Origin: an uncultured Bacilli bacterium
GTDB taxonomy: Bacteria > Bacillota_I > Bacilli_A > RFN20 > CAG-288
NCBI GenBank assembly: GCA_944332485.1
Contig: CALVKB010000009.1
Span: 1 to 34,798 of the forward strand
Direction of reading: 5' to 3'
DNA: 34,798 nt
The position numbers and the translations under genes are program-made. Every line of letters begins with the position of its first letter. Positions within the stretch are counted from its first letter, which is position 1. Shown piece after piece: positions 1-34,798 of this stretch. The notes beneath the pieces are model-generated. The model made no database searches and was not told the DNA's origin. It saw only the letters and a list, made by a program, of their open reading frames with translations.

Positions 1-76
1 TCGTGCTTTTTTGCATGTGTTGTTTTTTCAATTTTTTTAGTGCTTAGTTTTGCATTAAATATGATAAATAACTTAA

Positions 77-712
77 TTATTCCAAATTTGGGTTCAAGGT
101 TCTAAATGAATACGAACCAATCAACTTTTGTAATGGAAACATCAAAGGAGTTATTAAAACTAAACTCACTCCAAGTGATGCAAATATATATCCAGCGTTA
201 TATAAAACAAATGAATAAAACCAAGGATTTGTATTTTCTGGAGCGTACTCTGCAAATACCCATGCACCAGATAATCCAGAAAATAAATATCTAACTAAAC
301 TCGCAATAATCAAACTGACAAAGTAAACCCAATAAGGTTTTTTTGAATATAAGAATTTATGAAAAAATCCAACGACTCCCATCATTCCAAAAGCCAAAAC
401 ATAATCCAATACAAATGACCAAGGATTAAATGCAGCGGAAGCACCTCCATCAATGAAGAAATTAAGAATTCCAAAGCATGTTGCTCCAATAAATCCATAC
501 AAAGGACCACAAACCAGTCCCATCAAAACAATAGGAATCAAAGCGATGGATATATGGCCACCTTGTGGCATTGCCAATAATGGTTTCATCATAAGATCTA
601 TGACAATAGCAACTGCTAGCAAAATACTAGTGACGCATATTGAAAGGATAGATTTTGAGCTGTTAAATCTTGAACTCTTCTTATTTTCATTTTTTACTGT
701 TTTATTTTCCAT
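77..712 (-). CDS. thiT: ECF transporter S component, thiamine-specific (ThiT-like)
   Basis: Membrane-embedded substrate-binding subunit of an energy-coupling-factor importer, probably for thiamine. The sequence shows about six hydrophobic segments after a charged N-terminus. It carries the ThiT-type blocks MPQGGHISI-x-LIP before the second helix, LDYVLAFGMMG in the middle, and the late SGLSGAWVFAEYAP and PWFYSFVLYNAGYI stretches, where known ThiT proteins have their thiamine-contacting aromatic and Glu/Asn residues. The family assignment is from these motifs; substrate is inferred. The start is set at the ATG at 712, preceded by GGAAAGTGAG; a TTG at 730 in the same frame is a longer alternative with a poorer upstream site. 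It follows yhaM by 42 bases and is likely co-transcribed. No TPP riboswitch is visible in front of it. Its motor would be EcfA1A2T encoded at 20.7-23.4 kb. Confidence 0.8.
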   Translation of the reverse strand: MENKTVKNENKKSSRFNSSKSILSICVTSILLAVAIVIDLMMKPLLAMPQGGHISIALIPIVLMGLVCGPLYGFIGATCFGILNFFIDGGASAAFNPWSFVLDYVLAFGMMGVVGFFHKFLYSKKPYWVYFVSLIIASLVRYLFSGLSGAWVFAEYAPENTNPWFYSFVLYNAGYIFASLGVSLVLITPLMFPLQKLIGSYSFRTLNPNLE

Positions 713-754
713 GATATTCTCACTTTCCAACTTAAAATATTCTTTAAAAATTGT

Positions 755-1711
755 TTATTCTTCCTCATCTTTCAAAGGATAATAAAATGCTTTTTTATCC
801 AATGGTCCGATCTTTCCTGTTTCATTTCCAGGAGTAGCAACAGAAAATGGTTGAACCAACATTTCCATTTTTGAATCAACCTCATCTGAATAATGAACAA
901 TGATGGATTCAATTGTAGAACATAAAACTGGAGAACCATACTCTAATTTGCCATGATGAGAAAGAATGATATGTCCTAGTACTGATAGTTGTTCTTCGTT
1001 CAAATTTAATTTTTTTCCTTCTTCCATAACTATATTGAAACCTAATGAAATATGTCCAAGCAAGTTACCTTGAATGGTATATTGTGTAGCTTCATATCCA
1101 CTTAATTCAACTGTTTTTCCGATATCATGAAGAAGACTTCCTGCAATCAAATAATCCTTATTAATCGGAAGGTAATCATAATTAGATGCCATCAATAATG
1201 AAAGTTTACAAACAGAGATTGAATGATATAAAAGTCCACCTCTATAAGAATGATGAACACTCATAGCAGCTGGATATGTAAAATATTTATCCTTGTGTTT
1301 AATTATCAAAGTTTCAACCAATTCTTTAATTTTCTTATTGTGAATTTTTTCAATGAGTGTTTTCAACTCAGATTCCATATGAGATAAAGAAGTTCTTGAA
1401 CTATCAATATAGTCATCAATTTGAACATCATTTAAATTCAGAAAGTTATAAGAAGTAACTTTGAACTGATATGAGTTTTTGTATTTGATCAATGTGCCAG
1501 TTAAATCAACCATTTTCCCGGCCAATACATTGTCGATATCCTCTTGAGTTGCTTGCCATTTTCTGCAGTCCAATTTACCTGTTTTATCAGTTAAAGTGAT
1601 GGCTAAATACTTTTGATTATTGGAGGCGATAGAAATATCACATCGCTTGATAAGACCACGAACTGTCGCTTCTTTATTGACGTTCTCATCATTTATAAAT
1701 TCTTTAATCAT
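755..1711 (-). CDS. yhaM: 3'-5' exoribonuclease YhaM (OB-fold plus HD domain)
   Basis: Cytoplasmic 3'-5' exoribonuclease of the YhaM family, which trims RNA and single-stranded DNA ends. At 318 residues it matches the family length. Residues 1-95 look like the OB-fold nucleic-acid-binding part (KYLAITLTDKTGKLDCRKW). Residues about 150-280 form the HD phosphohydrolase domain, with metal-ligand candidates His153/154, His163, the HD pair His195-Asp196 in LLHDIGK, His220, His252/253 and Asp276. The ATG is preceded by a strong GAGGGAGGGAG ribosome site and overlaps the recX stop by eight bases, so the two are translationally coupled. Genes recX, yhaM and thiT appear to form one transcript. Confidence 0.9.
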   Translation of the reverse strand: MIKEFINDENVNKEATVRGLIKRCDISIASNNQKYLAITLTDKTGKLDCRKWQATQEDIDNVLAGKMVDLTGTLIKYKNSYQFKVTSYNFLNLNDVQIDDYIDSSRTSLSHMESELKTLIEKIHNKKIKELVETLIIKHKDKYFTYPAAMSVHHSYRGGLLYHSISVCKLSLLMASNYDYLPINKDYLIAGSLLHDIGKTVELSGYEATQYTIQGNLLGHISLGFNIVMEEGKKLNLNEEQLSVLGHIILSHHGKLEYGSPVLCSTIESIIVHYSDEVDSKMEMLVQPFSVATPGNETGKIGPLDKKAFYYPLKDEEE

Positions 1712-2579
1712 ATTCTCCCTCCCTCAAATTATCAATAAAATTATCATATTCATTACATATATCATTATAAGAAAAACCTTTTCTCTTAAAATACTGAATA
1801 ACTGCATTTTTTGTAAATTTTTCAAGATTACAAAAACATTTAAACCGATAGAAATTCTCCATTAAAATATTCAAATTGTCTTTGCTTTCATTCAATTTAT
1901 TTTCACTTTTTTTCTTATTTTCATTTTCAAAAGTCACATTATTGTCATCGATATATTTACTTAAGTAATAATTTATTTCTTTACTATCAAAACCCAACGA
2001 AGCAAGTTTATTGGTAGATTTCTTTTTAAAAGAATTTTTATCACGTTTGTAAAAGTCATCGATATATTTAAATATAATCGTCTCATCAGGAACGTAATCG
2101 TTTAAATATTCAAGTGCTAAATCTTTATATATATTGTTTTTGTAAAATTCATTCAGTGCTCTTTTGAAAGAATAACCTTTAAGTTGAACTTTAAATAACA
2201 AACTCTCACATTTTTGTCGATTAAAATCTATGTTTGTGGAACTTGAAACAATTTTTAAAACCAACTTTGCTTTATCTTCTTCAAGATGTTTAACATTGAT
2301 AAGTTTTAATTTAAGCTGCTTTTGAGAGTATGATTTTCTCTTAACAAGATTTATAACGTAATTGACATATGGTCTTAAGCTCTCATAGTCAACTAAATCA
2401 ATATACATCTCGTAAGTTATTATTTTATCTGGATATAAATAGTATCTTGAATAGTTGTACGGTGATAAATATAGAACATCATTATCATCAAAAGTTACTA
2501 ATAATTGATCTCCTATCTCCTCGCAAAAAGCAATTTTCTTAAAGGAAAATTTACCAATGCTCTCGGATTGCTTTTTCAT
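1704..2579 (-). CDS. recX: RecX family regulatory protein
   Basis: RecX-family protein, a cytoplasmic regulator that in studied bacteria binds RecA filaments and limits their activity. The 291-residue product has the three-helix repeat texture of the family (SYSQKQLKLKL, KGYSFKRALNEF, LGFDSKEINYYLSKY) and the typical C-terminal KRKGFSYNDICNEYD. It is a little longer than usual because of a Lys/Asn-rich linker near residues 215-235. The start is the ATG at 2579, preceded by GGAGAAAG; a longer frame back to 2675 lies inside the glycosyltransferase gene and has no such site. The gene overlaps the end of the glycosyltransferase by 29 bases and overlaps yhaM at its own end. Confidence 0.8.
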   Translation of the reverse strand: MKKQSESIGKFSFKKIAFCEEIGDQLLVTFDDNDVLYLSPYNYSRYYLYPDKIITYEMYIDLVDYESLRPYVNYVINLVKRKSYSQKQLKLKLINVKHLEEDKAKLVLKIVSSSTNIDFNRQKCESLLFKVQLKGYSFKRALNEFYKNNIYKDLALEYLNDYVPDETIIFKYIDDFYKRDKNSFKKKSTNKLASLGFDSKEINYYLSKYIDDNNVTFENENKKKSENKLNESKDNLNILMENFYRFKCFCNLEKFTKNAVIQYFKRKGFSYNDICNEYDNFIDNLREGEYD

Positions 2580-3732
2580 ATACTTTCTCCATACGCTCAG
2601 CGTATTTATCAATCGAAAACAGTTGGTCATTATTTTCTTTGGCAGCGGTGACAATCTTGTTTCTTTCAGTATCACTCATATTCAAAATAAATGTAAGTCT
2701 GTTAACGAAACTTTCATCATCATAAAAATAAAATCCTGTTTTGTTATCGATAACAACTTCTTTTAAATTGTAGTCAAAAGCACATAAAACCATACAATTG
2801 CAACTCATAGCTTCCGAATAAGTAAGTCCTTGTGTTTCTGAAGTGCTTGCAGATATGAACAAATCAGATAATGAGTAGAAAAACGGCACTTTAGAGTGTT
2901 CTACTTTTCCAATAAATCTCACATATTGATCAAGTTCCAACATTGCGCAGTTTTGTTTTAATGTTTCCAAATACGGACCATCACCAACAACAAGTAAAAC
3001 CACATCTTTGTTTGAGTCTTCTTTTTGAAGATACTTTTTGAAACCTATCAAAATTTTATCGATGCTTTTCTCTTGAGCTACTCTACCTAAATAAAGTAAT
3101 ATTTTTTTATTTTCTAAATCATTTTCTTTTCTAAAATTTTCAAAATCTTCCTTTGAAAATTTGTTCGAATCAAATTCGGTGAAATCCACGCCATTAGGAA
3201 CAACATGAATGTATTTTTTTACTCCGTAATTTATCAAAGCATTTTTAGCTTTTGCACTAGTTGTTGTAATTGAAGTTGTTGAATCTATGAAAACCCTAGT
3301 CACATATTCAAGTAGCTTTTTGGTCATCTTTTCAAAAAGCGGATTCTTCTTTGTTAAGTAATAGGTGTAATCTTCATACATTGTATGATAAGTATAAATA
3401 AGAGGAATATCCCATCTCTTAGCAAGAATTCTACCAAATATACCTATTCCGACTTCGGTTTGAATATGAATAATATCAAACTTGAATTTTTTTAACATGT
3501 TAAATACTTTATATGAGAATATATTGGAAAATTTGTAATCGTACAATTTCTTCGCAACAATACCTGGTATTCTTATGATGTTATCTTCAATAGTAATTTT
3601 CTTTTTATCAGTGTTGGTAACAACATAAACTGTATGCCCTTTTTTCATCAAAGACTTAACCAAGGTTTGACTTGCAGTACTAACTCCGTTAACATCAGGA
3701 TAATATGAATCAGTAAAAATACCTATTATCAT
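2551..3732 (-). CDS. GT4-family diacylglycerol glycosyltransferase
   Basis: Cytoplasmic-face glycosyltransferase of family GT4 (GT-B fold). Its closest resemblance is to enzymes that put glucose on diacylglycerol to make membrane glycolipids, such as alMGS/LafA types. The N-terminal acceptor domain opens with IGIFTDSYYPDVNGVS and has HIQTEVGIGIFGR and YTYHTMYEDYTYY. The donor domain contains PNGVD (179-183), GRVAQEKS (216-223), VVGDGPY and the EX7E element Glu299/Glu307 in SETQGLTYSEAM. Length (393) suits the family. The start overlaps the upstream flippase-like gene by four bases (ATGA type), so the two are probably made together and act on the same lipid pathway. Lipid acceptor and sugar are inferred from family. 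Confidence 0.82.
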   Translation of the reverse strand: MIIGIFTDSYYPDVNGVSTASQTLVKSLMKKGHTVYVVTNTDKKKITIEDNIIRIPGIVAKKLYDYKFSNIFSYKVFNMLKKFKFDIIHIQTEVGIGIFGRILAKRWDIPLIYTYHTMYEDYTYYLTKKNPLFEKMTKKLLEYVTRVFIDSTTSITTTSAKAKNALINYGVKKYIHVVPNGVDFTEFDSNKFSKEDFENFRKENDLENKKILLYLGRVAQEKSIDKILIGFKKYLQKEDSNKDVVLLVVGDGPYLETLKQNCAMLELDQYVRFIGKVEHSKVPFFYSLSDLFISASTSETQGLTYSEAMSCNCMVLCAFDYNLKEVVIDNKTGFYFYDDESFVNRLTFILNMSDTERNKIVTAAKENNDQLFSIDKYAERMEKVYEKAIREHW

Positions 3733-5486
3733 TTTTGATCACCTTTTTTATCTTTCTGTTTGGATAAATCGACAATCTTTATTCCCTTTTCATTGTTATA
3801 TGACAATTCAGTTGGTTCGTTTTGCAATCTGTTCAACTTCTTAATGTACTTCAGTTCTTTATTTATTTTCTTTTTAATCTGTTTTTGTTTTTCTCTAATT
3901 ATTTTCTTATCACGGTAATGTTTGAAAAATTTAGATTCATTTTCTAATTCTTTCATCATTTCGATGTCATCGCCGATTTCACCATTTAAAGTTAAAACTT
4001 CATTGTAAGTATCCAACAATTGTTGTTTGGTCAAATTCAAAATCTTATCTTGATTATCTTGATTGATATTAGGTTGATATTCCTGTAAATTCTTATTTAT
4101 TTCTTCAAAAGATAACATGACATCTTTTGTATTCAAAATTTTGTCTTTTTTAGTTTTCTTCTTTTTATGAATATTGTCATTATAATATTGAGAAATTTGC
4201 TTGATAGCCGATGAATCATTTTTAATAGAAGCAATTTTAAGATCATAGATAACTTTTGTACGTGAATCTAATTTGAAATTGTATCTCTCTGTTGCTCTCG
4301 AATGATATGTTAAAAAAACTATCGCACCTAAAAAAGTTTTTAAATAGAAAGATAATGATCGCGAAATTATATTTGCAACATTACAAATAACATTGTTATT
4401 TCCAAAAAATGAAATGAATATTTGATAAAAGCCAAGTTCCGCAGCACCGGAGTTTCCTGGAGTGAAGAATATTCCAGCCAACAAATTCAAATATCCAGAA
4501 AGGCACAAAGATTGTCCATATGTTGGATGAGGATTGCTGTAACCGGCAGCAGCTAAAGAAGCAAAATAGTTTATAGAATTTAAAAGTAAAATATTAGTAC
4601 AAGTAAACAAAACTATGAAAACCATAAGTTTCCAGTTGGTTAACAATCTTTTTAATTCAATTCGAAATGTTGCAATTTGTAATATCAGATTTGCTCTTTT
4701 TCTATTTGGATTATTTATCAAATGAAACTTGGCAAGCAAATCGATTCCCTGATTGAAAATTAATCTATGCAAAGGTTTGCAGTAAGCCAAACCAAATTGC
4801 AAACCGATAACAAGTGCATTAATAGTGAACCCAATGCCTGCTAACCAAAGTGGTGAAAATGTTATACCGAATAAATCAATAGCTTTTATTTGACCTATCA
4901 ATCCGTTGTAACCAGCGATAAAACAGATACTTGAGAAAATAACATTACAAATTTGGAAAACGATGAACTCCATCATCAAAATAGATGCTGAATTTGCAAC
5001 ATTCAACCCTTGTTTTTTAAATATGTAAGCTTGAGCAAATTGTCCTCCGGAAGAACTTGGTGTTATATTAGCAAAATACATTCCAATCATTCCGTTAAAA
5101 AGTCCTTGATAATATTTGTAATCTTTTTTGTACATCTTACTTAAAAATGTCCAAGTCAGACCACTAATCAAGAAAGAAAGCAAAACAAAAACAATGATAA
5201 TAGCAACAGGCCACCACATCACATTTGTGAACGCGGAGAAAGTTTCAATAAAATTATCTTTTAGAAGAATATAGATTGCTAACGATGTAGCAACGACAAA
5301 CACAAAAAAGTATATAACCATCTTTTGTAAATTGGTTAAATGCTTCTTTTTGCGATTAGCTAAGAGTTCTTTAAAACTGTATTTTTCATTAAATTTATGA
5401 CTGTTTAATGAGAATCTCTTTCTTACTAAATCGCTTGTATCGTCATTTAGTTCAACATCGAATAACGATGTTATATTCTCTTCCAT
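3729..5486 (-). CDS. LPG-synthase-TM / flippase-like (UPF0104) membrane protein
   Basis: Polytopic membrane protein of the lysylphosphatidylglycerol-synthase TM-domain family (YbhN/UPF0104, the flippase part of MprF). Residues about 1-55 are cytosolic and charged. Residues about 55-405 hold roughly eight or more hydrophobic segments with family features such as the Gly/Ser/Gln-rich TPSSSGGQFAQAY and FFTPGNSGAAELGF. There is no MprF-type aminoacyl-transferase domain. Instead a charged tail of about 170 residues (Lys/Asn/Glu-rich, coiled-coil-like near the end) follows. It starts five bases after gltX and overlaps the diacylglycerol glycosyltransferase, which suggests a role in moving or handling the glycolipid. 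The function is inferred from family and neighbour. Confidence 0.75.
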   Translation of the reverse strand: MEENITSLFDVELNDDTSDLVRKRFSLNSHKFNEKYSFKELLANRKKKHLTNLQKMVIYFFVFVVATSLAIYILLKDNFIETFSAFTNVMWWPVAIIIVFVLLSFLISGLTWTFLSKMYKKDYKYYQGLFNGMIGMYFANITPSSSGGQFAQAYIFKKQGLNVANSASILMMEFIVFQICNVIFSSICFIAGYNGLIGQIKAIDLFGITFSPLWLAGIGFTINALVIGLQFGLAYCKPLHRLIFNQGIDLLAKFHLINNPNRKRANLILQIATFRIELKRLLTNWKLMVFIVLFTCTNILLLNSINYFASLAAAGYSNPHPTYGQSLCLSGYLNLLAGIFFTPGNSGAAELGFYQIFISFFGNNNVICNVANIISRSLSFYLKTFLGAIVFLTYHSRATERYNFKLDSRTKVIYDLKIASIKNDSSAIKQISQYYNDNIHKKKKTKKDKILNTKDVMLSFEEINKNLQEYQPNINQDNQDKILNLTKQQLLDTYNEVLTLNGEIGDDIEMMKELENESKFFKHYRDKKIIREKQKQIKKKINKELKYIKKLNRLQNEPTELSYNNEKGIKIVDLSKQKDKKGDQK

Positions 5487-5491
5487 AATTT

Positions 5492-7165
5492 TTATTCAAT
5501 AACCTTTTTAACTCTTCTAGTCACCTCTTTTTCGCCTAATATTTGTAAAACTTGATAAAGATTCGGTGAATTTGTCGATAAGCAAACTGCTACTCTCACA
5601 CAAGCGGCAACATCACCTATATGACCTTTGTAATTTTGTGGTTCCTTTTTGTAATCTTTTGGAGATAAAGCGTAATTTAACTCTTTAGCAATACCTTTCA
5701 TAATATCGTTAAACCAAGTTTGTTCATCCACTTTATAATCCATTTTTTCAAGGAATCTTGTTAAAACTGCTTTTACATCATCCTTTGTTAAATTTTCAGG
5801 GAATGGTAAATCTTTGGTAAATCTGCTTTCATATATTGAATTTGAAAAGAAACTCACTTTTTGATAAATATCAGAATACTTCACATAGTCTTTTCTCGGT
5901 TTTTCGCCACCACGTTCAATATTCAAAATTTTCAAATATTTCTCCTTATCTTCATTTATGAAATTAAGAAGTTCCATAGAAAATTCCTTAGCGTACTCTA
6001 AACTTTTATCGAATAGCTCTTCTTTGGTCATATATGCGATGACATTTTTGGAAATATCATTGAGTTTTGGTAAATCAAACAAAGCACCATCAAGACTCAT
6101 CTTGGAAAAAGAAAGTTTAAAATTATCAACATCATCTGTTGGATGAGCCATTAACCACTCTTCAAAATTACTGTTAGCGATGGTGAGTAAATATTTAATC
6201 AAACCCATAACAGGATAGCCTTGTTCAATAAAATAAGAAACACTAGCTTCCATATCCTTTCTCTTGGATAGTTTTCTTTTGTTATGTGTTTCACTGTCGT
6301 TGACCATAATAACTGGAAGATGAGCATAATTAGGAGCTTCAAATCCCATAGCTGCGAATAGTTCTATATGAATTGGTAAACTTGCTAACCACTCTTCTCC
6401 ACGGGTAACTAAATTAGTTCTCATAAAATGATCATCGCAAACGTGTGCAAAATGATATGTTGGTAAACCATCAGACTTCATAATAACAACATCTTGATCA
6501 TTTTCAGATAATGTTAATTCACCTCTAACCATATCATGAACTTTGATGAAATTATTGTGATCGCCATTTGATTTAAATCGTATGATATATGGTTTACCTT
6601 CTTTTATAAGTTTTTTCACTTCAGCTAATTTCAAATTTCTACATTTAGCATACTCGCCATAATAACCAGGTATTACTTTGCTCATCTCTTGAACGGCTCT
6701 TAACTCATCAAGGTCTTCTTTAGTACAAAAACAAGGGTAAGCACGTCCTTTTTTAATTAATTCTTTAACACAAATTTTGTAGATGTCGGCACGTTTTGAT
6801 TGAACATAGGGTCCGTATAATCCTACCTCGCTTTTACTGTCACCCATGTATCCTTCATTTTGAACAACACCAAAACGAGCTAATTCATGGCACAATTTAT
6901 CGCCTGTGCCTTTAACTTCTCTTTTTTGATCTGTATCTTCCAAACGGAAAAAATAAACACCGTTTGTTTGTTTGGCAAATGTTTTAGCAATCAATGCGGT
7001 AAACAAACTACCAGTATGTAAAAATCCTGTTGGGCTAGGGGCAAATCTTGTTACAAAAGCATCGTTGGGAAGATCTCTTGGTGGAAATCTTTTTTCCAAA
7101 TCTGCAACTGTTTCCTTCACTTCAGGAAAAATTAATTCTGCTAAATCTTCATAATTAAATGGCAT
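5492..7165 (-). CDS. gltX: Glutamyl-tRNA synthetase
   Basis: Class I aminoacyl-tRNA synthetase that charges tRNA-Glu. The HIGH-type signature is FAPSPTGFLHTGSL (41-54) and the KMSKS-type loop is KLSKR (298-302). It also has FFRLEDTDQKRE and the LPTYHFAHVCDDH block. At 557 residues it belongs to the longer Clostridia/Erysipelotrichia-like form, whose N-terminal extension contains PPRDLPNDAFVTRFAPSPTG. The ATG is preceded by ATAGGAGT. Upstream on the minus strand, TATAAT lies in AATATATAATAAAAATG with a weak TTTAAT 16 bases further up, a possible promoter. A glutaminyl-tRNA synthetase is possible from the shared fold but less likely given the length class. Confidence 0.9.
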   Translation of the reverse strand: MPFNYEDLAELIFPEVKETVADLEKRFPPRDLPNDAFVTRFAPSPTGFLHTGSLFTALIAKTFAKQTNGVYFFRLEDTDQKREVKGTGDKLCHELARFGVVQNEGYMGDSKSEVGLYGPYVQSKRADIYKICVKELIKKGRAYPCFCTKEDLDELRAVQEMSKVIPGYYGEYAKCRNLKLAEVKKLIKEGKPYIIRFKSNGDHNNFIKVHDMVRGELTLSENDQDVVIMKSDGLPTYHFAHVCDDHFMRTNLVTRGEEWLASLPIHIELFAAMGFEAPNYAHLPVIMVNDSETHNKRKLSKRKDMEASVSYFIEQGYPVMGLIKYLLTIANSNFEEWLMAHPTDDVDNFKLSFSKMSLDGALFDLPKLNDISKNVIAYMTKEELFDKSLEYAKEFSMELLNFINEDKEKYLKILNIERGGEKPRKDYVKYSDIYQKVSFFSNSIYESRFTKDLPFPENLTKDDVKAVLTRFLEKMDYKVDEQTWFNDIMKGIAKELNYALSPKDYKKEPQNYKGHIGDVAACVRVAVCLSTNSPNLYQVLQILGEKEVTRRVKKVIE

Positions 7166-7264
7166 ATAAAACTCCTATATCAATAAGACATTTTTATTAT
7201 ATATTAATAAATGTTATATTAAACTTCATTTAGAAATTTTAAATAACAACTTAGCGTTAATTTA

Positions 7265-7296
7265 AAAAATTGCTATTTTTTGAAATAGCAATTTTT
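7265..7296 (-). terminator. Intrinsic terminator after yitT
   Basis: A 14-bp perfect A/T-rich inverted repeat (7265-7278 with 7283-7296, core TTGCTATTT) with a four-base loop lies between yitT and gltX. Read on the minus strand it ends in a run of T. It is positioned to stop yitT transcription; its symmetry could let it act in both directions. Confidence 0.75.
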
Positions 7297-7324
7297 AAAG
7301 TTATATTTGAAACATAAATTTTAA

Positions 7325-8383
7325 TTAGTTCAAAGGTTTAATGTAGAAAGAACCGTAAACTTGATGAGTGTCAATAACTGTTGTAAATGCATGACTATCA
7401 ACGGCTTTTATAATCTGTATAGCTTTCTTAACTTCAGAATTTGATACAACCATATATATAATTTTTATCGGTGTTCCTGAATATGCTCCTTTACCATCAA
7501 CAACAGTACAAGCATGAGGGAAAGCATGAATCATAACCGTCGGTAATTCATCTTTAGTTGTGATAATTTGTAACTCTGCTTTCTTGTTTTTGGTGTGGAA
7601 AATATCGATAACTTTACTTGAAGTGAAATAATAAACCAACGTATAAAGTGCCATAGTAATTACACTGCTTGTTGCCACTTGTAAAGCCGTGGATTTCTCC
7701 GGTAAATTCAAATCACTTGTTGTTATTTTTCCAGGGTACATATTGTAATCCAATATTGTTACTAAAACATAACAGGTAATGGTCACTGCATTTATCAACA
7801 AAGCAAATTTGCCAACAGATGTTGATTTTTTATTGGCTATATACATTGCAAAAACATCGACACCACCGGAACTTGCTCCGATAACAAATGCTAACGAACT
7901 ATGTAATCCAGTCAATATACCAGCAAACAATGCTCTCGCAATCACTTGATCACCGAAATCGATAATTTTACAAAAACTATCTGGTAAAAATTTTATAAAT
8001 AAAGAAACGGCTCCGACATTCACCAAAGATAAAAATGTAAAACGTTTACCAACTTTCAACCAAGCGAATATGACAATTGGAATATTTATCACAAAATAAA
8101 ATACTGATTGCAAAGTGTTATCTAAAGTTGGATTGTTAGTTGAGCGAAATAAAGAAATGACTCGAACAATAACCTGGGAGATACCACTTGCACCACCTGA
8201 AATTAAGTGGTCATATGCTGGCAAAGATTCAGGTGCTGTGAATGCTCTAAATCCGTATGCAAATAAAAATGCAGATAAAATTGAAAGAATAATATCTCGA
8301 GTATATTCGTAAACAAATTTCTGTTTTGGATGATCTAGCAGATAATACTTGAATGATTTTTCAATTTTTTCTTTATTTTTCAT
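7325..8383 (-). CDS. YitT family membrane protein (DUF161/DUF2179)
   Basis: Integral membrane protein of the YitT family. The first ~260 residues contain five or six hydrophobic segments with the family's SGGASGISQVIVR and GASSGGVDVFAMYIA motifs. The soluble C-terminal part (about 275-350, from ELQIITTKDELPTVMIHAF) is the DUF2179 domain, ending with IKAVDSHAFTTVIDTHQVYG. The length of 352 is somewhat above the common ~290 because of a longer N-terminus and an insert. The biochemical role of the family is not settled; a transport role is often assumed. It follows the rpmF terminator and is ended by the hairpin near 7280. Confidence 0.85.
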   Translation of the reverse strand: MKNKEKIEKSFKYYLLDHPKQKFVYEYTRDIILSILSAFLFAYGFRAFTAPESLPAYDHLISGGASGISQVIVRVISLFRSTNNPTLDNTLQSVFYFVINIPIVIFAWLKVGKRFTFLSLVNVGAVSLFIKFLPDSFCKIIDFGDQVIARALFAGILTGLHSSLAFVIGASSGGVDVFAMYIANKKSTSVGKFALLINAVTITCYVLVTILDYNMYPGKITTSDLNLPEKSTALQVATSSVITMALYTLVYYFTSSKVIDIFHTKNKKAELQIITTKDELPTVMIHAFPHACTVVDGKGAYSGTPIKIIYMVVSNSEVKKAIQIIKAVDSHAFTTVIDTHQVYGSFYIKPLN

Positions 8384-8396
8384 AATCTAGAACCTA

Positions 8397-8427
8397 TTAA
8401 AAAAAGGCCTATTAATAACAAGCCTTT
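8397..8427 (-). terminator. Intrinsic terminator after rpmF
   Basis: Directly downstream of the L32 stop on the minus strand, AAAGGC and GCCTTT form a hairpin followed by a run of seven T (8427 down to 8397). It separates rpmF from yitT. Confidence 0.7.
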
Positions 8428-8432
8428 AAAAA

Positions 8433-8621
8433 TTAGTCATTTTTGCTTTTTGCAGAAATAACTTGCTTACCTTTGTAAAATCCACATTCTGGACATACTC
8501 TATGCTGCTTTATTTGTGCACCACAATTTTTGCAAGTTGTTAATGTAGTTTCACTTAAGGCTAAATGTGATCTTCTCAATCTCTTTGCTGTCTTTGAAGT
8601 TCTTCTTTGAGGGACTGCCAT
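8433..8621 (-). CDS. rpmF: 50S ribosomal protein L32 (zinc-binding form)
   Basis: Ribosomal protein L32 of the large subunit, 62 residues, the normal size. It opens with the conserved MAVPQRRTSK. It keeps a full zinc ribbon, CxxC at Cys30/Cys33 and CxxC at Cys43/Cys46, so it is the zinc-containing paralogue type. The start is preceded by GGCAGGTAAATAT. It has its own promoter and terminator and is thus a single-gene unit. Confidence 0.95.
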   Translation of the reverse strand: MAVPQRRTSKTAKRLRRSHLALSETTLTTCKNCGAQIKQHRVCPECGFYKGKQVISAKSKND

Positions 8622-8672
8622 ATATTTACCTGCCTTTCATTCAAAAAATATCGTTAAAATAAACGCTTATTT

Positions 8673-8701
8673 AGTATATATTTATATATTTTCAAAATCA
8701 A
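8673..8701 (-). promoter_or_regulatory. rpmF promoter (sigma-A type)
   Basis: On the minus strand, TTGATT (8701-8696) and TATACT (8678-8673) are separated by exactly 17 bases, a close match to the housekeeping consensus. They lie about 50 bases before the rpmF start codon. Confidence 0.65.
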
Positions 8702-8767
8702 GAAAATTTAAAATTATATTGAATAAGTCGAACAAGTGAATTTTCATTCCAATTTTTGCTCAGAAAT

Positions 8768-11749
8768 TTAATGTTTTTTAGCTATATTTATCAAAAAACT
8801 ACAACGATATCTTCTATTTTTAGCCAAATATTTTTTATGAGTTTTACTACCCCACGAATCATCACCACCAACCCCTTTGTTGAAAGCACAAATAGTCAAA
8901 TAATTGTATTCATCTTCAGAAAGTTCTGAAAAATTATGTGCAAAATTGATTTTGAATTCATCATATGGCAAATATTTAAAACTGAAAGATTTGTCTATTG
9001 ATTGGAAACAAACTTCATAATTTTCAATTTGCAATTTAACATATTTAGTTTTTTCGTGATTGCCACATTCCTGTGGTTTGGAATAATTGACATACTGCTT
9101 ATCACAACTTGATTCATATTCATCAAAAATTGAGCCAAAACATCTGTCTACATAATTATCAAATGGACCTAAAGCACGATATTTGAATTGCTTATATTCT
9201 GATTTAATAGGTATCCTTATACCAACTAATGGCATTTTGAAAAACAATCTTGGTTTTTTATAAGAAAAATCAATCTTTAATTGCCCATTTTTGAAAATTG
9301 TAAAATTCATAGAAAATTTTTTAAAGAACAACCCAGTTTGCATGTAATATTTAAAACTAACAATAACTTTATCATTCTTTTTAATTACTTTGCATGGTTT
9401 TAAATAGGGGTTGTACATAGGATAAACCGATGAAGCTAAATAATATGATTGGAAATATTTCTCTACAAGCATATCATTATCAATAATAGGTCTGAATAAC
9501 GTCGGCAAAATTGTTTTTTGCAAAACGAAAGTATCATCTATTTTTATAGCAGTCAACCCGTTATTTTCATTACTGAATGTATTGAAAACGTAAGTGATAT
9601 TTTTAACTTTAATTGTCAAATGTGAGTTTGAACGAAAGATTTCAAAATCATTACTTTCATCCTTTTCAATATTATCAAGTTGATATTTGAATTCATTCTC
9701 TTTTATCTCTTGTTCAAAAGTCAAAAGATCACCTTTTTTAAAACAATAAATATCTTTATCATACATAACCAAAATTTTTCTAAAAGAAAAATCGTGTTTT
9801 TCTATTTTTACAGAAATTTTACAATTAGGTTTAATATCAAGTTTGAATTCCTTTTTAAAAACAACTTTATCTTCACAATATTCTTCGTATTGAAAAACTA
9901 AATCATTAGTTGAGATAAATTGAAAATTATTTTCGATTTCAAAACCCTGATCATTGAATGTAATTTTAATTGGCGAGTATTGATACTTAACTTCTTTTAT
10001 TTTTCCTGTTATCGTTCTATCTGACAATAACAATCCATTAGCACAGAAATTTGAATCATTAGGGTAGTCATAAAAGACGCCACCTATGAACTGTTTATTA
10101 CCTATAACAATTGTTTGGTCTACAAAATCCCATATAAATCCTAAACTGAAATGTTTAAATCTTTTTACTAATGAAAGATATTCATCTAAATTGCCGGTAG
10201 AATTTCCCATTGAGTGAGCATATTCGCAGAGTAAATAAGGTTTATTTTTATGTTTTTTCAAATACTTTTTAAGTTTCATCGGAGTTGTGTACATCGTAGA
10301 TTTGACATCTGAAATGTTCTCATATTGTTTTCTATGAATATTCTCATAATGAACTAAGCGTGTTTTATCTAATTTTTTAATATTAATGTTCAAATGTTTC
10401 AAATTTTCTCCATCATAAGATTCATTTCCTAAACTCCAAAACAAAATACAGGGATGATTTCTGTTTTGTTTAACCATGCTTATTCCCCTGTTGATGGTAA
10501 ATTCTTTGAATTTTTCATTGCTACCAGGCAAAATATATCTTTCATCTTTATTTGATGCCCATAACCCATGTGTTTCAATAGGAGCTTCATCCATCACAAT
10601 AATTCCTAATTCATCGCAAATATCATATAGAAAAGTATTATTTGGATAATGCGAACAACGTAAAGCATTAATATTGTGTTGTTTCATAATTAAAATATCG
10701 TTGTATGTTTGTTCAAAATTGATAACTCTTCCCTTATCAGGAGTAAATTCATGACGATTCACACCATATAAAACTAATTTTTTACCATTTAACATCAAAA
10801 CGTTATCGATGTTTTTTATATTTCTAAAACCGATTTTTAACAAAACTTCATCAATAACTTCACCATTATTTATCAATTGAATAATAGCTTTATATAAATT
10901 CGGTTGTTCGGGTGACCATTGTTTGCAATTTTCTAAAATATCTTCTATCTTTAAATTCTCGTCAACATTTGAATAAACTTTTTCTAATATATTTCTATCT
11001 TTATCAAACAAACTAAACTTGAAATCACATTTACTTTGATTATTCAAAACAACATCTAAACTTATTAATCCTGTTTTAAAGTCATCTTGTAAAATCGAAT
11101 TATTGATCAAAGACTTAATTCGTATTTTTGGTAAAACATCAAAATGTATTTCTCTATTTATACCCCAAAAACGCCACATATCCTGATCTGTATACCAAGA
11201 AGCAAAAGAATATTTGAAAACTAAAATATGTAAAATATTTTCACCATTTTTCAAATAGTCATTTAATTTAAATGATGTAGAAGTAAAATTGTTGTTCGTA
11301 AACCCAACAAATTTTCCATTTAGATAAATGTATGCTGCAGATTCAAATCCTGTTAACGAAAAAATATAATCTTTTGTATCATCAATTTTGCCTATTAAAA
11401 ATTTTTTCTTATAAACCGCACATTTATTTTTATTCGGCAATTTGTCAAAATTCTCACAAACTAAATTTTCCAACCCTTCCCAAGGATATTGATAATTTAC
11501 ATATTGTGGTTTATCAAGATTTAAAAAAGAAATATGAGAAGGAATATTCGCATTGATAAAATTACAATTATCAATATCATTAAGTTGTGAAGTTAAATTA
11601 GAAAATGAATCAAATCCAAAGCAAAAAACTTTCCAATCTTTATCAAAGTTGTTATCTATATTTTGTCTATTTAATACAGGTGTTATTTCTAAGTTATTTA
11701 TGGAATTTATCGGTTTGTTAAGTAGCTCAAATTGTTCTTTTTCAATCAT
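8768..11749 (-). CDS. lacZ: Beta-galactosidase, GH2 (LacZ type)
   Basis: Large cytoplasmic glycoside hydrolase family 2 enzyme that removes terminal beta-galactose from lactose-like sugars. At 993 residues it has the LacZ five-domain size: a jelly-roll sugar-binding part, an Ig-like domain, the TIM barrel from about residue 320, and a C-terminal beta-galactosidase small-chain domain (GPFDNYVDRCFGSIFDEY). Catalytic residues are visible: acid/base Glu443 in WSLGNESYDG and nucleophile Glu509 in LLCEYAHSMGNS. NRHEFTPDKGRV and ALRCSHYPN also match LacZ. No signal peptide is seen. The start overlaps the alpha-galactosidase stop by four bases, making it the last gene of the operon. No clear terminator hairpin follows. 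Confidence 0.92.
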   Translation of the reverse strand: MIEKEQFELLNKPINSINNLEITPVLNRQNIDNNFDKDWKVFCFGFDSFSNLTSQLNDIDNCNFINANIPSHISFLNLDKPQYVNYQYPWEGLENLVCENFDKLPNKNKCAVYKKKFLIGKIDDTKDYIFSLTGFESAAYIYLNGKFVGFTNNNFTSTSFKLNDYLKNGENILHILVFKYSFASWYTDQDMWRFWGINREIHFDVLPKIRIKSLINNSILQDDFKTGLISLDVVLNNQSKCDFKFSLFDKDRNILEKVYSNVDENLKIEDILENCKQWSPEQPNLYKAIIQLINNGEVIDEVLLKIGFRNIKNIDNVLMLNGKKLVLYGVNRHEFTPDKGRVINFEQTYNDILIMKQHNINALRCSHYPNNTFLYDICDELGIIVMDEAPIETHGLWASNKDERYILPGSNEKFKEFTINRGISMVKQNRNHPCILFWSLGNESYDGENLKHLNINIKKLDKTRLVHYENIHRKQYENISDVKSTMYTTPMKLKKYLKKHKNKPYLLCEYAHSMGNSTGNLDEYLSLVKRFKHFSLGFIWDFVDQTIVIGNKQFIGGVFYDYPNDSNFCANGLLLSDRTITGKIKEVKYQYSPIKITFNDQGFEIENNFQFISTNDLVFQYEEYCEDKVVFKKEFKLDIKPNCKISVKIEKHDFSFRKILVMYDKDIYCFKKGDLLTFEQEIKENEFKYQLDNIEKDESNDFEIFRSNSHLTIKVKNITYVFNTFSNENNGLTAIKIDDTFVLQKTILPTLFRPIIDNDMLVEKYFQSYYLASSVYPMYNPYLKPCKVIKKNDKVIVSFKYYMQTGLFFKKFSMNFTIFKNGQLKIDFSYKKPRLFFKMPLVGIRIPIKSEYKQFKYRALGPFDNYVDRCFGSIFDEYESSCDKQYVNYSKPQECGNHEKTKYVKLQIENYEVCFQSIDKSFSFKYLPYDEFKINFAHNFSELSEDEYNYLTICAFNKGVGGDDSWGSKTHKKYLAKNRRYRCSFLINIAKKH

Positions 11750-13989
11750 AAGATTTTTTCTCTTTTACCTGAGTCTGTTTGATGTTTTTTTCGATAAATT
11801 TTGCTTAAAGTCGAATTAACTTCCTGCAACACAAACAACATAGAAGTATATGCGTTCAATTCACAGGAGATATTCAAACCGACATTTTCATAAAAACTAC
11901 CTAAATAAATATCATTAGTCAAAGAGTTAAAATAGAATTTTGTTTTATCTAATCCTTTAATTTTAATAAAGCGAGCTCTTGTTTGTTCTTTATTCATATT
12001 CATAAAATAAACAACACATTGTTTTTTGTCTTTTGTTACACAGTTCCATGAAACATAGTTGGTTTCATATGGATTGTAAATTGCATAATAATCGCCTAAT
12101 GTTACTATGTGATGATATTTTCTAAATAAATCATTCATCTCTTTAATCTTTTTACAATCTTCCTCATTCAATTTATTTACATCTTGTTCGTATCCGAAAG
12201 TGCCGAAAAACGCTAAACAAGCTTTATCCTGAATACTACCGATTTTTCTTGCCGAAATATGTGTGCCAATTGAAGATAAAGGATAGAAAACATTAGTTGT
12301 GTAATTTATATAAGCACGCATTGCAATGTCTGTTTCATCACTACCCCAAATCTGTGGTGAATAATAAAGCATACCTAAATCAAATCTTCCACCACCACTT
12401 GCACATGTTTCCAACAATATATTAGGATATCTACTTGTAAATTGTTCCAACATATCATAAGTTCCTAAAACGAATTTATGATAAGTTTCCTTCTTATGTT
12501 TAGATTCCAAACACTCTGAATATGCCTCAGATAAAAATCTGTTGAAATCCCATTTTACATAATCGATATCTATTGAATCTAGAATTGAAAATATCTGAGT
12601 CAAAACGTGTTTTCTAGCATTTTCATTAACCAAATCTAAAACAAGTTGATGTCTTTGGAGTGTTGGATTTGTACATTTTTTAGGGTGAAGTGCATACTCA
12701 GGATGTTCTTTATACAATTGTGAATCTGGTGAAATCATCTCAGGTTCAATCCAAAGTCCAAACTTCATTTTCTTCAAATGACAATAATCAGCAACTCTTT
12801 TCAAATCAATCTTCTCTTTGTTGACAAACCAATCTCCGAGGCTGGATTTGTCATCATTTCTATGTCCAAACCAACCATCATCAAGAACAACTAAATCAAT
12901 ATCAAGTTCCTTAGCTTTGTCAATAAATGAGATGATTTTCTCTGTTGTAAAATCCATGAACATCGCTTCCCATGAATTTAAAAGAATCGGTCGTTCAGCT
13001 TTGGCAAACTTCTGAGGCATGATAAGATCTCTAGTTACATCATGAAAGACATTTGAAATACGATTTATTCCATCGCTTGAAAAAACTTGTAAAACACAAA
13101 ATGAATATAGAGATTCATTTTCAGAAAGACAATAAGAGAAATTTTCACTGTTATATCCTGCGATAATTCTAGTCTGACTTATTTCATCAACTTTAAACTG
13201 ATAGGAAAAATCACCGGAATATATACACGAAAAACCATAAACTTCACCAGAATCTAAATCGGCATTGGTTTTCTTCAACAACAAACTTGGTCCAAAATAA
13301 AATCCACGTCCACCATGATTATCAGAAATCTCTGTCAAGGAATGATTCAACTTGATAACTTCCTGCTGTCTTTCCCATCCCCAAGATCCATGGTAGCAAA
13401 CTATCTCGTAATCATCATTATCAAGATCCAATTCCATCGCTGAAAATTTATTAACAAATATGTCAGTTTTAGTTCTATTTTCAATTTTACTATGGCGAAC
13501 CATACAATCGTATTTTTCTGAAATTGTATAGTACAAAGTTAGATAGATATCGCGAGTTTCATCTTTAGTTAAAATTTCCAAAGTTTGACATTCATCCGTG
13601 TTAAATCGTGGATGTGGCATCTTGAATTTTTTATCAAAACCTTTGTAAATTTTATGAGAAACATATAAAAAATTTGTGATATCAATATTGGACTCATCAT
13701 TCACAATTGCAAAAGGATTTCTTTTATCCAATTTCCCATATGGAGCACATTCAAATTTACTTGCGAACATTGAGAAGTAATAGTCTTCATCCATCACCTC
13801 TGTTCCATTATCAACATACGCATAACGTTCCATATATCTTTCACTTACACGTTCTTTTGAAATATCATTCAAATATGGACCATCATAAAGATGAATCAAG
13901 TAATTATGTTTATTCACATGGATGTAATAGGAGTAATTTTTGGTGGATAAATGGAAAATCTTTCTTCTTTTTTCAAACTTAATACTCAT
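11746..13989 (-). CDS. Alpha-galactosidase, GH36
   Basis: Cytoplasmic family 36 alpha-galactosidase that releases galactose from raffinose, melibiose and stachyose-type sugars. The 747-residue length matches the tetrameric AgaA/MelA class. The N-terminal beta-sandwich is followed by the barrel motifs DLVVLDDGWFGHR, GLWIEPEMISPDS, the nucleophile Asp481 in VKWDFNRF, and the acid/base Asp551 in WGSDETD. The 70-residue spacing of the two acids is that known for characterised AgaA enzymes. LLETCASGGGRFD is also diagnostic. It lies three bases after the GH13 gene in the same orientation, so it is operonic. Confidence 0.93.
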   Translation of the reverse strand: MSIKFEKRRKIFHLSTKNYSYYIHVNKHNYLIHLYDGPYLNDISKERVSERYMERYAYVDNGTEVMDEDYYFSMFASKFECAPYGKLDKRNPFAIVNDESNIDITNFLYVSHKIYKGFDKKFKMPHPRFNTDECQTLEILTKDETRDIYLTLYYTISEKYDCMVRHSKIENRTKTDIFVNKFSAMELDLDNDDYEIVCYHGSWGWERQQEVIKLNHSLTEISDNHGGRGFYFGPSLLLKKTNADLDSGEVYGFSCIYSGDFSYQFKVDEISQTRIIAGYNSENFSYCLSENESLYSFCVLQVFSSDGINRISNVFHDVTRDLIMPQKFAKAERPILLNSWEAMFMDFTTEKIISFIDKAKELDIDLVVLDDGWFGHRNDDKSSLGDWFVNKEKIDLKRVADYCHLKKMKFGLWIEPEMISPDSQLYKEHPEYALHPKKCTNPTLQRHQLVLDLVNENARKHVLTQIFSILDSIDIDYVKWDFNRFLSEAYSECLESKHKKETYHKFVLGTYDMLEQFTSRYPNILLETCASGGGRFDLGMLYYSPQIWGSDETDIAMRAYINYTTNVFYPLSSIGTHISARKIGSIQDKACLAFFGTFGYEQDVNKLNEEDCKKIKEMNDLFRKYHHIVTLGDYYAIYNPYETNYVSWNCVTKDKKQCVVYFMNMNKEQTRARFIKIKGLDKTKFYFNSLTNDIYLGSFYENVGLNISCELNAYTSMLFVLQEVNSTLSKIYRKKHQTDSGKREKIL

Positions 13990-13992
13990 TTT

Positions 13993-15648
13993 TTAAACCT
14001 CATAAACTATAGCTTGATATGGTAATAAATATTTGTCATCGTAAGTTTCAACTGATGAAATTAATATCTTCTCTTTGTTTATATTTGCTATTGGGTATTT
14101 AACTTTTTTCTTAGTTAAATTTATCAGAACACAAATTTTTTTATCATCCAAACAACGTTCAAATTCAGTGTACTTATTGGATAAAAATATAACTTTAATA
14201 TCACCTTTTTTAATTATTTCAGAATTTGTTTTTAAACTTACCAACTTTTTATAAAATTTTAAAATTGAATTTGGATCATCCTTCTCTTGTTCAACAGTGA
14301 TACCGTTCATGTAATTTTTATTAACTTTCAACCAAGGCTTTGCACCTTGATTAAAACCTGCATTAACTGAACAATCCCATTGCATAGGAGATCTTGCATG
14401 ATCTCGATTGTACATTGAATTTAAAATTTTGAACAACTTTCTTTTTGGTATGAAGAAAAATAACTTTTTAGCAGTCTGTAATGCATATTTTGTTGCACAA
14501 TCATCCATCTCCTCCATGGTATTGTCAGTGTAATCAGTCATGCCTATCTCTTGTCCTTGATAAACATAGGTGCTACCTTTTAACAAAAACAGAAGAACTG
14601 CTAAAGCCTTAGCGGATTCTTTATGATATTTTTTAGTATCACCAAAGCGTGTCACACTTCTTCGCTGATCATGATTTTCTAAGTAAACTGATACCCAATC
14701 TACCTTGTTTTGCCACAGATATATCGGTTTCAAAAGATTCTTCATCTTGAACTTCTTTTTGATGATAGGAAACCACTTAACTCCATCACACATAGCATGT
14801 TCAAATTCAAACATCGTATCAAGTTCATGATTTCTAATGTATTTATTAGCTTCATCAGTAGTTAAATTGGAGGTTTCACCAACTAAAAAAGTATCGTATT
14901 TAGAAAGCAGATCATCATAGAATCGACGAAGAACCTTATGTGTGCCTTCTTGGTTTATATAATGCTCACCACCTCTGTTCAAAATTCTGAATTTTCCATT
15001 TTTCAAACTTGTTTTGTAAATTTGATTTATAACATCACATCGAAAGCCATAAACACCTTTATCCAGATAAAATTTCATGACATTTTCCACTTCTTTGATA
15101 ACTTCTTCATTGTGAAAATTCAAATCTGGTTGTTGTTTTGTATAAAGATGCAAATAAAACATACCATCTTCGTTTGGTACTTTCTCCCAAGCCGGGCCTG
15201 TAAATGCACTGTTCCAATTGTTTGGATATTTTCTTTTACCAGCATTACGAAAATAGTAATAATCACGATATTTTGAGTTTTTATCTTTCAAAGCATCTTG
15301 GAAAAAGTAATGTTGGTCAGATGTATGATTTATCACAAGATCCATCACAATTCTAATATCCCTTTTCTTAGCTTCGTTAATAAGGCAATCAAAATCTTCC
15401 ATAGTTCCAAAAATCGGATTAATGGAATAATAATCTGATATATCATATCCATTATCGAACATCGGAGATTTATATATTGGACTTAACCAAATAATTTGTA
15501 CTCCTAAATCTTTCAGATAATCAAGTTTACTGATGATACCTTGAATATCACCATAACCATCGTTATTTGAATCACAAAAAGATAATGGGTAAATTTGATA
15601 GATTATTTTATTTTTAAAATCATCACTTCGTTTCTTCACTTGATCCAT
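13993..15648 (-). CDS. GH13 alpha-glucosidase (oligo-1,6-glucosidase type)
   Basis: Cytoplasmic GH13 subfamily 31 type enzyme that cleaves terminal alpha-glucosides. Motifs in order: IYQIYPLSFCDSNNDGYGDI, DLVINHTSDQH, the nucleophile Asp205 in GFRCDVINQ, the acid/base Glu258 in LVGETSN, and transition-state Asp327 in YLENHDQRR. Valine directly after the nucleophile (DVIN) is the residue typical of alpha-1,6-specific members (isomaltose, panose) rather than Ala/Thr of maltose enzymes. The ATG at 15648 is chosen because GAGG sits nine bases upstream; a TTG at 15663 is a longer alternative. The gene overlaps the end of the transporter gene by 26 bases. Confidence 0.88.
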   Translation of the reverse strand: MDQVKKRSDDFKNKIIYQIYPLSFCDSNNDGYGDIQGIISKLDYLKDLGVQIIWLSPIYKSPMFDNGYDISDYYSINPIFGTMEDFDCLINEAKKRDIRIVMDLVINHTSDQHYFFQDALKDKNSKYRDYYYFRNAGKRKYPNNWNSAFTGPAWEKVPNEDGMFYLHLYTKQQPDLNFHNEEVIKEVENVMKFYLDKGVYGFRCDVINQIYKTSLKNGKFRILNRGGEHYINQEGTHKVLRRFYDDLLSKYDTFLVGETSNLTTDEANKYIRNHELDTMFEFEHAMCDGVKWFPIIKKKFKMKNLLKPIYLWQNKVDWVSVYLENHDQRRSVTRFGDTKKYHKESAKALAVLLFLLKGSTYVYQGQEIGMTDYTDNTMEEMDDCATKYALQTAKKLFFFIPKRKLFKILNSMYNRDHARSPMQWDCSVNAGFNQGAKPWLKVNKNYMNGITVEQEKDDPNSILKFYKKLVSLKTNSEIIKKGDIKVIFLSNKYTEFERCLDDKKICVLINLTKKKVKYPIANINKEKILISSVETYDDKYLLPYQAIVYEV

Positions 15649-17134
15649 CGTTTTGTGCCTCAATTTTCTTAATTATCTCTTCATGATACTTCTCATCTAT
15701 CTTATATGTAAATTTGATGATCAAATAACACACCAAAAAACAAAGCATCGGAACAATGCAAAATCCAATTTGGAAAACTATCCTTTGCCATTGTTCAATT
15801 CCACTTAAAATCTCCTCCGCTTGTTCAACAATATTCTCACCACCAACTGCACTTTCTCTTTCTAAAGTAGCAATCATATTACTTACTCCGAATAAAGAAC
15901 CACTCAAAAGGAATATATAAAGAATAAGCTGTTGTAAGCTGCTAGCAATTTTAGCAGTGAAGGCTCTCAATGCGAATATAGCTGACTCTCTTCTAGCACC
16001 AAATTTATATTGATTGTAATCTATAGCATCCTGAATCATTATGTACAATATCAAACTTAAAATAGTCTGCCCGTAAAATGCAAAAAATGCGATAACACAC
16101 AACAAAGGAAAAACAACTTCATAATCAGGAATTAAAACATAACTGAACAAAAATAAGTAACTTATCATCGTAACAAATGATAGTATCTCAAATAATTTCT
16201 TCCGTTTAACCTTCAACTTATTTATGAAAAGTGGATAAGTAAATTGCCCAACAAGTGTTGCCACAGCATAGACAATTGTGAAATACAACTGATAAGTAGC
16301 ACCTTTTTGATAACCGAAGTTAAAATAAAAATAATTCAATCCAGCAGCAACTAAAATAGTTGAACCAGTATAGTAAAACAATATGGCGATAATCGAACTT
16401 CGCACTTGTGAATTTTTACCAAGGACAGTGAAGATATCCTTAAATTTCATGTTCTCATTATTTTTTTCAAGAGTTGTACTCACTTCCTTCTCTTTCATGA
16501 AAATAACAAGAATAAGTTGAGATGCAAAAAACAATAACGAAGTGACTAATGCAGTAATTTTATATGTGGCTTCATATCTACCAGGTGATAATAAAGGAAC
16601 TATTCCACCAACTGCGAATGATCCAATAGAGACGAAAATTGATAAAAGTGTCGTGATGTTGCTTCGAACTTTCTCATTATTTGACAAACTTGGCAAAACG
16701 CTCCAGAAAGCGATGTCGTTTATTGTATATGTAAAATCCCATAAAAAATAAAATAAACAGAATAAAGCAACATACCACCATCCTGTTGGAAGAATCCAAA
16801 ACATGCAAATGGTGACAATGCAATTAGTCAGTGCTCCAATAAAAATCCATGGTCTATATTTTCCAGATTTAAATTTGCATTTTTCTATGATAAATCCCAT
16901 TATTGGATCGTTAAATCCGTCCCAAATTCTCAAAAGAATAACAACTATTGTGATAACCAAATACATCTGTTGATAGTCACCTAGTGTTGTATTTCCCAAG
17001 CCACAATATTGAACAAAGGTCAATAAGAACATGGCGACGAATTGATAGCTCGCATCTCGGAACATACCTGAAGATGTGTACAACCATTTTGTAGTTTTTG
17101 GCACATCGCCATTGAATGTTTTGTTTTTAAACAT
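15623..17134 (-). CDS. GPH-family sugar:cation symporter (MelB-like)
   Basis: Inner-membrane sugar importer of the glycoside-pentoside-hexuronide family (MFS fold), 503 residues with about twelve hydrophobic segments. Family motifs seen are LLRIWDGFNDPIMGFIIE (the MelB-like Asp pair in helix II and the NDP turn), KSGKYRPWIFIGA, and the loop YNQYKFGARRESAIFALRAFTAKIASSL, typical of the C-terminal half. It is the first gene of the operon with GH13, GH36 and GH2 hydrolases, so its cargo is probably a galactose- and glucose-containing oligosaccharide that is hydrolysed inside. The cargo is inferred from neighbours only. Confidence 0.87.
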   Translation of the reverse strand: MFKNKTFNGDVPKTTKWLYTSSGMFRDASYQFVAMFLLTFVQYCGLGNTTLGDYQQMYLVITIVVILLRIWDGFNDPIMGFIIEKCKFKSGKYRPWIFIGALTNCIVTICMFWILPTGWWYVALFCLFYFLWDFTYTINDIAFWSVLPSLSNNEKVRSNITTLLSIFVSIGSFAVGGIVPLLSPGRYEATYKITALVTSLLFFASQLILVIFMKEKEVSTTLEKNNENMKFKDIFTVLGKNSQVRSSIIAILFYYTGSTILVAAGLNYFYFNFGYQKGATYQLYFTIVYAVATLVGQFTYPLFINKLKVKRKKLFEILSFVTMISYLFLFSYVLIPDYEVVFPLLCVIAFFAFYGQTILSLILYIMIQDAIDYNQYKFGARRESAIFALRAFTAKIASSLQQLILYIFLLSGSLFGVSNMIATLERESAVGGENIVEQAEEILSGIEQWQRIVFQIGFCIVPMLCFLVCYLIIKFTYKIDEKYHEEIIKKIEAQNDGSSEETK

Positions 17135-17202
17135 AATGAAAACCTTCTTTCAATTATTATAAAAAATATGAAAATTGAGAATGTACACTTTTATAATTTT
17201 TT

Positions 17203-17219
17203 TGAAAGCGGTTTTATCA
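17203..17219. promoter_or_regulatory. Possible catabolite (cre) or LacI-type operator before sugar operon
   Basis: TGAAAGCGGTTTTATCA at this place resembles the CcpA cre consensus (TGWAAGCGNWWWCA) with a longer right half, and is an imperfect dyad of the LacI-family kind. It lies about 70 bases upstream of the transporter start and overlaps the stop of the preceding yolD-like gene. No regulator gene adjoins the operon. Assignment is by motif likeness only. Confidence 0.4.
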
Positions 17220-17528
17220 AATTAATTTCAAATCTAAAATATCTGTTATATTGAGCTTTTTATCCTCAAAATAAATACTTTTTTCTACTATATCAATCTT
17301 TTTAAGAATCAATTCTTCACTGATAATATGACCGTTATTGTAATAATCGACTTGAAAAACATCCCCAATATTCGCATTAGACAATACATTATTTAATTTA
17401 TCAAGTTGATCTGCTGAAAGAATTGGCTTTTCTATTTTTTCTTTTTCCTTTTGCAACTTATCGATCATATCAAATTGCCCATTCAAAGATTTGAAAGGAT
17501 TCCACTTTTTCATCCCACGATCTGCCAT
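17217..17528 (-). CDS. YolD-like protein
   Basis: Small cytoplasmic protein (103 residues) of the YolD-like family. It begins with the family hallmark DRGMKKWNPFKSL and goes on to a beta-rich C-terminal half. In Bacilli yolD-like genes are regularly coupled to UvrX/DinB-type polymerases. Here the ATG overlaps the polymerase stop codon (TAATG), giving strict translational coupling. The family's molecular role is not established; involvement with error-prone repair is inferred from pairing. Confidence 0.78.
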   Translation of the reverse strand: MADRGMKKWNPFKSLNGQFDMIDKLQKEKEKIEKPILSADQLDKLNNVLSNANIGDVFQVDYYNNGHIISEELILKKIDIVEKSIYFEDKKLNITDILDLKLI

Positions 17529-18778
17529 TATTTACTATGACCTCCGATTTGATTGTTTCTAGCAATTGCGTTTGATTCTGGTAAAAGTGCCGACATTTTG
17601 ACAATCGAATTATTACCATATGTCCTTTTAATTTTATCCATTACATTGTTATATTTACGTTCTGAATCAATCTTATTTTCATCTTTGAATAAATCTGTTT
17701 GGTAAAAAGTGTTGTCAAATAGTTCACTAGCGAATAAATTTATTCGCCTTATTGGTAAATCTTGAACACAATTACGGTAAATATACAGAACAAAATCAGT
17801 GATTTCCTTTGTTGAATCTGTCGCTCTTAACATAGTAGCCATCTTTCCAAATCCACCTAAGTCACCTGAATACAAAATAACTATTCCAATTGTTTTAGCT
17901 AATTTCTTCTCTGCTCTTATTTTCTCACACAACTCCTCTACCATGTCTTTAACAATAGTTTCCATTTCGACAAAATCATAATCTCTCATTAAAACTTGAC
18001 CGCAGTTAAGACTGTGACTTTCCGGTGTATACTTGTCTCTTATGATACCCTCATCAATGCCATGAGCATGATTGTAAATCTCCTCACCGATGATTCCTAA
18101 TTTTTGTTTTAAAAAATTAAGTTCTGAACATGCTATTTCTCCGATGGTGAAGAATCCATAATTATTCAATCTTTCTTCCAATCTACTCCCAATTCCCCAC
18201 ATCTTTGAGATAGGTGATAGTGGCCACAATTTAGTTGGAATATCCTTATAAGTCCACTTAGCTATGTAATTTTTATTGTTTTTAGCTTCGATATCCATGG
18301 CGCATTTTGCCATGAATATATTTTCACCGATACCACAAGTACATATCAATTTGGTTTTTTCTTTGATTTTTTTCAAAATTCTTTTTGCGTAAGTGATAGC
18401 ATCGCAGTTATTGATTTTTAAATAATCTGTCACATCGAGAAAACATTCATCAATAGAATAAACATGCAAATCTTCCTTGGAGACAAAATCGAGAAAAATT
18501 GAAACAATATCGACACTTTTTTCTAAATAAAGTTGCATTCTTGGTTTAGCAAAAATCATATTTGGGATATTTTTGGGCAACTCCTTATAACGACATCTAC
18601 TTGGAACTCCCATTTTCTTCAAATATGGTGAAACCGAAAGAACGATAGTATTTGATCCTCTATCTTTATCACATACTACCAAAGGTGTCTTAAAAGGATC
18701 CATCTTTCTTTCAACACATTCAACGAAAGCGTAGAAAGCTTTCATATCTATTGAAAAAATCGTTCTTTTCATGATCAA
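17528..18778 (-). CDS. Y-family DNA polymerase (UvrX/DinB-like)
   Basis: Translesion DNA polymerase of the Y family, 416 residues. The catalytic palm shows the first carboxylate Asp11 in SIDMKAFYAFVE and the second cluster in VYSIDECFLDVT. The thumb helix-hairpin-helix region is KMWGIGSRLEERLNNYGFFTIGE, and the little-finger domain occupies the last third. The opening KRTIFSIDMKAFYAFVECVERKMDPF and the attached yolD gene place it with the UvrX/UmuC-like Bacilli group rather than classical DinB. The start codon overlaps the stop of the preceding membrane-protein gene (ATGA). No LexA box was identified with confidence. Confidence 0.88.
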   Translation of the reverse strand: MIMKRTIFSIDMKAFYAFVECVERKMDPFKTPLVVCDKDRGSNTIVLSVSPYLKKMGVPSRCRYKELPKNIPNMIFAKPRMQLYLEKSVDIVSIFLDFVSKEDLHVYSIDECFLDVTDYLKINNCDAITYAKRILKKIKEKTKLICTCGIGENIFMAKCAMDIEAKNNKNYIAKWTYKDIPTKLWPLSPISKMWGIGSRLEERLNNYGFFTIGEIACSELNFLKQKLGIIGEEIYNHAHGIDEGIIRDKYTPESHSLNCGQVLMRDYDFVEMETIVKDMVEELCEKIRAEKKLAKTIGIVILYSGDLGGFGKMATMLRATDSTKEITDFVLYIYRNCVQDLPIRRINLFASELFDNTFYQTDLFKDENKIDSERKYNNVMDKIKRTYGNNSIVKMSALLPESNAIARNNQIGGHSK

Positions 18779-19248
18779 TTGAAGATTGAATTGGAGTTAT
18801 CATCTTCTTCCATTTTTTTCTTATGGTAACGTAACCAAAGTAAACTGAAAAGATTTAAAATGAAACTTAAAGCAAAATAACCGATAAAACAGTAGCAATA
18901 CAAATTGTAACCTTTAAAACCATCTAAAATCAGAGCACTTAAAACGAAAGTTAAAATTGAAAATCCGCACAAAGATAATATTACAATGTGTGATATCAAT
19001 TTAAACTTGTAATGGTCATCTTTCTTGTATGTGACAAATATGTAAATGCTATACACAACAATCAAAGCTATTAATAAATAGCTTACAACAAGATTTAAAG
19101 TGAATTTTTCGGTGTATAAATATATAGCTCCTTCAGCACAGTTAGCACTTGCAAACAATGAAAAAACTATGGCGATAACAATAAGTAAGATGTTAAGACA
19201 ACTTACCGACATCTTCTTCATTATGTAATTTTCGTTAGTATCTCTCAT
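18775..19248 (-). CDS. Small four-helix membrane protein, unknown function
   Basis: Not recognised. The product has four hydrophobic segments (starting near CLNILLIVIAIVFSLFA, LVVSYLLIALIVVYSIYIFV, ISHIVILSLCGFSILTFVLSAL and CYCFIGYFALSFILNLFSLLW) and a charged C-terminus with KKKMEEDD. The start is uncertain: in-frame candidates are TTG at 19296 and ATGs at 19248, 19221 and 19212, none with a strong ribosome site. A TATAAT lies just before 19248 and would favour 19248 (leaderless) or 19221. It precedes and overlaps the Y-family polymerase gene by four bases, so it is the first gene of that unit. Confidence 0.55.
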   Translation of the reverse strand: MRDTNENYIMKKMSVSCLNILLIVIAIVFSLFASANCAEGAIYLYTEKFTLNLVVSYLLIALIVVYSIYIFVTYKKDDHYKFKLISHIVILSLCGFSILTFVLSALILDGFKGYNLYCYCFIGYFALSFILNLFSLLWLRYHKKKMEEDDNSNSIFN

Positions 19249-19396
19249 GCAAATAATTATATTCAATTTAATCATTTTTAATACTTTTAGTGCCAAAAAT
19301 GACCCATAAAAACCAAAGAACTATCAAAGTTATTCATCAAACAATTTTTTTCGTATAAAAATTAAATAATAGTATATTATTTACTTTTTGTTTTAT

Positions 19397-19402
19397 TATA
19401 AT
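19397..19402 (+). promoter_or_regulatory. -10 element upstream of dCMP deaminase
   Basis: A perfect TATAAT sits 24 bases before the deaminase ATG, giving a very short leader that begins near the AAGGAG ribosome site. No good -35 box is seen at 17 bases, so the call rests on the -10 alone. Confidence 0.4.
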
Positions 19403-19425
19403 TTACATTTGGAAGGAGTGTGCCT

Positions 19426-19917
19426 ATGAAAAAACAGATTAAAACCATATCCTGGGACACATATTTCATGTCTATTGCAATACTATCTGCACAAAGAAGC
19501 AAAGATCCTTCATCAAAAGTAGGAGCTTGCATCGTCAGTGATGAACATCGCGTTTTATCTTTAGGATACAATGGTATGCCTTCAGGAATTGATGAAACTA
19601 AGATAAGTTGGGAAAGACAAGCTGATTCTGAATTAGATACAAAATACCCATATGTATGTCATGCAGAATTAAATGCTATTCTCAATTCAAACCATAACTT
19701 GAAAAATTCAACTTGCTACGTAACATTATTCCCATGCAATGAGTGTGCAAAAGCCATCATCCAATCAGGTATCAAAAAAGTTGTTTATCTCGAGGAAAAA
19801 TACCCTGATTCTTTACAGGATATCGCAAGTAAAAAACTTCTCTCATTAGCGAATATCAAAGTTGAAAAATACAATGGTCCTGTTTTGAAATTTGAATTTG
19901 AGGAACCAAATGAATAG
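19426..19917 (+). CDS. dCMP deaminase (ComEB type)
   Basis: Cytoplasmic zinc deaminase converting dCMP to dUMP, feeding thymidylate synthesis. The 163-residue product has the deaminase signature: His79-Ala-Glu81 in CHAELNAI and Cys104/Cys107 in PCNECAKAI, with the substrate-site NGMPSGI upstream, as in bacterial ComEB-type dCMP deaminases. The ATG at 19426 lies seven bases after AAGGAG; a GTG at 19420 is too close to that site. It is the first plus-strand gene after the strand switch and overlaps the next gene by eight bases. Confidence 0.9.
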   Translation: MKKQIKTISWDTYFMSIAILSAQRSKDPSSKVGACIVSDEHRVLSLGYNGMPSGIDETKISWERQADSELDTKYPYVCHAELNAILNSNHNLKNSTCYVTLFPCNECAKAIIQSGIKKVVYLEEKYPDSLQDIASKKLLSLANIKVEKYNGPVLKFEFEEPNE

Positions 19918-20737
19918 AGAACAAAGAATAAATAAAATTCTGAAAGAAGTAAAAAAGCAGGAAAAACAGGAGAAAAAAAGACAGAAAGAATATCTGAAGA
20001 AATCACAATTCCACTTTGATTTCAAAAAACACTTTATCAAATCATTGTTCATCTTGCTTTCTTTCATCTTGTGTTTATCCATCTTAGTGCCTATTACAAC
20101 CCAAGAGATTGCACAGGAGATAAAACTGGCAATTTGGATCACATATACTGTTTGTTTCGCATTAGTCTATATTTTGTATTTCATCGTTGTATACAAAAAA
20201 GAGAGAACAGAATTTTTGTTAGCTGATCCGTATTATGTAGAGGAAAATCAAGCAAAATCAAAATACAAAAAGGCGTTAAAAAAGCTGAAACTTGAATGTA
20301 AACTTAATAATGTCAAACTCACAAGAAAGATGAAACATGATTTGAAAATTGAATGTTTCACAATATATCTTGATAAGAATAATAGTGAGAAAACAAAACA
20401 ATTTGAAGAAGATTACATTCAAATGCCAAAAATTGATAAAAAGGAAGTTAAAAGACAAAATGTCAATATTATTTCCGATGTTGATGTAACAAAAGAGAAT
20501 ATAGATAATTCAGAAATATACATCAAAACCAAGTTTTTATCCGGTAAAAAACAAGTCAAATTGAATTTTGATGAGGCAACTAAAAAACCTCAACTGGTTA
20601 TCGAAGAAGTTGAGGAAAAACTTAAAGATGATGATATCAAATATTTTGATAAAAATAACATCGTTGCAAACGATGTTGAAAAAGATAAGGAGACATTAAA
20701 TGCAAAAGAAAAAAAACGAAGTAAAAACAACAAATGA
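19910..20737 (+). CDS. Membrane protein with long charged tail, unknown
   Basis: Not recognised. The 275-residue product has a Lys/Glu-rich helical N-terminus (INKILKEVKKQEKQEKKRQK), two hydrophobic segments at about residues 43-60 and 70-92, then a ~180-residue soluble Lys/Asp/Glu-rich tail without clear domains. The ATG at 19910 follows GAGGAACC and overlaps the deaminase stop. Its end overlaps ecfA1 by 38 bases, so the gene is coupled to the ECF module. Any transporter link is an inference from position. Confidence 0.65.
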   Translation: MNREQRINKILKEVKKQEKQEKKRQKEYLKKSQFHFDFKKHFIKSLFILLSFILCLSILVPITTQEIAQEIKLAIWITYTVCFALVYILYFIVVYKKERTEFLLADPYYVEENQAKSKYKKALKKLKLECKLNNVKLTRKMKHDLKIECFTIYLDKNNSEKTKQFEEDYIQMPKIDKKEVKRQNVNIISDVDVTKENIDNSEIYIKTKFLSGKKQVKLNFDEATKKPQLVIEEVEEKLKDDDIKYFDKNNIVANDVEKDKETLNAKEKKRSKNNK

Positions 20738-21569
20738 TCATCCCGACTATAGTAAATACGCCGTTGTTTTTGACAATGTTTCATTTTTTTACAACGAAAA
20801 CACACCAACATTGAAAAATATTTCTTTCAAAATTGAAAAAGGCCAATATGTCGCGTTGATCGGTCATAATGGTTCCGGAAAATCAACTTTAGCCAGATTG
20901 ATAATAGGTATTTTAATTCAACTTTCCGGTGATATTTATATCAACAACGAATTAATGACAGATGATACTGCAATCGAGTTAAGAAAGAAAATAGGTATCG
21001 TATTCCAAAATCCAGATAACCAATTCATCGGAAGCACAGTGAGAGATGATATTGCCTTTTCACTTGAAAACATGTGCGTCAAATCTGAATTGATGGAAGA
21101 TTTAATTAAAGAATATGCTGCTAAAGTGAATATGTTGGACTTTTTGGATAGCGAACCATCAAATTTATCTGGTGGTCAAAAACAGAGAGTTGCCATTGCT
21201 GGAACATTAATAAGAAATCCTGATATTCTCATATTGGATGAAGCCACAGCTATGCTAGATCCCAAAGGTAAACGAGAGATTTTCAATTTGATTCACAAAA
21301 TGAAAGATGAAAATCCAAATCTTACAGTTATATCTATAACTCATGAGATTGATGAAGCATACCGAGCTGATAAAATCATCGTTTTAAATGATGGTGAGAT
21401 TTTCATGGAAGGCACACCAAGTGAAGTATTCTCACATCCTGATGAGCTAAGTAAAATCAGTCTTGATATACCTTTCTTCAGCAAACTTTCTATGGAATTA
21501 AAAGGAATTAGCAAGGATGTTTCTAACGTTAAAAGTATGGAGGATTTAATTAAAGTATTATGTCAATAA
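20700..21569 (+). CDS. ecfA1: ECF transporter ATPase EcfA1
   Basis: ATP-binding subunit of the energy-coupling-factor module that powers vitamin uptake by several S components. Seen in order: Walker A GHNGSGKST (55-63), Q-loop FQNPDNQFIGSTV (102-114), signature LSGGQKQRVAIAG (156-168), Walker B DILILDEATAMLDP with catalytic Glu181, and the H-loop in SITHEID. The NPDNQ stretch is typical of EcfA1. The start is preceded by AAGGAG and overlaps the preceding membrane-protein gene. It is followed by ecfA2 with a ten-base overlap and then ecfT, the standard Firmicute order. Confidence 0.93.
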   Translation: MQKKKNEVKTTNDHPDYSKYAVVFDNVSFFYNENTPTLKNISFKIEKGQYVALIGHNGSGKSTLARLIIGILIQLSGDIYINNELMTDDTAIELRKKIGIVFQNPDNQFIGSTVRDDIAFSLENMCVKSELMEDLIKEYAAKVNMLDFLDSEPSNLSGGQKQRVAIAGTLIRNPDILILDEATAMLDPKGKREIFNLIHKMKDENPNLTVISITHEIDEAYRADKIIVLNDGEIFMEGTPSEVFSHPDELSKISLDIPFFSKLSMELKGISKDVSNVKSMEDLIKVLCQ

Positions 21570-22474
21570 CATTAAAGAAAGTTTCTTATTACTACAATCA
21601 AAAAACTCCAAGTCAAAGACAAGTATTGAAAGACATCGATTTGAATATACAAAAAGGTGAGTTTATCGCACTAATTGGAGAAACTGGCTCTGGAAAATCA
21701 ACCTTAGTTCAACAATTAAATGGTTTACTTATCCCAAGTTTTGGAAAATTAACATTTGAAGATGATCAGACAAAAACTGTAATATATGACATTCAAAGGG
21801 AACCATCTTACGACAAAAAATTAAATCCAGTTTTCTACAAGGATAAAAAGATAAAGAATATAAAAGAACTTAGAAAAAGAGTTGGTATGGTTTTCCAATT
21901 CCCGGAATATCAATTATTTGAAACAAATGTTTTAACCGATGTAAGTTACGGTCCAAAAAATTTCGGTTTGAAAAAAGAAGAGGCTGAAGAAAAAGCAAAA
22001 CAAGCTCTTGAATTAGTAGGTCTTGATTCGTCATATTTCAAAAGATCACCATTTGAATTATCCGGTGGAGAAAAAAGAAAAGTTGCAATAGCTGGTATCA
22101 TTGCTATGAATCCTGATTATCTTGTTTTAGATGAACCAACTGCAGGATTGGATCCAGTTGGTGAAAAGAATATGATGGAACTTTTCAAGAAAATAAGTGA
22201 TACAGGAACAACAATTATTCTTGTTACTCACAACATGGACATTGTTATGGAGTATTGCAACAAAGTTTGTGTTGTTGAAGATGGCAGAATAAGTTCAATC
22301 AGTACACCGCTTGAATTATTCCAAAACGATTCGTTTGTAAAATTATCTTCTATCGATGCTCCTTATTTTATCAAGGTAGCTAGAGAGTTGATAAATCACA
22401 ATTTACCGATCGATATTAAAAAAGTTAAAAGTATTAAAACACTTGCCGATGAAATAAGGAGGGTTATCAAGTAA
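21560..22474 (+). CDS. ecfA2: ECF transporter ATPase EcfA2
   Basis: Second ATPase of the ECF module, pairing with EcfA1. Walker A GETGSGKST (40-48), Q-loop VFQFPEYQLFETNVLTD (the FPEYQLF form marks EcfA2), signature LSGGEKRKVAIAG (167-179), Walker B YLVLDEPTAGLDP and H-loop VTHNMD. There is a short Lys/Tyr-rich insertion near residues 78-100 between the A-loop side and the Q-loop. Its stop overlaps the ecfT start by one base. Confidence 0.93.
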   Translation: MSITLKKVSYYYNQKTPSQRQVLKDIDLNIQKGEFIALIGETGSGKSTLVQQLNGLLIPSFGKLTFEDDQTKTVIYDIQREPSYDKKLNPVFYKDKKIKNIKELRKRVGMVFQFPEYQLFETNVLTDVSYGPKNFGLKKEEAEEKAKQALELVGLDSSYFKRSPFELSGGEKRKVAIAGIIAMNPDYLVLDEPTAGLDPVGEKNMMELFKKISDTGTTIILVTHNMDIVMEYCNKVCVVEDGRISSISTPLELFQNDSFVKLSSIDAPYFIKVARELINHNLPIDIKKVKSIKTLADEIRRVIK

Positions 22475-23367
22475 TGAAATCAGTTATTTTTGGACGCTAT
22501 TCAAATTACAACACTCCTATTCACAGAATTGATCCTCGTGTTAAGATTATTGGAATGATTGTTTTTATGGTTGCAATCTTTCTTCCTTTAACAAAAGTTG
22601 GTTCAACTTCACAATACGAAATCAATATGTCTACAGCTACTAACTTCATCATTTTAGGTATCATCTTTTTAATTCAATTAATATTGATGTTGATTGGTAG
22701 AATAAGTTTTATTTCGATATTCAAATCGATGAAAACAATGTGGTTTTTCCTATTTTTGATATTTTTATTGAACATATTAATTCCTACAAATCCAACAGCG
22801 GAACAAACTGCATTTAATTTAGGAACTCTAGCAATTTCTTATTCTGCAATTTTCTCAACCGCTTATGTCTTCGTCCGTTTAGTTTTAGTTGTTATGATTA
22901 CAAGTGTGGTGACATCAACAACAAAACCTATGGAATTAACTTTCGGTATTGAATGGTTATTGTACCCTTTGAAGTTTGTAAAAATTCCAGTTCACGAAAT
23001 CGGAATGATCATTTCACTTGCCTTAAGATACATCCCAACACTCATGGAAGAATCTGAGAGAATAATGAAATCCCAAGCCAGCCGTGGTGTTGATTTCAAA
23101 AACGGAAAATTTAAAGAAAAATTTAAATCTATAACTTCTTTGATTGTTCCTTTATTCATGTCAAGTTTTATAAAAGCTAGTGATTTAGCTGATACTATGG
23201 AAGCTAGAGGTTATGATCCAAAGGCTAAAAGAACCCGTTATAGAATGTTATCCTGGAGATGGGTTGACACTCTTTGGTTGATTGTAATTGCCATCTTCTT
23301 AGGTTTGATCATCGCACAATGTGTCATTGGCACCAACTACATGCTTCTTTTAATGAACATCATTTAA
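22474..23367 (+). CDS. ecfT: ECF transporter transmembrane subunit EcfT
   Basis: Integral membrane coupling subunit joining EcfA1A2 to the exchangeable S components. The N-terminal GRYSNYNTPIHRIDPRVKI and five or so hydrophobic segments fit EcfT. The two coupling helices carry the Ala-Arg-Gly-type motifs QASRGVDFKNG and EARGYDPKAKRTRY. The length of 297 is slightly above the usual ~265. The start codon shares a base with the ecfA2 stop. The ThiT-like protein at the left edge of the window is one possible partner. Confidence 0.92.
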   Translation: MKSVIFGRYSNYNTPIHRIDPRVKIIGMIVFMVAIFLPLTKVGSTSQYEINMSTATNFIILGIIFLIQLILMLIGRISFISIFKSMKTMWFFLFLIFLLNILIPTNPTAEQTAFNLGTLAISYSAIFSTAYVFVRLVLVVMITSVVTSTTKPMELTFGIEWLLYPLKFVKIPVHEIGMIISLALRYIPTLMEESERIMKSQASRGVDFKNGKFKEKFKSITSLIVPLFMSSFIKASDLADTMEARGYDPKAKRTRYRMLSWRWVDTLWLIVIAIFLGLIIAQCVIGTNYMLLLMNII

Positions 23368-23368
23368 T

Positions 23369-24121
23369 ATGAACAATTATCTAGTTAATATAACCTTCAA
23401 TGGTTACAACTATAGTGGTACTCAAAAAAATCCAAATAAAATAACAATTCAAGGTATTTTTGAAGATTTATTAACTAGATTTTTCGATGAAAAGATTACT
23501 ATAAAACTTTGTTCTAGATTAGATAAGCAAGTTCACGCGAACAGTTTCTACTTCAACTTTAAAACAAATAAAATATTCAATTTGAAAAAACTCGCACATT
23601 TCTTGAACAATTTTACGAATTCAGATATCAGAGTTAACTATATTAAAAATGTCAGTGAAGATTTCAATTCACGATATCATGCCATCAAAAAAAGATATGT
23701 GTATAAAATCAAATTTGGTGAAAAATCACCGTTTGACTATCAAACAACTTATATTTCTCATTACAAATTGTTAAATTCTTCAAACCTGCCATTAAACAAA
23801 TTTGTTGGGGAACATTATTTTTATAATTTCTGTTCAAGCGATGAAAAGGATGAAACTTTTGTTAATACAATAGATCTTTTTTCTGTGAATTATGATTCCA
23901 AGCAACAATTATTCACTTTCACAATAGAAGCAAGAAATTTTTTTAGATATCAAATAAGATATATTGTTGGGGCTATATATCAAATTATAATTGGCAAGAA
24001 AACTGAAAAAGATATAGATGAGATGTTTGAAAAAATAAAATATACAAAACCTCGATTGCTACTACCAGGGTACGGTTTAACTTTGGATGAAGTGTTTTTT
24101 GAGGAGGTGTCAGATGCTTAA
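23369..24121 (+). CDS. truA: tRNA pseudouridine synthase TruA family
   Basis: TruA-family pseudouridine synthase, expected to act on tRNA anticodon-arm uridines (positions 38-40). It has the N-terminal FNGYNYSGTQ-x-NPNKITIQGIFEDLL (TruA YxGWQ and TVQ blocks, here with Thr for Trp). The catalytic Asp52 is kept within SRLDKQVHANSF, while the usual GRTDAGVHA is altered around it. The C-terminal EARNFFRYQIRYIVGAI matches FLxxMVRxIVG. The position directly after ecfA1-ecfA2-ecfT is the conserved Firmicute arrangement. The divergent active-site loop may mark a paralogue. Confidence 0.85.
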   Translation: MNNYLVNITFNGYNYSGTQKNPNKITIQGIFEDLLTRFFDEKITIKLCSRLDKQVHANSFYFNFKTNKIFNLKKLAHFLNNFTNSDIRVNYIKNVSEDFNSRYHAIKKRYVYKIKFGEKSPFDYQTTYISHYKLLNSSNLPLNKFVGEHYFYNFCSSDEKDETFVNTIDLFSVNYDSKQQLFTFTIEARNFFRYQIRYIVGAIYQIIIGKKTEKDIDEMFEKIKYTKPRLLLPGYGLTLDEVFFEEVSDA

Positions 24122-24917
24122 AGCCAATTATCATACTCACACTTTCCGATGTGGTCATGCAGGATCTTTTAAAGATGAAGAATATGTCGAAAAAGCTATT
24201 GAAGCTCAATTTCAAACTTTAGGATTTTCCGACCATATAATGTTACCTGGATTTGAACAATACAAATATCGTGGAAATTTTGATATGTGTCAAAATTACT
24301 ATAACTCGATAAATTCCTTAAAGGAAAAATATAAAGAAAGAATAGAAATATTGCTCGGTTTTGAGGCGGAAAGTTTTCCAAAATACTTACCTTATTATTC
24401 CGAACTTATCAACAATAAAATAATTGATTATCTAATCTTAGGCAATCACATGTCAATGGATAGATTTGGAAGAATCACATCGATGTTTGGAAAAGTTTCC
24501 ACAGCAAGCGATTTATATCTATACTATGAATTAGCATCTAAGGCAATAAAAACCAATTTGTTCACAATATTTGCACATCCAGATTTATTTCTTGCTAGTG
24601 TTGAAGTTTTTGATAATGATTGTTACAAAATATCAAACAAATTAATCGAATTATGCAAACAATATGAAGTATATTTAGAAATTAATGTAGGTGGAATCAG
24701 AAATGGTAAGAAAATGATTGGAACTGAAAATCGTTTTATTTATCCTACTGATAATTTCTTTGATATTGTAAGTCTTCAACAAGCTAAATGCATAATAGGA
24801 ATTGATGCACACTCGCCTTATAATTTAACAGATTATGATTCTTGCATTGAAGCTGTACAATTTGCAAAAAAACATGATTTAATTTTGTGCGATCATATCA
24901 ATTTCAAACATAGGTGA
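24114..24917 (+). CDS. PHP-family phosphatase (histidinol-phosphatase HisK-like)
   Basis: Cytoplasmic metal-dependent phosphoesterase of the PHP family, 267 residues. Metal-site motifs are visible: YHTHTFRCGHA (His7, His9, His15), FSDH, the FEAES acid, GNHM, the FAHPD histidine and GIDAHS near the end. This pattern and length match HisK-type histidinol-phosphatases. No other histidine-biosynthesis gene is near, so another small phosphoester substrate is possible. The ATG at 24114 follows a strong GAGGAGGTG and overlaps the truA stop by eight bases. Confidence 0.8.
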   Translation: MLKANYHTHTFRCGHAGSFKDEEYVEKAIEAQFQTLGFSDHIMLPGFEQYKYRGNFDMCQNYYNSINSLKEKYKERIEILLGFEAESFPKYLPYYSELINNKIIDYLILGNHMSMDRFGRITSMFGKVSTASDLYLYYELASKAIKTNLFTIFAHPDLFLASVEVFDNDCYKISNKLIELCKQYEVYLEINVGGIRNGKKMIGTENRFIYPTDNFFDIVSLQQAKCIIGIDAHSPYNLTDYDSCIEAVQFAKKHDLILCDHINFKHR

Positions 24918-25314
24918 TAGAATAATTTTTTATCAAATATTTAACTATAATTAAGAATTCTAGATAATCATCGTTATTTTTAATTTCTATTTTTAACATA
25001 TTCAAAAAATCAGATGATTTATATCTAACTTGTTTTACCAGTTTATATTTTTTAATGCTTTCATATAAATTTTTATTCAATGGAATCAGTACTAAAATTT
25101 TCCTTTTAAAAGGTAATAATAAGAACAAAGTATAGTGATTCAGAATATATCTTTTCTTCATCTTATCTTTTTCAATTAAAACATTATTTTTTTGCAAGAT
25201 ATTTTCTAAAACGAATTCATAAAATTGTAGTTTTTTAATTTTGAATTTTTGCTTTTTAAAAAAAGAATTCACTTTAAAATGTAGAATATAAAGAAAATTC
25301 TTTTTATTGAACAA
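24904..25314 (-). CDS. Basic protein of unknown function, opposite ssrA
   Basis: Not recognised. A 136-residue, strongly basic, Phe/Leu/Lys-rich product (FNKKNFLYILHFKVNSFFKKQKFKIKKLQF...). One central hydrophobic stretch, YTLFLLLPFKRKILVLIPL, is interrupted by KRK. The best start is the TTG at 25314, preceded at good spacing by AAAGGAGTG; longer in-frame TTGs at 25338-25341 have none. Its end overlaps the phosphatase gene tail-to-tail by 14 bases. A promoter (TCGACT, 16 bases, TATATT; 25415-25388) diverges from the ssrA promoter. A 21-codon reading frame with its own GGGAGG site overlaps its start. Confidence 0.5.
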   Translation of the reverse strand: MFNKKNFLYILHFKVNSFFKKQKFKIKKLQFYEFVLENILQKNNVLIEKDKMKKRYILNHYTLFLLLPFKRKILVLIPLNKNLYESIKKYKLVKQVRYKSSDFLNMLKIEIKNNDDYLEFLIIVKYLIKNYSITYV

Positions 25315-25422
25315 TTTGAACACTCCTTTGCGAATCAACAAAATTTTCTGTATGAAAAAATAATTTCAAGAAAGATAACCTCCCTAGAATATATAAATAG
25401 TATTATTGAAGTCGATAAAATT

Positions 25423-25450
25423 TTGTTTACTTTTCAAAATTTGTTACTAT
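25423..25450 (+). promoter_or_regulatory. ssrA promoter
   Basis: TTGTTT and TACTAT are separated by 16 bases and end about 18 bases before the mature tmRNA 5' end. A seven-bp palindrome (ATTGAAT/ATTCAAT, 25451-25468) fills the gap up to that end and would form a hairpin in the precursor. Confidence 0.55.
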
Positions 25451-25468
25451 ATTGAATATGCATTCAAT

Positions 25469-25863
25469 GGGTCAGTGACGGTTTTGACATGTTTAGACAG
25501 GTTTTGAACGCAGCCGAGTGATTACGTAATAATCAGCTTAAATAATCACAGCAGAAGATGATTATATCCCATATGCTAACGCTACACCAGCAATGGCATA
25601 TGCTTACTAAAATCGTTTTGTAACTTTTTTGAGCTCCCACATGAGGACTCACCGCAAAACGTAAGTTAGCCGATTCTATTAAAGTTAACTTCTCTCCTAA
25701 TAGATAACATCCATCTCGTTACCCGGATGGTTTGTGATAAGTAAGGTAACAAAAATTAATATTCTGGGTTTACACGGAATATTTCTTATCTAGTAAACTA
25801 AGCTGTAGTTGGTCATTATGAGTCTCTATGTGGACAGGAGTTCGAGTCTCCTCTGATCCACCA
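25469..25863 (+). ncRNA. ssrA: Transfer-messenger RNA (tmRNA)
   Basis: tmRNA rescues stalled ribosomes by trans-translation. The tRNA-like ends pair: 5' GGGTCAG with 3' CTGATCC, followed by discriminator A and an encoded CCA (25861-25863). The T arm GGACAGGAGTTCGAGTCTCC is clear. The resume codon is GCA at 25551, preceded by AATAATCACA, and the tag frame reads AEDDYIPYANATPAMAYAY before TAA at 25608-25610. The 395-nt length is normal. The tag is unusual: it is 19 residues long and ends in AYAY, not the LAA end recognised by ClpXP in most Bacteria. Its 3' end is a known type of integration site, and accessory DNA begins right after it. Confidence 0.93.
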
Positions 25864-25877
25864 TTATCGTAGATTAT

Positions 25878-25915
25878 GCCTGATACCTTTAGGGGTGTTC
25901 GGGCTTTTTCTTTTT
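25878..25915 (+). terminator. Intrinsic terminator of ssrA
   Basis: GCCTGATACC pairs with GGTGTTCGGGC around a short loop with one bulge, followed by TTTTTCTTTTT. It lies 14 bases after the tmRNA CCA. Confidence 0.8.
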
Positions 25916-25925
25916 GTTCCGGGAA

Positions 25926-26375
25926 TTAAGGGCTTTTGAAAATTGTACTTAACCCATTTTTTTTAATTGAATTATCTTTATCATAAATTGGAATAATTGA
26001 AATAATCGCTTCATTATGGACTGCATCCATACCCAAAATTGAAACCCTTCCAACAGTCAATTTAAAGCTCATAATCAAGGTGCCAGAAGACGACAATGTT
26101 GATTTAAACCATTTATTTAGCGCATTTTCTGATATTCGTTCTTTTGTCTCATATATAGTTTCTTTTTCCTTCATATCAGCTATTGATACCCAGGGATATT
26201 TAGCATCATTCCAATAATCCTGGTTATGTCTTTCTAGAGTCTTACCTAATTTAAAATCAACAATCGAAGGAAATCGTGCCCATATCCAACTATCTGGTAT
26301 CGCAAAAGGAAGCTCATCAGTTATATTTCTTGTTTCATCGCCAACCTTCTCATAATAACAATTATATGAATTAAT
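25926..26375 (-). pseudogene. hsdS fragment (type I restriction specificity subunit, one target-recognition domain)
   Basis: On the minus strand an open stretch of 149 codons encodes one target-recognition domain of a type I restriction specificity protein. It starts NSYNCYYEKVGDE, continues ITDELPFAIPDSWIWARF, and has the late TRD block GTLIMSFKLTVGRVSILG with NEAIISIIP. In intact HsdS the piece YKG-x-x-NxYYEK links the first half to the second TRD. Here YKG is followed by a TGA (26378-26376), and no credible start codon exists before an internal ATG at 26174. The C-terminal end breaks off after YDKDNSIKKN, next to the ssrA terminator. No hsdM or hsdR is present, so it is a remnant or a silent cassette. 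Confidence 0.75.
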
Positions 26376-26398
26376 TCATCCTTTATATTTAGGTGGGT

Positions 26399-26413
26399 TG
26401 CCTACTTGAGTAA
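26399..26413 (-). repeat. Inverted repeat, left copy, flanking recombinase
   Basis: Read outward from the recombinase gene this copy is TTACTCAAGTAGGCA. It matches the right copy at 14 of 15 positions in opposite orientation and lies 13 bases before the recombinase start codon, between it and the hsdS fragment. Confidence 0.65.
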
Positions 26414-26425
26414 AAAGGAGGAAAA

Positions 26426-27229
26426 ATGAAGAATGATTTTGAAAAGTATTTATATCAATTGAACTTATCGAGAAATACAATTAATTCTTATTTAACTACA
26501 ATTAAATTATATGAAGAAATGTTTGACTTGATTGATAAAAAGGATCTATTAGCATTTAAAGGATATCTGGTTGAAAATTTTAAGCCTAAAACAGTAAATT
26601 TAAGAATTCAGGCCATTAATAAATGTTTAAGTTATTTGAATAAGAAGAGTTTATGTTTGAAGGCAGTTAAAATTCAACAGAAGACTTTCTTAGAAAATGT
26701 AATTAGTAATGCTGATTATGATTTTTTAAAAGAGTCACTAAAGAAGGATAATGAAAATGAGTGGTATTTCTTAGTTAGATTCTTAGCTGCAACAGGCGCA
26801 AGAGTTAGTGAAATAGTTCAATTTAAAGTGGAACATGTAAAAATAAGATATTTTGATTTATATTCTAAAGGTGGAAAAATTAGAAGAATTTATATACCTA
26901 AAAAATTAATTAATGAAGCACTGGTTTGGATTAAAAACATTAACAAAGAGTCTGGATATTTATTTACCAATAAAAGAGGTGACAGGATAACGACTAGAGG
27001 AATTGCAATGAAACTAAAGGGATTTGCTAATAAATATGGAATTGATCCAAAAGTTGTATATCCACATTCATTTAGGCATAGATTTGCCAAAAACTTTTTA
27101 GAAAAATTTAATGATATATCATTGTTAGCTGATTTGATGGGACATGATAGTATTGAAACAACAAGAATTTATTTAAGAAGAACAACTACAGAGCAAAAGG
27201 CAATAGTAGATAACGTGGTAACGTGGTAG
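26426..27229 (+). CDS. Tyrosine recombinase (XerC/D-like integrase)
   Basis: Tyrosine site-specific recombinase of 267 residues, the compact two-domain form. Residues 1-75 are the SAM-like core-binding domain (LNLSRNTINSYLTTIKLYEE). The catalytic domain shows Arg126 in ATGARVSEI, Lys148 in SKGGKIRR, His214-x-x-Arg217 in HSFRHRF, His240 in LMGHDS and the nucleophile Tyr249 in TRIYLRR, so it looks active. The start follows AAAGGAGGAAAA. It lies between an hsdS fragment and a defence-type operon and is bracketed by inverted repeats, as are recombinases that switch type I specificity genes. It could equally be the island's integrase. Arginine codons are almost all AGA and leucine mostly TTA, unlike the mixed usage left of ssrA. 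Confidence 0.9.
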   Translation: MKNDFEKYLYQLNLSRNTINSYLTTIKLYEEMFDLIDKKDLLAFKGYLVENFKPKTVNLRIQAINKCLSYLNKKSLCLKAVKIQQKTFLENVISNADYDFLKESLKKDNENEWYFLVRFLAATGARVSEIVQFKVEHVKIRYFDLYSKGGKIRRIYIPKKLINEALVWIKNINKESGYLFTNKRGDRITTRGIAMKLKGFANKYGIDPKVVYPHSFRHRFAKNFLEKFNDISLLADLMGHDSIETTRIYLRRTTTEQKAIVDNVVTW

Positions 27230-27236
27230 AATAATA

Positions 27237-27251
27237 TTATTCAAGTAGGCA
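27237..27251 (+). repeat. Inverted repeat, right copy, flanking recombinase
   Basis: TTATTCAAGTAGGCA, pointing away from the recombinase gene and eight bases after its stop. It is the opposite-oriented partner of the copy at 26399-26413. Recombination between the two would invert an ~850-bp block holding only the recombinase gene. Confidence 0.65.
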
Positions 27252-27313
27252 TTCTTTTGAATAAAATATTTTATATTTTGCGTGTAAGAGAGGAGTGATA
27301 ACTAATACAAGGT

Positions 27314-27853
27314 TTGTTTGAATTAATAACAAATTTTATAGAAATAACTGGTAATCAAACTGCTGATACTATTATTTTAGCTATTATTGGTATCATATCC
27401 TTTTTATTTGCATTTGGTATTATTGGAATGATATTCGATGCATTAGGCTTTTATGATTCAGATATAATGAGCGATTGCCATTGGATTGTAAGATTGATAG
27501 TATTTTTGGCTTTATCATTTGTATGTATTTGGATTGCTAAATTTATTAAATGGCTATGTGGATTCCAATGGTGGGTTTATTTGATTGCAGGCATTATACT
27601 GACCGTTATTATTGTTAGTGTATTTGTAATTAAGTATAGGATATCAAAAAATAAAAGTAATCAAATTGTTGTTAAAGAAGAAAGTGAAAATGTAAAAACT
27701 GAAAATATAGAAAAACAAGCAGTTACAATAGATAGAGATAACTGTCCAAGATGTGGTGGACTCCTTGTTAAAAGACATGGACCTTATGGTAATTTCTCTG
27801 GTTGTCAGAACTTTTCAACAAAAAACTGTCGTTATACTAGACGATTCAAATAA
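27314..27853 (+). CDS. Membrane protein with C-terminal topoisomerase-type zinc ribbon
   Basis: Three hydrophobic segments (about residues 17-45, 58-80 and 88-112) are followed by a charged linker. A C-terminal zinc ribbon of the topoisomerase C4 type follows, CPRCGGLLVKRHGPYGNFSGC-x8-C, at about 143-172. Such ribbons bind nucleic acid in other proteins; membrane-anchored versions are common in accessory regions, with unknown function. The start is uncertain: TTG at 27314 is 18 bases from the AGGAG site, while an ATA at 27305 would sit at the ideal nine bases and give MQGLFELI. It precedes the GIY-YIG gene by 29 bases and may head the same operon. Confidence 0.65.
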   Translation: MFELITNFIEITGNQTADTIILAIIGIISFLFAFGIIGMIFDALGFYDSDIMSDCHWIVRLIVFLALSFVCIWIAKFIKWLCGFQWWVYLIAGIILTVIIVSVFVIKYRISKNKSNQIVVKEESENVKTENIEKQAVTIDRDNCPRCGGLLVKRHGPYGNFSGCQNFSTKNCRYTRRFK

Positions 27854-27882
27854 ATGTTAGTAGTATTTAATGTGGAGGGATT

Positions 27883-28500
27883 ATGGCAAAAGGAATAATA
27901 TATTTAACTTCAACTGTAGTTGATGGATTAATTAAGATTGGCAAATGTCAATCAGATCAATATGATTCAAGGATGTATCAACTTGAACACAATGGATATT
28001 GTAATGTTGCTGGATTAAAGAGACAGTTTGCAATAGAGGTTGATGATTACGATGCAAAAGAGGTATTATTACATACTATTTTTAAGAAAAGTCAGGTAGG
28101 AGACACTGAACTATTTTCTGTTGATTTAGATTTAGCTAAACAATTATTGGCTGCTTTTGATGGGACAGTTATTTATCCAAAACAAGCAAAAGAAGAAATA
28201 TTTGATGAAGCAACAGATGCTTTGGAAGAAAAGCAAATAATACTTCCTCAAAATAGGCATCATTTTAAAGATATTGAATTTACATCGAGTCTTACTGGCA
28301 AGAAATATAAAGGCACAACAAGTAAAGACGGTGTCTTAGCAATCATAGATTTAAGTGATGGGAAAGAAATACCAAACAATGCTAAGCCTAATAAAAAAGC
28401 TATTATTGGAAAAGCAATAGAAGACTTAGGTGGAAATGTAAAAAAAGATGACACATTATATCAAAGATATAGAACTTTAAGTAAGTTAGTATCTAAATAA
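27883..28500 (+). CDS. T5orf172/GIY-YIG nuclease-domain protein
   Basis: A 205-residue protein whose first ~95 residues form a T5orf172-type GIY-YIG domain. IIYLTST and LIKIGKC provide the GIY and YIG strands. Arg30 in YDSRMYQLEHNG, His64 in LLHTIF and Glu76 in VGDTELF are at catalytic positions. The C-terminal part (about 115-205) has TSSLTGKKYKGTTSKDGVLAIIDL and looks like a small beta-rich DNA-associated module of the RAMA kind, but this is only a resemblance. The ATG follows GGAGGGA. It stands 25 bases before two DUF262 genes, suggesting a nuclease role in a defence operon. Confidence 0.72.
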   Translation: MAKGIIYLTSTVVDGLIKIGKCQSDQYDSRMYQLEHNGYCNVAGLKRQFAIEVDDYDAKEVLLHTIFKKSQVGDTELFSVDLDLAKQLLAAFDGTVIYPKQAKEEIFDEATDALEEKQIILPQNRHHFKDIEFTSSLTGKKYKGTTSKDGVLAIIDLSDGKEIPNNAKPNKKAIIGKAIEDLGGNVKKDDTLYQRYRTLSKLVSK

Positions 28501-28525
28501 TGTGTTTTAGAAGGAGCGATGGAAA

Positions 28526-29791
28526 ATGATTGAATTAATGTCAATTGATGATTTGTTGAAAATTAATCTAGATATTCCAAATTATCAAAGACCTTATAAA
28601 TGGCAAAATAAAAGTACAATTGATTTATTAAATGATATTGCTGTTGCTATAGATGAATATGAGAAATACTCTGATTTCAAATATAGAGTAGGAACTATGA
28701 TTTTGCATAAAAATGAGGAATCTGAAAATAAATTTGACATTATTGATGGTCAGCAAAGACTAATTACATTGATACTGATTAAGTGCTATTTAGATTCGTC
28801 TTTTGATTGCTCTTTATTACATCATAATTTCAATAGTAAAATTGCTCAAACTAATATCCATAATAATTATGAATGTATAAGAAATTGGTTCTCACTAAGA
28901 AGTAATGAATTAAAAGAAAACTTCAAAAAGATTCTATCTAATGGCATAGAAGTAGTTGTCTTAACGGTTGATAAATTAACTAGTGCGTTCCAGTTATTTG
29001 ATTCTCAAAATACAAGAGGAAAAGAACTAGATCCTCATGATTTATTAAAAGCTTATCATTTAAGAGAAATGCAAAATGAACCATACGAAATGTTCCATGC
29101 TGTATCTAAATGGGAGTCTTTCAATCCTAATAGCATTAGTAATTTATTTGATGTTTATTTGTTCTCTATACTTAACTGGGCAAAAAGAGAAAAGACTAAA
29201 ACATTTACTGCAAATGAAATAGATAATTATAAGGGCATTTCTGAATCTTCATCTTATACATATGCTAAAAGAGCGAAGAAAGCAGATCCATATTTTCAAA
29301 TAACTGAGCCATTTATTTCAGGAAATGATTTCTTTGAAATGGTTGCTCATTATTTAATATTATTAAATGACATTAATAGAGAACTAGAATCTAATACCAA
29401 ATTTGAGAATATTAAAAAGATAATTGATTCTGACAAATCAGTTGGATTTAAATATGCTGTAGACTTATTTAAGTGTGCAGTTCTTTGCTATTATGATAAA
29501 TTCCATAATTTCGATGAACAAGCTATTAAAAAGCTATTCATTTGGGCATTTATGCTAAGAATAGATATGCAGAATCTTGGCTTCGATAGTATTAATAAAT
29601 ATGCTTCTGGAGAGTGGAATGATAGATATACAAACAACATTCCTATGTTCTCAAAGATTGTTTATGCTAGATATCATAATGATATAGCTAATCTAATGAT
29701 AAGTGTTGATAGAGAAAACAAAGAACCTGCAGATAAAAAATGGTCCAAATTATACAAAGAATTAAGAATTATGAATGGTAAGGAGGACTAA
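28526..29791 (+). CDS. DUF262 protein without nuclease domain (GmrS-like)
   Basis: A DUF262 (ParB-like nucleotide-dependent) protein of 421 residues. It has IPNYQRPYKW (17-26), VGTMILHK, the core DGQQRLITL (74-82), and the later FDSQNTRGKELDPHDLLKAYHL that marks the family. The C-terminal third lacks the DUF1524 His/Pro nuclease signature seen in its neighbour. In GmrSD-type systems DUF262 acts as the NTP-using sensor and DUF1524 as the nuclease. Here this protein may form a complex with the following gene, only four bases away. The function as modified-DNA restriction is inferred. Confidence 0.82.
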   Translation: MIELMSIDDLLKINLDIPNYQRPYKWQNKSTIDLLNDIAVAIDEYEKYSDFKYRVGTMILHKNEESENKFDIIDGQQRLITLILIKCYLDSSFDCSLLHHNFNSKIAQTNIHNNYECIRNWFSLRSNELKENFKKILSNGIEVVVLTVDKLTSAFQLFDSQNTRGKELDPHDLLKAYHLREMQNEPYEMFHAVSKWESFNPNSISNLFDVYLFSILNWAKREKTKTFTANEIDNYKGISESSSYTYAKRAKKADPYFQITEPFISGNDFFEMVAHYLILLNDINRELESNTKFENIKKIIDSDKSVGFKYAVDLFKCAVLCYYDKFHNFDEQAIKKLFIWAFMLRIDMQNLGFDSINKYASGEWNDRYTNNIPMFSKIVYARYHNDIANLMISVDRENKEPADKKWSKLYKELRIMNGKED

Positions 29792-29795
29792 TTTT

Positions 29796-31655
29796 ATGCA
29801 AGATTTAATTAAAGAATTTAGAATTGTTGATGATAATAACTTATTATTTAACTCTGATGATAAGTATATGGTTCCTCTTTATCAAAGAGCGTATGCTTGG
29901 ACTGATAATGAAATAATACAATTAATTGATGATATTAACGATTATGATGATACATATTATTTAGGTTCATTAATTGTTCATAAAAGAAAAGAAAACTTAT
30001 ATGAAGTTATTGATGGTCAGCAAAGATTAACAACATTATATCTACTTTTTAATTATTTGAATCTAAATCAAAAGAATTCACTAATTTTTGAATGCAGAGA
30101 TAAATCAAATTATACATTAACACACTTGAAAGACAATGATGTTGAAGATAAGATGTTAGAGCAAACTATCATCAATGGTATTACTGTAATTAAAAATAAA
30201 TTTAATGAAAGTGGCATTGATGTAAATGACTTTATAGCAAAATTAAGAAACGTTGTTATTTATAGAATAGAAGTTCCTGAACACACAGACTTAAATAGAT
30301 ATTTTGAAATCATGAATACTAGAGGAGAACAATTAGAACAGCATGATATTCTAAAAGCCATGTTAATGAGCTATCTAAAAACTTCAGAAGATAGAGATGC
30401 ATTTGCTAGTATATGGGATGCTTGTAGTGATATGACTGGATATGTTCAGATGCACATAGATAGAAATGTTAGAGATTATGTATGTGATTGGGACTGGGGA
30501 AGAATTAAAGATGATTCTATTAAAGAAATAAAGAACAATAGACCGAAAAAATATAAAAGTGCTAAGCTCTCAATTAAAGATATTATAAAATCTGATTTTA
30601 AGGTTGATTTATATGATGGAGAGACTGAAAAAGAAGATAGAGTTAGATTTGAAAGTATAATCAAGTTCCCATATTTTCTAATTCATGTTTTGAAAGTATT
30701 TATTAATAAAAATCAAATCATAAACAAAAATCCAGATGAAAAGATTATCAATGAATTATTAGATGATAAGAAGTTGATTGATACTTTCAGAAACGTTATT
30801 GAAAATGGATTGATGGACGATAAAGAAATCGATAAAAAATGGTTCTCATATAACTTCATTAATTGTTTAATTAAATGCCGCTTCCTTTTTGATAAATACA
30901 TATTAAAGAGAGAATATCCATTAAATAATGAAGAAGGCGTTTGGAGTATTAAATATTTAAGAGTATCTGGTCAAAAGACTCAAAAGAAACCTTATTATGT
31001 TAATACTGAATTTAACAGAATGAAAGAATGGGAATCCACTTACAAAGATAGAAATCAGCTTAATATAATGATTCAATCTTGCTTGAGAGTTTCTTATACA
31101 TCACCTAAAGTAATGCACTGGATAACAAAACTATTGAATTATTTATATGATGTAGAGGACTATTCTGTTCTCGCAACATTTAATGAAGTTGCAGAAGGCT
31201 TAGCTAAAGAGGCAGTTAAGAATGATTTCTTAGTGTTGTGTGAATCAAAAGATTCTATTGCCTATAACATGGGAATTAACACACCACATATTGTTTTAAA
31301 TTATTTGGATTATTTAATTTGGAAAGGCAATAAGGCTAAATATAAGGACTTCATTTTTGAATTTAGAAATTCTGTTGAACACTGGTATCCTCAAAACCCT
31401 TCCGATGGAACATTTACGAAGTGGGATAATGTGGATACATTTGGTAATCTATGCATCATTCAAAGAAATGTTAATTCTAAGTTTTCAAATATGGCTCCTG
31501 AAGCTAAAAAGAATACATATAAAGATATGATAGCAAAAGGTAGCCTAAAGCTTAGATTAATGGCAGAAATGACTAATGATAGTTTGGCATGGAAAGATGA
31601 AGTATGTCAAAAGCACGAAGATAAGATGCTAGAACTTTTGAAAAGAGATATGTAA
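29796..31655 (+). CDS. DUF262-DUF1524 protein (GmrSD-type restriction nuclease)
   Basis: A 619-residue fused protein. The N-terminal DUF262 has VPLYQRAYAW (26-35), LGSLIVHKR and DGQQRLTTL (73-81), with MNTRGEQLEQHDILKAMLM further on. The C-terminal DUF1524 HNH-like nuclease shows EHWYPQ (Glu528-His529) and FGNLCIIQRNVNSKFSNMAPEAKK. This is the single-chain GmrSD architecture of type IV enzymes, which cut modified phage DNA, also seen in SspE. The ATG at 29796 is chosen for GGAGGACTAATTTT upstream; an earlier in-frame ATG at 29775 lies inside the previous gene. It is followed after one base by a lipoprotein gene. Confidence 0.88.
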   Translation: MQDLIKEFRIVDDNNLLFNSDDKYMVPLYQRAYAWTDNEIIQLIDDINDYDDTYYLGSLIVHKRKENLYEVIDGQQRLTTLYLLFNYLNLNQKNSLIFECRDKSNYTLTHLKDNDVEDKMLEQTIINGITVIKNKFNESGIDVNDFIAKLRNVVIYRIEVPEHTDLNRYFEIMNTRGEQLEQHDILKAMLMSYLKTSEDRDAFASIWDACSDMTGYVQMHIDRNVRDYVCDWDWGRIKDDSIKEIKNNRPKKYKSAKLSIKDIIKSDFKVDLYDGETEKEDRVRFESIIKFPYFLIHVLKVFINKNQIINKNPDEKIINELLDDKKLIDTFRNVIENGLMDDKEIDKKWFSYNFINCLIKCRFLFDKYILKREYPLNNEEGVWSIKYLRVSGQKTQKKPYYVNTEFNRMKEWESTYKDRNQLNIMIQSCLRVSYTSPKVMHWITKLLNYLYDVEDYSVLATFNEVAEGLAKEAVKNDFLVLCESKDSIAYNMGINTPHIVLNYLDYLIWKGNKAKYKDFIFEFRNSVEHWYPQNPSDGTFTKWDNVDTFGNLCIIQRNVNSKFSNMAPEAKKNTYKDMIAKGSLKLRLMAEMTNDSLAWKDEVCQKHEDKMLELLKRDM

Positions 31656-31656
31656 T

Positions 31657-32175
31657 ATGAGAAAAATAGCAATTTTATTATTTTTACCACTATTATTGTT
31701 GTTTGTAGGATGCTCTTCTAATAGTACTATTACAAACTCTCCATCAACAACAAATCCTGAGACACCGTCTCAAACAGAAGAACCTAGTGCTTCAACAAAT
31801 GATGAGGTGGATGCGAAATATATGTATGCAACAATTAACAATACTGTATTAGAAATTAAATTAGAAAATAACTCTTCAGCTGAAGCTATTTTTGAAAAAC
31901 TAAGAGATGGTGATGTAGTTGTTGCTATGCATGATTATGGAAGCTTTGAAAAAGTTGGATCGTTAGGATTTAGTTTACCTAGAAACGATACAAATATTAC
32001 AACAACACCTGGTGATGTAATTCTATATCAGGGGAATCAAATCACAATTTATTATGATGAGAATACTTGGAACTTTACCAAGCTTGGTCATATAGATATC
32101 ACACAAAGTGAATTAAAATCTATTCTTGGTGATGGTGATGTGGAAGTAGTATTCAGTTTAGAAAATAAGAAGTAA
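31657..32175 (+). CDS. Lipoprotein with cyclophilin-like fold
   Basis: A 172-residue secreted lipoprotein. Signal sequence RKIAILLFLPLLLLFVG is followed by lipobox Cys19, then a Ser/Thr/Pro-rich spacer to about residue 50. The domain after that (TINNTVLEIKLENNSSAEAIFEKL, MHDYGSFEKVGSLGFSLPRND, TTPGDVILYQGNQITIYYD, WNFTKLGHI) matches the bacterial cyclophilin-like family (Cyclophil_like2). These are not proven peptidyl-prolyl isomerases. It begins one base after the DUF1524 nuclease gene, so it is made with it, although it acts outside the membrane; the link to defence may be incidental. Confidence 0.8.
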   Translation: MRKIAILLFLPLLLLFVGCSSNSTITNSPSTTNPETPSQTEEPSASTNDEVDAKYMYATINNTVLEIKLENNSSAEAIFEKLRDGDVVVAMHDYGSFEKVGSLGFSLPRNDTNITTTPGDVILYQGNQITIYYDENTWNFTKLGHIDITQSELKSILGDGDVEVVFSLENKK

Positions 32176-32188
32176 AGTTAAAGTTAAT

Positions 32189-32232
32189 TGAACCATAGTT
32201 CATTGACGAAATATGGATTTTTTTAGTAAAAT
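32189..32232 (+). promoter_or_regulatory. Promoter with dyad operator, drives XRE gene
   Basis: TGAACCATAGTTCA (32189-32202) is a perfect 5-bp inverted repeat around CATA. It directly abuts a -35 TTGACG (32203-32208), with an 18-base spacer to TAAAAT (32227-32232). The same arrangement recurs at 32548. Placement just upstream of -35 suits an activator at least as well as a repressor. Confidence 0.7.
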
Positions 32233-32292
32233 ATAAGCGATAAATGAATTAGTACCAGGAAGTTGAGATATGGGCTCAAAGGAGGTACTAAT

Positions 32293-32529
32293 ATGAATTA
32301 TCAAAAAGCTATATTAGATAAAAGTGCCACTTGTCAAAAGATCAGAGCCCTTATCCAAGAATCAAGCTATACTTATGAAGAACTAGCTGAAATGCTTCAA
32401 TTAGGATCTCCAAGAGTAATCTACGAATGGATTAATGGTAACAAATTACCTGGTCTTGAAAACATGTATAATCTTGCTCTAATATTTAACATGAAAATGG
32501 AAGATTGTCTCGTTATGATCTCGTTATGA
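32293..32529 (+). CDS. XRE-family HTH regulator, small (C-protein-like)
   Basis: A 78-residue helix-turn-helix protein. The HTH covers about residues 16-70 (IRALIQESSYTYEELAEMLQLGS, recognition helix PRVIYEWINGNKLPGLENM, then YNLALIFNMKMEDCLV). The start at ATG 32293 follows AAAGGAGGTACTAAT; an earlier in-frame start at 32263 has none. Size and the dyad at its own promoter recall controller proteins of restriction-modification systems, which autoactivate. The identical operator lies after the gene in front of a second promoter, so it likely controls both its own synthesis and that downstream unit. Confidence 0.8.
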   Translation: MNYQKAILDKSATCQKIRALIQESSYTYEELAEMLQLGSPRVIYEWINGNKLPGLENMYNLALIFNMKMEDCLVMISL

Positions 32530-32548
32530 GATGATCTTTTATGTTTTT
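32517..32548 (+). terminator. Weak terminator after XRE gene
   Basis: ATCTC and GAGAT around a five-base loop overlap the stop codon and are followed by TTTT and TTTTT runs. The stem is short, so leakage is likely. Confidence 0.35.
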
Positions 32549-32590
32549 GTACCATAGTACATTGTAAACGTCTCAATTTTGCCGTAAAAT
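32548..32590 (+). promoter_or_regulatory. Second dyad-operator promoter, drives the intergenic unit
   Basis: TGTACCATAGTACA (32548-32561) has the same 5-CATA-5 design as the dyad upstream of the XRE gene. It abuts -35 TTGTAA (32562-32567), with a 17-base spacer to TAAAAT (32585-32590). Transcription would begin near 32597. Confidence 0.7.
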
Positions 32591-32596
32591 AAGTAT

Positions 32597-32865
32597 AGAT
32601 GTAGGCCAAAACGATTGTGATTTTTGGCTATTAATGATATAAATATTGTGAGATCCATTACATGTTCCGAAACAATGGAGTAGGAGCTATACCTATATGG
32701 AATGTTGGAGCAAGTCTAATTCATGGGAATGCATTAGAGGAGTAAACCAACTGTTAAGAGCAAAGTTTCAAGAGTGGTATTGTTGGTATCAATTATAATA
32801 ATCAGAATGGAATTGATTGTTATGAGGGTGATATTGGTAATACTACTGATATCATCCTTTTTATT
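32597..32865 (+). ncRNA. Candidate structured RNA (unknown class)
   Basis: A ~260-base unit between an XRE-type promoter and a strong terminator, in a 368-bp stretch without an intact gene of normal size. Hairpins visible: 32605-32611/32622-32628 (GCCAAAA/TTTTGGC with wobble); TCCAT/ATGGA around TGTT-CCGA-AACA (32654-32679); TCTAAT-t-CAT-GGGA-ATG-c-ATTAGA (32715-32738) with a GNRA tetraloop; GTTGG (32704-32708) with CCAAC (32747-32751) enclosing that hairpin; ATCAATT/AATTGAT (32788-32817). Alternatives are a leader with attenuator for the gene at 32898, a 33-codon Trp-rich frame at 32697-32798 behind TAGGAG, or a decayed small gene (a 27-codon frame from 32662 continues in frame beyond two TAA stops). 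No match to a known RNA class is recognised. Confidence 0.5.
32826..32865 (+). terminator. Strong intrinsic terminator of the intergenic unit
   Basis: A continuous 14-bp stem (32826-32839 with 32844-32857, three G-U pairs) with a four-base loop, followed by TTTTTATTTT. It ends 32 bases before the next gene, so it isolates the unit or attenuates that gene. Confidence 0.8.
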
Positions 32866-32897
32866 TTAGATGTTTAGAAAGCTGAGGTTGCTTAATT

Positions 32898-33884
32898 ATG
32901 AAAAAGAACAGCAAAAGTATTACTAGACAATATAATAAGCCTAAAAGTATGGACCCGATGTGCCCTGAATTTTATGGTGTTATCATAAAGGATAAACATG
33001 TAAAAATTGATACTAGAAGATATAAGAAGTTTTTCGCTTTACCAGACAACAAAATAGAAATTAGAAATACTGTTTATTATCAACCTTCAAGAGTTCACAA
33101 ATTAGATTATTATTGTAATTTCTTTAGAACTAGATGTGAAATGTTATTAGAAAAATACAATACTGAATTTAAGATTGCTATTGAAGCGATTAAAACACCA
33201 AAGCAAGTAGAAGATAATCTAAGAGTTCAATTATTAAATACAGGTGAAGATTATGAAACAGCACAAGAAATCGCTCTTTTGAAAGGGATAAAAAGAATCA
33301 ATCCTTATAAATATGCGATTAAATCTTTATATGCTCAGTTCTTTCACCAAATGATGGCAGAAATTGATGCACAAACTTGTAGAGTATTAATTCCACTTGG
33401 ATTTAGAGAAGATGATTTTTCAAAGAAAAGCTTTGATGTTTTTATTCAATCTAAACAAGGTAGCAATGCTATTCCATTTAAACAATTTAAATACTATGAA
33501 ATATATGATAGAGCGTATGCTGTTTGGAACTTTTTAAAACATAATTCAAAGAAAGCATATGATGTTTTATGCAAGCACTATCCTGAGATGATTTATGATC
33601 CTGATAATTCATATAGAAATGTAGATCTAGTATTATCAGTTTTGAAACTTGATGAAAGATATATTCTAAAAGTGTTGAAGGAACTTCCTTTATTCTTTGA
33701 CGAGATATGTAGACTTGGATTTGGTGAAAATATTGATGATGCGAAATGGGACTATGAGGATTACTTCATGAACGAAGTTAAAAGTAAGATAAGTAGTTTA
33801 GAAATAGATCAATTGAAGGAGGAAAGCGTATGTCATATTTATTTATATCGTTTAGCGATAGACTGGAACATGGAAGTGATTTAA
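32898..33884 (+). CDS. Unknown protein, mainly helical
   Basis: Not recognised. A 328-residue soluble protein without signal or membrane segment. The first ~75 residues are basic and beta-like (EFYGVIIKDKHVKIDTRRYKKFF). The rest is predicted helical by texture, including NPYKYAIKSLYAQFFHQMMAEID and YEIYDRAYAVWNFLKHNSKKAYDVLCKHYPEM. The WNFLKHNS stretch recalls HEPN-type helical folds, but the usual R-x4-6-H catalytic spacing is not clear, so this is only a hint. The ATG follows GAGG at ten bases. It overlaps the next gene by 55 bases, an unusually long overlap that implies tight coupling. Confidence 0.72.
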   Translation: MKKNSKSITRQYNKPKSMDPMCPEFYGVIIKDKHVKIDTRRYKKFFALPDNKIEIRNTVYYQPSRVHKLDYYCNFFRTRCEMLLEKYNTEFKIAIEAIKTPKQVEDNLRVQLLNTGEDYETAQEIALLKGIKRINPYKYAIKSLYAQFFHQMMAEIDAQTCRVLIPLGFREDDFSKKSFDVFIQSKQGSNAIPFKQFKYYEIYDRAYAVWNFLKHNSKKAYDVLCKHYPEMIYDPDNSYRNVDLVLSVLKLDERYILKVLKELPLFFDEICRLGFGENIDDAKWDYEDYFMNEVKSKISSLEIDQLKEESVCHIYLYRLAIDWNMEVI

Positions 33885-34726
33885 AAAGCGAATTATACAA
33901 TTTATCTCTTAATGAGCAGTTTAATTTAATACAAAAAAGAATACCTTTAGATAGGCAAACATCATCATTTCAAAATTTTATAGAAGCATGCTTTCCGACT
34001 GGAATGACAAAAAAATATTATATTTCATGTTCTAATTTTTTAAGAAAAAAACGACAAGTATCAAATGGAAGAGCAAGCTATTTAAATAATATAGTTATAA
34101 GGCCAGAATTGACTTTAAGCATGAGACGTTATCTTCCAGATAATCAAAACATTATATTAATAGGAGATATTTTTGAAAGCAATAAAGCTAGCATATTGCA
34201 AGTTAAAGGAATCCAATTAATAGATTCAAATATGTCTTCACCGAGTGATATAGTAGTTAATGCTGAAGCATGTTCATCTTATGGTAAAAGCCAAAGTATG
34301 AGCAGAATGGGAACTATGGTGCCATATAGCGTTTGGACTATCGATCATGTCGATATGGCTAATACAGTTTTTACTCCTAATTTTGTATTCGACCTGATTA
34401 ATACTTGTTATACAGTAAAAAATCCTGCAGAAGTAAGACAAACATATGAAGATTGGAATCAATATATAAACTTTAGAAAATATTATCTAGATGAGCAATC
34501 AAAGAGAAATTTTGCATTAGATTCAGCAGATTATGTTGAAGCATATGCCGTCAATAGAAGAGATTATAGAAAGAATTCATCAATCTATGATGATTATATT
34601 TTGGATGAAAGAGAAGAGTTTACTAAAGGTGAAATGGTTGTTTTATCATCACCAATCGAAGATGCTGAACCATTCCCACTTGTTAGATTAAATATTGATA
34701 GAAATAAAAAAGCATTTAATGAATGA
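33830..34726 (+). CDS. Unknown protein, possibly truncated at its C-terminus
   Basis: Not recognised. 298 residues, soluble, with no Walker or nuclease motif seen. Visible blocks include IPLDRQTSSFQNFIEACFPTGM, the repeat-like middle NQNIILIGDIFESNKASILQVKGIQLIDS, and an acidic late part DDYILDEREEFTKGEMVVLSSPIEDAEPFPLVRLNIDRNK. The start is clear: ATG behind GAAGGAGGAAAGCGT, within the end of the upstream gene. The stop codon coincides with the beginning of an IS3-like terminal sequence. The frame may therefore be the N-terminal part of a longer protein cut by insertion. Confidence 0.68.
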   Translation: MSYLFISFSDRLEHGSDLKSELYNLSLNEQFNLIQKRIPLDRQTSSFQNFIEACFPTGMTKKYYISCSNFLRKKRQVSNGRASYLNNIVIRPELTLSMRRYLPDNQNIILIGDIFESNKASILQVKGIQLIDSNMSSPSDIVVNAEACSSYGKSQSMSRMGTMVPYSVWTIDHVDMANTVFTPNFVFDLINTCYTVKNPAEVRQTYEDWNQYINFRKYYLDEQSKRNFALDSADYVEAYAVNRRDYRKNSSIYDDYILDEREEFTKGEMVVLSSPIEDAEPFPLVRLNIDRNKKAFNE

Positions 34727-34798
34727 TGTGTACCCAATAAGCTGGACAAGTTAATTGGATTATATCATAAGCTCAACATGGATGCCTCCCTAAATTTG
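34727..34798. mobile_element. Probable IS3-family element end
   Basis: TGTGTACCCAATAAGCTGGA and the following CAAG resemble IS3/IS150-group terminal repeats (TGTAC-CCAAAAAGTTGGACA type; on the other strand TTGTCCAGCTTATTGGGTACA). The window ends before any transposase frame, so only the terminus is seen. It directly abuts the stop codon of the preceding unknown gene. Confidence 0.4.

What the first reader, a model, noticed from the sequence alone, without database searches (positions are those of the whole stretch)
32597..32865. XRE-controlled candidate structured RNA of unknown class
Between a defined promoter and a 14-bp-stem terminator lie about 260 bases with several nested hairpins, including one capped by a GGGA GNRA tetraloop and enclosed by a GTTGG/CCAAC pairing. 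No normal-sized gene is present. It stands beside two unknown genes and a dedicated regulator at a defence-island position. Competing readings are a leader-attenuator of the next gene, a 33-codon Trp/Cys-rich peptide, or a decayed small gene. The frame at 32662 looks protein-like but carries two TAA stops, which weakens the RNA claim.
Basis: partly seen in the sequence, partly recalled or inferred. Interest (0 to 1): 0.75.

Follow-up and report, generated by a model that had tools for sequence, protein, structure and literature searches.

The report
New RNA paired with toxin-like gene
The stretch encodes a real, previously uncatalogued structured RNA that sits, in distantly related gut bacteria, directly in front of one unknown protein gene (often followed by a defence-type motor protein), an arrangement that looks like an RNA antidote paired with a toxin used in defence against phages.

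Summary
Eight relatives of this region fold alike: 39 pairs, 95% of cells paired, 20 pairs with changes on both sides (8.1 in shuffles, at most 7 when slid). With the window left out, 37 of 43 predicted pairs still form in it. No Rfam family matches.

The RNA lies upstream of the 32898-33884 gene (ORF1), a ~320-aa family without Pfam, PADLOC or PDB relatives. A shorter RNA with its own covariation and a shared core, CCUA...GAGUGG, sits at the same place in more distant relatives: 24 of 30 loci, 0.14 expected. An XRE gene often accompanies it. What follows ORF1 varies: an SF1 helicase (here split by an insertion sequence), an AAA+ ATPase operon, or a Tmn-like ATPase.

Best reading: an RNA antitoxin/toxin pair that works like type III toxin-antitoxin and AbiF systems, repressed by XRE, with ORF1 expressed by terminator read-through. 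It is not a member of either: no abiF motif, no tandem repeats, no Abi_2 similarity. Toxicity, RNA-protein binding and phage defence are inferred, not shown.

The parts
32190..32201 (.). Palindrome GAACCATAGTTC, putative XRE operator at the XRE promoter (TTGACG-18-TAAAAT, 32203-32232)
   Evidence: Sequence; promoter match
32250..32290 (+). XRE leader hairpin TAGTACC...GGTACTA that would cover the ribosome-binding site of XRE
   Evidence: Sequence; the same GTACC...GGTAC arrangement precedes XRE in L037, L039, L040
32293..32529 (+). XRE-type regulator, 78 aa
   Evidence: Pfam HTH_3 E=5.9e-6; homologues 53-61% identical at the same place in L019 and L020
32549..32560 (.). Palindrome GTACCATAGTAC, putative XRE operator at the RNA promoter
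   Evidence: Present in form GWACYA..RGTWC just after XRE in L036, L037, L039, L040, L041, L042, with a looser copy in L046
32562..32590 (+). Putative sigma-70-type promoter of the RNA/ORF1 unit
   Evidence: TTGTAA-17-TAAAAT, 9 of 12
32597..32866 (+). Whole putative RNA transcript, promoter to terminator, about 265 nt (start site inferred)
32646..32801 (+). Conserved structured RNA core, class A (model R1)
   Evidence: 142.9 bits (model includes this sequence); blastn 78.8% over 151 nt to L019, E=8e-30; leave-one-out
32652..32790 (+). Helix P1, closing stem (GATCC / GGTATC with one bulge in the window)
   Evidence: GATAC/GTATC in relatives; helix 1, 92.5% of cells paired; bulged register in the window assigned by eye
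32664..32687 (+). Helix P2, hairpin GTTCC/GGAGC
   Evidence: 3 of 5 pairs with double changes
32690..32779 (+). Helix P3 with the conserved internal-loop core CCUAUAUG ... GAGUGG
   Evidence: Helices 3 and 4, 96-100% paired, 6 of 10 pairs with double changes; core shared with other subfamilies
32704..32751 (+).
   Evidence: Helix 5, 100% paired
32715..32738 (+). Helix P5 hairpin (TCTAAT...ATTAGA) with GGGA in its loop
   Evidence: 8 of 8 pairs with double changes
32752..32762 (+). Helix P6, TGTT-AAG-AGCA small hairpin
   Evidence: First pair UA/AU/GC across relatives, 100% paired
32824..32866 (+). Intrinsic terminator between the RNA and ORF1
   Evidence: terminator-like hairpins with T-tracts at the same place in L036, L039, L041, L042, L046
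32898..33884 (+). ORF1, 328 aa, putative toxin/effector and putative RNA partner; invariant N-x-x-K-H-N motif at residues 211-216
   Evidence: Alignments A2, A8; AlphaFold2 pLDDT 89; no Pfam, PADLOC or PDB relative
33830..34726 (+). ORF2, first 298 aa of a ~1500-aa UPF1/DNA2-type SF1 helicase (MkoA-like), interrupted by an insertion sequence
34724..34798 (.). End of the insertion sequence that splits ORF2
   Evidence: Same 75 bases near the ends of contigs C11 and C2; rest of ORF2 at G000:C23:62-3712

Best explanation
The stretch encodes a ~265-nt noncoding RNA with a ~140-nt folded core. It is transcribed from an XRE-repressed promoter and mostly ended by the terminator; occasional read-through makes the mRNA of ORF1 (and, where intact, its partner NTPase). 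The RNA is proposed to bind the ORF1 protein and hold it inactive, as the RCd22 RNA holds AbiF. When phage infection or element loss stops RNA supply, or when the neighbouring NTPase senses the phage, ORF1 would be released and stop growth, perhaps by cutting RNA. Shown here by computation: RNA structure and conservation, its position in front of ORF1 in most relatives, conserved order, operator-like palindrome, terminator, swapped NTPase partners. Inferred: RNA-protein binding, neutralisation, toxicity, defence role, trigger.
For: Covariation (class A; class B). RNA-ORF1 pairing: the class A model hits only the three genomes of 279 with a class A ORF1 and intact upstream DNA (a fourth is cut at its contig start); the class B model hits 11 genomes, 10 with ORF1 beside it and one at a contig edge. 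An additional intact RNA copy stands alone ~1.9 kb upstream of the pair in G121/L049, which fits a trans-acting RNA. Core motif upstream of ORF1 in 24 of 30 loci, 0.14 expected. Promoter-RNA-terminator-gene order with no good promoter after the terminator is the order shown experimentally for RCd22-abiF (PMC12373285). Defence context: GmrSD and PDC-S57 genes behind an integrase and tmRNA in the window, downstream partners matching MkoA, IetA and Tmn profiles. Different NTPases behind the same RNA-ORF1 cassette suggest a self-contained effector module.
Against: ORF1 has no detectable relation to any known toxin or RNase; its NxxKHN motif is not the HEPN Rx4-6H, and the best HEPN structural match is not significant (7ae8, E=4.5). 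Some ORF1 relatives (L051/L052/L057, L068, L069, L072) show no recognisable RNA, so the RNA is not needed by all. Class B loci lack a clear terminator. No expression, binding or toxicity data exist. In the window ORF1 lacks the usual NPLGxP tail and ORF2 is broken, so this copy may be impaired.
Confidence: 0.55

Rival explanations
1. The RNA is a positive cofactor: a structural or guide-like part of a ribonucleoprotein effector formed with ORF1 and worked by the neighbouring NTPase (as crRNA is to Cas13 or msDNA to a retron), not an antidote.
For: Tight RNA-ORF1 pairing and elaborate conserved fold; ORF1 without similarity to known toxins; three kinds of NTPase partner; ORF1 and helicase genes 12-15 nt apart or overlapping.
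Against: A terminator between RNA and protein gene and an apparently autoregulating repressor are the usual layout of toxin-antitoxin units; some ORF1 relatives apparently manage without the RNA.
Confidence: 0.25
2. The RNA is a cis-acting leader (riboswitch- or attenuator-like) that sets read-through into ORF1/ORF2 and has no life of its own.
For: Same strand, directly upstream, terminator at its 3' end in class A; in L050 a hairpin covers the ORF1 ribosome-binding site.
Against: A complete RNA copy stands without ORF1 in G121/L049; class B RNAs end without a clear terminator; no alternative terminator/antiterminator pairing was found, though none was searched for systematically; tied to one protein family rather than to a metabolic function.
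Confidence: 0.15
3. The stretch codes for a small protein: the 33-codon Trp/Cys-rich peptide at 32697, or a decayed gene in the frame at 32662.
For: Open 33-codon frame from ATG 32697 in the window.
Against: Equivalent frames in relatives give 7, 16, 16, 16, 16, 7 codons or have no start, and the 32662 frame is broken by early stops and lacks ATG in most; a 2-nt length difference in the P5 loop breaks the frame while the stem is kept.
Confidence: 0.02
4. Chance folding of an AT-rich intergenic region plus an ordinary terminator.
For: Energy z-score is moderate (-2.84) and partly due to the terminator.
Against: Covariation far above both controls in two separate alignments; leave-one-out prediction.
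Confidence: 0.02

Closest known systems
AbiF / RCd22 system (Abi_2 HEPN protein with abiF RNA motif RF03085; PMC12373285)
   Same: ncRNA directly upstream of a ~300-aa protein gene, own promoter, terminator between them, gene expressed by read-through; defence context
   Different: No abiF motif; RNA core larger and differently built (CCUA..GAGUGG loop versus CCCGCC-A-AGC..GCU-CAAAUC-GGCGGG); protein not alignable to Abi_2 (HHalign probability 0.1%), lacks RNxxAH, no AbiF (8vz6) among the listed fold matches; XRE regulator and NTPase partner
Classical type III toxin-antitoxin systems (ToxIN, CptIN, TenpIN)
   Same: RNA gene, terminator, protein gene in one transcription unit
   Different: No tandem repeats in the RNA; RNA is a multi-helix core; ORF1 gives no Pfam or PDB match and is about twice the length of ToxN-type toxins as I recall them
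Mokosh (MkoA/MkoC SF1 helicases, PADLOC)
   Same: ORF2 family is a UPF1/DNA2-type helicase scoring well against MkoA (E about 1e-93 to 1e-100)
   Different: Partner genes are ORF1 and an RNA; helicase absent from many ORF1 loci and broken in the window
Ietas (IetA AAA+) and Tmn
   Same: AAA+ ATPase or YobI/Tmn-like ATPase follows the cassette in other genomes
   Different: Only profile similarity of the ATPase; to my knowledge an RNA-ORF1 pair is not part of those systems as described

Membership tests
abiF RNA (RF03085) | Match to the Rfam covariance model | tested here: not met
   No match in window or relatives, also with permissive settings; control: the model finds phiC2 abiF at 37.6 bits
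AbiF / Abi_2 protein family | Pfam PF07751 or profile similarity | tested here: not met
   HHalign against an Abi_2 alignment probability 0.1%
AbiF / Abi_2 protein family | HEPN catalytic motif RNxxAH (Rx4-6H) | tested here: not met
   Invariant motif is NxxKHN; Abi_2 controls show RNxxAH
HEPN superfamily | HEPN fold | tested here: inconclusive
   Confident, mostly helical models (pLDDT 89-90) but no significant Foldseek match; 7ae8 HEPN toxin only at E=4.5
Type III toxin-antitoxin (ToxIN type) | Antitoxin RNA made of tandem repeats | tested here: not met
   No direct repeats
Type III toxin-antitoxin (ToxIN type) | RNA gene, terminator, protein gene in one unit without promoter before the protein gene | tested here: met
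   for class A; class B lacks a clear terminator
Type III toxin-antitoxin (ToxIN type) | Protein is toxic and is neutralised by binding the RNA | not testable with these tools
   Needs expression and binding experiments
Mokosh type I | MkoA-like SF1 helicase | tested here: met
   on the intact homologue L019; the window's copy is interrupted
Mokosh type I | MkoB partner gene beside the helicase | tested here: not met
   ORF1 and XRE match no PADLOC MkoB model
Any family of Rfam release 15 | Score above a family's gathering cut-off | tested here: not met
   Only tmRNA (and tRNAs in relatives) found

The most novel reading that the evidence does not exclude
A structured RNA and an unrecognised helical protein form a ribonucleoprotein effector cassette that has been joined repeatedly to different sensor NTPases (UPF1-like helicase, AAA+, Tmn-like), a modular RNA-based immune system unrelated in origin to type III toxin-antitoxin, AbiF/Cas13 and retrons.
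Probability: 0.3. Interest if true: 0.88.

Novelty: new variant of a known kind. Interest (0 to 1): 0.72.

Why it matters
It adds an RNA class with strong covariation support and a protein family without annotated relatives, joined as a cassette with exchangeable defence-type NTPases in uncultured Bacilli, Clostridia and Spirochaetes. If the RNA is an antitoxin, RNA-controlled toxins arose at least once more outside the ToxIN and AbiF/Cas13 lineages; if it is a cofactor, it is a new kind of RNA-based immunity. Either way the claim can be tested with one small locus in E. coli, and the covariance models let others find more.

Tried and rejected
Rfam at gathering and permissive thresholds: no match. 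Peptide and decayed-gene readings: rejected by relatives. abiF motif search over 58 genomes: nothing, and the control genomes were empty too, so that search alone is uninformative; the phiC2 control shows that the model works. HHalign of ORF1 to Abi_2: no relation. Foldseek of two ORF1 models against PDB and of one against BFVD: no significant hits, although an AbiF structure, 8vz6, exists. ORF1 in plasmids and phage records: none; in viral contigs one, apparently the same locus as a genome contig. Class B model on the window: no credible match (9.9 bits in a wrong register), so the link between class A and class B rests on the shared core, topology, position and ORF1 homology, not on a model hit. 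First class B alignments (A4, A5) had wrong windows or poor columns and were replaced by A6/A7. A search for repeats of the tmRNA end as an island boundary found none in the window. Literature searches found no description of this RNA-protein pair in the open-access library; most subscription papers were not covered.

Full report
What is in the window. The finding lies at the end of contig C9 of a 1.13-Mb genome, in an AT-rich island behind a tmRNA gene (25469-25863) and a phage-type integrase (26426-27229), with two GmrSD-type genes and a PDC-S57 gene. The local order is XRE gene (32293-32529), palindrome and promoter, the stretch in question, terminator, ORF1 (32898-33884), ORF2 (33830-34726), insertion-sequence end.

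Relatives. ORF1 has relatives in 16 of 279 genomes of the order, the window's own included, and in 38 loci of a species-wide genome collection, from Bacilli, Clostridia and Spirochaetes. It is absent from the phage and plasmid records searched. The closest relatives (46-54% identity; class A) share the order XRE - about 300-370 nt - ORF1. More distant ones (class B, about 27-35%) carry ORF1 with an XRE-like gene behind it in several cases.

The RNA. Eight class A upstream regions align (A3). RNAalifold finds 41 pairs, 21 with both-sided changes. Counting 39 of them with controls: 95.2% of cells paired (shuffled 83.8), 20 pairs with both-sided changes (shuffled 8.1, sd 1.7; slid structures at most 7), covariation score 0.452 (shuffled 0.221; slid at most 0.093). 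Predicting the structure without the window and applying it to the window gives 37 of 43 pairs, 6 through both-sided changes, against 10-23 when slid. L037-L040 are close to each other, so the number of independent changes is smaller than the cell counts. The fold is a closing stem P1, a hairpin P2, and a long arm P3 whose internal loop CCUAUAUG/GAGUGG is nearly fixed and which carries P4 (the GTTGG/CCAAC helix), P5 and P6.

Class B RNAs are shorter (about 75-100 nt) but have P1 enclosing P2 and P3, with CCUAUG/GGAGUGG in P3; 17 distinct sequences give 16 of 18 pairs with both-sided changes (shuffled 8.1) (this alignment was fitted to the model; the unfitted A6 gives 11 of 18). The core pattern with two flanking pairs occurs upstream of ORF1 in 24 of 30 loci against 0.14 expected by shuffling; the pattern was taken from these loci and they are related, so this is support, not an independent test. 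The class B model does not recover the window RNA, so unity of the two classes is an inference.

Not a protein. The frame at 32662 has early stops and mostly no start in relatives, and the 33-codon frame shrinks to 7 or 16 codons or lacks a start.

Pairing with ORF1. The class A model hits three genomes of 279, exactly those with class A ORF1 and complete upstream sequence (the fourth, G248, begins at the contig edge). The class B model hits 11; in ten ORF1 is beside it, in one the contig ends. In G121 (L049) a second intact copy stands without ORF1, about 1.9 kb upstream, which argues for action in trans. Some ORF1 subfamilies (L051/52/57, L068, L069, L072) have no recognisable RNA.

Regulation. 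A palindrome GWACYA..RGTWC lies at the same place between XRE and the RNA in L036, L037, L039, L040, L041 and L042, with a looser copy in L046; in the window it also precedes the XRE promoter. In both window promoters it abuts the -35 box. The simplest reading is a repressor of its own gene and of the RNA/ORF1 unit. Terminator-like hairpins at the end of the RNA occur in the class A loci tested, but not clearly in class B. No good promoter follows the terminator, so ORF1 is probably expressed by read-through.

ORF1. All 34 aligned members keep N211, K214, H215 and N216. No Pfam, NCBIfam, PHROG, PADLOC or PDB family is matched convincingly. Two AlphaFold2 models with mean pLDDT 89-90 have no significant Foldseek match. 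A HEPN-like RNase is a guess from the motif and helical fold only.

Partners. In the closest relatives ORF1 is followed within 12-15 nt by a ~1500-aa SF1 helicase close to MkoA. In the window it is split by an insertion sequence: residues 1-298 here, 297-1509 on contig C23, with the same element end on C11 and C2. In other class A and class B loci an operon with an AAA+ ATPase (IetA-like) follows instead, and in L060 a YobI/Tmn-like ATPase lies nearby. Proximity in defence islands can be coincidence, but the short gaps and recurrence in both classes make functional coupling likely.

Interpretation. The layout matches RCd22-abiF of C. difficile, where the RNA is terminated upstream of the gene, read-through makes the toxin mRNA, and the RNA binds and neutralises the toxin in cis and in trans (PMC12373285). 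On that analogy the present RNA is most likely an antitoxin for ORF1 (0.55). A cofactor role in an RNP effector (0.25) and a purely cis-acting leader (0.15) remain. It is not a member of the AbiF, ToxIN or Mokosh families by the tests above. Novelty is set at 'new variant of a known kind' because the presumed mode of action is known, although both RNA and protein appear to be new families.

Noticed in passing
window 33830-34726 and G000:C23:62-3712: ORF2, a ~1500-aa SF1 helicase, is split by an insertion sequence whose end also lies near the ends of contigs C11 and C2; in L040 the same gene is also in two pieces.
   Followed up: yes
window 33806-33884: ORF1 of the window lacks the NPLGxP tail found in relatives and instead runs on into the start of ORF2, with a 55-nt overlap where relatives have a 12-15-nt gap.
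   Followed up: partly
window 32250-32290: Hairpin in the XRE leader that would cover its ribosome-binding site; the same arrangement precedes XRE in L037, L039 and L040.
   Followed up: partly
L049 2649-2718 (L119): Solitary, well-folded class B RNA without ORF1, ~1.9 kb upstream of a complete RNA-ORF1 pair; perhaps a second antidote copy or the remains of a lost unit.
   Followed up: partly
L036 7453-11733, L041, L043, L046, L047, L065, L073: Conserved operon behind ORF1: small proteins of unknown function, a 533-aa AAA+ ATPase (IetA-like) and, at least in L036, L043 and L047, a 615-aa protein without Pfam match; possibly a defence system of its own.
   Followed up: partly
L060 8274-12131 (same locus as viral contig L074): Tmn/YobI-like ATPase of 1285 aa near ORF1 in an Erysipelotrichales genome; the contig is also listed as viral.
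   Followed up: no
L058 8531-12298: Genes that look, by eye, like Microviridae (capsid, pilot, replication) ~1 kb downstream of ORF1 in a Spirochaetaceae genome; possible prophage next to the cassette.
   Followed up: no
window 27883-28500: Protein strongly matching PADLOC candidate PDC-S57 (E=4e-59), without Pfam match, beside two GmrSD genes in the tmRNA-adjacent island.
   Followed up: no
window 31657-32175; L037 5282-5794: A cyclophilin-like lipoprotein (PF18050) just upstream of XRE in the window; a similar-looking short lipoprotein precedes XRE in L037.
   Followed up: no
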